Positions 1 to 64,000 of a DNA stretch of 64,000 nucleotides are shown here, piece by piece (position 1 is the first letter of the stretch; each line of letters opens with the position of its first letter). The notes below the pieces were generated by a model. The model saw nothing but the letters and a program-made list of their open reading frames with translations, did not search any database and was not told the origin of the DNA. The translations under genes were made by a program, and so were the position numbers. Origin of the DNA: Topomyia yanbarensis (Eukaryota > Arthropoda > Insecta > Diptera > Culicidae); the NCBI RefSeq assembly GCF_030247195.1, contig NC_080672.1, positions 395,515,037 through 395,579,036 on the forward strand. Direction: 5' to 3'.

Positions 1-1165
1 CTCGACCGAAGCTCGCTCGTAATTGGCTCCCGCCAATTAAATGCACTAAGCCGCAAATTTTGAACAAAACGATTTGAAAAGAAGACGATTATTAGGATCC
101 AGCCGCCTCCATAGACTGACTGTAATAATTAGTTTGTGCAGTTCAAGATAGAGTGGTCAGAGATTTCCCACGTACCATTCCCAAATAAGACCCCTCGTTA
201 AACTCGGTTCACCGTCAGAGTGACAGCTAAAAAACTCAAGCGAGGCTTTGGGTAACACCGCCGTCGATATTTGCGTCGCACAGTGTCGCCTAGCCGGACA
301 AAACCTCAAAATTTTGTTTTTGATTTTTCATGATCTAATATTTTTCTCTGTTTCTTAACAGGTTGAATAGAGTCTTTTCGAAATATTAAGACTCAAGGAC
401 GATAGTTCGATTTTTTACATGACTTCAAAGGTGAAATAGATGATAAATTCCGAGGAAAACTATTTTCAAACCTAAGTTATTCAAATGCACATATCTTTTT
501 AGTTAAGATTCCGATTGGGGTCAAACTGATTTCATGTGAAAGGTTATTCGCTGGACTTATAACTGCCATTCGATTTAGTCGATACAAGCCTTTCTTCTCG
601 CTCAGACATAAAAAACAAATAATAAATCGAGCAATAGTTTAAAGTTATAATGTTCAAAGTGGCTGTACTTTTTTTTTGAAACGGTTCGGAAAGATCGCTT
701 GTTGTTCACGATACTTGAAATTTGGTGCACTTTCCGAAAATTAATGTCTTGTTTTGCCCCTTTCTGCCCCGAGGTATGAAAAAAGGTGATTTTTCATGAT
801 ACGTCTGAAGGAGACGCATGGTAGCCTTTGACTACCCAGAGCTCGCAATATAATTTATAGATGTGTCTTATCATTATCAACAATTGAAAAAATGTGTGTT
901 CTGCAAAAAAATTCACCGCACCTAATTTTTTGAAAATGAATTTTATGGAAATAGTGCACTTTATATTTGTAAATGTTGAATTTTCGAACCACCCTAAGTG
1001 CCAAAATTTTGAGGAAATAAAAAACAAAAAATAAACATCAAATATGAATTCAGCGTCACAAAATTACCCTAATGTGAAGTTTTCATCAAATTCGGGCCAC
1101 TTTTGAGGTTTTGTCCGACTTTTGTATGGAAGGTGATCACTGTGCGTCGTATGTATGACAATTTA
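1..1165. other. Gene-free AT-rich stretch
   Basis: I see no coding region, RNA gene or clear element here. Short open frames are AT-rich and have no recognisable motif. The last 100 bases lie just outside the terminal repeat of the next element. Confidence 0.5.
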
Positions 1166-2792
1166 CAGGGTGTTTGGTTCATGAGTAAGAATCTCTCGAG
1201 GGGTGATTTACTGTCATATTTGGAGCAAAAAATCGTTCTACACATACCATCAAATCTCAACCGTTACAGAGTTATTGAACTTTTTGTGCAAAAAACTTAT
1301 TTATCTTAAAACATCTCTAACTCAAAAAGTATACCTCGTATTTTAAATCTTTCAGTGCCATTGGAAAGGTGAGAAAATTAGGTGAGAAAATTTTCTATTG
1401 AATAATGTCCTCTTATCTTTCAGATAATAGTTTTAATTACCTTTTAGGTGTAAAGTAGTTAAAAGTTAGTGTTTTTGTTGAGGTTTTTGTAATTTTCTCA
1501 AAATAATGAATTATGATTATAGCAATATTTATTATCCAAAAGTTGGGATTGAGGACGATTCATAATTTGTTCTTCAACATAATATACCTATCTCTTCTCG
1601 TTTCCTTGTAATTTGACTTCTAAACTTTTCCTGTAATTGACTTGCAAGTTCTTAAAAGACTCTAATCTAAAAAATATGCTTTATATCGCTATTATCAGGG
1701 CTTCATTGGAAAGCTGAGAAAATTTCCTTTCGATGTATGTACAGATATTTTTTAATTAAGTGTACTACATGACTTTTTACTAGTAAAATAACTCAAAATT
1801 AGCGTTTTTTTGGTGATTTTTGTAATTATTCTAATTATTAATCAACTAAATTTATCGTCACTATTTATCATTTGGTGCCCCTTAATATTCTCTACAACTT
1901 GTTATTTGACACTTTAGCCCTATCGCTTTTCATTTCGCTGCAATTTGATAGTTAACACAGGATGGCCTCATCACAAATGCAGTGGGTTCGAAATCGTTGT
2001 TTTTGCATATGAAACGAGAAGATAAAATGATTTTGCTTCGAAACTAAAAGAGATAATTGAATGGAGTCAAAGGATGAATTGTGGAACTTGCTGAGATTCC
2101 ATGATAATAATGGTGAAGTTTATTATTTACTATTTTAAGAAAAAAACGAAAATGCTAATAATAACACTAACTTTAAACTAATTAACTTCTAAAAGAATAC
2201 TAAATTCACTTAACTGAAATGTATTAATACATTTTTCTCTGCAACGTTTTCCTGGCTTTCTAATAAGAATAAGAAAAGGTACAATAAGTGCCATACGTTT
2301 TCAATAAGAGCTAGTATTAGTGAATATGAGATAAAATATCCAAGTTCAATAGCCCAAACATATGAAAACAAGACAAGATAAGTGTATCATGTCAAAGAAC
2401 AAATTATACAACTTTTCAAGACTAACAATTTGAATTATTAAAATAGTGATGTTAACTATTAAGATTTTCGCGAAGGGAACGAAAAATCGATCAAAATTTG
2501 TTAAATTTTAAATAAATTACTGTGAAAAGATTACTTAACCTTATTAGCTGAAACATTTGAGGACATTTTTCAGGGGAAAATTTTCTCACCTATCCAATGA
2601 ATCTAAAAGATTTGAAATACAAAGTATATTTTTTGAGTTAGAGCTATTTTAAGACAACTAAGTTTTTAACACAAAAAGTTCAATAACTTAGTAACGGTTG
2701 AGATTTGATGGTATGTGTAGAACGATTTTTTTCTCCAAATATGACAGTCAATCATCCCTCGAGAGGTTCTTAACCATGAACCAAACACCCTG
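1166..2792. mobile_element. Non-autonomous TIR element, long arms, TA flanks
   Basis: The left arm, about 1166-1385, reappears inverted at about 2580-2792. Both ends begin CAGGGTGTTTGGTTCATG, and each is flanked by TA (1164-1165 and 2793-2794). The arms stay similar for about 220 bases with many substitutions, so the copy is old. The interior is AT-rich and has no transposase frame. The TA duplication fits the Tc1/mariner group or a similar TA-targeting family, but I cannot name the family. Confidence 0.75.
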
Positions 2793-3030
2793 TATTGCTG
2801 TGAACATGATATCCGATTTTACAGCTGTCAAATAACAAACTTTGAAGTACTTATAGCTTGATAATTAGTGAATGGATAATTTGGTTGTTATTATCACTAA
2901 TGTGATTTCTAAATAATTAGAATATCTTTATCTACTGATATTTGTTCCATCAAGTTTCATAGAATCTTGCACCAAGGCTTCGCACTATATTTTACATGCG
3001 AATCAAATGAAGGTTCAATTCAGCGCACAT

Positions 3031-3197
3031 TTTTTTTATTTCAATTATAGAGGTATTAACCTTAAGGTCATTCGCCTCTTCGGGTTAGAAAAATCTCTTA
3101 GGAAAAATTTCTAACCCTATGTGCGGGGTCGGAACTCGAACCCAGGTGCGCTGCGTACAAGGCAATCGATTTACCAATACGCTACGCCCACCCCTGT
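3031..3197 (-). mobile_element. tRNA-derived SINE, copy 1
   Basis: Read on the minus strand this starts with a tRNA-like head: an A-box-like GGCGTAGCGTATTGG region and a B-box-like GGGTTCGAGTTCCG region. A body containing GCGAATGACCTTAAGG follows, then a T/A-rich tail. It matches copies at 13821-13974 and 14176-14336. Imperfect direct repeats, TTCAGCGCACAT (3019-3030) and TTCAGCGTACAT (3198-3209), look like target duplications. One base is missing in the A-box region relative to the other copies. Confidence 0.8.
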
Positions 3198-3403
3198 TTC
3201 AGCGTACATATTTGATTTCAACGTCAACGTACATTACCAGTTTTGGATACGATCCGGTCTGTAACAGTTCTGGTTGTCACATGTCCGAAAAAATCCACTC
3301 AGTTCCATTGTTTATTCTGTCTATCCAGTAATCACATTGTAACGATTCGACGCCATGTTTACATACTGCACAAGAACTTTTCCACCTTTGTTTTAGTTGT
3401 AGG

Positions 3404-3898
3404 CTGGGACGGGACATGCGAAGACGGTCTTCCTTTTCCCTCCCGATATTGATGTTATTTTGCAGGAAAAAATCCGCTTGCTAAACAATTTCAAGCAAAT
3501 ACTGATGATAGTGTTGTGCCGATGCGGCATAGATTTCTACCGATGAGGTACTGATTTGTGCCGAAAATAATAGAGCTCAAACATGACATGAACTATGTTA
3601 TCGTTTGTCTGAACTGTGTAAAACAACATTAACCATAACTGTTGTGCCGAATATTAAAATTGCACGTGCCGGCCGAGCATTTAGCATATTTGTTTGTGTG
3701 AATTTACATGCATCTAAACAACATGTAAAATATGTTTTCTAAAAACACCTTGTGTATAGCCAAGATATTACGATACTACCCAGACACTGTCCATTCCAAG
3801 AAAATGAAAATCGTCAAGAAAGGTCCGGTTCGCAATGACAGGCCATTGCCGGTTCGCGGTGCCAGTTACTTTGTTTCACTTTGCACGTCCCGTCCCAG
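3404..3898. mobile_element. Short TIR element with 8-bp target duplication
   Basis: The ends are CTGGGACGGGACATGC on the left and its inverse on the right with one mismatch. Both sides are flanked by the identical 8-mer GTTGTAGG (3396-3403 and 3899-3906). An 8-bp duplication is typical of hAT- or P-type transposases. The interior has no coding frame, so this is a non-autonomous copy. Confidence 0.75.
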
Positions 3899-3906
3899 GT
3901 TGTAGG

Positions 3907-4440
3907 TAACCATAGCATTTTGTAAACGCATTCAAATAATCATCGACGCCTATTAACGAGGGGGCAGCAAAAGCGTACTATTATTGTGTTCACCGGTTCA
4001 CAATGTACAATATGGCTTAACCGATTCAAGCAAACTTATTCTCAAATGAAATGTGTGTTATCACCGTAAATGGCTATTAAATTTCATCCCGATCCGACTT
4101 CCGGTTCCGGAGTTACGTGTTGTGGCGTGCGGTAACAAAGCAAATTCCAATTTAAACCGATACTTCGATAAAAGCAATAAAGGTAAAAATATCGCTAAAA
4201 TGTCTCTCAAACAACTTAAATTGGCAGTTCTGGGTCACTGGCGGCCAACCGAACTTTCGTTGACAATATTGACAACCACAGACGGTTCCGGAAGTGCCCG
4301 GGAAAAGCGGCCATCTTTCAAAATTAACAAACTCACATCAGTTTCTCAGAAATGGTTGGGCCGATTTTCACAAACTTAGTCCCAAATGATTCTTTTATCA
4401 GAAACGTAATCAGCGATCTCAAAAACCACATAATCTGTTT
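3907..4440. repeat. Decayed dispersed repeat, no gene
   Basis: The stretch holds phrases such as CCGACTTCCGGTTCCGGAG and a TCTCAGAAATGGTTGGGCCG block. From memory these are typical of old dispersed mosquito repeats. A 108-codon open frame runs through it (4053-4379), but it has no domain and follows the repeat, so I do not call it a gene. Confidence 0.4.
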
Positions 4441-4477
4441 TTATGCTAGATGAGAAGCTATCCCTGTATCTAAGAAT

Positions 4478-7400
4478 GTTTTATAGCCGTAAGCTCAAAC
4501 GCGTACTAACTATTTTTAAACCGGACTAACTTTTAAACCGGCCTAAACTATTTGGTAAGCTTTAAACCAACGATGCTGTCATTTATATGGCTGCGTTCTG
4601 ATCTGCGATACACGACAATGTTAAAAAACAACAAATTCATGTTAAAGAAAATGAGTAAATTAGACAACATGGAGAATTGTTTTTCATTCCGATATTTTCA
4701 TGCAGTAAAATAGCTTTTCTTCGTCATATGTCTCGTTCCATAGCGTGTGAGAACAATTTTGTCAGCATGTAACTGATATGTTTCTGAACTTAGAACTTTA
4801 ACTTGGTGGATAGTTTATAGTTGGCCGATGATGTACTGCATTTTGTAGTGACATAATATTTAATGCACAAAAGAAAATAAGTTTAAAGTGGTTGAAACCT
4901 CGTTTGTAACTGGTGCCATGATAGTTATTTTAAACTTTGATTAAAAAATTGGTTGAAATATTTCAATTTGAATTAAAAATGAACTGTGAATATCATTCTA
5001 ATTGAACACGATTCCTGTCGACACGGGAGGAGAATATTTATATTCGTTTCAAGCTAATTTTCACAAGTTTGGAATAAATATCAATTATAAATAAAGGTTA
5101 GATCACACTCTGCGAATTAAAATTGCACACGTTTTTTCAGCGAAGCTTAAATAAAAAGTAAACAAAGGTCAAACAAAAAATTACACTTTGACAGAATGAT
5201 CACAAGTGTTATATTTCATATTGTTGATTGCATATTCCTGTAATGCATCAATGCAGATTGGAACGATTTTATTTGCTAACAAACTTTCTACGATTTTATA
5301 AATAAACAGAAATGAAAGTTTTGAGCATCCTAGTAATACATTTTTACGAAGAAATATATTGATCGCCATTGCGTTCGCAATCAATTTTAAAATATTTTTA
5401 TTCGGATATTTTATGTGAGTTTATTCATATAGGAAAAATGCGTATATTTAAAATCTTTTATTTAATCTTTGCTTAGGGTATTTATGGAGTTACTTTGTAA
5501 GCAGTTAACATTCTGATTCAATTTGTAAACTGGGAGTGAAAATAAGAAAATTTATAAAATAGTGCATTTTACGATCTTATACAATACATCGATACATCCG
5601 ATTGTCATTTATTTGGATCTATCCAATGAAAAAAAACTATTTTTTCTTTATTCACTTTCTTTGATGTAAGATACGAAAGATATATGGGCAATAATTCGTG
5701 ATATGTTATTGATTTATATTAAGGAATAAAATGATCCCACTTATTCTCACAGCGATATCTAAAAGAAAATAATCAAACCAATTCTTATTGCAGTTTTGAT
5801 TCTAATTCACAAAAACAACTTTGATCTGAATATGCGATATTCGATTCGATTTATCGAAATGCTCTTTCTGTAACTCTCCGATGAGCAATTGGAATCAAGC
5901 GTGTAGAGAGAAGGAAAGAACAGAGAAATCAAAAATACAGGTAAATATAGTTCGATGGTGCTTGTCTTTCCTACCTGTTAAAACTGGCTTATTTATTGCC
6001 ATCTTTATTGCGAGCAAAGAGAGCCATATTGATCCAGAAGAAAGCCGAAGAGAAGATTGAAAATAACGAAGTATGCGCAAGAGGAGCGTGTCATATTTTT
6101 GTCTTTTTCCGGTACCATGATGCTGCCATTTGCATTACTGCGTTCTGATCGGCAATACACGGCAATGTTAAAAACCGTACAATGAGGTTAAATGCCATAT
6201 ATTAATATTTTTTAAATTATTTTGGAATCCTCGATTTAGCTTAAACAAAGTAGCATTACAATTATTTAAGATTCAAGTGGCTAATACTACGTTCACACAA
6301 CAAGTAAAAACGTGTTTTAACGCTATCTCGATGACATTTTTCTTGTTGCTATTTATTATAACATGTTTTAACTCTGTAGTGTGAACATAGTATACAACGT
6401 TATTTCGCTATTTTGCTAATAATGGTGCATACTATCGTGCACGTTATAGAGTTGTATTGTTAGTGTCTAGCCACTCCAAGAATTGAAAAAGCTTCTCTAA
6501 CTTTATATTTAGTAGTCAGACTGACTATTTCAAATTAAATCAAATGCTTACAGAACAATAATGGAAGCTTGCCTTTTTTGGAAACGTTTGTATTAGTTGC
6601 TGTTCTGCAGCACATGAAAAAGCCAAAAACAATGATTTATTTGCTTCAGATAATTATGTGGTGTTTGGAAAAGGAATCTGACATTTTAGCCTGGTGGGGC
6701 TTATTATACCATCCTACCCAACTACTCCACTAACCATGCATATAGAATTTGGCAGACCTACTTTGCTGAAAATGAAGTAATTCAAATTATAAGTACGAGC
6801 TGAGAATTTGACAATTCCAAAAACTGATTTTCAGCGAAGTAAATTTGTCAAATGGGTTATATCCAAATTGCTGAGCTTTCAACATCTTGGATTGCTAAAA
6901 CGTTCTATTCAACGAAATTTTGCGACGTCGTGCGAAAATTGAGAAAGCTTCAAATCCCGATTACAAAATAATAAATTACAATTAATTATTTCCTATAGTC
7001 TGCAATCTGTCTGATAATCAATTGACAGTTATAACTTAACAAATTAAACCTGACTTTTGATGCAGACAGTGAACCTTCAGGAAGCACCTCGACAAAATGC
7101 GGTGTAAGCCGTAACTCAAAATTTCCTCGACCAATCGTACTGAATTTTGCACAGTTTTTCTTCTTCACATCATTGCCCAGGTAACTACAAAAGCTTGCAA
7201 AATGCTTGTTACTATTATTTTTTCAATAGCATTTTCATCGTTTTTTAGCAATAATCGGACATTGGATTCAAAGTGCTACGAAAAGTTCGAAAATCGACCA
7301 AGAAATAAAAGCTCCATTTGTTACTCGTGGAGTGATGTTAAAAACAACTATGCAAATGTATCAACGATTGGTCCAGCAGATTTTGAGTTATGGTGTACAC

Positions 7401-8500
7401 CGCAAAACCAGTTTTCGACGTGGCACCTGACTGAATAAACAATCTTTGCATAGAAAAAAAATTAAGGAATCCATTTTTTGTCGATAATACTTTACACAAC
7501 CCCCTCAAGCTCCGACACGATTTAGGCGATTCTTCCGCATTCAACTTTTTGTGTCATTTTTCCAAGTCATCTGTCCAGTCTCAACTTTCACAACTTCTTT
7601 CAAACTCTGTGCATTTCTGTTCTACCACTAAGAATTAAACGACAATTTGTTCTACAGTGGAAATGCTAATCGTCCAAGATCTGATGGAAAATTATAAATA
7701 GTGAAACAATATAAGCAAGCTTCGATATTATTTAAATAACGATCAAAATGAGAATATTTGTAGCAGATTGTTTGCCGTCATAGTGTTACATAGGTTGCAT
7801 GGCATGGCTTTATTTGCAATCTTTTATTTAATCTTAGTTTGGATTCTTTCGAAAGCAGTAAAAATATAAGAAAACTTCCACTTGCTTATTGTGGTCTTTG
7901 TGAGAAGATATAAGTAGACATTGTGATTATATATTCTTTTCTTTTCCTCTAGTTAAACTAACTAAAAAAATGTGGGTAAATTAAACAGCTTCACTCATTT
8001 TGATAGCCATAAGTAAACTAACAAACGCAAACAATTTTTATTTACTGCAGCTTTGCATCCAATTATAAAATTTTGTTCTACGGTTTGTTTCAAAATGATT
8101 CGACTTCTGCTAACCTGCAATATAACTCTTCGACATGGCATTTTCAAATGAGCGTGCAGCACCTTATGGATAGGACGATAAAGAATATCAAAAAAAATGA
8201 CATTTAAAACTCGATTATACCTGTTTTTCGTACGGGATAAAACTTGCTTACTTGCCCTCATATGGTTTGTGTGCAACATGGGCCATAATATTGCACATAA
8301 AGGTCGAAAAGTTGATTCAAATTATTGAGATGTATGCAAGAGGAATATGGCGCCCCTTTACACTGTTTTCATTTGGCTTCAGGATGCAGCCATTTCTGCG
8401 ATGACAGGTACTAACGTCTTAGACCGGACTAAACTCAGGCCTAAAATCAAAGATAGTACCGTGCGGCGGTACCAACTAGCTTCAAGCTTACCGCTATTAT
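4478..8500. repeat. Possible large decayed element with loose inverted ends
   Basis: About 4478-4620 (TTATAGCCGTAAGCTC, then ACCGGACTAA, then a GATGCTG...GGCTGCG block) resembles the reverse complement of about 8380-8500. A related block recurs directly at 6117-6195. The similarity is patchy. The interior holds no recognised gene, only AT-rich DNA and the inverted repeat at 7075-7430. The boundaries are approximate. Confidence 0.3.
7075..7430. repeat. Inverted repeat pair around a short loop
   Basis: 7078-7180 read in reverse complement and 7325-7425 share a block with AATTTTGAGTTA followed by a TACACCGC block. The pair is diverged and gives two short open frames with no domain. It is probably a remnant of a foldback element. 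Confidence 0.4.
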
Positions 8501-8976
8501 AGAACTACAAAATAATAAACTCCATTTTTGCACATTTTGATAGCTTTTTTTTTCGAAAGATTTGACCTACGAAAAATTCTGCAAAAAATCTATTATTTAG
8601 TTCAGTGTTTGAGATACTCGCAAAAAATTCGTATATATATATGTCAACGCTAACTAGAAATCCCACAAAAACTTAGAAGAAGTAGGTTGGACTTATACGT
8701 CCCGCTGCGTCGCAAAGGGTTAATGCACTTGGATCGTTTTCACGCTCAAGTGAAACTTATGTACGTCACGTTGTTCTGTCTTCTGTGTCGCTTTAGTCTT
8801 TGGTGAGTCAATGATTTTTTATGTTGGTATGGTTACCAACGTAAAACACACACGTAAGTTATTTATAGTACGAAATTAAAACTCGTAATGCTGGAGTAAG
8901 GTTTAGAATATTTTGTTTACTTTCAGACAATTTTATAAATTGTCACCTGAACTGCCAATAATTCTAACCAGTACTG

Positions 8977-9059
8977 TACTGCCCATGATCGCATATCAGT
9001 CCCATAAAGATAGGAAATCCCATTGAAAACGAGACAACTATGCGATCATGGGTAGTGTA
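8977..9059. repeat. Tiny palindromic MITE, copy 1
   Basis: ACTGCCCATGATCGCATA at the left end is mirrored by TATGCGATCATGGGTAGT at the right end, giving an 83-base near-palindrome. A related copy with the same layout lies at about 23098-23179. Confidence 0.6.
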
Positions 9060-9125
9060 TGTATTGCGAAGTATTATTGCAGCATTTGATCAAGAGATTC
9101 CTAATGATGAACGAAATATCATGTA

Positions 9126-11640
9126 CAGGTCGGACTCGATTATCCGGGGATTCGATTTTCCGGGCATTCGATTATCCGTGATTCGATTATCCGAGGAAAA
9201 TGATTCGATTATCCGGGTGTTTAGAAAAAAAATCTGATTTCAATTATAATGTCTTATTTTAGTGCTAATTCGATTATTGCAGTCAATAGAACATTTTTTC
9301 GGGTAATTGAGGGGTCTAGGATTAATCTCCTCTCAAATTTTGACCTACCAAAAATAGCTTATGGGTTATTCCGCGCAAAGTGACCTAAAAAAACCAAAAC
9401 TTGGAATCGACCTGCATGGATTGGAACCAGTTTTGAAGAAATTCTTCATTTAGAGCCAATCAGTGGCGGATTCAGGGGGAGGGTCCTGGGGGTCCGGACT
9501 CGCTTTGAAATTTAATTTAAAATTTCTCAACAAGTGAAAACAGAGAGAAATTTTAATTTAAATTTAAGTTTATATTAGTTTCAAACTTAAAATCATTCCA
9601 AACCTAATTTGACCAACCAAAACTTGTATCCATTAACTAAGGTTTTTACGTGTTACGAATTGCACAATGTTCATTTTAAAACCGAAATTTCAGACCCCTC
9701 CAGAATTTTTTTCCTGAATCCGTGCCGTGTCGTTTGAACAGCCCCTCAGTCCATGAGAACACTTTTAATTTTAACAAATTGTTTAAAAAATTGTTATTCT
9801 TCGAATTATATCTCTAGTACTGTTTGCATTAGAATCAATCAGAGAGATAATTTTTTCAAAGTTTTTAACACCAGTTTTGCCAAATATGCAACTTTTTAAT
9901 TTTACACTAAAAGTACACTTTTCTCGTGATACACATAAATACACAGGTCACATAAAATATCATTATACCTACATTGCTCGGTTGATTTATGGCTATCTTT
10001 TGGGATAATGATGACATGCTTCTCAGGATTCTGTTTGGATACTTTCCAGGATTCTGATCGAAGTTTTCTTAGTATCCCAATGGAATCTATTTCAGAATTT
10101 TGATTGAATATTCGTCCGTATTTCTATGGTTTTTTTCTCTGAATTTTTATGCAGGATTCTAGAGAAAAGCTTCTTAAATGTCTGATCAAATCCTTGTCAA
10201 GATAGAATTCCGCTGAAGATTATGATTTATTTCATATACTGCTAGAATCATGGTCCTATTTTCATTGAAATCCGGTGTAAATATCCTGCTCTGAATTCCA
10301 GTGGACTTTGAGACAATATTGCTCTTTTCCCATTATCCCCTTCAACAATTGATTCCTGCTCAGAATTCCAATGGCATCTTTAACCCCCTCACGCTCTTCT
10401 TGTTGATAAACAACCACGTTTCCAAATGACTATAACTTTTAGTTTACAAAACGACAAGTAAGGCTAATAAAAGCGACTAAGATCTTTCATTTGAGCACTA
10501 AAAGTTATAAATATTATCAGTAGAACAGAAGTTATTACAATTAATCTGATTGGGTTTCGCTGAAGCAGTGCTGCCAGTGATAGTTTCAGTTAATGGTGAA
10601 AATTAAATTTTGGAATATTTTCTTAGACTGGCAATATTATTGAAAACTGCTAAAATTTTCTAATTTAGATATCCCTCAATTATCTTTTTCATGCAATTGA
10701 ACTAGATCGGAAGGTAAATATTGAGAAGCTTCTAGCACTGCACAAGAAGCACCTATCTTTATTAAACCCGGTTTTTCGTGTTTCTTGACGCCAACAGCTC
10801 TAATGAAAAATAGTTGTGGGACCCTATACGCGGTAGAACAAAGTTGTTCAAGAAATGGTTAACGAGATTCTCAAAAGAGACCCGCCCATCCCTGGAGGTG
10901 ATTTCAATTATTGGGTAGCTCAAGCAAAAATGGATAGCAATACTTCTCGCTGAGGCGCCATCTACGTAACCTGGTAGTCCTTCGCTAGTGACAAGTATGA
11001 GTGGGAGAGTTTGCGAAGACTACACGCGTAGTTATTACCTGACAATCCGGTACGACATTGGTCAACTAAATAATGCTACAAGGACAAGGACGAGGATCTT
11101 TTTATGGGGACGCAACACGCACTCTTCTAACTAGAATGAAGATTAAAAGACTTGTTAGCTATTGATATGTAACACCACCACGTAAATTAAATTGGAGCCA
11201 AGAAACAGACGACCCCAGTTTACTTACTTTTATTTTTTTTCTGGTATTCGAGTAATCGATTCGTTTACATTGGAAAATTGAAGACCCAGGTAATCGAGTT
11301 TGACATGTATTGCAAAAGACACACCTTATTAAAAAGTTTGTCTTAGAATTCTTACACAAATAGCTATTAACAACTGATACATACCGTTAACTCGTTACCA
11401 ATATGAATAATAAATGAAAACCAACTGAAAATACAAATCACACCCTGAAAGTCTGAAAAATTGACTAGGGCCAAAATAGGTACATTTACATTTACCATAA
11501 TAGGAAAATTTACCCTGACCATTTTATTTCCAATTTCTCCACGTATGAAGCTTAAATTCATAAAATAACGCAAAAAAAGTTTGATTCGATTATCCGGGGT
11601 GAGATTTTTTTGAAATCCCCGGATAATCGAGTCCGACCTG
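9126..11640. mobile_element. pogo-like non-autonomous TIR element (2.5 kb)
   Basis: The ends are identical inverted repeats of about 27 bases starting CAGGTCGGACTCGATTATCC. They are flanked by TA on both sides (9124-9125 and 11641-11642). The CGATTATCCG core of the repeat recurs four to five times in the first 110 bases and again near the right end. TA targeting plus this type of terminus fits the pogo/Tigger branch of Tc1/mariner (family knowledge). No transposase is readable. The interior includes old AT-rich repeats, among them recurring GGATTCTG phrases at 10.0-10.3 kb. Confidence 0.8.
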
Positions 11641-11642
11641 TA

Positions 11643-13720
11643 CCAATTTATATTTTCAAACATAATCCATAAAATCGAGCAGCGATAATTGTTTCAATAC
11701 ACCGGAACACCACTGTCCGCCGTCATGTAGTTTCGATCGAAATTATGTTGGTGTTCAGTACCTATCTTGAATTGCCTCATCCAGTTGTCTACCGAAATGA
11801 TAACCTTTAAACTCATCATCATCAGCATATTAAGTGGAAACCTTCGTCACCCTAGCTTACTTCATTCGTTAAGGTCATGAAATTGCGGATCTAGTTGCGA
11901 TTGAGCGAGGAGAATCGGGTTAATGCAGTCACGATTCGTTTCCATCATCGTCCATGTACCACCTAGTGGAGAAGACGTTGGAAGATCCGCATTTCGCTCA
12001 AATCAGTACAAGCGATTTTGTCAGATGTCAGTTTCTAGTATAAAATCATATCTTAGTCCTTTTAGCAATGCTATTGCGATTCCCTCATACATCCAAACTA
12101 TGATGAATAATAATTGAATTGAATTTTGTGAATGAAGTAACACAATTAATGCTTTATATTTTTTAATCCCTGATGAGAGGGAAGATGGGAGCAAATTCTT
12201 ACGGATATTCGTTGAAATGTTGCTCGAACATGTCTGTTCTCTATATTGCGACTCTTGAAAAGCGTATTAGAACGTGCAGCGTGTCAATTTGAGCGACAAG
12301 AAAAATGACCCCCCAATAGACCACCCCTGAGTCGATTCCTAGTCCCATCTGAAGTATCTACTATAAATTTCATTTAAATTGGACAATTCTAGCTAACGGA
12401 TCTGCGGGTTTGTTAAAGTTTAAAGCTCCAATTTTCACCGCTAGATGGCACTGTTAACATTAGATTATCATCATAAGAACGGATTTCTTATACCTCGCCT
12501 TATTTTTAAACCAGGTTTAACGCACCGGTAAACCTGTTTCAAAAGTTAAGCGAAGGCGAAGAAATCGACCCTAAATGAAAGTAAGAGATATAATTGTATT
12601 TTCTACAGCTTTATCGAAGACTGCACACTAATCTATCTCTGTTAGGAGGAGGGGGAGATGTTTCACTTGGGAAAATATATTTTCATATGGTACCACGATA
12701 CGACCCATTGCACAAAAATGGTTGGGAACCGATGAATCTAAAGCAATTTCATACAAACATAAAAAAAATCAATGCGAATGGGCATATAAACACATAAATT
12801 TCAAACCGCGTGTAATTGAAATCAGTTCAAACCCATGATTGCCATAACCCTCTACTGACTGAATCTCGTACCCCGTCGCGAAGATCAAAAATGCAATGTT
12901 GACTCTTCACCTTCAGCTGAAGTAGCCGTGCAGCATCTTCTCGCGGTTTCTCACCACACTTATCGCAACCATAGCAATCATGCTCTTCCCCTGTAATGTA
13001 AACGACTTATTTGTTTTCGAATCATCTCCCGCGCCGCCATATTTGCTTCATCTGCTTCCCATCGATAGCTAGCTACCTAGAAGTTCACAAAGGTCTCGTA
13101 ATCGTAATTTACAAGGCTTGTGTGTGCGATCCTACGACGCGACAGCTTTCGATGGCTTTACTGCGATCCATGAGAGAGTACTGGGTAGGTATAGATACCT
13201 TACTGATGCCCAAAAAAGAGAAAAAAAAGAACATTGCAAAAACAGGTTCGCCGCCGCTTGCCGATCGCGGTTGAAATCTTTCTCTCGCTCTTCGGCGGTT
13301 GCACTCTTGCAAGCTGTTAATGCCAGTACCTGCGCGGGATGATGATTTGACCGTAAGTCAGTAGGTTCAAAAAGCAAGTTTTACGATTTATGAAGCACAG
13401 TGGAGCTGCGACGCACAGTGGAACAATTGGATTGGGCCTTCGGTTAAAATTATGTAGTGGTTTTTAAGGTATATCTTGTTGTTAGGTTTAGATTTTCCAC
13501 CCAAACAGAAAAAAAACAATTATTTGTGGTTTTGGATCATTACAAAAAAAATTTAAAAATTTAAACAATTCCAGCTCTAAAAAAGCAAAATTTGTTTAAT
13601 TCCTTCAAGATATCGAACGTGCTGTATTAAACAAATTAACTGAATAAAGAAATATAGTTTTCAAACCTTTAAAATAAACTCTAAATAGTAGCGTTTCATA
13701 GCTAAACATGTTAGTAATGG
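11643..13720. other. No supported gene
   Basis: Open frames at 13011-13377 overlap on both strands and share no domain or coding signature. I see no splice-supported gene, RNA gene or element boundary here. Confidence 0.4.
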
Positions 13721-13726
13721 TATTTG

Positions 13727-14142
13727 CGTTTCGATTTCTTCTCATCAGAATCCGACACTAACTTAGTGACAGGACTAAGCTAGCGCCGAACTGACGCTAG
13801 CACTAAAAAAAAACCCTTGTCGGGGACGGGCGTAGCGTAGTTGGTAAAACGATTGCCTCGTACGCAGCTCACCTGGCTTTGATTCCCAACCCCGCACACA
13901 GGGTTAGAGATTTTTTCAAATGAAATTTCTCTAACCCGAAAAGAGGCGAATGACCCTAAGGTTAAAACCTCTATAAAACCCTTGTTTTGTTTGATGTTTC
14001 GCAAGAAAAGGAGATCTGACAAATCTGATGAGAAATAATAAAATCGAAACTTGGTTTGGCTTAGCAAACCAATGCAATATGTTCCATACTTGGTCTTGTC
14101 ATTAAGTTAGTGTCGGATTCTGAATGAGACGAAACGCAAATT
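13727..14142. repeat. Inverted-repeat element interrupted by a SINE
   Basis: The left arm (about 13727-13776, with ATCCGACACTAACTTAGTGA) is mirrored by the right arm (about 14091-14142, with TTAAGTTAGTGTCGGAT). The SINE at 13821-13974 lies in the loop. The element is probably a small foldback or MITE into which the SINE later inserted. Confidence 0.55.
13821..13974 (+). mobile_element. tRNA-derived SINE, copy 2
   Basis: The tRNA-like head (GGCGTAGCGTAGTTGGTAAA, then a degenerate B box) is followed by the family body with GGCGAATGACCCTAAGG. It is flanked by perfect 11-base duplications AAAACCCTTGT (13810-13820 and 13975-13985). The head would have served as the internal RNA polymerase III promoter. 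It is not a functional tRNA gene. Confidence 0.85.
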
Positions 14143-14175
14143 TCAGAACTAATTAGTTATGTATTTTGCGCTTTT

Positions 14176-14336
14176 TTATTTCGATTATAGAGGTTTTAAC
14201 CTTAAGGTCATTCGCCTCTTCGGGTTAGAAAAATCTCTTATGAAAAATTTCTAACCCTATGTGTGGGGTCGGGACTCAAACCCAGGTGCGCTGCGTACAA
14301 GGCAATCGATTTACCAACTACGCTACGCCCACCCCC
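14176..14336 (-). mobile_element. tRNA-derived SINE, copy 3
   Basis: This copy is of the same family, on the minus strand, 200 bases from copy 2 and facing it. The 15-base target duplication GTATTTTGCGCTTTT (14161-14175 and 14337-14351) is perfect, which points to a fairly young insertion and fixes both ends to the base. Confidence 0.9.
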
Positions 14337-14351
14337 GTATTTTGCGCTTTT

Positions 14352-17300
14352 CACGCGCAACTTTTAAGCAATTTTCTCCTTAATGGAGAAAAAATATGTT
14401 TTATCTAAATTTTTCTCCACTTAGAAGAAATATAGAATAATGGTAAAATGTTATGTACAGAAATAACCGATTGGACACGTTTGTTGAAGTCGATTTAGTG
14501 ATAATTTTAAACGTAACAAATACGCAAATTCTCAGAATATGAACTTTTTTTACAATTTTGACCAAAATTTGAACCCATTTTCTCCACTGCGCAACGGTGC
14601 AACACGGATTGGATCGAAACAGCGGCCGGCCGTAGTATGACGGGCAAAGTTGGCGAGGTGAAAAAAGTGGTTTAAAAGTGATGTTACGTAACATAGGCAG
14701 CAAATAAATGTATGTTGCTCTATGTACAGATATTGCTCGCGCTGCGTGCCCGATTGACCGAATAAATTATCGGCTGTATGCGGGGGTCACTGCACCGCGG
14801 ATGGGAATCGAGACGATCTGAATGAAGTTTGCTAAGATAACTATGATTATTATACACAATATACATAATTATAACTACTAGCAACAGTTGTGCTCATCAT
14901 CATTTTCCGTATTGATACAAAGTATGTTTATATGTTTGTCTTAAAAAGAACTGTTGTTACAAGATTCGAACATTCGACTTTGTTACACTGTTTTACGTAC
15001 CAGCATATCTTTCATAAGGCGAACTTCGCTTCTATATGCTTCGAAGAACATGATGTCTCGGATCAGAAGATGCGAAATGATTCGAGATATTTTGTCAAGT
15101 GACGAGCAGCGGTGTGCCATTCCATTCATTCCAAATTGACAGGAAGAATAGACATTCCCAGTTAACCAGGTGTCGTGTAAGGATGACCAACAAAAATTGT
15201 ATAAGCATACAATTTTTATCCGAGTCGTATAATGGTACACCGTACGAATACTCATTATACAAAATTTATCTTAACTAGTGCGTTGTGATGACTCCTTTGC
15301 GATTCTCGTATATTAGTGCAAACTAAGTAATATAATGTATAAAAATAATCGTTATTAGTGCAGTAATATGCCATAATTACGACTACATAAATGTGTGTCG
15401 GTAATAGCCAAATTAATCCAATTTCGTATGAAATGCTGGCTTGGTTCCGACTTCAATTCAACCTATAAAATAAAATATGAGTTCTGTTAAGTTTTCAAAA
15501 AAATATATAAATCGAAACTTTGTGAAAAAGGGAGTCTCAGTTATATGTTATAGCCTTCAATTTGTTCCCATACCGGCATGGTTACATCGTAGCATAAATG
15601 AAGACTTAATAATAATAGTTACAATTATGAACTTTTCTATATGTTGTTTATAAACAGCTTAAGTTAATTTCAAGACTGGACTTGGTTTTTATGTTAACAG
15701 AACAAAAAAAAATAAAAAAGCGTGGATAGTGTTCACACAATTCGAAACATGTTGAAGCTCAAAAGTATCCTGTAGTAAATTTTAAAAGAGTAAATATGAT
15801 TGATTCGGCCACTCTTTTGGTTATTTCTATAATTTGATAAATTTTGCAAACAATTTTATTATGTACGGATTCTGTTTTTGCACGCACTTTTTTGCACGGT
15901 TTTTTTTGCACGACTTTTTTTGCACGGTTTTGCAAAATAATACGATTTTTATGTATAAAATACCTATTTCGATATACAAGTTTAATGATTTGATCATCCC
16001 GTGAAAAAAAAATCCGTGCTATTTCGTGTTCAGTTTGATAAGCTAGAAACTGATAGCGGAGATTTTAATATGCAGGGATACGTAATACGTATTGTTTGGT
16101 CTGAGTAAATAACGACTGATGTTTCTTTTTACCAACCAATTAGTGATCTCTGATTGAATAGAGCTTTCAAAGAGTTAGGGACAGGCACAAGTCTTTTTTT
16201 TTTACTGAGATGGGACAAGTTGGTGCTGGACCTGTGGCCTTCGTCTGGTATGATCCATTCTCGTTGGTACGGATGTGTTCATGACTGGTTTGTGGATGAG
16301 TGGTCCTACTTACAAGTGAATTGATCACTTCACTTGGGTGGAGATATATGTGACTTCTGCTAGCTGTTGAGCTTGGATATGTTAGCTGGTTCCAAGAAGA
16401 TGTGCAGGACTGGCACCTACGAGAATGTTGATTATTTCACTTGAGCTTTGGTTCTCAGAAATCACAAATCGCTTCCTCGGTGTGATATGTTCGAGTTGAA
16501 TGCTCAGTGGTATAAATGTGCATTCGATTCGAGCAGATTGAGTCGTTTGGAGGATTGGTGGTCTCCGAGAGCAGATGCGAATAACTCTGAAGTATCCAAT
16601 AAAGGGAGATTGTATCTGTGGAACTGAAAAATATTGTCACTACTCTAGCTTATTGGTACATCATAAAAACTACCAATATCGACTATTTAGAACAGAGATT
16701 TTCAAATTCTGTTATAAGATCGAGAAGAAATATAGCACAGTTGTAGTGAATAAAGTATTTGCGAATAAGGGCCAATACTGCTGGCATCTTTTATCATATT
16801 TATTAATAGTCGATTGATCCGCTTCAGACCTAGGAGACGAAAGAAAAGAAAAGGAACAAGACAAAAGGCGGTTCTAATTCTAAATTGGTTTAGTATAGAT
16901 GTAGACGACTAAAACGCACTGACAGGAGAAAATTTTTCAGAATTAGACAAATTAGAGGACATCGCACTTTTTGAGACACACATGCACAAAACTTTATCGT
17001 TCTCCTAAAGACCGGTGTTTAATTGGCAGATAGTCGCCATTTCGTACGATTTTGCAAAGTTCGCCTCGCGGGACGGACCGATATCCACCTAGGCACAGGT
17101 TGCAGTCGTTAAAAAAACTAGATTCGCTAAGTGTAAAATAGCGAGTTTTCAGCTTTTCAGGAAAGAATTTTTCATCAAAGTGCAGTATTGGAAATTTTAA
17201 TTGCAAAGAAGGGGTCTGTCAACATTGCAAAATGGCAAATGCTGCCTCTTATCAGGAAAGAGTATTTAATTAAGTATAAGCCAATCAATAGGCCGTTGAA

Positions 17301-18540
17301 AATTGGCAATTTCTGACATTTCAATTGCGCAAGAGAGTCTATATATCAAAATGATTTTTTTTTACTTTTCATGAAAATTCTTTTAATGACAATTTTGATA
17401 TTGTTGTCCCAGAATCGAACAATGTTTCTTACCAAACTGTATATGACCGCATACTGTTCGAAAGGTCTAGTTTTCTTCGTTCAAAAAATGTTACAAAACC
17501 GAAAATCGCCTGAAAATGACAACGTAGCTAATTTTGTTGTGGCAAAGGTCCCAAAAAACGTTTTTTTGCTTCAAAATTTCGTGTGTACATTACTTTGTAT
17601 CGCATTTGCTATACTAGTTCATTTTAAAAATTTAAAATCGCTGTAGCACAGTGTACAAAAAGTTAACAAACTCTATATAGTTGAAACATTTTACCATTTT
17701 GACTATTGCTTTTCAACGGACAATAACTTCTTTTAACGAATAAAAAAACTTACATTTTTCTAAAAAAAACCTCCTCGAAAAATTAAAAAACTTCTACTGG
17801 GCACATTGACAGCCCCCTTGTGCATTTAAAATGTCCAACAGTATTCATTGTTAAATACGATAACCAAATAGCTGTTAATAAAAAAAAATTTACACGGTTT
17901 CTCGAAATAACACGGATTTTTTTTACATGGTTTTTTTTTGCACGGAACGCATCCCCAGTGCAAAAAAAGAATTTGGTGTATCTATCGAAGAAAAATGTTC
18001 ATTCAAAACAGAAAAAAATCCAATGGATTTTTTACGCCAACTTGTAAAGGTGTTTGGTAGAAGCGAAGCATTTTCTTCGATAATTTTGGTTGAAAGACCT
18101 CGAAGGATTTATACAAATTTTAATTGGATTATTATATGTACATATGGACATATATGTACATTTTCATCAGTACAAGGAAGATGTTATGATATATGAGTTA
18201 ATTACAACATATTTCGGATGTCATTAAAAGTATGTTGTGATAGGCAAGTTAGTTATCTCACGTTCGTATAGATAAAGTCGTATATCAGAATGGAATAATA
18301 ATAAGCGTTTTCCCAAGGGTCAATTAGTTTGGCCCGAACTAATCACGCCTACCAAATGGTGAAAGTGGTATGTTGCAGGCACGTAACCTGATGCTTCAGG
18401 GTTTAAGACCGAGTGAATCCTTTTGTAGGAAAAAATGCTAGAAACGTTTTAGGGTGCAAAAATTTAAAAGTAATTCTCGTTCTTAAATAAAAAAAGATGG
18501 AAGAGACGGGTCGGGAAGCTTCCTTATGGCCCGCACCCCA
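14352..18540. other. Gene-free stretch with TTTTTGCACGG-rich tracts
   Basis: No gene is supported. Tracts in which TTTTTGCACGG is repeated occur at about 15869-15945 and, in mixed orientation, at about 17880-17965. They may mark the ends of a decayed element. Open frames at 14401-14703, 16575-16817 and 17371-17646 show no domain, splice pattern or coding bias that I can recognise. Confidence 0.4.
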
Positions 18541-18930
18541 ACAATATGGGTATTTTCAGAATGGTCTTGAAGAGTAGGTGCCAGAAATTGAATGTGGACG
18601 TAATTTTGAAATCAAAGATGGCGACTTCCGGTTTAGCGAAATTCGCTGTAACCCAATCAATATGGGTATTTTCAGAATGGTCTTGAAGAGTAGGTGCCAG
18701 AAATTGATTTTGGACGTCATTTTGAAATCAAAGATGGCGACTTCCGGTTTAGCGAAATTCGCTATAACCCTATCAATATCGGTATTTTCGGAATGGTCTT
18801 GAGGAGTAGGTGCCAGAAATTGATTTTTGGCGTCATTTTAAAATCAAAGATGGCGACTTCCGGTTTAGCGAAATTCGCTGTAACCCAATCAATATGGGTA
18901 TTTTTGGAATGGTCTTGAAGAGTAAGTGCT
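18541..18930. repeat. 116-bp minisatellite, about 3.3 copies
   Basis: The phrase TGGTCTTGA recurs at exactly 116-base spacing (TCTTGA at 18565, 18681, 18797 and 18913). Each unit carries AAAGATGGCGACTTCCGGTT and GGTGCCAGAAATTGA. Copies differ at only a few positions. Because 116 is not divisible by three, the open frames running through it (18578-18918) are by-products. Confidence 0.95.
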
Positions 18931-19547
18931 TAAGTTAAATTTTCAATAGTGTAGTAATTAACATAGGTAAACAATAATTAGATTAATTATTTCTTAATCG
19001 ATTAGTGGCCAAACAAATGAAATTATTTAATAAATTACAATGTTTTTAAACCGGTTTTAATTTGAGACTAAAACAATGAACTTAGTGCATGTTCTGCAGT
19101 ATTTTATTCGATATAGGTATTTCAATGTGGACCTAAAACTGAAACAATTACATCCCTAGCACAGCGGTTTGCTTTATAATTTAAAACAGTTTTATTTTGA
19201 AATTTAAATTGGTGTACACCAGCGTTAAATTTGTTGCTTAATATAAAACACGTTTAGAACTGGATAAACTAGGGAACCATAAATTTAAGTCCAGTAACGC
19301 TTAAATTTTAAACTAAATAGAACATCTCCTCAATCTGCTGCTGTGAGAATAAGTTCTAGTTTAAAAATTTTCACAGTACCACTCCCGAACGTGTCCTTAG
19401 GTCGCTACTTGACTCGAAACTATTTTTTCCCATCTATCGAACCTGAGTGTATGTGCTGAAAACACTTTATATATTTATTTATTTAATTCATAGGACAACA
19501 CAAAGTCTTAATGAAAAAAAAAGAAATCTAATTATAAAATATTTATA
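18931..19547. other. AT-rich spacer
   Basis: I see no gene. The end near 19450-19547 is probably the 3' tail of the LINE remnant that follows on the minus strand. Confidence 0.4.
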
Positions 19548-20619
19548 TTATATTTTTTGGGCGAATTTGTGCGTCGGTTCTCCAAAAGCGAACAGAACTT
19601 TGGAGAAAGTTCGCATGCATGCTGATATCGGTTCGTTCAATCCAAACACCGTACGATGAAACCTTGATTGAGACAAGCCAATAGAGCGTAGAGGTCGTTG
19701 CGATGCGCGGAAGTTAATAAGGGAGAGAATCTTCGGAGAGTCAGCGTTGATCACCTTCGCCACAAATACTGCTTGTTGAATTTTTCTGCGTCGTTCTAAT
19801 GGGTTGAGGCCGATCAGGTGGCATCGATCAGGGTACGGTGGTAGATCCAAAGAACTCCACCAGGGAAGGTCCCGTAGAGCGAGTCGAACAAATCTTTTTT
19901 GCAGACGTTCAATTCGTAGATGCCAAACAAGCTGGCGAGGACTCCAAATCAGACTGGCATTTTCGAGTAGTGAGCGAACCAACGAACAGTGTAACCCCTT
20001 CAAGCAGTGCGGATCTTTAAAGTCCCTGCGGATTTTGGAAACAAAACCAAGTTGTCGAGTAGCTTTCGAAATTAAAGCTGTGCGCTGCAGATTGAAGGTT
20101 AGCTCAGCATCTAATAAGACAATAAGGTCGCTGACGTGATCAACTTTATTGAGTCTTTGCCCCTCGATCTGGTAGTCGTAAAGTATAGGATTGACTATGC
20201 GGTGGAAAGTTATAATCTGACAATTAACGATGTTAACAATGAGCCAATTGCTACGACACCAGCCGACGAATGTATCCAGAAGCTCTTGAAGCCGAACGCA
20301 GTCGTCGATATTGCGGACTATGAGGTACAACTTCGAGTCAGCAGCGCAAATCAGTTTGCATTCAAAACCAGGAAGCAAAGTAGCGTCGTTGAAGAATAGC
20401 ACAAACAGTAGTGGCCCCGTGTTGCTGCCCTGTGGGACCCCAAATTTGTTCGTAAACTGGCAAGAGACACAAGAGCCAAGTCTGCACACGTAGGACTCTA
20501 TCACGTATGTAAGAGCTCAGCCATTTAACAAAATTGCGCGACGCACCCAACCTGGACATTTTCTTTAGAAGTATTCGATGGTCGAATGCTGCTTTTAAGT
20601 ATATTAAAATTATATTCAA
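19548..20619 (-). pseudogene. LINE (non-LTR) reverse transcriptase remnant
   Basis: Reading on the minus strand, a first piece has LKAAFDHRILLKKM, the palm motif around the first catalytic Asp. A frameshift follows, then about 318 codons with FGVPQGSNTGPLLF, a degenerate catalytic box (AADSKLY where Y-A-D-D is expected), and a C-terminal thumb-like region with HCSLVRSLLE and RIERLQKRFVRLALR. This layout is that of Jockey/I-group LINEs of insects (family knowledge, clade uncertain). The copy is 5' truncated at the mariner fragment starting at 20630, lacks the endonuclease and ORF1, and is inactive by frameshift and by loss of the YADD residues. Confidence 0.85.
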
Positions 20620-20629
20620 AACAGTTCTA

Positions 20630-20939
20630 AAGGGCGAACACGAAATTACTGCGACACCGAAAATGTCATGCCAATTTTCTTATAATGTTTAAAATCAAAC
20701 CAAAATTTTAGGGTAGTTTTATACATATATTTACTTCAAAAATCAAAAGAAAAGGTAATCGATGGAGCCTTGAGTGTAAAATTGAACGCATTTTCGCTTG
20801 ATGCCCTCCATCAAAGTCTTTACCGTGTTATCCGGTACCAGTTTCTCAGTTTTTTCCATTTTCTTAACATGTCTTTCTCTTCTTTGACTGTCTTCTTGCT
20901 CTTCCGAAGTTCCCGCTTCATCATTGCCCAGTTCTGCTG
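20630..20939 (-). mobile_element. Truncated ITmD37E-type mariner (3' end only)
   Basis: The element starts with the terminal repeat AAGGGCGAACACGAAATTAC next to a TA. It matches the 3' end of the fuller copy at 31003-32478, including the transposase C-terminal coding segment. It breaks off at about 20939, in the segment encoding the catalytic Glu region. It lacks the Helitron-like insert found in the other copy and therefore shows that copy's empty site, near 20725-20745. Confidence 0.85.
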
Positions 20940-21340
20940 AAAAATGTCAATTGAAGGCTTTCAGCTACTTCCCAAAGCTCCACTGCGCAAACCATTGAAT
21001 CGAGACCGAAGGTGACATAAAGCTGCACTTTTCACTGATTCAGTGATGCTGGAGTCTTTACGAGCTGAGCAAGCAGCTACAGCTCACAAAAAATAGCAGC
21101 CGAAGCTAGAAAAAAATATTTAGCTAAAAAAAAAAGAAGGGCAGCCAAACGGCAGAAACATATGGAAAAGAACGAAAATTGATCGAAAAAGAGAAGAAAA
21201 AATAATCCAAAAAATTTGCCATGAAGCGCAAACGTGGTCGTCCCGCAGCTAAGCAACCACGTGAGCCAGAATGCACAACTTCTATTCCACACTCTGGCGA
21301 CGACGAGGACACCGAATAAGTTATTAGCAAGTACAAAACC
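20940..21340 (+). pseudogene. Lys/Arg-rich ORF tail, possibly from a DNA transposase
   Basis: A frame-broken reading encodes a lysine-rich charged stretch and ends with KRGRPAAKQP and a DDEDTE C terminus. Such tails follow the DDE domain in some pogo/Jerky-type transposases, but no catalytic motif remains, so this is a guess. It abuts the truncated mariner. Confidence 0.25.
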
Positions 21341-24104
21341 AGACGCAACTGCTGTAAAATACACGTTTTATCAACATTTCCCTACATGGTTTCATAATTT
21401 TTCACATAATTTGACAGTTCCTCAATTTCTTACCTGAATTGCGTCAATAAATACCATTTATTATTGGTGTTATCAATTTTTAAAATATCTGCAATATTCA
21501 TACTCTTCAAATAAAAGTAGAACTACTAATTTTCTGGGCTTGTACATCGTTTTTTTTAACCTCGAATAAAGTTAAAAAACGACGAAAAAAGCACCTTCGT
21601 CTTTATAGATGTAGCTTGAAAAATATTTAGCCAACCATAAAATCATTATTGCCAAAACATAACCTTTCCAACGAGTGCTTGTTTTTCTAAATCAGCGCAA
21701 AAATACCATCACTCGAGAAAGAAAACTGACCTACTTGACCTCACTCTACTATATATGACACTTTAAATGAAGATTTATGAATAAACTAGCATAACTTGTT
21801 GATAATTGATGTACTAAGATTGTTCAAACTGATACATGAAATATTGCTTGAAGATGTTTGCAATACCGTAAATCCAATCAGTCTAGGGGAGGGATATAAT
21901 CAACGTTGCTTATATTTGGGAACATAGCCACTTTATTTAATGGTTTGGCCCCGTTCTTCAAAATAACTAGGCAGATTTTGAATATTTGAATTGATATGGT
22001 TCCAATGATTGCTAAATCGAGCTGGAGCCCACCGTCAAGCCCAATTTAGGGTTGACTACCAAGAATTGCTATAGATTTTCTCGCCAATTTTGTTGTAAAA
22101 CTGCTCTAACATAACTCAGTCTCATCGTCCAGCAAAATCTCCAACTAACCTTCGTCTTTCTGTAGGCGCAAATCCAGTTGAGTCCGGCCGTGCTTCAGAA
22201 ATTACTACAGAATCATGTTGTCAGATGTCTTAGTGATCAAAGGCGCATCCATATATGAAACGTGTGTGCCAAGACGCCATTACCTTACATACCAACAAAC
22301 CGCTGAAAACATCGTCAATCCAGCGCACACACAAGCATTAAAACAAAATATTATTTTTGCAAACGAAAACTTTAAAGCAGCGCACACACCGTACGTAAAT
22401 TCGTACATGGTTTAACTGTGTACGATACCCCCGCTGCCAAAAGTCTATAGCGTCTAACGCTTATTGTAGCATTCAGAAACTATAGCCATGATGTTACTCG
22501 TTTAGCACAAGAGCAACAACTGATGCAAACTGGCTTGCGGCACCTCTATTTATAACTTTTCGTGTATGATTGAGCCACTAAGGTGCTTTCTATTGATGGC
22601 TCTGGCTGAATGAAATAGCTACCTCGTTGACGTAAATTTTTCCTTTGCTTAATTTTACCGATTATCAATAGACTATAGGTACTTAATTGCACAGATACTA
22701 AATTATTACCAATGTTCAAGTTAGACGTTTCTGAATCGGCTGCAGTATAAGTGATTAAAATCCATCTAGTAATAGTATGCAAACCATACGTTCTTTTACA
22801 TAGGAGATGTTTTAGATTTTAGAATGACACTTAGCCCCAGACGATGAAGTAAGACATTTTCAATGTCAAAAACAGGCAGAGACATTGGTCGATTTTTCGA
22901 AAACGACTGGAGCAATTTCGTGAATAACTCAATGTTGACCTCTAGCTTATCAGTTATTTGCTGTTTGACGGTGTAGACGATAGACTTTACGTAGCACCAT
23001 AAAAAATTCCAAAAACGTCAAATCGTCAACTGACATTACCATTTTTCGATAGAACTCGTCTATCGATTATCGTATTCAATAAATCGATGGTACTGATACT
23101 GCCCATAATCGTAAGTCAGTCCCACGTTCTATGGGATTCTCTATCCACTTGGGAGTGACTTGCGATTATAGGCAGTGTATAGCTTATTACTCATCTTGTT
23201 TAAAGCAAAGGTCTTCCAAATTTTGCGAAACAACATTTGGAAGCAATCAGCCCTCGACCATGCTTTTCCATATAAACGGGTCTCTAGGATCTGTTCTGGA
23301 TGCTCAATACACTTAATAGATAGTTTAGTTTATTTACATATTCATTTAACAAAACAAGATAATTCTTTGGCAGCAACCTGCGAAAGGTTTGTTTGACCGG
23401 TCTTTTTATAGAAATTCCAAAATGGAAACGCGGACTCCAGGTTGAGAACCACTGCTCTAGGCTATAACGACACATGATTACTAACTCGCCGAATGAGCTA
23501 CATAAATTTCTAAACATTGCAGCAGCGATGATAAGAGGGACAGCATAGAGTAGTTGGTATGTGTTATTCAAGATATCTCTGCATTGTGTAGCCAATAACG
23601 TGTAGCTGTGGGGTTCAATATTGTATTGCACAAGTATGAGGTTTGTTCAACACTAACGAATCATTTGGGAGCTTTTCGCTCACAGTTCGAGAGCAAAAAC
23701 AGATGCATTTACGCTCCCGACGAATTGTTTTCAGTGTGTACTTAACCTCACATGATCTTAGACGGACAGGATGGCCTTTAAAACCGATCCCTGCGGTGTT
23801 AAAGTACACTGGTTCCACAGGTTGTCGTTCTATCGAGACACGACTTGCAATTGTTTTTGGACCGATTGGTGATGATTATTTTCCAATCAGAATTTGACCA
23901 ATCAACATGATAGAGTGGGCTCACCTGGACAACTGATGCGAAGCAAATAAAAAATTGAGTATTTAATTCATTTCACGAAACAACCAACCAGAATTCAATC
24001 ACTATTAAAAATTAGAAAGCAAACTCGCTATAACGCTTAGAAAATCGCTTTGATACTATATCATGCAGCAAAAACCCCTAATATTCGGGTAAACAAACTA
24101 ACAG
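21341..24104. other. Mostly gene-free upstream region of the CPAP1-like gene
   Basis: I see no coding region. A tiny palindromic MITE lies at about 23098-23179. At 23438-23453 the phrase GGTTGAGAACCACTG matches, from memory, one terminus of hAT elements of the Charlie/Buster type. I could not find the opposite end. The final 150 bases are probably promoter and 5' UTR of the gene at 24105. Confidence 0.4.
23098..23179. repeat. Tiny palindromic MITE, copy 2
   Basis: ACTGCCCATAATCGTAAGTC at the left end is mirrored at the right by a GACTTGCGATTATAGGCAGT block, with a loop of about 40 bases. It has the same design as the copy at 8977-9059. Confidence 0.6.
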
Positions 24105-25134
24105 ATGTTCCATTCTCCATCCAACAGACTCCTACCGCAACTGCTCTGTGGAATAGTGTTGATCTGCGTCATATCTGCCCAGCAATACAAACCTCAAACG
24201 GCCAGCAACACCCACAGTTCGGAGGAAGACACATCAGACGCCTCGCCAGCGGCCAGCGGAAACGTGGCATATCGGGCGCGTCCATCGTACTCGGCTCAAT
24301 ACAGCAGCTCCGAAGAGGAGGAAGAAGAAGAACCTCAGCAAGTTTACAACCGGCGACAGCATCATCCTCAGCAGAACAATAAGAATAAGAAACCGCTCGG
24401 ATACTCAAGCGAGGAGCTCGAAGCCGAGGAAGAACCCGATCGGTTGTCGCTTTTGTTGGAAAAATCGGATTTCCACTGCACCGGACGGACTACCGGGTAC
24501 TACGCGGATGAAAGTCTCGCCTGTGAAGTGTTTCACTATTGCCAGGAGAACCAGAAGCACTCGTGGATTTGTCCGGAAGGATTCACCTTCCATCAGGTCC
24601 ATTTGATATGCATGCCCCCATCCAATGATAACATCTGCGAGCAGTCGTCTAAGTATCACTTCGTAAACGACTATCTGTACAAACCACTTAACATGGAAGA
24701 ACACATGACGAAGCCTAATGTGACTTTGAGGTATTAGATCTTAATGCGTCAATCATGAACCCAAGCTTATCAATTCTTTTCCCGTTTCCAGATACTCGGA
24801 ACGCTACTATCCGGAGAACTTCTACGTCGACGAACGCCACTACGATTACGAGCGTCAACAGCGTCACCATGAAGAGCGTCGTCAACCGGTGCAACAGTCA
24901 AAGCCCCAGTCCTACCATGCTCCCCAGCAACAAACCGTTCGGAAACAGCCATCGTACAACGGTCCAACGACACCTTCCTACCGGATAGTGTCCTCGCCGA
25001 GTCCAACCCATCAGACCGCATTCCGCAATCCGGAAGAAATCAACATTTCGTTGCAGCAGAGAAGGCCCGGTTATGCGCCAACTACCCAGCGCTACGAGGA
25101 CGATGAAGAGTACGGGAGTTACGAGCGGAAGTAG
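24105..25134 (+). CDS. Secreted chitin-binding protein, CPAP1-like (peritrophin-A domain)
   Basis: Two exons, 24105-24730 and 24792-25134, encode 322 residues. The 61-base intron has GT at 24731 and ends TTTCCAG at 24791, with phase 2. Residues 1-25 form a signal peptide (hydrophobic LLCGIVLICVISA). An acidic Ser/Glu-rich linker follows, with a run of seven Glu near residues 70-76. One chitin-binding type 2 domain has six cysteines at 125, 140, 146, 156, 169 and 178. The C-terminal half is Tyr-, Gln-, Arg- and His-rich. One domain plus long low-complexity flanks fits the CPAP1 cuticular proteins, which bind chitin in the extracellular cuticle (family knowledge). A GTAGGT at the end of exon 2 could act as an alternative donor. 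AATAAA lies near 25413. ACTAACAG just before the ATG could be an acceptor, so an upstream exon is possible. Confidence 0.85.
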
Positions 25135-25825
25135 GTCAGCGTTTGGTGGCCACCAGTTGGGTCTAGCGTTTAGTTCTAGGTATAGCAGTACTACCGTAGG
25201 TTTTAGGATGTACGAAGAGCAAAGTTTGAGTTCTTTTGCCATTACAGTGACACTATCACTCTATGCCTTCTGTAATCTCATTTTTCTTTGTCTGTTATCT
25301 GTTTTACTATGCTTCGCCTCGACCTCTCGGAAGCATCCCGGTTGGGATCTTTTCCGCTAAGCTGCATTCATGGGGTGAACATTTGTTAATGTGTAGTTAC
25401 TAATATGGTTGAATAAAATTTTAATTTTATTATTTATTCGTAAAATGTTGGTTTCATTCTGAGTGGGTGGGACATGTTACCGACTATCCGTGATCATGGC
25501 CAATAGCCCGATCATCTTTCACTCGAATATCAAACCTAAATCCACATTAGGTTTAAACTACTTTTCTAGTGATGACGATAGATAGTTTCAACTAAACCTA
25601 TTATGTACAACTGCATTTGTCAACACATGTCATTTGCAGAAGCAACAAATTCTCTGACGTCGGGGCGTTCGAACAAATATATGACACTGTACTGTCCCGA
25701 TATATGGAATGTTTTGAATATTGAACCGATGCATTTTTACTTATCGTCCATATTTATTTTCCGTCGATCTTTGTCAGCATTGAGTACCTATTACCGACGC
25801 CAGAGAGACGACTCCACCATCTAAA

Positions 25826-25981
25826 ACCTAAATATGGACCGGGACTAACGGCTTTACTCCCTTCCGAAGAAAGATGTGATCACAGATTTATCACCCCAGA
25901 AAATCCCAACGACCTCAACTGGGATTGAACTCAGCTCCCCTAGGGCGTAAAGCAGTCGCCTTTACCACTTAACCACCGGTG
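25826..25981 (-). mobile_element. tRNA-derived SINE, second family
   Basis: Read on the minus strand it begins CACCGGTGGTTAAGTGGTAA, a tRNA-like head with an A box. A B-box-like GAGTTCAATCCC follows, and the body ends near AAAGCCGTTAGTCCCGG. It is flanked by 9-base duplications CCATCTAAA (25817-25825 and 25982-25990). The layout resembles Feilai-type SINEs of Aedes, a family named from memory. It is not a working tRNA. Confidence 0.75.
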
Positions 25982-26224
25982 CCATCTAAACAGACGTATT
26001 TGAACAGTTTAGTCGGGAATGAATCTCAGCACGGTACACAACAAACTAATAAATAATAGCACTGACAATCGTAGCCATGACTCAGTACCTACTGTGCATC
26101 ATTGTATATCCGCAACCGGTTAAACCCGTGCTCATATATGTAGGTAAGCGAAAAAGTCGGCTCACGTAAAATCTCGTGATCTTTCGTTGTGAATGGAGCT
26201 CTATCTTGAACAAAGGTTCGGAAA

Positions 26225-26518
26225 ATGTACCAACTAATGGTTATTTTACTAATAACAGCGGTTGTAGTTATGGCGAAGGAAGACTCTGAAATGGTAAGTC
26301 ATTAGTGCAATTTAAGATCCAAGTGACAGATATATTTTTTACATTTTCTTTTTCAGAGTGAAGCCGAATCAAACTCAGCTGAGCAGCGTAACTTACTGAC
26401 GTTAATAATCGAAAACATACCAATTGAAGTGGAGTTTCCAACGACGCCTACCCCGCCTTCTTGTGGCCGAGTTCATGTATGTGGAACAAGATGCTGCAAA
26501 CAGGGAAATTTTCCGTGA
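26225..26518 (+). CDS. Small secreted Cys-rich peptide (two exons)
   Basis: Exon 1 (26225-26293) and exon 2 (26357-26518) join in phase 0 across a 63-base intron with GTAAGT and TTTTTCAG. They give a 76-residue precursor. Residues 1-17 (MYQLMVILLITAVVVMA) look like a signal peptide. An acidic Ser/Glu propeptide-like stretch follows, then a short C-terminal module with C-G-R-V-H-V-C-G-T-R-C-C. I do not recognise the family. The consensus splice sites, clean frame and secretory layout support a real gene. It lacks a canonical AATAAA nearby. It could be a salivary, haemolymph or cuticle peptide, but no function is shown. Confidence 0.55.
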
Positions 26519-26655
26519 ATCTTTAGAAGCGGAATAGTTATGGGAAATAATAGTTAAGGGACCAGAATATCAAAACAAAATAGTATTAAGTATCCTCTGT
26601 TGATATTTGCTATAAATTACTGTTATTTTATCGACTAAACACATTCGTAACACTA

Positions 26656-26878
26656 TCTATCTATATAAAAGTGAAAGTTTGTATGTATATGATTTATGGA
26701 CTCCCAAACGGCTTAACCGATTGCCGTCAAAATTTATACACAGTATGCATTTGTTATGGAGCGTGTTTGTGTGCTATTGATTGGGAATAATCCGCACGCC
26801 AGATGGCGCTTCGGAACAAATTGTGTTTTCTTCCTATTTCGTTGATAGTCGCAGCAACGCGCAATGAGTATTAGCTAG
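26656..26878. mobile_element. Helitron-like non-autonomous element, copy A
   Basis: It starts TCTATCTATATAAAAG after an A and ends TTAGCTAG before a T. It matches the copy at 32121-32378 over its full length, including the CTCCCAAACGGCTTAACCGA and GCCAGATGGCGCTT blocks. Insertion between A and T with a CTAG terminus and no target duplication is the Helitron signature. Confidence 0.8.
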
Positions 26879-27093
26879 TTTTACATAAAAATTGCATGTT
26901 GTTATTTGATTCTGATCGGAGAAGGTGACCGTACTCGGTGAAAAACGTTAAAATTTTAAATTTACATGATTTGCGACCATTTACATAATTGGCTTGGAGC
27001 ACCATGAGCCCTGCAATTTTTATTCCCAACCGAGATCAAGTACAATAGCAGAAAGGTTATGCTATATTTTTAAACACACGACTGTCGAAAAAG

Positions 27094-27276
27094 ATGAAAA
27101 AACACTGTTTGTTGGAATTTTTTCTATTATTCCTTTCAGCTCTACACACTTTACCAATTGTTTTCCCAAAAGTTTTATCCCATCCAAAAAATAGGATTTT
27201 GGAAGTTCTGCAAAATCAACCCTCCCGCAACTTAACGTTTAGCCTAAGTTGCTTAAAACCACAGTGTTTCGAATGA
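27094..27276 (+). CDS. Possible small secreted peptide, single exon
   Basis: A 60-residue frame begins with basic residues, then a hydrophobic stretch (LLEFFLLFLSALHTLPIVF) that would pass as a signal peptide. It ends with two cysteines five residues apart near the C terminus. No family is recognised, and an AT-rich random frame could look similar. I list it only because of the start context and the next-door secreted peptide gene. Confidence 0.2.
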   Translation: MKKHCLLEFFLLFLSALHTLPIVFPKVLSHPKNRILEVLQNQPSRNLTFSLSCLKPQCFE

Positions 27277-27339
27277 TATCGCAACCATAGAATGCCGTCC
27301 ATTAATTGTGATATTGTAAATTCATATGCGAGAAAATAA

Positions 27340-27480
27340 TTCCGTGACGTCTTCTACGAACTAGCTTTCTTTATTTACATTTACATACGCCAATCGCTTG
27401 TTTACCAATTATCTGTCAGTGTCATTCCAATCGAGCATCAATGTCATTCCGATTGAGCAGAAGACGTGTCAAATGTTCCA
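27340..27480. repeat. Half of a palindromic TTAA-type MITE
   Basis: This stretch carries the TGTTTACCA and CAGTGTCATTCCAATCGAGC blocks that form the arms of the MITEs at 30135-30350 and 59113-63781. Only one arm can be recognised, and the internal block is partly duplicated. Confidence 0.5.
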
Positions 27481-28011
27481 ATCTGATGAATGAATTTTGG
27501 AAAGTAGGGTAACAGAGGTATTTTGGCCACCTCACATATTTTGGCCCACCCAATCACTTTTTTATGTTTATTAAACGAATTTACATAAAATTTTGAAAAT
27601 CTAGTCGCAGTTTTCTTGAAAAACTCTTATTACAGTTATTTTATACCAAGATTATTGTTGCAGATACATATTACCATTATAAATCGCAAAATTGTGGAAA
27701 CTCATCAACCTCTATATAGGAATGATGGAAAAACTGGAGGAAGTAGCAATGTTGCGAACTACTTTCAAAACATATTGTTATTAAAATACGTCATTTTTTG
27801 TTGAACAAATCATGTTACTGTAATCATAACTAATTGACGAAAGTAAAATTATACGAAAAATTACATCGCAGATCATACAATAAGCTATGACCACAATATA
27901 TTTTACGATTTAGGGATAAAACACATTTCTGCCATATCTTCTGCAATTTACCTTTTCATCCGTTTCTTGACGTTATTGCTACTCAATGAAGAATGTAGGC
28001 GGCAAAGCTTG

Positions 28012-28355
28012 TTGTTTCGCATATTTTTCCTTCTTGTTTATTTGACACGGCTCGATGTGTTAGCATAAATGAGCCGTGGGACTTTTTCGATTTTTATACC
28101 ATGTAAAAAATAAAATTAACTTTCTAAATGCCTGCCTATCGGGTCTTGTTGCGTGTTGAGATTCTCTTCCTTGGCTGTGAAACATTCTGTGTTGTCGCCC
28201 GGACTATGGAGATCCTTCGTTCCGTCTTGTCACACGTTTTTGCTCACGTCCATGTCGTCTTCGGTACCGCATCCATGATGCTCACAGTCGCATGTTCTTG
28301 TTTGCTTCTTGAACTTATAACTCGCTTTTGTAAATCCGTTTCCATCGGCATTTGA
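28012..28355 (-). mobile_element. Older copy of the ORF1-only retroelement (3' end)
   Basis: On the minus strand this holds a decayed C-terminal coding tail with RKRISTRN, followed by a 3' UTR with a hairpin: two arms reading CACGGCTC and GAGCCGTG around a short loop. The fuller copy at 28370-29757 ends in the same coding tail and hairpin. The two copies lie in tandem in the same orientation. Confidence 0.55.
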
Positions 28356-28369
28356 TTCTTTATTGATGG

Positions 28370-29757
28370 TGTTTTTTTTTATTCATTTTTTTGGCACGGC
28401 TCAAGGCGTTAGCTTCACGGAGCCGTGGGTCTTTTATATATTTACATGATGTAAACAATAAAAATAACAAACAATTAATGCTAAGATCGATCCCGTACGC
28501 GCGACTTGCCATTACGCGCGGAGATCCGTTTTCGTGTCGGGGAAATCCTTGCATTCACGTCAACTATATCAAGGGGGTCATTTGTATCTTTGTCGTCTTC
28601 GTACTTGTCCGGGTCATCATCGGGGTTACTGCCTTGATGTTCGCGATCAGGTGTTGTTCCTAACTTCTTTCCCTTTCGGGTCACGACCGTGAACCCTCCG
28701 TCATTGCTAGTAGCTCCCTCGTTGCTGGAATTAACTGTTGAGTTTGTGGTACTTGAAGCGACTTTCGCAGTTGTCATTATTGCTTGAACAGCAGCCACAA
28801 ATTTGGCAACCGTATGTGGCTCATGGAATGATATTGGAGACTGAGTGTTGATATTTCTTTCTGTAGATGAGCTTTTCTTAGCGGTTTCTGGGCAGGGTTG
28901 TCCGTAATGTGCCGTTTGTTCACAGAACTGGCACGTGTTAGTTTGTCCTTGATATGTACATAAAGTTTGCTGTATAATGGTATCACCCCTTCTGTTGTGC
29001 ACTACAGAGTAAGGTAAGAGGGAATGGGTTGGTCTACCCGCATTCTCACCACAAAAACACCATTTGAAATACCTGGAAAGTAGTTCCTCCACGTATCCTC
29101 CGTGATTGATTCCACTTCTCCGAAATACGACATGAATCTTTTAATGGCCACTTTGCAAGTACGTGGTGCCAAATCATGTAATTTAACTTCCACGTTTCCG
29201 TTATCCATATACACAGGGATCTTGATTTTTGCGGTGTCACAATCCAGAACGTGTTACAAGTTGTTTTGCGAAATGATTTTTTTTGCCTGGGCGAATTTGT
29301 TGAACGTTATCAGCACCGCGTGTCTGACGTGCTCCAACTGAATGAAACTGACGTCTGAAAACCGAAGCTGCATTTTCTCCTTCAGCAAATGTTCCACATC
29401 ACCAATACTCGGTCTTATGCGGAAAGACCGGAAGTCAATGGCCACCGTGTTGGCCCAAAGAATCACATTTTGTTGTCGAGACTCAGTCATCTTGATAGAA
29501 TAATAGTAACGGTTCGCTTTGTTCTTCAGACAAAGCACACAAGAAAAAAGCAACTGCTTGCGCTGGCTTGGGTAGCAGCAGAGAGCACACTGGTATTGTG
29601 ACTGATGCCTTTGGTGGTTGAGAATAGACTGAAGCTTGGTTGTTAGTTTGGAGGCATTTGGTGTTATCATTGTTACTTCACTCTTGGTAATGGCTGTTTG
29701 TTTAGTGGTACTGGGCCCGATCGTTGTTGATCTCGTGTTTGTTGCTGCTCGCGGCAT
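28370..29757 (-). pseudogene. ORF1 (gag-like, zinc knuckle) of a non-LTR retroelement, no ORF2
   Basis: Starting from the ATG at 29757, the minus strand encodes a Ser/Thr/Gln-rich N terminus. A middle RNA-binding-like part follows, and a CCHC knuckle (C-x2-C-x4-H-x4-C, in CQFCEQTAHYGQPC). The tail is acidic then basic and ends at 28481. At least two frameshifts, near 29230 and 29020, break the frame. Only about 110 bases of 3' UTR follow the stop. They contain a CACGGCTC...GAGCCGTG hairpin and an A-rich end, with no endonuclease or reverse transcriptase. An ORF1-only layout resembles half-L1 elements, which depend on an autonomous partner (inference). Confidence 0.7.
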
Positions 29758-30134
29758 TATTCAGCTCATTTGAATAAATACTATTGTTGCATATAATAGA
29801 CTTCCATATTCGAGAAAATATGTATAAAATACTTCCGTAAACAATTGAATGAAATTCCGTTGAAACACTTTCGCTGCCGCACCAGTATATTCCAAACTAG
29901 CCGTATAAGCTGTCAATACAGTCAAAAGGCAGTACTTTTGAATAATCCATTCGATTTTACTCAAATCAATAGCTCGAGATGGATGTTCACCCTGACATTT
30001 TCTATAGTAGACCAGTAGTTGAAACTGACGTAATAATTAGAAATCAACTAAATTTGTGCAAATAGCCTTCTACGAGAAAAATAACCATATGTACATATCA
30101 GACACGAGTATTTTTATTCGGTTGACGTCATCTT

Positions 30135-30350
30135 GCAATGGTCCATAGAAATAAAGACGTTGAATCTCTAGTATGACGACTTGTCATTTCAATTGTTTGT
30201 TTACCATTTACCTAACAGTGTCATTCCAATCGAGAACGAGACGTGCTAATGGCCCCATGGTATGTTATGCGATTAGAATGACTTGACAGATACATTGTAA
30301 ACGATTGAGATGGCGAGTCATTATTCAGAGATTCAGTCACATTAATAGGA
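30135..30350. mobile_element. Palindromic MITE, TTAA type, intact copy
   Basis: The left half (TAAAGACGTTGAATCTC, then TGTTTACCATTTA, then CAGTGTCATTCCAATCGAGA) is mirrored by the right half, which ends at a TTAA. The same arms flank the copia element at 59.1-63.8 kb. TTAA at the ends suggests a piggyBac-mobilised MITE. Confidence 0.6.
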
Positions 30351-31006
30351 ATAACATGGATGAATCAAAAGAGAAAGCTGGAAGAAAAATAGAATTTGAT
30401 AATTCTCTATTCTTTATTTCTGTGACAGTAGTTTACTACACCAATATTAAATTACTGCGAGTATACACCAAGTGGGCGACAATATGTTTGCAAAATTGTT
30501 ACCATGGCCAAAATATATTTCTGCCACGGGCCAAAATGAAATTTGGGTGGCGGAAATAGAAAAAAAAGTATTTTATGAAAAATACAATTTTTATTGATTT
30601 CTTAGTAAATTATACGTTTATAAGGGATCTGTATTGATGGTCAGATGTAAGCCGATGTTGTGTATGAGTATATTTACCAACCTTTGCAGTCTTTATGTCT
30701 TATTCGCAAAATTTTAAAAACTATGTCCTAAAGTGGGCCAAAATACCTTTTTTACCCTACTATGCATCAAGATAATTTGAACAAATCTCGAGACACAGTC
30801 ATTTGAAGCAAAAAAATAAAAATTTCTCAGCACGTTTCTCGCTATATCTCACTAACCAAGCTGAATGTCAAAACTCTGAAAACTCCACTTTGTAGAGATT
30901 TTTTAGACAAGTGATGTGGCATATCCAACTCAGTTTATCCCAAAATGGCGTTTGTCATAAGATAGCACAACAGCGACGAAGTTGCTTATGCTTTGTTGTT
31001 TAAAGG

Positions 31007-32030
31007 GTGAACACGAAATTATTGCGACACATTCAACAGGGCATGACTTTTTTACCATTGGGTAAAAATCAACCAAATTTTGCACACTTTCTCATTGATA
31101 TGCATTGTTTACATGCTGTCAAACTCAAAGTCGTGTTTTTCGATTCAACGAAAATGGAGGTGAACCAACGCGAGTCGAGAGAACAAATTCTTTCCAAACA
31201 CCTGGAATTTCCTGACCTGTCGCATCGGCAGTTGGGAAAAATGTTGAACATTCACCATTCAACCGTCTCCAGAGTGTTGAAGCGGTTCCAGGAGCGGTTG
31301 ACGTTGGACCACGGCAAAGGAGCTGGAAGAAAACCGGGACCGGAGAACAAAAAGACGGAGGGAAAGGTGAAGCGAATGATTAAAGCAAATCCCAACGTCT
31401 CAAGCCGTTATTTGGCTAAAAAGATCGACATATCGCAGAGCTACGTTCAGAATGCAAAGAAGAGAGCTGGACTACATACATACAAGGTACATGACAAAAT
31501 ATGGCTGCTGTGTGATGGAAGATGAAACGTATATAAAAGCCGATTTTAAGCAAATTCCGGGGTTGGAGTTTTTCACCGGCAAGAGCAAGTTCTATGTGGA
31601 CGACAAATTTAAGAAGAAGAAAATGTCGAAGTTCGCCTCCAAATATCTCATTTGGCAGGTCATCTGCTCTTGCGGACTGAGGAGTGAGCCTTTCGTGACA
31701 AAGGGCACAGTAAATGGCGAGATCTACAAATCTGAGTGCCTCGAGAAGCGCCTTTTGTCGTTCTTGCAGCAGCACGACGAAGCTCCGCTATTTTGGCCAG
31801 AATCATGCCACTATTCTAAAAGTGTCCTGGAGTGGTATGAGGCCAATTCTGTCCATTTTGTTCCAAAGGACATGAATCCGCCAAACTGTCCGGAGCTGCG
31901 CCCGGTGGAGCAGTACTGGGCAATGATGAAGTGGGAACTTCGGAAGAGCAAGAAGACAGTCAAAGATGAGAAGGACATGTTAAGAAAAGGGAAAAACAAA
32001 CTGAGAACCTGGTACCAGATGACACTGTAA
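31007..32030 (+). pseudogene. Broken mariner transposase, D37E type
   Basis: The N-terminal half (31007 to about 31490) holds the helix-turn-helix DNA-binding part with LSHRQLGKMLNIHHSTVSRV and ISQSYVQNAKKRAG. A deletion and frameshift near 31490 remove the linker. The DDE part continues in another frame with VMEDETYIKADFKQIPG (first Asp). It then has FWPESCHYSKSVLEWYEA, where the second catalytic Asp (expected in a DLASCHYS-like block) is lost. NPPNCPELRPVEQYW carries the final Glu. The Glu spacing and the PPNCPELRP motif match ITmD37E elements described from mosquitoes (family knowledge). The transposase is inactive by frameshift and loss of the second Asp. Confidence 0.85.
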
Positions 32031-32120
32031 GGACTTTGATGAAGGGTATCAAGCGAAAATGCGTTCAATTTTACACTCAAGGCTCCGTCGATTAGCTTTA
32101 CTTTTGATTTTTGAAGTAAA

Positions 32121-32378
32121 TCTATCTATCTATCTATATCTATCTATATTCTATATCTGTATATATAAAAGTCAAAGTTTGTATGTATATGATTTATAGA
32201 CTCCCAAACGGCCTAACCGATTTCCGTAAAAATTTGCACACAGTAGCTATTTGGTATGAGGCATGTTTGTATGCTATTAGTTGGAGATTATCTGCCCGCC
32301 AGATGGCGCTTTGGAACAAATTGTATTTTCCTCCTATTTCGCAGAGTGTCGCAGCAACGCGCGATGGGTATTAGCTAG
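32121..32378. mobile_element. Helitron-like non-autonomous element, copy B
   Basis: It begins TCTATCTATC directly after A and ends TTAGCTAG directly before T, inside the mariner 3' UTR. The truncated mariner at 20630-20939 has an uninterrupted sequence there (AAGTAAATATATG in the sense direction). This proves a clean insertion between A and T with no duplication. The 258-base body is a diverged copy of 26656-26878. It contains no Rep-helicase coding sequence. Confidence 0.9.
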
Positions 32379-32481
32379 TATATGTATAAAACTACCCTAA
32401 AATTTTGGTTTGATTTTAAACATTATAAGAAAATTGGCATGACATTTTCGGTGTCGCAATAATTTCGTGTTCGCCCTTTAA

Positions 32482-33370
32482 AACGTTCATCTTATTACCG
32501 GGGTGTTACGAAGCTTACGCGATCGCGGGCATAGGTGTGCGTGGATGATCGAGAAGAACTTAAGCGTTCGTATATTAACGCTCGCCATCTTCACGAGCCA
32601 AAGGGACAGTTCGAGGGAGTTAAGAGATAAAAACACTCGTCTCCAGTCTGATCATCTCTTACAGATGACGAATGAATCGATCACTATGCCCAAGATCAAG
32701 AGTCATTGACCAGCTGAACCAATATGCCCCCCCCCCACCTTCGAAAGTGGAACATCCATCTCAGCTGTCTGCCAAAACGCTTAATCTAATGATTATGAGT
32801 TATGAGATTCAGAGATCAAAGAACCAGCACTCGCTCGGATCTCCTACTCTTGTCAACCACTCAAGAGTACGCGCTCTCAGGCTCATCGCCGAAGCCCGAA
32901 CAATAGTCCAAACTGAGTAGAAAATACTTCTTGTTCTAGTAAATAGCATCGCAAATTCAAAGTAAAGTAAAAGGCTGGAAAATTCTTAGACAACGTATTT
33001 ATTGATCATTTTACTACCATTACCGGAAAGATAGGTTACTGGGATTCCATTGAGAAGGTAGCCATTTTCCGGTTCTGGCAGTGTACAGTATATGCATAGA
33101 TGTTTGCATTGGGTAATACCTTACAGTAAATAATTACGGGAGACGCTACTTTAACTGTTGTGGGATCACTTATTGCACTGAATCAGCGAAATCCTTCTTA
33201 GACGGTGGCGGTTGGGTGCAATGTAGCAAATCAACATTATTGTTGAGAGATGGATGGATTTTTCGAACGAATGAAATCCGACTTATAGTTGATTTTGACG
33301 TCGATTCTTAATGCAATACACATTCATCGGAAGTAGTAAACTGTTGTTATGCAGCATAAGACTGAACATA
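32482..33370. other. Unassigned stretch
   Basis: No gene or element boundary is supported. A C9 run sits near 32728. Open frames at 32503-32709 and 32672-32920 lack domains. Confidence 0.4.
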
Positions 33371-33430
33371 GGGGCAGATCATTTGTGATGCATTTTTCAA
33401 ATTCAACAAAATCAAAGCCATTTTTACATT
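33371..33430. repeat. Solo end of an AGGGGCAGATCA-type element
   Basis: ATAGGGGCAGATCATTTGTG and the following GATGCATTTTTCAAA match the left end of the complete element at 43673-43987. No right end is visible nearby. Confidence 0.5.
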
Positions 33431-33989
33431 GGATTGTTGTAATTTATGCGAAGGCAGATATTGCTTAGCAGAGGGCTGGCTGGAACCAAATTCAGATTCG
33501 GGGTCAATCAAAAACGGCATTAGCGATCTACCCCTGTGACCATACCGTGGTTTTCATCCACCTCTCCCTGGCTCGTTTGCACCCATTATGTATCAGATAG
33601 CGCTTTTAGTGTCATTGACAGTTGTTTGGGATTCTAGAGGATATTACCATTATGGTGAAACATAATCTGTCTTCCTAATATAAAAAGTTATATTGCATGA
33701 GTCAAATGAAATAAATGAGTTGAAATATTATTTTCGACTAGTGAGCTTTTCAAACTTAAAGTTGTTTCACACTCTGTTCTTAAGACTGTTCACAATGCTG
33801 TTGAACAGTTATTTGGACGTCTTCCAACGTTGGTCTAATCAACGTGTCCTTCATGGCCTAAAACCATCAATAGCGAATCTTTATAGGATTACTGCGATCT
33901 AATTCAGCTTAGCTCCTCCCATTTGAACCCATTAGTTAGAGCAGTGTCTGCTATCTCTATTCAACGCATTAGCTCAAATGGTAGGATAA

Positions 33990-34250
33990 GGGACCATTCA
34001 TAAATTACGTAACGCAAAAATTGCCCAAAATTGACTCCCCCCTCCCCCCATGTAACAAATTGTCACAAATTTATTTATCCCCCCCTCCCCTATTACGTAA
34101 CAAATTCCTTGAAAAAATTTTTTTTTCTTCGATGAAAACATGTTACGTAACGATCTAGCTTACTCCCCCTCCCCCCTATGTCACAATATGTAACAACTTC
34201 TCGAACCCCCTCCCCCCCCTAAAAGCGTTACGTAATTTATGAATGGTCCC
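33990..34250. mobile_element. MITE with 3-bp TAA duplication, Harbinger-like
   Basis: The ends are GGGACCATTCATAAATTACG and its inverse, flanked by TAA (33987-33989 and 34251-34253). The 261-base body carries several GTTACGTAA-type palindromes and C-rich/T-rich tracts. It has no coding sequence. A 3-bp TWA duplication fits PIF/Harbinger. Confidence 0.8.
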
Positions 34251-34253
34251 TAA

Positions 34254-35223
34254 ATATGGTTACGTTGTACTCCACTTTTTGCTTCGCTCCAGCGCGAACA
34301 TTTTACATTTTCCTGGCAAAAGTTTTAACTGTACTGCTTCTTAGGAACGAGGCAAACATGATGATATCTATTTAAGCGCAATCCAGTCACTCTAAGTCGA
34401 GTTATCAACGAAATAGTGACATTCTGATTAATGAGATGAATGTGGGCTCGTCTACCCTACGAAACTCTTCACTAGATTGGCACAAGCAAAACGAAATCAG
34501 CCAACCTTTGAGTCGATTCCTCTTTCCACCAGAAATGTCTCATCTAATTTTCAGCTAAATCGGTCAAGTCCAGTTAACGGATCAACTTCGCCGAAGATTG
34601 TATAGGATTTTTCAAAAATGTTTTGTTGGCCTTACACTATTTGTCTCTCGTCCTATTCTTAGCCATTATCCAATTGAATATTGAATTTTATTATTTGGAA
34701 CCTGTTAAAGGGGGTGTTATTACTTTAGCTTGGCTACATTAGTTATTTAGGTTCTTTGATCAGTTTATGATGGAAATATTTGAATCAGCCTTCTGTTTGT
34801 GTCAAAATGTTTTCTTTTGCAAAAAACATCCCACACTATTTTTACAGTAAACGGCAAGTTAGGGTGGGTAGCCTATAACATAGTTTTAATAGCCTACCGC
34901 CAGCATCTATTTTAACCCGCCCAATCGCCTTTTCATGTACTGGGATTGAGCAGCCCATATAAAATACAACAGCATTGTAAACAACCTCAGAGAAGCGTTT
35001 TAAACTAAGAAAGCATGCTTTTTCGAAACTTCATTTAAGTCCTGCTTATGTCCCTGTTTCTTTAAAAAAAGTTATTCTCCTTGAACTTCCAGAAAAACCT
35101 ATGGCTGGTGGAAACTTAACTCTACTATTTTCTGTACAATTTAAAAAACTAATGAAAAATTGGAACTTCATCGAGTAAACTGAATCATTCCTCGCGCGCG
35201 GAAAGTTCCATTTGCCTTATAAT
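34254..35223. other. Spacer and possible 3' region of the zinc-finger gene
   Basis: No gene or repeat is recognised. The 3' UTR of the minus-strand zinc-finger gene should lie in the upper part, but I see no clear AATAAA close to its stop. Confidence 0.4.
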
Positions 35224-37923
35224 CTACGACCCCTCACTGTCACTTTCTTCGGTATGGGTACGCTTGTGGCGCGCAAGCTCGATAGCGGTATTGTACTCTG
35301 AGCCGCAGATGCTACACTCGTGCAAACGCTGCGCACAGTGCGAACGTTTGTGCCGTTTCAGTAGCGAGCTGCTGATGAACCCCCGGTTGCAAATATCACA
35401 ATGATTCGGTCGTTCACCAGTGTGTATGCGCCGGTGCTGCTTCAGCTGACCACCGGTGATAAACTCCTTGCCACAAATGTCACACTTGTGGGGTCGTTCT
35501 CCGGTGTGCACCCGCTTGTGTCTCGCCACTGCGAAGGTAGTGCTGAACGCTTTGTCACAAATGTCACACTTGTGCGGTCTCTCGCCGGTATGCGACAGGC
35601 TGTGCCGTAGAAGAAGACTTCGGATCGTGAAACCTTTGCCGCAAAGGTCACACTTGTGCGGTAGTTCATGTTTCCGAACATGCTGCCTGTAGAGGACTCC
35701 TTTCTCGAACTCTGTGTCGCAAATGTTGCATTTGAAAGGACCTTTCTCTTCCACCGGTCCGCGTTTCATCGGTTTAGTATGGCTGATCATGTGCCGATTA
35801 AGAAGACCTCTCGTAATATACTTCTTATTACACATTGTGCACTCGTGCGATCGCGGTGCGATGTGTCTTCGCTCGTGCCTGATAAGATTTCTTCTAAGGT
35901 CAAACTTTTTTCCGCAGACACTACATTCAAGCACACCCTGCTTCGTGTGACTAACCTTGTGAAGCTTTAGATGACTGTTGGTGATAAATCCTTTACCACA
36001 AACATCACACTTTATAGGCCTCTCGCCCGTGTGGATTGGTCTGTGGCGCGTCACTTCACTTTTGGTGATGAATCCTTTGCCACAGATGTCACATTTATGC
36101 GGTCTCTCGCCAGTATGAACTCGTCGATGTCTTTTGAGGGCACATTTCGTAGTGAATGTTTTTCCACAGACGTCACATCTGTGCGGCCGTTCGCCGCTAT
36201 GGGAACGTATATGTCGCAGAAGAACCGATCGCTTCAAAAATGTTTTGCCACAAGTTCCGCAATTTAACGGAAGATCGTTCACATGCTGGCGCATATGTCT
36301 TTGAAGAAGAAATTTTTTTGGGAATTCTTTGTCACAGGTTTCACATTTATGTGATCCCTCACCATCCTGAGATTTTGCAGGTTTGCCACAAAGATTTCGT
36401 CTGTGGTACTTCAACGAGTGCTGAGCCGTAAACCCGTTACCGCAGACCTCGCACTTGTACGGTCTATCGCCGGTGTGCATGCGGACGTGAACCTTTAGTT
36501 GACTCCCAGAGATGAATGCTTTGCTGCACATGTTACACTCATAGGGTCGTTCCCCGGTATGGATGCGCTTATGTTTAATGCGGGCACTAGACGTCGTGAA
36601 GGTTTTACCACAAATGTCGCAGCTGAATGGCCGCTCACCAGTGTGCATGAGTCTGTGCTTCTTTAGGGTGTTCTTCATATTAAACGCTTTGCCGCAGACC
36701 TCACATTTGTGCGGTCGTTCATTGCTGTGGCTAATCATGTGTCTTACTAAGGAAAATCTAGCAGCAAAGCTTTTGCCACACTCGCCACATTGGTGTGTAC
36801 GCTCAATGGCATGGGTACGCCTGTGTCTGATCAGGGCACTTTTGAGACTAAATCTCCTGCAGCAAATGTAACATTTCAGATCCATTTTTTCTTCTGAATG
36901 TACTCGGATATGCCGGTGTAGCTCATCGCTGTTCTTGAACTCTTTGCTGCAGACACTGCATGCAACTGTGTGGTCCACGTTTTCGCCAGCTCCATCATCG
37001 TTATCCAATTTAATCTTTGATTCGTTCAATTGAGATTCTGCAGTTTCTTCGGTGTTACACTTTTCCTCTATTTTCAGGAACTGATTAACATTCATTTCAA
37101 GCTGCTGGGAACACTCGCCTTTTTCATCTTTTTCTTCGTTTAAGTTGAGTTTTTTCTCGGAATCCTCGTTTTCCGTTGGTTGGCTTGGCTGTTCGACCTC
37201 AGACTGTTCTTCACCTGTCACCACCATGGTTTCTTTCTCCTGAGGACATTGTTCAGCTTCTAACTCTGGTTCATCGGAAAGATAGACCATGTCGCTGTTC
37301 TCCGTATTCTCATTGTCCACGCTACACTCCAAGTTTTGATTCTCACCCAAAACAAGCTGGTTTTCTCGATCAATCTGCTCGACTGGTGCTGTTGGATCAT
37401 TTGCATGCTTTCGGGATTCTTTGTCGTCAATTTTTATATTCCGTAGAATCTCCTCAGATTTAAGACATCGCATTCGAAAGCGGGCCGCGTTGGACAGATC
37501 ACCCAAACACGTACCGCAAATGTTCTTCGGGAAAAAATCTTCATCTTTTATCTAAAACGAAAAAAAAAGAATCGAGGGTCTCAAAAATTTTCAGCATGAG
37601 GTTTGATCCAGTACCAGGAGAAACTGGAAGAACTCCGAAGTAAACAGGAAAAAAGTTGTCTTGCGTTCGCTATTTATTGTTTCTCTTAGTCCGGTAGCGA
37701 ACCAGCGCAAAAAACTAGCAAGTTCGGTAGTGCTACTGATTACTCCGTATCCTGGAACAAATCTATAATAGTAATCTCCACCTACCGTGATTCCACTGCA
37801 GTCCTCCAGTAAGTCACGAATTTTGCTGTTGAACTCTTCCAAGGTTGAGAACACATCGAAAGAGTCGCTTTGCTCCTCCAGACAACACCGGCAGCAATCC
37901 GGTAGCGCTAGGCAACCAGACAT
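35224..37923 (-). CDS. ZAD C2H2 zinc-finger protein with 20 fingers
   Basis: Exon 1 (37786-37923) and exon 2 (35224-37551) join in phase 0 across a 234-base intron with GTAGGT donor and TTTTAG acceptor, giving 821 residues. The start is the ATG at 37923. The frame extends 5 codons upstream only through a TTG. The N terminus is a ZAD (about residues 10-90): CRCC in exon 1 and CGTC in exon 2 supply the four zinc-binding cysteines, with the intron between them. An acidic Glu/Gln-rich linker runs to about 240. Twenty C2H2 units fill about 244-815, many joined by TGERP linkers. The seventh is degenerate, ending in RRNLC. ZAD domains dimerise and the arrays bind DNA, so this is a nuclear sequence-specific regulator (family knowledge). 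The paralogue at 45834-46723 points the other way. Confidence 0.95.
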
Positions 37924-38039
37924 TTCTGCTGGTTCCAATTATTTGCTACTACGACTTTTGTTCAATCTAATGTTTTACAACACCACAAGAAGTTATGAGG
38001 ATGCTGCTGAACTGGAGTTTCTGCTAGTCTGATCAACGA

Positions 38040-39360
38040 TATTTTGGCAGAGATGAGCATGATTATGCTTTATGTTGGTATTAGTGAACTGTGAATTTAA
38101 CTGGATGGCGTGTTATAACGCTGTTTTTCATTGAAAAACACAGGGGCAGTGGATTGCAATAGTTTTGCATTTTCTAGTAGAAGTGGGAATGCAACTCTTT
38201 TAGTGGCCAATTTGGACGCAGTAGCTTTCTTGTAATTTTCTGTTCGAGACCTTTCGGATGAAGCAAACAGGAATGAAGTGCTTTTATTCTCCTCTTGGCC
38301 GCCGAATCACTTGTAGCCGACCTGAAAAGTTTGCTGAAGACATGTAAGCATTATCTGTCATACTTTTTATTTCACAACAAATTTAAAGTCGGAGATTAGG
38401 GTGTTTCTTAGAAATACAGTTTTATTCAAATAACTTTTGCTGTATTCATTTAAAATTGAAGTAGTCTTGAGACAACTTTAAAATTTTTTCAAGGCGAATA
38501 ATTTGTTTCATGGCACCATATATCTATTTCCGTTGAAAAGTTATGAGCACTTTTTCACTAAAAATGGGGTTGTTTGGAATTACAATATCCCTCATTTGGG
38601 GTAAATAAAAGATAATTCTTTTTGAACTATAAATAAGGTCATTATTAGAGTTATAATTGAGCCAAAAATAGCGAAAACGATATTTTTTAAAATTTAATAA
38701 AATTGATTTAAAAATATCTATTTTTGAAATATTAAGTGCTTATATCTTCTGAGCAACAAAAGCTAGAGCTTTGATGTAAAATGTTCGTCTTCAAAAACTC
38801 TGAAAAACATCTGAAGGATAAATTGGAAAAAAATAGAACTGGAAAAGTTATATTAAAAATTTGGTTTTTCAGGAATTGATTCTTTGTAATATGTTTAAAT
38901 TACTTTCACGGTAAACAATATAAAAATGTAGTTTCGTTTTCATGATAAAATATTGCACTTTACAATACTTTTCTATTATTTTAAATAGCGGGTAGGGTGG
39001 CACTAAATTTTTTAAAATCAAAAAAATTACTTTGTAATGGTTCGAGATAGTTTCGCTGTCTTCTAGAAAATTGAAGCAAATTTTAAAAAACTTTGTCGAA
39101 GACACTGAAACTCTATGTCGTGTGCTTTTCATTTTACAAGAAATTTACCAAAAAATAGGGTGTTTCTTAAAAAATGGTTTTCTTTGTATAACTTTTGCAG
39201 TTTTGATTTTTCATTAACATCACTTTAGAAATACTTTCAGATATTTTGAAGAAGAACAATTTGTCTTAATATATTGAATCTCTAGCTTCACTTGTTAGAA
39301 AGTTATATATACTTTTACTTGGAATTAAAAGGATTTTACGACCAACCTAGTCAACGTATA
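38040..39360. repeat. Diverged direct repeat, about 760-bp spacing
   Basis: Around 38395 and 39158 the same phrase AGGGTGTTTCTTA recurs, with matching flanks: a gaagac block about 60 bases before, and TAACTTTTGC 30-40 bases after. This indicates two old tandem units of a dispersed repeat. No coding region is supported. Confidence 0.45.
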
Positions 39361-39373
39361 AACTATGAATGTG

Positions 39374-39717
<344 letters not shown>

Positions 39718-39719
39718 AA

Positions 39720-42700
39720 TCATGACATACTAAATCGTGTTGCTTCGTCTTTCTTTGCTTCAACACTCCTCTTCAAGCACGATCTATTGCAATCCAATTT
39801 CTTTTCTCAGAAGATCCAACTTAATCCTTGTTAAAGGTTTGGTTAATGCATCAGCCAACATGAATTGAGTGGGACAGTATTGTACATTTAGAACACCTGA
39901 GCTGATTAAATCTCGAACTAGATTATACCGTGTGTCGATGTGTTTGGTGCTTCGCCAAAGTCACGCATCAGCTTGGATAGCCATAGGTACTCCTTTGTTG
40001 CTTCTGCTAGTGCGACGAACTCTGCTTCAGTCGATGAGAGAGTCACACACGATTGTTTTCTCGAAGTCCAGCAAATCGGTCCAATACCTAGCTTGAATAA
40101 AAATCCCGAATTAGATTTTCTATCCGAACAATCACCCGCCCAGTCGGCGTCAGCATATTTTTCTAGAGGACCTGGTCCCCCGAGACACAGCCTAAGCTGC
40201 GCGGTGCCCTTCAGATATCGTAGTGCTCGTTTAGCTTCAGTCCAGTCAGTCTCCGTTGGCTTGCTGACCTTTCGTCCGAGTATATATGCGGTGATCGCTA
40301 TGTCTGGTCTCGTACATACCGCTGCATACAGCAAAGCACCGACAAGACTTTGGTACTTTTCACTTTCTGGTATGATATCCTCCTCTTTTTGCGGTGTGCT
40401 GGGATAACCGGGGTCCATCGGCATTGGGGATGACTTTGCTTGCTGCAACCCGAACCGAGCTACGATCTTTTGTATATAATTTTCTTGAGACAGGAAAAAT
40501 AATCCCTCCGCCGACCGTTCAACTTGGATGCCTAGGTAGTTTTTAACATCTCCAATACAAGAAATTTTGAACTTCTGTTTAAGAAAATCACAGCATCGTT
40601 TGTATTCACCATCGCCATCACTGACTATCAGCATGTCGTCTACGTATAATAATATAAATGATGGTTTGCCATCATTGTTCCTTATAAAAAGACAACTATC
40701 AGCTTCGGCAGGCTTGTAGCCGAGCTTGAATAAGACATCGGTGATTGTCTTGTTCCAGATCATACCAGCTTGCTTGAAACCAGACTCCTCTTCAAACTGC
40801 ATACTTCATCAGGGTTTCCGCTTTCGTAGCCGGGGGGTTGTCGCATAAAAATAGTTTCACTGATTTCGCCATACAGGTAAGCTGTTTTAATATCAACATG
40901 CTTTACCTGTAGGTTCCGTCGTCCCGCTACTGCCAGAAGTGCTCAAACGTGGTATGTTTAGCCACTGGTGCGTATACTTCGTCATAGTTAGTACCATACT
41001 TCTGACTGAAGCCTTGAGCCACCAGACGCGCTTTATACCTTGAGATGTTTCCTTGCTCATTGAGTTTCTTCTTGAAAATCCACCGACAGCCCACAGGTTT
41101 ACAATTTAGTGGTAGAGTTACGATATCCCAGGTGTGGTGTTCTTGAAGTGAGGCAAATTCCTCGTCCATTGCGCGCTTCCAATGAACACGTTCAGAACCA
41201 GCCAGCGCCTCTTCAGCAGTCCGTGGTTCGTAGGTTTCCTGATTAACCATCTTGATAGTTTCTGAATATTTAAGCGGTGGTACACCTTTAGTTGTTCGTT
41301 TTGAGCTCGCATCGGGGTCACATATGGTTCAATCGTTGCGTTGCGGGGATATTCATTGTTGTTCTCTTCAGTGAGAGTCTCGTCATTAGGATCCTCATTC
41401 GTTTCAGTGTCGGATTTAACTTCTTCCTCAAACTGTGCTGGCTCATCGAGAACGTCCCTTGCAAAGAAAGGCAAAATACTATTTGGTGGTTTATCCAAAT
41501 CATAAGAATCATCTTCGATACTGATACTGATACCGATTGTCTTTTGTTATAAACCGTGCATCTCTGCTGTTTACAATGCGATCAGTCGTTCTATCCAGGA
41601 AACGGTATGCCTTCTGATGTAGTGAATACCCCACGAAAATCATTATCTCTGCCGTTGAATCAAGCTTAGATCGTTTTTGCTTTGGAATCCATACGTACGC
41701 TTCAGTTCCAAAAATCTGTAGATGACTTACATCAGGTTTTTCATTCCACCAAGCTTCGTACGGTGTGACCATAAGCGCTCTGGTAGGTGCTTTGTTTTGA
41801 AGGTAATTTGCTGTACTAATTGCTTCGGCCCAATATCTTTTAGGCAATCCTGCGTCCAACAGCATGCATCTCGCCATTTCGCTGCGACGCCATTCTGTAT
41901 GTGGGGTTGTGAATTGCTGACGGATGCCTTCCTTTCTGCAAAAATCTGTGAGTGTTTTATTTTTGAACTCGCCGCCGTTATCCGATCGAATGATTTTCGG
42001 CGGTCTGCCAAACGTTGTCTTCATCTCAGCCACGTAGTCCTTCAGTTTCTGCTCTACTTCCGATTTCTCTCGCAGGAAATAAACAGTTGTGTACCGCGAA
42101 AAATCGTCTATTACAATGAGGTAATATCGACAGCCACCTGGTGTAACATGCTTCATTGGGCCACAAACGTCAGCGTGGACCAAGTCTAGGAGTTGCGTAC
42201 TTTTCTTCTTTGCCTGTTTCGGGAATGGAAGTCTTGCAAATTTCCCTTCTTGGCAGCATTCACACACTACTCGTATACCGCAGTCTTCTATATTCATCCC
42301 GATAACAAGATCTTCTTTCAGCAACTTTTGCATGGCATCATTGTCACGATGACCCATCCTTCTATGCCACTGGTGTTGACAGTTTTCTGTGTGCTGTGTA
42401 GCTTCTGCGATATTCAAAGCATAATGAGCATTTTTCACTACCCTCCGGAAACGACTGCAACTGCTGCAACCTGTTGACCCTTCATGATTCTGCAGCCCGC
42501 CGAATCGAAGATGACCATTCCTGTTTTCGACATTAGCTTTCGCACCGAAATTAGGTTTGTCTCGAGATCCGGTACGTAAAGCGCATTTGAAAGTATAATA
42601 GTGCGTTTTTACCTTCCAAATCGCAACAGTCTACGCGGCAGGTTCCTTTCCCCATTGCGGTTGTCATTTTCCCACCAGCGAGGGTAACGTTTTCGGCGAA

Positions 42701-42770
42701 GGCTTCATCCAGTTCCACAAAGAAATTTTTGTCTTCAAAAAACGTTCAATATCCCGCATAAATAAAAACT
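39720..42770 (-). mobile_element. Decayed Ty1/copia retrotransposon, no gag
   Basis: The minus strand carries pre-integrase, integrase, reverse transcriptase and RNase H segments. A purine-rich tract just before TGTTGAAGC (about 39760) marks the start of a 3' LTR, which is soon swallowed by the (TA)n tract. Neither a complete LTR nor a gag region can be seen. The upstream end fades out near 42770. Confidence 0.85.
39790..42740 (-). pseudogene. copia pol polyprotein remnant
   Basis: The order on the minus strand is as follows. A pre-integrase zinc-binding part has HQWHRRMGH and CECCQEGK. The integrase has catalytic Asp residues in VIDDFSRY and IIRSDNGGEFKN, but the stretch that should carry the catalytic Glu is deleted between TTPHT and EWRRSEMARC. 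A reverse transcriptase follows, split near 40810-40930, with the YVDDMLIV box at about 40635. RNase H has SSTEAEFVALAEATKEYLWL. A frameshift near 39940 moves the last part (KHIDTRYNLVRDLI) to another frame. Several frame breaks make it non-functional. Confidence 0.85.
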
Positions 42771-43672
42771 TTATCTGGAATCATCCATATTATACGAAAA
42801 TTATAAGTGCTGTGGTAACCACATACGTTAAGGTCCATTTATGATATTACGATAAATGCGTTTTTCTGTAGAATTATATGAAATTATAGTATGAAGATAA
42901 CGAGTTATTGTTACAACATAGGGAATGGTTAAACTATAATATTGAGTGTTAGAAAAGAATTGAGGTGCTTCCGCAGGATTATATAAAAATATATCGAAAC
43001 GATTTGAATTGAAGTCACAATGATGGTAATCGTTGTCATATGGTTCTGTAAGGTTTGCTGTAAAGAAAAACGTGTATCGTTAAAATCTCCTGACAGGATT
43101 ACCATAATGTTTACCTCAAGTCAAATGGTTTGGCTAGTTTTCAACAATCCTCCATATTAAATTGAATGTGTTGTTAAAATGAAATAACCAATCTTTGTTT
43201 ATGGCACACATTTATTGGGGAAATTTTTTTAATAATTTATCAGCGGATAAAGTACTTTACTACTTTATTATTATTTCTTACTAAGTAGAAATCAGATTAT
43301 TTAGGCTGGATAAAAAGAATGTTAGCGAGAAACAAGATTATTCCAAATTTAATTTTTGGCGAACAGGTTTCGTTCTTGGACCAAATCTAAAGCTTCATAC
43401 CTTTCTGTGAAAGGTGAAATAAATCCACAAGGCTGTTAATAATGTTTTACTCAGCAAAGGTCAATTTGATCAATTCACATTTCATCTATAGCAACAATTC
43501 TAAAACATCAACTTAAATGTAGCAAAGATATTGTTTATAAGCACATTCAGCAAAACGGTAAAACTAATAATAAGCAAATTTGGTAAATGGCAAAATATAT
43601 GACATCGTACCACTGCCGTTTAATAAATTTATGATGGATTTCTAAAGAAGGGCTAACACCATGTATTGAAGT
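42771..43672. other. AT-rich spacer
   Basis: No gene. Phrases such as GGTAACCACATACG and GGATTACCATAATG loosely resemble the arms of the palindrome at 44935-45445, so old relatives of that repeat may be present. Confidence 0.35.
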
Positions 43673-43987
43673 CTAGGGGCAGATCACTTGTGATGCATTT
43701 TTAAAAATCAGCGAAATTAAATGCATTTATTTCCATCAAAATAGAAATTCATAATGTATTTTGCGCTGCGTGCAATGTTGTTTGCGTTGCGTGTAAGACG
43801 TCAAAACCCTACAGAAAAACTAGCCCTACATTTAACAAAACGTCAAACAAAGTGGATCAACGTAGGACGTTTGTTAAACAAACTTTTTTGCGAGGCAGTG
43901 CAAAGCTGATGCAAAAATGGAAATTAAATGCATTTTTTTCAATTTGATGCAAATTTGTTATACATTCTTAGAGTGATCTGCCCCTAG
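43673..43987. mobile_element. Short TIR element with 8-bp duplication
   Basis: The ends are CTAGGGGCAGATCACT and its exact inverse. The target duplication ATTGAAGT (43665-43672 and 43988-43995) is perfect. At 315 bases and without coding sequence, it is a hAT-type MITE by duplication length. Confidence 0.85.
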
Positions 43988-43995
43988 ATTGAAGT

Positions 43996-44934
43996 CCTAG
44001 CAACTCAAAAATTTCAAATCCTCTCGTCTAATACCCGAGCTTATACCTTTTCCTTAAGTCGATCAATGTGAATCTATTACATTTTTCGTATACATCACGA
44101 GTCTTTTTAACGACGTAAGTACACAGTTGTCGGAAATTGCTACACCTGTCAAGACGAGGAGAGACAGTCAATTCTAATAACTGATGCATCATCCAGATTC
44201 TCGATTTGAATTTTATTCGTTAGTTGAACCGACTGACAGATGTCAAAAACTCTCCAACGGAGACGTTAGTAGTGTAATTGCTTCTATTCACATCTCTAAT
44301 AAGTGTCAGATTGATTGTCAAAGTAAATTTGACATAAGATTTTGACATTCAGATGCTTTTTAGTCGGACAACGGTCCAACTAGCGGAGGTCCAACTAAAA
44401 AGCGGTCCAGTTAAAAAATGTCCAACCAACGAATCACGACTGTATATATGAATGTATTGTATAAACATCCCGGCTCATCATCACCGAAAGGCTCCCAAAC
44501 CTCTTCTTAAACCAATTCAAGAAAGATTAAGGGAAAAATTTGAATTGAAGTTCCAACCATATGCGATATGGTCCGTAATTATTCAGCTCTTGTAATCATG
44601 GTCATTCGTAATCATCAATAGTTTATTAGTATATGGCATGTCGATTTACCCTCTTCCTAAAGTCGATTGTGACTAGATTATTATGAAGACCAAAATACGT
44701 TCCGCAAGATTACAGCAATAACTCAATTGGTAAAAGCGGCTGTACCACTTCCACAAGATGTCAACAACCTAACATGCAAGGACGCATGCAATTAAATCAC
44801 AGATCAACCTTAAATCGATAGAATAACAAACGATATTCGAACGATGGGCGAGGGGGAAGAGGCTCTTGGGTGAATAAAAAAAACAAACATTTATAAAGTT
44901 CTTTTTATATCTGCCGCGCATTTGATAGTGTCGA
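43996..44934. other. Spacer with no gene seen
   Basis: It is AT-rich, with a short self-complementary patch of TCCAACTA/TAGTTGGAC phrases at 44360-44420. Nothing codes. Confidence 0.35.
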
Positions 44935-45445
44935 CCCGCATATTTGGTGACCATTCCCGTAAGATTACCGTAATGGTATTATGACCTTAAAAAACTATTC
45001 CCTGAAGTTTCCTCTTATCATTTACGAAACGATAAACCAACGCTACCGGCAATCATATTGACTATTTCACTTATGGTCAGCGCCATTTGTACCATTTACC
45101 AAATAGGTCGTTAAGTAACGTTACCATTCAAAAATGCCGATTTCCTCGAACAAAATTTAGGGCATATTATAAGGGGAATGGTGATCTTATAATCCATTTT
45201 TGCGGATTTTGGATTGGATTGGATTAATTAATCCAATCCAAAATCCGCAAAAATGGATTATAAGATCACCATTCCCCTTATAATATGCCCTAAATTTTGT
45301 TCGAGGAAATCGGCATTTTTGAATGGTAACGTTACTTAACGACCTTTATCGTTTCGTAAATGATAAGAGGAAACTTCAGGGAATAGTTTTTTAAGGTCAT
45401 AATACAAATTACGGTAATCTTACAGGAGGTCACCAAATATGCGGG
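44935..45445. repeat. 511-bp palindrome with perfect inner arms
   Basis: CCCGCATATTTGGTGACC at the left end mirrors the right end. The inner arms (about 45110-45220 and 45235-45345) are exact complements around a central GGATTAATTAATCC, apart from one extra GGATT. The left arm has about 70 additional bases (45028-45107) that the right arm lacks. It would fold into a very long hairpin. There is no coding sequence. Confidence 0.9.
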
Positions 45446-45833
45446 ATCTCATCATAATATGCATTGATCTACAATGGTTTGTCAGGCAAATACCATTGCT
45501 GATTTCTATTTGTGTACATTTGAAAAAAAAACATCGTCGAATATTCAAATTTTTTGACGTTTACGAACATTGCGACAACGCCCCGATGAAAAGTCTGTGT
45601 AGCTTAAGAAAAGAATGACGAGCTAACACCAATACTACTACATCCGAAAGCCACACCCACCTGTGCAAATGGTAAAAATATATAACAAAACAAAATGCCA
45701 AAATCAAAGTAATGCTTGCTTGTTTGGTGGCATTTACGCGTAGTAGCAGTAGGTACTTGAAAGATTCTCAAAAAAGTCTCAATATTCAGTAAATTTCAAA
45801 TAAAATCTCAATACCGTTCGATAGGCGATAAGT

Positions 45834-46723
45834 ATGTCAACGTGCCTCGAATTGTCGCAATGCTGCCGGTGCTGCATGAAGAGGCGAAGCGACAAAATAA
45901 ATATTTTTGTTACCTTGGATGAGTTCGCAAGTCAAATCTGTGACTTGCTTGTGGATTGCGGCGGAATAATTGTAATTTAATGTGCTTAAACTATTGTAGG
46001 TAGATAAAGTGATCGTTTCTTATTTAATAGGTTACAGAGGATGATGCATTTTCCAAATCAATATGCAGTTCCTGTCTGACCGACCTGTCCAATGCGGTGC
46101 GATTTCGCGAGCGATGCCTTCAAACTGATGGTATTTTAAAACGATCTCAGTTCGCCGGTCATGAATTAGCTGACGCCGACTTCATCGCAGAAAAGTTGAC
46201 CGATACTGAACCGATAGTTGATGAACATGATCAACTAGAGAATCTCTATCTTGGGTTTCCGGAAACCGAACAACTGCAGCAGGATTCAGTAGCAGATGAT
46301 ACTCATCATGAATATGATGAAAACCAACTGATCGTTCAATCAAATCTCACACCGACTGTAAGCGACCATGACGAAACCACCGATGTCCAACAAACAGAAA
46401 AAGTAAACGATACAAAAACTTATGAGCTTGGTGATAACCCAGAGAAGAAAACGAACAAGAAGCTGTCAAGCCACAAAAAGATGCCCCGACACAAGTCCTC
46501 AGAACATAAAATCAAACCAACCAGTAAACCTGCTGCTGGTACCGCTGATGCGCCTAAGTATAAATGTAAATTTTGCAATTTAACGTTCGCTACCAATAAT
46601 GGCTGCGCGAGGCATATGCGGATCCATACCGGCGTTAGACCGTTCAAATGTGAAATTTGTGGGGAAGGATTTACCTTGAAAGGCACCCTCAAAAGACACA
46701 AGCTTATCCACAGCAACGTGTGA
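45834..46723 (+). CDS. ZAD C2H2 zinc-finger protein with two fingers
   Basis: Exon 1 (45834-45971, 138 bases, the same length as in the paralogue) and exon 2 (46031-46723) join in phase 0 across a 59-base intron with a weak GTAATT donor and an AATAG acceptor, giving 276 residues. The ZAD spans about 10-90, with CCRCC in exon 1 and ICSSCLTDLSNAVRFRERC in exon 2. The latter is close to ICGTCLGDLSNAARFRMRC of the gene at 35224-37923. An acidic linker, a basic Lys/His patch (near 190-215) and only two C2H2 fingers (from residues 225 and 253) follow. AATAAA lies at 46823. It is a nuclear DNA-binding protein by family. Either it lost most fingers, or the paralogue gained them. Confidence 0.88.
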
Positions 46724-47196
46724 ATTCGCCAAAATGAACATCTAAAGGAAACTTTCAGTATATAGCTTATACGGATTTTTAATTTAAAATACTCTAAAAA
46801 CTGTTCTCTAAAATCCATGAGAAATAAATGAATGTGAGTAATTAAAACAACCGAGTTCTTGATGTTTCTTAAATCAAATTACAATTAAAATATGGGGAAT
46901 TGGTTAAATTACAATGATTAATGTCGCAGATTCAGTTCTAGTAAGTTTTGAAATCACCCGATACTTTCACAAATTACTCTTCTTCAAAACTGTAAACTAA
47001 ACCTAGTTTTAGAACATCGACGAGTATAGAACCATTTGTGTACCTAACCAATTTTAATTTATTGTAAATTAATTCTGCATACATTATGTATATCTTATCG
47101 ATTTAATCTAATCCTAGAAATCCATCGGTCAATTGTAATATTTACTCACCGCGTTGTCCGCCCGCAGCACGCACCGGCCAGGCAACCCACGGCCTC

Positions 47197-47533
47197 CTAT
47201 TGCAAGGTCTCCCCTTTGGTAACGCAAGCTTCCAGATAGTCGATCCGTCGTTCCAGTGTGGTAAGCTTTTCATTCAGCACCGCCAACCGCGATCGACAGC
47301 TCATATCTGCGGGAGTGGCAAACAAGCATGAGTGAAAAACATTGTGCACTTTCTATTGCCTCGGAAGCAGGTACGCATAGGTGGTATAGGTGTAAATACG
47401 TTGCTCATCACTTACCGAACGAATTCAAGAAGTCGGTGATCCGTTTGATACTGGCGGTGATAACTTCAATGTACTCCCGGTTCGCCCAGTCCTGGTGGAT
47501 CTGCTTTTGAATCGCTTCACGGTGGGCATCCAT
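47197..47533 (-). CDS. HSPC300/BRICK1, WAVE complex subunit
   Basis: Exon 1 (47416-47533) and exon 2 (47197-47306) join in phase 1 across a 109-base intron (GTAAGT, CCCGCAG) and give 75 residues, the usual size of this family. The conserved core [18 protein letters not shown] is followed by a coiled-coil half with [20 protein letters not shown] and the end [12 protein letters not shown]300 is the smallest subunit of the five-part WAVE/SCAR complex (with Sra-1/CYFIP, Hem/NAP1, Abi and SCAR). It stabilises the complex that activates Arp2/3 actin nucleation in the cytoplasm (family knowledge). A TTTATT, the reverse of a poly(A) signal, lies at about 47058. A repeat block begins 55 bases upstream of the start codon, so its promoter must be short or lie in repeat DNA. 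Confidence 0.95.
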
Positions 47534-47587
47534 TTGTGCGTGCGAGGAATAATGTTGATTGGGGAAAAGGTAATTTTTTTTTAATTT

Positions 47588-47682
47588 ACTTTTTTCGTTT
47601 TATGCGAAAGAACTGCGAAAACGTCAAACAACTTGAAAATGCTCCTCTCACGCACACAACTATACCAAGCAAAGAGTGCATA
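47588..47682. repeat. First part of a tandem unit split by the 5.8-kb element
   Basis: The block (TTCGTTTTATGCGAAAGAAC, later CTATACCAAGCAAAGAGTG, ending GCATA) recurs at about 53786-53872. Here its continuation lies on the far side of the inserted element, at 53486. It fixes the left boundary of that element. Confidence 0.85.
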
Positions 47683-48065
47683 CACGCTCATTCATAACAA
47701 CTCAAATTTGAGTGGCATGCCACTCTGTTTCATAAAAAATGCACGTAGTCAAAAAATGAGTTCTCGACTAACATATGATTAGGGCCGTAAAGCCAATGAT
47801 GTCAAACCGAGAAAAATGAGACTGAAGTTTAGCATATCTTTTTTTATTCATTAATTAAAGTGGTCTATTAGTCCTGATGAAAAAATGTCGCTCTTTGGTA
47901 GATAAAACATTAATCTTTCACGTCAAAATACGAAATAGAAGCAAAACATTACATATCACCACTTTTTTTTAAACAAAATGCAATTTACGTCCTTTTTGCG
48001 CACTGCCGGCATCCCTGGTGGATTATCAGCCGTTTGCTCCACGCCGTTAACATCAATGTATTTGT

Positions 48066-48150
48066 TTTGATTTGGTTTTCAAGTCCTTGCCTTGCGCCGT
48101 TCACTTCACTTTGTTTGTTTTGTTTTGGCTTTTGAGCCGCAAGCTAACGG
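48066..48150. repeat. Fragment of the CTCAAACGC-type palindromic MITE
   Basis: The phrases TTTCAAGTCCTT, GCGCCGTTCACTTCA and TTTTGTTTTGGCTTTTGAG match one arm of the complete copy at 49813-50076. It ends where the TM2D2-like sequence begins. Confidence 0.55.
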
Positions 48151-48189
48151 CACAAAAATAATAAAAAAATGTTTGTTCCTGCTTCTGAT

Positions 48190-48602
48190 TTCTAATCGTG
48201 GAAACGGCCAAATCACCAAGGACCGGTTGATCGCAAGAGAAAACCATACAGTAAAAGAGGAGCTTGACCACGGGTATGTGAAATTTGGCGGTGTCTATTA
48301 CGATGCCGTCAAGACCACCAGAGTTTAGTGCTCGACAATATCGAATGTGCCGAACCGCGGGTGATTATGCTGGAAGGTTTTCCCTGTGGCAAGTACACAA
48401 ACCAATACTTCATGACGACACTGTTGTACAAATTTCTGGGCATGGATCGATTCTGTCTCGGTCAGACCGGTACGGCCGTCGAAAAGTTGTTCGCATTGGG
48501 AGGCGTCGGAATCTGGTGGATTGTCGATATCGTGCTGCTAATTATTAACAATCTGTTGCCCGAGGGTGGAAGCAACTGGAACACAGAGCGGAGGGAGAGG
48601 TA
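48190..48602 (+). pseudogene. TM2 domain-containing protein 2 (TM2D2-like) fragment
   Basis: The reading shows [19 protein letters not shown], then an in-frame TAG where Gln is expected, and a frameshift. It continues with [20 protein letters not shown]. After that come the TM2 region [40 protein letters not shown] and GGSNWN. A few residues of the first membrane helix are deleted between TLLY and KFLGMDRFC. The family (Drosophila CG11103 type) has a secreted N-terminal part and two membrane helices joined by a DRF motif, linked to Notch signalling. The stop, frameshift and deletion make this copy non-functional. The N terminus is missing or unrecognisable. Confidence 0.85.
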
Positions 48603-48920
48603 AGTGGCTTACAGGTTTATCTTTGACGGAATGGGTGTTGATTGGTTCAATTTCATTTTTGTTATAGTGCGACAATTGAATGAAGGGAACAGACTGATCG
48701 ACTATGGGAATGGAGGATATGCTTCCACAATACCACTCTCGCTACTTAATCTTGAGTTTGGAACAGAATGGTTTTGTCAGTGGCAGTATCGTAAAATATT
48801 CTGCGCTACAATATTTCGGAGCGGAATAATTTTTATAAAATATCCATGTAGTGGATCAGCCGGTTTTGCCAGATTACTGCGTGAGATAGCGAAGGTAAAT
48901 AAAAAAAATTGTGCTAGGTT

Positions 48921-49527
48921 CTGGACTTCGACAGGACAACGATGACGTGGTACTGTTCTGCAAAAGTGATGCATTACGAAAAATGGCTCCCAACACGTTC
49001 TGGGCAGATTGTAAATAGAAGAGGTACGTGCCGAATCGTGGTAAACTTGTTATCGGAGTCGCATCCCAAAAAGCTGGAGATATCTTCCAAGTCGGCATAA
49101 GTGCCAGTGAACCGGCCTCTTTATCAGACATGGCTTTCGAGGGTGCCACCAAGAAGAGCCGTCCGGATGGTTACGTAGGAGATGCCATATGTGCGCGACT
49201 GATAATAGCCAATCAGGATTTGGAACCGGAACTGATTTGTGTTGATTTCCACGGGAAGAAAGGCAAACTTCACGAGGAATACATTTTTGGTTGCAGCATC
49301 AATTTGGTACGGAAAATCCTTAATCCAAGTGTACATTTCTAGACCTGCTTGCGAAGGAAATAGCATTCGAAATAGCCGCTGGCGAAACAGTAAAGGAAAT
49401 TATTGCGGTGGGAATGCGATTTTACCCGTGGAAATCTAACGAAGAGTTGAAGGAGTTTTGTGATGAAATAGTGTATGAATTTTATGAGTATATTTTCTCG
49501 TTAACCGATTCTCTAGTTTGTAATTAA
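48921..49527 (+). pseudogene. Exosome subunit RRP40 (EXOSC3-like) fragment
   Basis: The translated pieces are GSGLRQDNDD, then a TAG stop (in place of Gln) just before KRYVPNRGKLVIGVASQKAG. DIFQVGISASEPASLSDMAF, EGATKKSRPDGYVGDAICAR and ANQDLEPELICVD follow. These are the S1 RNA-binding domain of the RNA exosome cap subunit. A frameshift near 49335 and a deletion of the MNGR-type segment precede a KH-like tail, with AKEIAFEIAAG, TVKEIIAVG and NEELKEFCDEIV. RRP40 is part of the nuclear and cytoplasmic 3'-5' exosome. The N-terminal domain is absent. This copy cannot encode the full protein. Confidence 0.85.
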
Positions 49528-49812
49528 TTTTTTAATGTAAAACTTTCCATAACATTTCCCCTTGTTCTGACAAAAGGTTCATTCATCAGACTCACGTTCG
49601 GTTAATAAATTATAAATTACAATTGGATTACTTTTTAATAGCACGAAAAATCAGAAAGGATACCGTTACTGACCATTTTGAGATGCGTCTAAAATCTAGT
49701 ACTAAATGTTTTTAATCGAAAGTAGAACAGTTTTATCGTCAAATTGTAACTAAATTCAGCTATTTCAAACAACTTTGTCACTGGGATCTACTAATAAGTG
49801 GTTTGAACTAAA

Positions 49813-50076
49813 GGGCTCAAACGCGCTTACGTTGTATTTGAAAGTCAGTCAAGGACTCAAGTTAAGGGCTCAAAAGCCAAAACAAAACAAACATGTGAAG
49901 TAAACGGCGCAAAGCAAAGGACTTGAAAACCAAATCAAAACAAAATTTTTGATTTGGCTTTCAAGTCCTTTGTTTTGCGCCGTTTACTTCAACAGGTGTG
50001 TTTTGTTTTGGTTTTGAAGCCGTTAATTTGAGTCCTTGAATGACTTTGAAATATAACGTAAGCACGTTTAAGCCTT
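49813..50076. repeat. Palindromic MITE, complete copy (CTCAAACGC type)
   Basis: GGGCTCAAACGCGCTTACGT at the left end is mirrored by ACGTAAGCACGTTTAAGCC at the right end. The middle (CAAAGGACTTGAAA, then TTTCAAGTCCTTTG) is also palindromic. It lies between the RRP40 and acyl-CoA synthetase pieces. Related fragments occur at 48066-48150 and 52079-52245. Confidence 0.75.
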
Positions 50077-50271
50077 TTATATAATACTGTTGTAATATAC
50101 TAATTATATAATACTGTTGTATTTTATGTAAAATAATAGACGTTGCATTTTTATGTTTATTGTCAGCATATACACAAACAATCATATGAGAGGATCACAC
50201 TCGCTAAAATAAAAACAAAATAAAGGGTTACATTAATTTCTTCTTTATGAAATTCCATATCCATATCGAAG

Positions 50272-50595
50272 TTAATGGGAGCATCGAAGTCTGATAAATG
50301 GTTCGAAATACTCCGAAAGTGCTTGCTCAGTCAATCCTTCAACCGTTACATTCTCTTTGGTTTCTGAGTCGCTATCAGTATCATTTTCCTTAATGTACCC
50401 CGGATTTGAATGATATTCTGGACGATGATCTGAATCTTTGAAGGATTCAACGATCGAAACGGTCATGCTTTGTCCCTGGTGCTCCATTGCTTTCGTATGG
50501 TCAAATGCGGTTTTACTGCCTGATTCACTGTTCTGTGGTGGTAACACGTACAAACCAGGTCCCATATCATTTTGTACTTTGCTTGTGCAGAACAC
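50272..50595 (-). pseudogene. Unrecognised acidic ORF, possible captured exon
   Basis: The minus strand has an open frame of about 107 codons, with DTDSDSETKENVTVEGLTEQ and ending EYFEPFIRLRCSH. The first codon shown is a GTG, so it has no proper start and looks more like an exon than a whole gene. Its composition is gene-like rather than AT-random. I do not recognise the protein. Confidence 0.3.
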
Positions 50596-50699
50596 TGTGC
50601 CGGCAAAATAAACCGAGCGTTTGAAGCTTTTCCCGGATATTCGACAGATTCGGGAAGAATTTCGTGATGAGTGGACCGAAGAGATGATATGGTTAAGCC

Positions 50700-51181
50700 A
50701 ACGATATTCTAGCCAAGGTAATTGATACGGAGACCGGAAAAGCCTTGGGACCGAACCAGCACGGAGAGCTTTGCTTTAAATCATGAAGGACTATATCGGG
50801 AACGATAAATCAACTCAAGAAACGATTGACAAGGACGGCTGGCTGCACACCAGCGATATTGGATCTGGAGTTCTATGTTGTAGATCGTTTGAAGGAACTG
50901 ATTAAGTACAAAGCTTTCCAGGTACCACCCGCCGAAATAGAAGCAATTTTGTTGACTAATCCGAAGGTGAAAGATGCAGCTGTGATTGGTCTGCCAAACG
51001 AAGAAGCTGGTGAGCTTCCGCTCGCTTTTGTCGTTAAACAGGATGATGTTTCAGTCAGTGAAGAAGAATTAAAAAAATACGTTGCGGATAGAACCTCACC
51101 GGCTAAGAGACTGCATGGAGGTGTTCGATTCATAGCAGAAATTCCGAAAAATTTGGGTGGTAAAATTCTAAGGAGACCTTA
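50700..51181 (+). pseudogene. Acyl-CoA synthetase / luciferase-like enzyme, C-terminal fragment
   Basis: The first frame gives AKVIDTETGKALGPNQHGEL and CFK. A short deletion follows, then [16 protein letters not shown] and [11 protein letters not shown] frameshift leads to [40 protein letters not shown], and ends with IPKNLGGKILRRP. These are core motifs of the ANL (AMP-forming adenylation) family, including the hinge [10 protein letters not shown] and the C-terminal GKILRR with the catalytic Lys. The N-terminal ATP-binding half is missing. AATAAA at 51270 may serve as its old poly(A) signal. It is broken by at least two frame changes, so it is non-functional. Confidence 0.88.
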
Positions 51182-51329
51182 GGGCGCTGCTTCAGAAACC
51201 TAAATCTAAACTGTAAATAATTGCCAATTTGTTATGGGATTCCGGAACTGGTATCTTTTTAATGATGTCAATAAATGTAGGTGTTTTAGAACGGTTAATT
51301 GTACTAGAACCTTTATTAGAACAAGTCAT

Positions 51330-52019
51330 CTATTCTGTTTTGTTCATCGCTTGTTTCATACTGTCCGGCAACTTGGCTAGTATGTCTTTGTGAGCAATGC
51401 CACTGGCAGATCCTAGTACGCCACAAGCATTCGGAAATCGTACATCCTTCCCGTAGCGATAATGCCTTCCCAGAATGTCTGTCAACGTTCCACCTTGAGC
51501 CTCGAGTACTGCCTCCGGAGCGCAGGTATCCCACTTTTTGCAACCAGCACTCGCGAAAACATGTGCATGAGCATTTCCTTCCAGGAGCTGTAACACTTTA
51601 TACCCAGCTCCACCGACTTTAAGAATACCGTCCGGCGATAAAGCATCTAAAGCAGCTTGAACTACTGCAGTGGAATGGGATCTAGTTGTGGTCACTATGA
51701 ACCGATCGGTTGGAGGGCGTTTGGGTGTAAATCTACCGGTACCAATTCCTTGTACTCCCCAAATTGTCCGACCCAGCTCACCCGTATCGGCGTTAAAATA
51801 GGGCTGATGAATTACACCTCCCACGGCTCGATCATTGACCGCTATGCCAATGAGCACCGTAACTCCTTCCAGAAAACCCTGCGTATACTCGCCCGTTCCG
51901 TCCAGTGGATCCACCCAAATAACCAGATCAGTTTCCTTCACCTGGTTCAATGCTTCCGGGCAAGAGTTACGTTCCAGAAATTCTGTGTTGACGTCTGGAA
52001 TAATCCAATCGTCCGGAAC
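51330..52019 (-). pseudogene. BPNT1-like last exon (5' truncated), frame intact
   Basis: The minus strand reads from an acceptor (ATTTTAG, just above 52019) through 229 codons to TAG. It starts VPDDWIIPDVNTEFLERNS. WVDPLDGTGEYTQGFLEGVT contains the metal-binding D-P-L-D-G-T motif, and the CKKWDTCAPEAVLEAQGG block is near the C terminus. This is 3'(2'),5'-bisphosphate nucleotidase, which hydrolyses PAP to AMP in sulfate metabolism (family knowledge). The 56-base upstream intron keeps its donor (GTAGGT at 52070-52075). The exon before it has been cut to a few bases by a palindromic MITE, and no earlier exon appears in the window. The first catalytic Glu motif is lost. No frameshift is present, so the capture may be recent. 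Confidence 0.75.
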
Positions 52020-52078
52020 CTAAAATTTTTATGAAATAAGGACATGAAACGAGTCTAAATTTAACCACAACCTACCTT

Positions 52079-52245
52079 TAAAGCAAAGGACTTGAAAGCC
52101 AAATCAAAACAATTTTTTTTATTTGGCTTTCAAGTCCTTTGCTTTGCGCCGTTTACTTCACATGTTTGCTTTGTTTTGGTTTTGAAGCCGTTAATTTGAG
52201 TCCTTGAATGACTTTGAAATATAACGTAAGCACGTTTAAGCCATT
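52079..52245. repeat. Palindromic MITE, truncated copy, abutting BPNT1
   Basis: This copy contains CAAAGGACTTGAAAGCC, the central mirror GGCTTTCAAGTCCTTTG and the right arm to ACGTAAGCACGTTTAAGCC. It lacks the outer left arm of the complete copy at 49813-50076. It begins within a few bases of the BPNT1 splice donor. Confidence 0.7.
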
Positions 52246-52803
52246 CAATATATATAACAAAGTTTTACTTGGTTTTACTGTTTTTTTGTTAGAAATGTTG
52301 CACAGATTATTTATAAAGATAATAGTGATGCAAGAAGTCCATTATTGTTTGAAGAATCAGACAATAACAATTATTTACAAAAATAGGAAAAAAAGAACTA
52401 GCACAGATTTCACCTAGGATTTCACATATTTTACATTTGATAGGATAATTCTTTTGTTGGAAATCGACATAAATAAAGTCTACACAATAATAAAATCCTC
52501 CTAATATAACTCACAAGATTATATAAGAACAAAAATTAAAGGTCCGGAATGCCAATTCAAGCACTTAATGCAGCTAAGCCGTAAACTGAAACAAAGGGCG
52601 TGAAAACCACTCGCTTAATATGGATTGTGCGCCGTTTACCGTAAATTATAATAACATAATTTTGATGAATTTTTTCGATTATAGACTCACAATAGCTTAA
52701 AGAATGAAGAATAAGGATGCTATTAATGCAATAAAACGAAAAAGATGAATTTGGCTTTAAGGCCCTAATCATATGTTAGTCGAGCAGTTTGTCTAATTCA
52801 CTC

Positions 52804-52932
52804 ACGGCCAATTTCTTCACATGAATGAAAACCGGTTTTCGTTGAAAACCGGTTTTCGACTAATTGGTCACCAGCAACCTGAAAACTGGTTTTAAGCGAA
52901 AACCAGTTTTCATCCAGTGAAGAAATTGGCCG
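52804..52932. repeat. Short MITE with GAAAACCGGTTTTC hairpins
   Basis: CGGCCAATTTCTTCAC and its exact inverse form the ends. Inside are repeated GAAAACCGGTTTTC and CGAAAACCAGTTTTCATC palindromes. Flanking TCA on both sides may be the target duplication. It lies inside the 5.8-kb element. Confidence 0.7.
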
Positions 52933-53069
52933 TCAGTGTTGAGTTTGGGATGCAAATGTCAAATTTGAGTACGTTTTACTCAAAAAGAAAATGAGAAAAA
53001 TAATCATTCAGTATTTTTAATTTTATTATAAATAATGTCAACAGTACTAAAACTATCATTTACCTGTAC

Positions 53070-53282
53070 CTCCAAGCGCTAGCGATGTCTGGAAATATAA
53101 TCCGACGACGCTTTTGGACATCTCTTTAAGGGCCAATCGGCACTTCGTAGTATTGGCAGAAACTATAAAAACAAGATAGAAAGTTAGATTTGAATAGAAC
53201 TAATACTCAGAGAAACCTACCTTTTAATTTTCTGAATGTTCCGCGTTGACTTTACAGCTAATAGGTCCGAGGCATAATCTTT
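53070..53282 (-). pseudogene. Two exon-like pieces of an unrecognised gene
   Basis: The minus strand has ATG-led IKDYASDLLAVKSTRN coding sequence ending at an AAAG/GTAGGT donor. A 60-base intron-like gap follows, ending TTTTTATAG. A second block ends at an ACAG/GTAAAT donor. The splice-site spacing is gene-like, but the two blocks do not join in an open frame, so the piece is probably broken. I do not recognise the protein. It lies inside the gene-capturing element. Confidence 0.3.
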
Positions 53283-53485
53283 TATCATGGTTTCAATCGA
53301 CGTCAAATTCTACGCACTTTTTATTGAGAATAACTATTTTTTTCACCCGAAAGTTTAAAAAATTAATGGTTACTCATCAGTCGAGTTAATTCTACTCAAA
53401 TTAAAACCCATTTTTTGACATATTGCCTATATTTTTGAAATTGAGTGCTCTGTACTCAAATTTTGAGTAATTTTGAATGAGCGTG

Positions 53486-54108
53486 TATAGAATAAAAGGT
53501 GGGCAGTTTTCAGAGATGATCCAAATTTTGGGTAATCACCATGTTCAAATTGTTACCCAATTTCACACCATAAAATGGGTAATTTTGATTTTTAGTGCAC
53601 ATCTTTCTATAATAAATTAGGCAATCCATGAAATTTCTGATTATTTCTTCTGACAATACTCCAAGGGCGCGACGCCCACCAAAATGGTTGATTCGATTAA
53701 ACATTAAACGAATCGGGTAGTTTACAGTTCGGAAAACATGTAACGAGATTTGGGCACAGACTAACAGACATAACACAAACTTTTTTCGTTTTATGCGAAA
53801 GAACTGCGAAAACGTCAAACAACTTTAAAGTGCTCCTCTCACGCACACAACTATACCAAGCAAAGAGTGCATATAGATTAAAAGGTGGGCAGTTTTCCAG
53901 AGATGATCCAAATTTTGGGTAATCGCCATGTTCAAATTGTTACCCAATTTTACACCATAAAATGGATAATTTTGATTTTTAGTGCACATCTTTCTATAAT
54001 AAATTAGGCAATCCATGAAATTTCTGATTATTTCTTCTGACAATACTCCAAGGACACGACGCCCACCAAAATGGTTGATTCGATTCAACATTAAACGATT
54101 CGGACTAA
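53486..54108. repeat. Tandem duplication of a ~390-bp unit
   Basis: The unit from AGAATAAAAGGTGGGCAGTT to the TTCGTTTTATGCG block, at 53486-53872, is followed by a second copy starting TAGATTAAAAGGTGGGCAG (53873-54108). The copies differ at few positions over about 230 bases. Open frames repeated in both (53510-53818 and 53825-54184) are by-products. The first unit contains a stub of the GGCTAGTTTACAG MITE at 53725. Confidence 0.85.
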
Positions 54109-54500
54109 AGGCTAGTTTACAGTTCTGAAAACGTGTCACGGGATTTGAGTCCCTGCGTATTTTAAATGGAGCTCGGGATTTCAAATCCTGAGACGGGAAA
54201 AAAGTCTACACAAAAATGACAGTTTTCCTGAAGTGTAAACCCAACCGCGGAAAACATCACGGGATTTTAAAACTCTCCACACAGAAATCCGGCCGGGAAC
54301 AATTCAACACAAATTGTTTACGACGGGGAAAATAGTATTTTTATAAGGTTTGCAATTCGCTGCAAGTTTGATACTGTTTGTATTGTTAAGAAGCAGCAGA
54401 GTTTTTGGTTTGACAGTTTGGACAGATTTACTTTCTAATTTTCCCTGATCAAATCCCGACGCAAATCCCGTGATCCATTTCCCGAACTGTAAACTAGCCT
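54109..54500. mobile_element. MITE with TAA duplication (AGGCTAGTTTACAG type), copy 1
   Basis: AGGCTAGTTTACAGTTC and its inverse form the ends, with TAA on each side (54106-54108 and 54501-54503). The body contains CCCGTGATTTGA-like inverted blocks and no gene. Directly after the right TAA another left terminus begins (54504), as if a second copy had inserted into the same site. Confidence 0.75.
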
Positions 54501-54609
54501 TAAAGGCTAGTTTACAGGCGGAATCGGTTGTTGTACTTGATTTGGAATCCATACTGACTCCATTTAGAAATCCGAACCGGTTCCGGAATGACCCGAATAG
54601 AAATGTACA

Positions 54610-54965
54610 GTAACAAAACCATGATTTTCACTGTGACAGTACAGTAATTTTACAATAATTTACAGTAAGTTTTAGTGTTATACTACAATACAAAAACAAT
54701 AAACTTTAACGTTTTTACAGTAAATTTCAATGTAAAATAGACTTTTGCAGTGAAATAGACTTTTACAGTGGGGGTGGTTATGTATCTTAACATTAAAAAA
54801 ATCAATTTTTCTCCATACATTTTTTTCTCGAAAACAGTAAAATTTAATGTGAATGCACTGTATCAGTTTTTTGCTGAACAGTGAAATTTATTATTACATG
54901 AAATTTTATTGTAAATCTACTGTGAGAACTTGGCATCGAACAATGTTGAAACAGTATATAATATT
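54610..54965. repeat. ACAGTAAA-rich palindromic repeat
   Basis: TTTACAGTAA/ACAGTGAAAT motifs recur about a dozen times in both orientations across this stretch. It is probably a decayed MITE whose ends I cannot fix. Confidence 0.45.
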
Positions 54966-55454
54966 TATTCTCTTATGATTGTTTGTAGGGTAAATGCTAT
55001 TGTGTAAAATTCTATCCGGGAAACTATCCAAAAGTTTTTTAATCAAAGGGAAGAGCGGCAGGGTTACCACATATACAGATTATTCTGTATTTTACAGATT
55101 TTTCAAGATAATTTACAACCAAGATTCTGTATATACAGATTACAGATTTTTCGCTAAAATACAGATTTTACAGATTTTCGGTGTAGGTTAGTAGAACCGA
55201 AGACTCCATATCAAGAAGACTGATATCTCTTTCCTTCCCCCATACAAACGAGAAGCGACAGAGGTTACAGCGCCTCTATTGGAAGAAGGGAGGAAGCTTT
55301 ATGTAAAAATGTATATGTGTGTGTGCATCACTATGGAAAGTACCACCTTTACCCGCAAGTTGCGTTGCTGTTACTGTCTCCGGATTCTGGACAGAGTTGC
55401 CAGTCTTCTTGATATGGAGTCTTCGGTAGAACCCAGGCTATCAGAATTTCATAT

Positions 55455-55713
55455 CAGAGATGCCAGATTTGCAGACAAGTCTGCAAATTCGCAGACTTTT
55501 AATTTAAGCTGCAGATTTTTCGATGACGCAGATATTTGCAGATTTTCTAGTTTGGTTGCAGATATTTGCAGATTTTTTAGTTTTGTTGCAGATATTTGCA
55601 GATTTTTGAATATAGAGGCTTTTGGTTACACTAGCTTTCCTGACATTTTTTGTTCTTCCCAGACTTTTAAAATTATTATTGCAGACATTTGAAAAAAGTA
55701 CCTGGCATCTCTG
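55455..55713. mobile_element. Nested hAT-like MITE with 8-bp duplication
   Basis: CAGAGATGCCAG and its inverse bound a 259-base body with five to six copies of GCAGATATTTGCAGATTTT-like motifs. The 8-base duplication TTTCATAT is perfect (55447-55454 and 55714-55721). Confidence 0.9.
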
Positions 55714-55769
55714 TTTCATATAATGCTTAAAAAGCATCCTATGCAGTTCAGACATTAAGTAACCGCTAA

Positions 55770-56136
55770 AGGCTAGTATACAGTTCGAAAAACGTGTAAT
55801 GGGATTTGGGTTCCTGTGTATTTTAAATGGAGCTCGGGGTTTCAAATCCCGTGACTACACAAAAATGACAGTTTTCATGAAGTGTAAACCCAACCGCAGG
55901 AAACATCAGGAGATTTTAAAACTCCACACAGAAATCCGGCCGGGAGCAATTCAACACAAATTGTTTCAGACGGGGAAAATTGTATTTTTATTAGTTTTAA
56001 AATTCTGTGCTATTTTGATACTGTTGGTGCTTTTTAGAAGCAGCAGAACTTTTGTTTTGACAGTTTGGAGAGATCTCGACGGAAAATTTTCCTTGATCAA
56101 ATCCTGTGACCGATTTCTCGAACTGTAAACTAGTCA
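55770..56136. mobile_element. AGGCTAGTTTACAG-type MITE, copy 2
   Basis: This is closely related to 54109-54500 throughout, with ends AGGCTAGTATACAGTTC and GAACTGTAAACTAG. The right terminus is slightly mutated. It is inserted inside the hAT-like element. Confidence 0.75.
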
Positions 56137-56536
56137 TGGAACAAAAACGCCAAATTTAAAAATCATTTGTTCTACAGATAAAAAATAAAATCATTGTTTA
56201 TTTGTGATCGGTTATCACAATTAATTTTTTACTGTCAAAATATTGTTTTTGGAAAACTTCTAGTTAATTTTTGAATACAGATTTTCGATTCAGAATTTTT
56301 CTCCCGCGATACAGATTTCCAGATTTTTTCACGAAAAAATACAGATTTCAATGTGGCAACCCTGAAGAGCGGACGATTTGGTTCCGTGCAGAATGCGAAT
56401 GAAAATCAAAAGCAAACTGAATAAAAACAACAGCTATAGTATTTTTCATTTTATTTTGGTTGATGTGTCACTTCGGTTGGAGAGTACAGACGACCAATCG
56501 ATATTATTTTAATAAAGTTTCGCAAATTTTTATAAG

Positions 56537-57668
56537 ATGGAACCCAGTGTGGACGATTTGTTGTCCTTCAAGGAGTTCCCCTTGATACAGGAAGGTAATT
56601 CGAACAGCGCTCAGCTAAACATTGATTCTCCGAAAAAGGTGTCGCCCAGTCGGGAATCCACAACGGAAGAAGGTATCATCTCCTACTCGGTTCCAGAACC
56701 CTTCTACACCATTTCAGCATAATCTAATTCTAGAAAGCACAACCCTGCCGAAAGGAACGTCTCCGCTAAGTTTCGAGTACTACCAGAAGTTCTTCGATGT
56801 CGACACCATGACCGTGGTGGATCGAATAGCCACGTCCATCATTCCGAAGCGTGCTCCATCGGATTATCTGAAGCTCAACATAGCAACCAATCCGGATATG
56901 TATGGTCCAGTTTGGATTGTAATAACTTTGGTAACTTCAAGTCTAATTTTGTTGAGTGTGAATCTTAACTCATTAATTTTATTGTTTGGTAGATTTTTAC
57001 TATTGCTATTTCCGGTAACATGGCCAGTTATCTACAAAACACTGGAAACCACCATTGGCGATATAATTTTCATCTGGTGTCCGTTTCAGCGACGGTAATC
57101 ATCATGTACACAAGTTTAGTACCGTTCGCTCTTTGGGCACTGCTAAAGTGGAGCGTTCGACCGGATAACTTGGATATAGAAGAGGTACAGATTTAAGGTT
57201 CTTTGGAGCAATTGATTAATTTATCCATTTATTTTTTCGTACAGCAAACAGAAACTCCTAGTCTTTTATCGCTAGTTTGCGTGTACGGTTATTCGATGGC
57301 CATTTACATTCCCGTGTCAATATTGTGGACCATTCAGGTAAGTATTTCCACGCCACTACCCTCTCGTTGAAGCAGTTAGGTAGTTTTCTAATTTTCATCC
57401 TTCACAGGTTTCCCTGTTCCAGTGGCTTCTGGTTGCAACGGCCACGTTTCTCTCCGGTTTTGCCCTGCTCTGGATTCTGATGCCTGCGATAAAGTCGTCC
57501 AAATTTGCCATTTTCATAACGCCCGCTATCGCATTGATCCATTTCATACTTGCCGCGGGATTCATGCTTTACTTCTTTCACGCATCCGACTCGATTGATA
57601 CGGTTAAGGTGGATCAGGTGAAGGCAACAGTAGCAGCAATTGTTTCGCACAAAAATGTTACCCAATAG
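56537..57668 (+). CDS. Yip1-family Golgi membrane protein (YIPF1/YIPF2 type)
   Basis: Five exons (56537-56672, 56734-56918, 56993-57184, 57245-57337, 57408-57668) with GT/AG introns of 60-74 bases encode 288 residues, the normal family size. The acidic N-terminal cytosolic part is followed by LSFEYYQKFFDVDTMTVVDR, a hallmark of YIPF1/2, and NPDMYGPVWI leading into the Yip1 domain. Five hydrophobic segments lie at about 104-121, 136-158, 178-201, 203-226 and 235-258. Yip1 proteins cycle in ER-Golgi and late Golgi membranes and bind Rab GTPases or vesicle coat machinery (family knowledge). The end (HKNVTQ) is polar. AATAAA occurs four bases after the stop, so the 3' UTR is very short. A hAT-like element ends 164 bases upstream of the ATG. 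Confidence 0.95.
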
Positions 57669-58079
57669 AGAAATAAAACTGAAGGAAGTACGAAACAACT
57701 TTCATTTTATTCAACTCGACGAAGTCATTTCGAACTTTTAATCAAAAATGTCGATATGGATTTGCAACAAACAAACAAATTTCAATCGAAATGTATGCCC
57801 TGAATCGATCATTTTGATGAGGGGCCGTGATATTTTGTGATCAATGAAGTACAGCGTGTTTGCATTTATTTGATTTGCGAAACGGACAACCTCAATAAAT
57901 TTGTATTGGTATATTCAAAAGGTCCAATTTTCAATTTGAATATTTTGTTTTAGGCTATAATTCATTCTTTACATTATTACCAATGTTTTACATATTTAAC
58001 TATGGATAAACTTGGAAGTACATAACGCATAAGAGTTGGGGTTCGAACATAACTTTTTTTCTAACCATCAGAATAAGCC

Positions 58080-58304
58080 TTATACCAGCAGCGCCCATTT
58101 GTGCAAACACTCGTCGGATCGATGCGGTTTCCTGGGGATGCAAGTTGATGTTGTACAGGATTTATCTGTAACTGAACATGATCTTAGATTTAGCCTCATT
58201 TCTTCATTATTTGAATTAATATATACTTGTTCATTTGGGGCGGCCTTACTGAAACGGACAACGCAAAGTGTCACTGCGAAAACAGCGAATGTAAGCCACT
58301 TCAT
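58080..58304 (-). CDS. Small secreted Cys-containing peptide
   Basis: The ATG at 58304 opens 74 codons. MKWLTFAVFAVTLCVVRFSK plus Ala looks like a signal peptide, and the mature part of about 52 residues has five cysteines (CSVTDKSC, then TTSTC, then C in SDEC). No family is recognised. The single exon, good start context and secretory layout support a gene, but no splice site or poly(A) signal confirms it. It lies 400 bases beyond YIPF1/2 on the opposite strand. Confidence 0.45.
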   Translation of the reverse strand: MKWLTFAVFAVTLCVVRFSKAAPNEQVYINSNNEEMRLNLRSCSVTDKSCTTSTCIPRKPHRSDECLHKWALLV

Positions 58305-59108
58305 CTTGGGGTCACTATGGCTAATACTGGACGGAAGACTAGTTTTGAGAAGAAATTTATTGCCTCTCGTTATCGTTGTTTGTTATTGTTAGTCAATAAT
58401 TGATTGTAACCGAATTAGTCAAATTAAGTGTGATGCAGTTTGTATGCGGCTAATATCCAAGACGATGACTTAGCTGGCTGGTATTCCAACAAGATTCATT
58501 TACATGAGCTGTGTAGTATTCATGGAGTATTTTCTCTTTTTTCCGTCTCCGAAATTACCGAGTGTAACTGAGAGTGTTGAAACGGAAAGGATCAAGATGG
58601 GGGATCCGCCAAAGATGAATGTTATGGGACGAGGAATAGCTGGTTTCCGATTGCTCTGATACTCCCCCAATCCATCTACCAACCTACCTGCATCGTCTCG
58701 CAGCTCCACCGTGTCAAGGCCTACCTAGGGATTCACTGGTTTTTAGGAGAAATATTTTTGGCGCAGAAAAAAGCGCTAGACAGTGTAATGGTTGTGCAGG
58801 AGCCGACAAAACATACCTCGGTCGTGACTGAGACTAAAACAAGTCCAGTCAAATAACGCCAACGATATCGCTAGTAATAGACTTCACGATAGTGATAGCG
58901 TCTGCATTCCTTCTCGTTATGTGGAGATTGACGGTGTTGTTAGTGATGTGGCGGGCTTAAATGTCGATGTTCTGATGAAGCACTGGATTGGCCGCATTAG
59001 AACCCTAACATTCAATCAGCCAAGATCAGGGCCGTGTCGTGGCAGTCCCCAATTTGGCTTTCTTTTTCAGTTCGACTTTCGAACAATAATATAGTGTTTA
59101 CATGGAAA
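58305..59108. other. Unassigned stretch
   Basis: There is no supported gene. A short frame around 58690-58850 (CIVSQLHRVKAYLGIHWFLG) is closed on both sides by stops and has no domain that I recognise. Confidence 0.35.
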
Positions 59109-59261
59109 TTAACGACGCTGAATCCCTCTGGATAAAGACTCGACATGTCAATCGTTTGTTTACCATTTATCTGTCAGTGTCATTCCAATCGAGCACGAGA
59201 CCTGTCAATGGCCCTCGTTCCAGAAGGATTCGAACCGATTTTCTTTGGATTGAGGGCTTTT

Positions 59262-59490
59262 TATTAGCAGTGTAGCCCATACAACCGGCCACCCCTCGTA
59301 TTTAACCATGCACTAATACAATCATGTTAAATTATCATTCCGACCTTGTTTATTGTACCCCTTACATTAAATAAAGACGCACTTGTTGTTTAAAGTTCCA
59401 CCTGATAGTTTGTGTTTCCGTTAGCGGTTTGAGAGTCCTCGGGATTCCTTTGTACACAGTGTCGTGTGTTCTTCCTCGTGCTGCTTTTCA
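59262..59490 (+). repeat. 5' LTR of copia element
   Basis: It starts TATTAGCAGTGTAGCCCATA and ends CTGCTTTTCA. It contains a poly(A)-type AATAAA near 59370. The 3' LTR differs at about seven positions plus an 8-base insertion. The first dinucleotide is TA where TG is usual. Confidence 0.85.
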
Positions 59491-59493
59491 GGT

Positions 59494-62400
59494 TATGAGC
59501 CCAAGCATGGACGAGAAAACGAAAATCGCTGTTTTCAATGGAAATGGTTTCCATAATTGGAAATTCCGTATGGAGACGATGCTTGATATACACGATCTTC
59601 TCGATTGTCTCCAGCGTGAAGTAGAAGAAATTCCTGAATGCCGGTTGTTGCCGGAAGATGAGGTGGCAGAGCGAGCCGAAAAACAAAGAAATTTGGACGA
59701 ACGGAAAGTACGGGAGAAAAAGTGCAAATTTTTGATTGTGCAAGCGATCGATGATAGCCAATTGGAAGCAATCAAGGATTGCCAAACACCCAAGCGGATC
59801 TGGGACACACTGAAAAATGTTTTTGAACGTCGTGGTGTCGCCGGTCAATTGTATCTCCGGAAACAACTCCTCACATTGAAATATGTGGAGGGAGTTTGTA
59901 AACTCTGAACATTTGCTACGATTTGATAAGCTAATACGCGAGTTGAAAGGTAGTGGTGCTACGGTCGAGGAATCAGACGCAGTTTGCCACTTATTATTAA
60001 TGCTCCCAGCGTCGTTTGATTCTGTGGTGACGGCAATCGAAACACTACCAGATGATGTTACAATGGATTTCGTAAAGAAACGTCTGATGGACGTCGACTT
60101 GAAGCGGCGTAGTGCAGAAGTGTCAGAAGAGGTTAGTGGTGGGGAGAATGTGGCAATGATGATTAAAGGCGCACGGTATAAGTGGAAGTGCTTTCAGTGC
60201 GGAAAAATCGGACACAAGAAAGCCGAGTGTCGCGAAAATACAAAGGGAAAGGCGAACCCCCAAAACAAGCCGAAAGCCAAAAATGATACGAGCTGTCAGA
60301 AAGCGAACGTCGGGACTGAAGACGATAATAATCCTGAAATTACTTTCATGGTGGATGAAGCAAATATAGAGCGCGTAGGTTGGTACCTGTATTCGGGGGC
60401 TACGGATCATATGCTATGTGATTCGAGTTATTTTTCTACAATGCGACAGCTAAAGCGACCGATTGAGATTATTGTTGCAAACGGGCAAAAGGTTTTGGCG
60501 GAGCACTGCGGCAATGTAGTGATGTATTCGGTCGTCGGTGAAACTGTTAAAAAGTGTGAAGCTAAGGATGTGCTTTATCTACCGGGATTAAGTTGTAATC
60601 TATTTTCCGTGAAACGAATTGCTAAATCGGGACTCAAAGTGTGCTTTGATGGTGATAAAGCAGAGATCTTAAACGGTTGTGTCGTGGTTGCCGTTGGCCG
60701 ATTTCAAGGCAAACTGTACGAGTTGGATATTTTCTGTAAGCGTAATAAAATGGGTGCGGCCATGGTTTCCGGAAAAGTACCGCGCAATGCTGTATTGTGG
60801 CACCAGAGACTCGGACAAATCGGTTGTGACAGTTTACGCGAACTTGTAAAACACGAAATGGTTAATGGTTTATCTTTAAAAGATTTTGATACGGAAACTG
60901 TAGTGTGTGAATCGTGTTTGGCCGGAAAGATTGTTAAGTTACCATTCGCTTCAGTTGATGAGAGGCGCTCGTTGCGGCCAACTAATACACAGCGATGTGT
61001 GTGGACCGATAACACCGCGAACATGGGACGGTAAGAGGTTTTTGGTTTCATTTATTGATGACCTCACATTTCACGGTAATCTACTTACTAGCTTCCAAAG
61101 CCGAAGTTATTGATCGGTTTCGGGAATATGAGGCGCTGGTGACAGCTAATTTCGGTACCAGAATTGCAAGACTCCGTACGGAAAATGGCGGTGAATACGT
61201 TAACGATGAAATGCGCACATTTTGCCGTAGGAATGGGATTGCCATGGATCTGACAGTGCCGTGCACGCCGCAGCAAAACGGTGTTTCAGAGCGAATGAAC
61301 CGTACTCTAATGGAACGAGCTCGAGCGCTGTTAGCGGGGAGTGGCTTCGGAAAGGAGATGTGGGGTGAAGCCGTAGATACCGCTACATATTTAACAAATC
61401 GTTGTCCTACATCATCCGTTCAACAACGTAAAACTTCCTATGAGATGTGGAACAACCGCAAACCGGATGTTAAAAAGCTGAAGGTATTCGGAAGTACCGC
61501 GTATTTACATGTTCCCAAGGAGCTGCGTTCCAAGTTGGATCCGAAGTGCCGGAAGTTGTTCTTTGTAGGATACACAGTGAACGGTTTTCGACTGTGGGAT
61601 AACGAAAAGAAGAAGATTGGGGTAGGAAGAGACGTTGTGTTCGATGAGTCGTTATTCAAAAAGAAACCAGAAGAAGAAAAACAGGTGCCGAAGATTGTCG
61701 AGCTTGTTTGCGATGCGAAGAACAGCTATCCAAGTGTGGTGGTTCTCGAAGAGCAGACTGAAGATGTTTCAAGCGAAGAAGAGCAGAATGAAGAGGAGCA
61801 GCAACTGGAAGTGCGAAGAAGCAGTCGACCTAAATGACCGCTCGTTTGGTTTGATTGTTACGAACTAGGAGAAACTGCGATGTGTGCTGAAAGCTTCGTT
61901 GATGATCTTCCGAGCACTGTTGATGGTCTGAAGGAACGTGTCGATTGGCCTAAGTGGCAAGTGGCCATTGCAGACGAGATGGACTCACTAAACAAGAACG
62001 AAACCTGGATTCTAACATCGTTACCACCCGGTAAAAATTTGATTGATAGTAAATGGATTTTTAAAATTAAACGAAACGATATTGATGATACAGACAGATT
62101 CAATGCTAGGTTCGTTGTCAGAGGTTTCTCCCAGCGAAAAGGGTTCGATTATGATAGCACATACACTCCAGTGGCTAAACTAATAACCTTACGAGTGTTA
62201 TTGGCAATTGCGAACCAAGAAGGAATGCATCTCCATCAACTTGATGTCAAGACCGCTTTTCTTAATGGCTCACTGGAACAAGAAATTTATATGCGCTTAC
62301 CGAAGGAGTTCGCCGCCGGGAATCAGGTTGCGAAATTGCAAAAATCCATTTATGGACTAAAACAACCGTCACGCGCCTGGAATTCTAGATTTCATGCCTT

Positions 62401-63438
62401 TATTGTTAATCTGGGATTTAGACAAAGTGAAGTTGACAACTGTCTGTACACAGCGAAGATTTCCGAACAGCAAGTTTACCTAATTATCTATGTCGATGAC
62501 ATATTGATCGCTTGCCATTCTTTGGATGTCATTAAGAAGCTGAAGAATGAACTGCAACAAGAGTTCGATATGACAGATTTGAATGCAGTTAGTACCTTCT
62601 TAGGACTGACGATTGAACGGCGTGAGGTTGAAGGAGTGCTTGCTTTCAGTCAGAAGTATTTGCAAAGTCTTCTGGATCGTTTAGGAATGGCCGACTGTAA
62701 GCCCAAGCAAACACCTTTGGCAGCAGGAATTGAATTAGAAAAGTATAACGACCCATCGAAATTTACTACAAAACCGTATCGTGAATAGATTGGGTGTTTG
62801 ACCTACGTTACTGTAACTTCGAGACCAGATTTATGCGCAGCGGTAATTTTTTTAGTGCTTTTCAAAGCTGTGCAAGTGATGAAAATTGGAACCACGCCAA
62901 ACGTATTTTGCGGTATATCCAAGGCACGTTGGATCTAAAGTTAATCTATAGACGAATTGAAAACAGCAAATTGATTGAAGGGTATGCGGATTGAGATTGG
63001 GCTGGTGATATATCTAACCGTAAATCTACATCAGGGTATATCTTTCAACTTCATCAGGCTACAGTATCATGGGCAACGCAAAAGCAGAAATCAGTGGCAC
63101 TATCATCGGCCGAGGCAGAGTATGTTTCATTGAGTACAGCGGTGAAGGAGGCAATCTGGTTAAGGATGCTACTAAAAGATTTCAACAAAGATGTCAGCGA
63201 ATCTACTGTAATCCGTGAAGAAAATCAAGCATGCATTAGCATTGCGAAGGAGGACAAACCAACGAAGCGACTAAAGCACGTCGACGTACGTTTTCATTTT
63301 ATTCGTGATGAGATTCAGAGAGGAACCGTTCGCTTGGAATATGTCGCTTCTGAACACCAAAAGGCCGATATCATGACCAAGGGTCTTCCGAAGGTTCAGT
63401 TCGAGAATTTACGAAGCCTACTCGGGATGTCGGCTTGA
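59494..63438 (+). pseudogene. copia gag-pol polyprotein, inactivated
   Basis: Gag starts MSPSMDEKTKIAVFNGNGFH and shifts frame near 59895. Its zinc knuckle is CFQCGKIGHKKAEC. The protease motif reads YSGATDH where D-S-G-A is expected, so the catalytic Asp is lost. The pre-integrase part has LWHQRLGQIG and CESCLAGK. A deletion and frameshift near 61020 precede the integrase, which has RTENGGEY where Asp is usual, and the QQNGVSERMNRT block with the Glu. After a stop at 61837 the reverse transcriptase (61880-62788) carries VKTAFLNGSLEQEIYM and YVDDILIA. RNase H (up to 63438) has SSAEAEYVSLSTAVKEA, interrupted by stops near 62788 and 62995. Several breaks make the copy dead. Confidence 0.88.
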
Positions 63439-63445
63439 GGGGGAG

Positions 63446-63682
63446 TATTAACAGTGTAGCCCATACAACCGGCCACCCCTCGTATTTAACCATGCACTAA
63501 TACAATCATGTTAAATTATTATTCCGACCTTGTTCATTGTACCCTTTACATTAAATAAAGACGCACTTGTTGTTTAAAGTTTTAAACTTCCACCTGATAG
63601 TTTGTGTTTCCGTTAGCGGTTTGAGAGTCCTCGGGATTCCTTTGTTCACAGTGTCGTGTGTTCTTTCTCGTGCTGCTTTTCA
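63446..63682 (+). repeat. 3' LTR of copia element
   Basis: It starts TATTAACAGTGTAGCCCATA and ends CTGCTTTTCA. It is 8 bases longer than the 5' LTR owing to an extra GTTTTAAA-type insertion near 63580. Otherwise it is about 97 percent alike by eye, which suggests insertion well in the past. Confidence 0.85.
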
Positions 63683-63785
63683 TTTTTGACAGGTCTCGTG
63701 TTCGATTGGAATGACACTTACTGATAAATAATAAGAATAAGATAGAGATGGCGAGTCTTTATCCAGAGGGATTCAGCGTCTTTAA

Positions 63786-64000
63786 TGGAAATGGCGCACT
63801 TATCCTGACTTGATTTATTACTTATCATCAATAGGTTTACAAAGCACATTAAGATTTAGGCACTCGTAAGGCTTCTTTGTGAAGGTAAACCCGGCCTCGG
63901 GCACCCTACGGGTCTGCGCAGGTGAAGTGAAATTATGGAAAGTTGCGTTGTCGCGAATATGCCGTGGGAATGTGAGGTTAGGTGTCTGTAAGACAAATGC
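63786..64000. other. Window end, nothing recognised
   Basis: I see no gene or repeat boundary in this short end piece. Confidence 0.4.

Follow-up and report, generated by a model that had tools for sequence, protein, structure and literature searches.

In plants, the capture of genes by cut-and-paste transposons is well established, and Pack-MULEs there make target duplications of about 9 bp. As described for plant Pack-TYPE elements (Pack-MULE, Pack-CACTA; PMC8903248, PMC13317346), pieces of several genes are held by non-autonomous TIR elements of plant superfamilies, and capture proceeds by tandem insertion and re-mobilisation. A survey of animals reported 370 Pack-TIRs; its multicopy cases comprised four in reference genomes and Ssk-FB4 in flies, the FB4 target duplication being 9–10 bp (Tan et al. 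2021, PMC8277862); the cases presented there are mainly hAT and TcMariner, the examples holding one captured sequence, a fold-back TE is proposed as a fork-stalling site, and the name Sola is absent from the main text. Two further systems are close: Turmoil-1 of C. elegans (PMC2572040), described as a transposase-bearing Harbinger element with 3-bp duplications and two host coding pieces in its 760-bp ends, and the amoebozoan Sola2 elements with Fanzor1 (PMC3627910), described with short TIRs, 4-bp AT-rich duplications (AWWT) and chimeras that join a common 5' part to foreign 3' parts.

The locus analyzed here lies in a 64,000-nucleotide stretch of the Topomyia yanbarensis genome (the window). 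It resembles the animal Pack-TIRs and Ssk-FB4 of the survey (PMC8277862) as a TIR DNA transposon with host DNA, multicopy with common joints and different duplications, and with microhomology or filler at the joints; with Turmoil-1 (PMC2572040) it shares host coding pieces in an animal DNA transposon and transposase-bearing forms, and with the plant elements (PMC8903248, PMC13317346) pieces of several genes in a non-autonomous TIR element. It differs in carrying four genes from three loci, in probably serial loading and transposase-bearing relatives with cargo (unlike the cases presented in PMC8277862), and in having internal cargo and a 4-bp duplication (unlike Turmoil-1 as described in PMC2572040).

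The gene-bearing unit and its borders

The sequence-only reading had drawn a Pack-type transposon, with four host genes in pieces, between inverted ends and TA duplications at 47683–53485. These ends exist (inverted across 80 bp, 76%), as does an empty copy of the target, in tandem within the window from 53779 onward; the ends belong, however, to a ~645-bp MITE in which the gene-carrying element is nested (Table 1). In the genome search, 25 of 29 outer-MITE loci had a right-end match and 20 of 29 measured 614–672 bp. By its TA duplication, the one feature used for this assignment, the outer unit is a putative Tc1/mariner-type MITE. Its 80-bp ends, TA duplication and empty tandem site would suit a Tc1/mariner-type Pack element that itself captured the genes, but this is extremely improbable: the other 40 left-end matches stop at query base 80–83, all eight aligned MITE copies are without the insert, and gene-bearing copies elsewhere have the inner ends only, in unrelated flanks. 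The outer MITE thus only harbours the carrier.

The carrier family ends in CTCGACTAACATATGATTAGGGCC with 4-bp target duplications, unlike the ~9 bp of Pack-MULEs. The longest exact stretch shared by the inner TIRs is 24 bp, whereas none of 200 Markov resamplings exceeded 12 bp. Among nine copies with both flanks read, eight have perfect 4-bp repeats; the window copy has AGTT with an extra C, a surplus base that counts against the best explanation given below. Host gene DNA lies between DNA-transposon TIRs, and parents are identifiable elsewhere, those of RRP40 and synthetase-BPNT1 having no element match in ~1.5 kb on either side (the TM2D2 parent being known by its location). We regard it as very likely that 47763–52784 represents a Pack-type TIR DNA transposon, gene-carrying and non-autonomous, inserted in a common ~645-bp MITE, its history being best explained by serial capture and movement in trans.

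Table 1. Positions of the carrier, its cargo and the surrounding MITE in the window
Feature	Position	Strand	Basis or remark
Outer ~645-bp MITE (left arm 47683–47762, remainder 52785–53485)	47683–53485	.	Genome copies, 8-copy alignment, empty site
TA duplication of outer MITE	47681–47682 and 53486–53487		Both sides
Small palindromic MITE inside outer MITE, TCA duplication	52805–52932	.	Alignment to MITE copies
Gene-carrying TIR transposon, 5,022 bp	47763–52784	+	Copies elsewhere terminate at same bases
Left TIR, 34 bp	47763–47796	+	97% complementary to 52751–52784
Right TIR, 34 bp	52751–52784	-	Pairs with left TIR
Left AGTT target duplication	47759–47762	.	Site reads ATGAGTTTGTC in MITE copies
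Right AGTT target duplication	52786–52789	.	One extra C (52785) between duplication and carrier
Half of internal palindromic unit	48034–48139	.	
TM2D2 fragment	48222–48846	+	80% to C1:33974505-33975153 (-)
RRP40 fragment, frame broken	48838–49469	+	83% to open 248-codon frame at C2:86853166
DNA from 3' side of TM2D2 parent	49685–49808	+	87% to sequence 377 bp downstream of parent; 49808 is the query end, with no breakpoint claimed at 49808/49809
Complete internal palindrome, 271 bp	49809–50079	.	
Transposase-gene remnant	50163–50698	-	3' end (about 50163–50284) joined to part of first long exon (50283–50698)
Acyl-CoA synthetase 3' coding part	50709–51190	+	Frame disrupted by small deletions
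BPNT1 last exon, 229 codons open + stop	51330–52019	-	Profile and PDB sequence matches
Retained BPNT1 intron, GT...AG	52020–52075	-	Sequence, parent comparison
Remaining part of second palindrome	52080–52254	.	BPNT1 block joins near hairpin tip

Cargo and source loci

The four genes named in the sequence-only reading are borne out, by domain matches (TM2, E = 3.4e-11; RRP40_S1, E = 5.1e-26; AMP-binding_C, E = 2.2e-17; Inositol_P, E = 1.5e-33) and, for the three pieces sent, by best PDB sequence matches to RRP40, BPNT1 and the insect acyl-CoA synthetase CG6178, TM2D2 being identified by its domain match. They occupy both strands, BPNT1 lying opposite to the other three. The one or two exon-like pieces that the sequence-only reading had left without a name correspond to a transposase remnant (ORF 50272–50775, reverse strand) and to outer-MITE interior (about 53059–53310), found in all eight aligned copies. 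Its statement that no transposase is present holds for a whole gene and fails for the remnant.

Because synthetase and BPNT1 adjoin at their parent locus, the four genes come from three source loci: TM2D2 from C1:33.97M, RRP40 from C2:86.85M and the synthetase-BPNT1 pair from C1:4.14M. The TM2D2 parent is known by match location, and the order TM2D2 to RRP40 rests on match coordinates. The pair was taken as a single ~1.37-kb block with intron and intergenic DNA kept, which rules out its retro-capture from mRNA. The RRP40 parent is one open frame, so RRP40 could have been taken up through mRNA.

Three source loci also rule out the duplication of four contiguous parents as a segment, an arrangement that would have undone the original interpretation; only synthetase and BPNT1 are adjacent. 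The broader proposal of a segmental duplication or assembly artefact that just includes TE pieces draws on five ~3-kb TM2D2/RRP40 relatives with common flanks, which hence spread inside a larger unit, and on the occurrence of relatives in tandem arrays. It is nonetheless highly improbable, given the three parental loci, the TIR-bounded type I and II copies, which differ in their flanks and in their 4-bp duplications, and the printed flanks of BPNT1-bearing copies, which are not alike.

Copies, transposase and spread

Mobility had been made to depend on other copies with the same ends. Such copies exist for the inner ends (three with full and three with part cargo, each in a perfect 4-bp duplication), while the ends originally noted are those of the MITE. 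BPNT1-bearing copies number seven, four with full cargo (the window copy and three others) and three without TM2D2/RRP40. All seven have 43 alignment differences from the parent in common, and the six outside the window have six different duplications; judged from these alignments, the seven synthetase-BPNT1 copies are shown to descend from one capture that then spread by transposition. Copies of types I and II begin and stop at the TIRs and differ in their flanks. In the five ~3-kb relatives the common flanks extend over 40 bp or more (150 bp printed for four), so these spread by another route; independent jumps are ruled out for them. In these searches, 26 left-end places covered at least 255 query bases, with C2:226.29M (77%, with a TM2 match) excluded from counts; six of 32 TM2 matches were likewise excluded, two as weak places and four as genes outside the element, the TM2D2 parent among them, and locus rows L072 (partial) and L080–L085 were left out of a count.

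A functional chimeric gene under selection, with the BPNT1 frame driving the spread, is unlikely. The 690-nt frame is open in all seven copies, splice signals are present, and there is a predicted Topomyia protein of 268 aa (P0001, with six member sequences), its N-terminal part readable from the palindrome. The copies are young, however, and a dN/dS comparison of the seven gave no support for selection on the frame: between copies dN (0–0.012) about equals dS (0–0.024) with few changes, and the ratio of about 0.3 vs. the parent includes a parent branch that is itself constrained.

Two relatives with the same TIRs retain long transposase frames and also carry TM2D2/RRP40 pieces. Their protein is predicted to have an RNase H-like catalytic core with D-D-E, and the carrier was probably moved in trans by this predicted DDE transposase. 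Foldseek against PDB, taken by itself, returned nothing at E ≤ 0.001, and the PF25273 (DUF7869) match falls below cut-off. The 4-bp length of the duplication matches Sola2, and the family resembles the Sola2 elements described in PMC3627910 when compared by element features; its duplications read A-N-N-T in eight of nine copies, four (ATAT, AATT, ATTT, AAAT) fitting AWWT and the others (ACAT, AAGT, AGTT, AACT, TAGT) not. We provisionally call the superfamily Sola-like, neither the duplication pattern nor PF25273 being decisive.

Since the transposase-bearing relatives also carry TM2D2/RRP40, capture was probably serial, with TM2D2/RRP40 early and synthetase-BPNT1 later. Under the mechanism that we favor, the relatives would supply a DDE transposase in trans, and host DNA would be loaded serially through template switching as the carrier's own breaks or stalled forks are repaired. 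TM2D2 with its 3' flank and RRP40 would have been loaded before the subfamilies split; the neighbouring synthetase and BPNT1 would later have taken the place of the transposase gene's 5' portion, the replacement reaching the midpoint of a hairpin-forming palindrome.

Capture by template switching is our inference, and element fusion, in which two neighbouring elements from a tandem insertion flank host DNA that their outer ends mobilise, is a less likely route, reported for plants (PMC8903248, PMC13317346) and in keeping with three palindromic units within the carrier. Against it, the synthetase-BPNT1 parent has no element match of at least 60 bases in ~1.5 kb either side, and the block lies between the transposase exon and mid-palindrome, internal parts of one element, with a 3-bp overlap at one joint and about 10 bp of filler at the other. 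Building on template switching, we offer as a speculation that the fold-back palindromes may be standing loading ports, at which hairpins would stall forks or break and repair would turn to host templates, loading host genes repeatedly; cargo would pass through subfamilies including transposase-bearing ones, and the BPNT1 frame might be read as a chimeric protein from the palindrome.

Significance for animal Pack-type elements

Multi-copy, multi-gene captured families are seldom described in animals, and the large survey cited above lists few multicopy cases (PMC8277862); the rarity claimed in the sequence-only reading is a fair description, though the kind was already published there, and the Topomyia family extends these animal Pack-TIRs. 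One animal genome here holds together the parents, several loading stages and relatives with transposase frames. Capture order, breakpoints and later spread can therefore be read directly, making template switching vs. element fusion testable in an insect.

Borders of the gene carrier

The inverted ends and TA duplication by which the sequence-only reading delimited a gene-carrying unit at 47683-53485 are real; they belong, however, to an outer unit, a MITE, of which copies without cargo occur, and are not the ends of the gene carrier. Searched against the genome, the left end yielded at least 41 matches (best 40 of 449 candidates scored); among the matches listed, the 40 outside the window all end at query base 80-83. 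Of 29 further loci that were extracted, 25 have a right-end match (all except L002, L021, L024 and L025), and 20 of the 29 have a total length of 614-672 bp. Alignment of the window with eight MITE copies revealed two large inserts, 47763-52785 and 52805-52932, the former with inverted ends of 34 bp. Because the eight aligned copies lack the carrier insert, the outer unit is an abundant cargo-free MITE, in which the gene carrier is nested as an insert. The outer ends and their TA duplication are borne out by an empty target, the tandem copy from 53779 onward, which has no insert and can be aligned through the joint. An exon-like stretch of the outer MITE (53059-53310), with splice-like signals on the minus strand, is found in 8/8 aligned copies and may be a captured gene piece; a Pfam search of 53059-53199 gave no match.

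Features of the window, carrier copies and relatives (C1-C3, contigs; bare coordinates, window, which spans C3:395515037-395579036)
Feature	Location	Size	Target duplication	Remarks
Type I copies	window, C3:51.34M, C2:429.99M, C2:459.12M			TM2D2, RRP40, synthetase, BPNT1
Type II copies	C2:213.72M, C2:214.54M, C2:371.90M			lack 48170-50249
Tandem duplication	47588-47682 plus 53488-53778, and 53779 onward	~387 bp		one unit with MITE, other is empty site
Nested palindromic MITE	52805-52932	128 bp	TCA	CGGCCAATTTCTTCAC ends; inside outer MITE; alignment to eight copies
Relative with long transposase frames	C1:80277331-80283875	6,545 bp	AACT	333, 130 and 526 codons open on one strand
Relative with long transposase frames (L064)	C3:412.06M		TAGT	~3.4 kb more DNA without window-element match
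Copia-like polyprotein frames	59375-63438			ORF list, by eye
Mariner-like transposase with frame break	31004-32030			ORF list, by eye
Putative C2H2 zinc-finger gene	35224-37551			ORF list, by eye

Captured pieces, copies and parent loci

The same reading had recognized pieces of the host genes TM2D2, RRP40, an acyl-CoA synthetase and BPNT1, which was borne out by four Pfam domains (TM2, RRP40_S1, AMP-binding_C and Inositol_P) and by PDB sequence matches identifying RRP40, BPNT1 and synthetase CG6178. A search with window 50080-52079 returned 43 matches (30/30 candidates scored); the synthetase-BPNT1 block occurs in seven element copies, the window counted; a further match, at 95%, lies at C1:4.142M and is the parent. 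At this locus (C1:4.14M) the two genes are convergent neighbours, and the block includes the DNA between them as well as a whole BPNT1 intron. Target duplications of the six non-window copies are perfect and each different (ATAT, ACAT, AATT, ATTT, AAGT, AAAT); that of the window is AGTT with one extra C. At 43 of 1,375 alignment columns (12 of the 43 being gaps) all seven copies share a state that differs from the parent's; identities over ungapped columns are 98.7-99.9% among copies and 96.8-97.3% between copies and parent. These common differences, together with the different 4-bp duplications, indicate one capture followed by spread through transposition. In each of the three type II copies, the synthetase piece carries an insert of ~106 bp (about 1396-1500 of L037; same place in L035 and L036), missing from window and parent.

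For RRP40, the parent at C2:86.853M has an open frame of 248 codons, and ~1.5 kb on either side gave no TM2D2 match. The TM2D2 piece has an 80% match at C1:33974505-33975153; an open frame of 213 codons there has a TM2 domain. Since a 124-bp stretch of the element, located behind RRP40, matches DNA 377 bp downstream of the TM2D2 parent (87%), RRP40 seems, by match coordinates, to sit inside TM2D2-derived DNA.

The TM2D2-RRP40 stretch and related elements

Searches yielded at least 62 matches for TM2D2-RRP40 (best 40 of 82 candidates scored) and at least 44 for the left 268 bp of the element (best 40 of 65), 26 of the latter spanning at least 255 bases. For 25 of these 26 places, a TM2 match lies within 1.5 kb at 19 and within 10 kb at 21, the remaining four being the three type II copies and C2:33.82M. 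RRP40 pieces at 12 element loci (13 entered, one left out as partial) have 89.4-90.9% identity with the parent, and their two clades 85.9-87.3% with each other. The TM2D2-RRP40 stretch is also present in both relatives with long (putative) transposase frames. Five ~3-kb TM2D2/RRP40 copies count, by their common flanks, as one insertion that then spread in another way. In L040-L043, a tandem array of four family-member copies ~6.13 kb apart (C2:216471134-216490142), no TM2D2/RRP40 match was found.

A related short family with CTCGACAAACATATGATTACGGCC ends (L008, L010, L014, L017; also C1:80282810-80283043 inside the 6.5-kb relative) probably represents MITEs of the same superfamily. The predicted Topomyia product P0273 (230 aa, 8 members), 95% identical over 17% of the transposase stretch, may be a gene prediction that covers a copy of the transposon family.

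Cargo uptake and a predicted chimeric gene

Where the 6.5-kb relative has the 5' portion of its transposase gene and the DNA as far as midway through an internal palindrome, the carrier has the synthetase-BPNT1 block. Its joints show a 3-bp overlap at BPNT1 and ~10 bp of filler at the synthetase, and short overlaps occur at the transposase and type II deletions, all given as raw lengths. Around the synthetase-BPNT1 parent, ~1.5 kb on either side gave no element match of at least 60 bases. Given the block's position, the joints and this parent without element match, the pattern suits template switching during repair, by which host DNA would have been taken up; PMC8277862 proposes such switching for Pack-TIRs of animals and for a fold-back TE.

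The BPNT1 exon is open in 7/7 copies, with dN 0-0.012 and dS 0-0.024 between copies vs. dN 0.018-0.021 and dS 0.062-0.069 against the parent; this dN/dS comparison of the seven copies does not demonstrate constraint on them. A predicted protein of Topomyia, P0001 (268 residues; six member sequences), has 39 residues ahead of the BPNT1 exon; the last of these, FDLAFKSFALK, can be read from the window's palindrome, in the BPNT1 frame. P0001 represents a predicted chimeric gene of palindrome and BPNT1.

No description of this family was found in the open-access literature searched. Its superfamily, its movement in trans and the mechanism of capture are provisional; the transposon family itself is genuine, an animal example of gene capture from multiple sources and in multiple copies, of a known kind and to an unusual degree.
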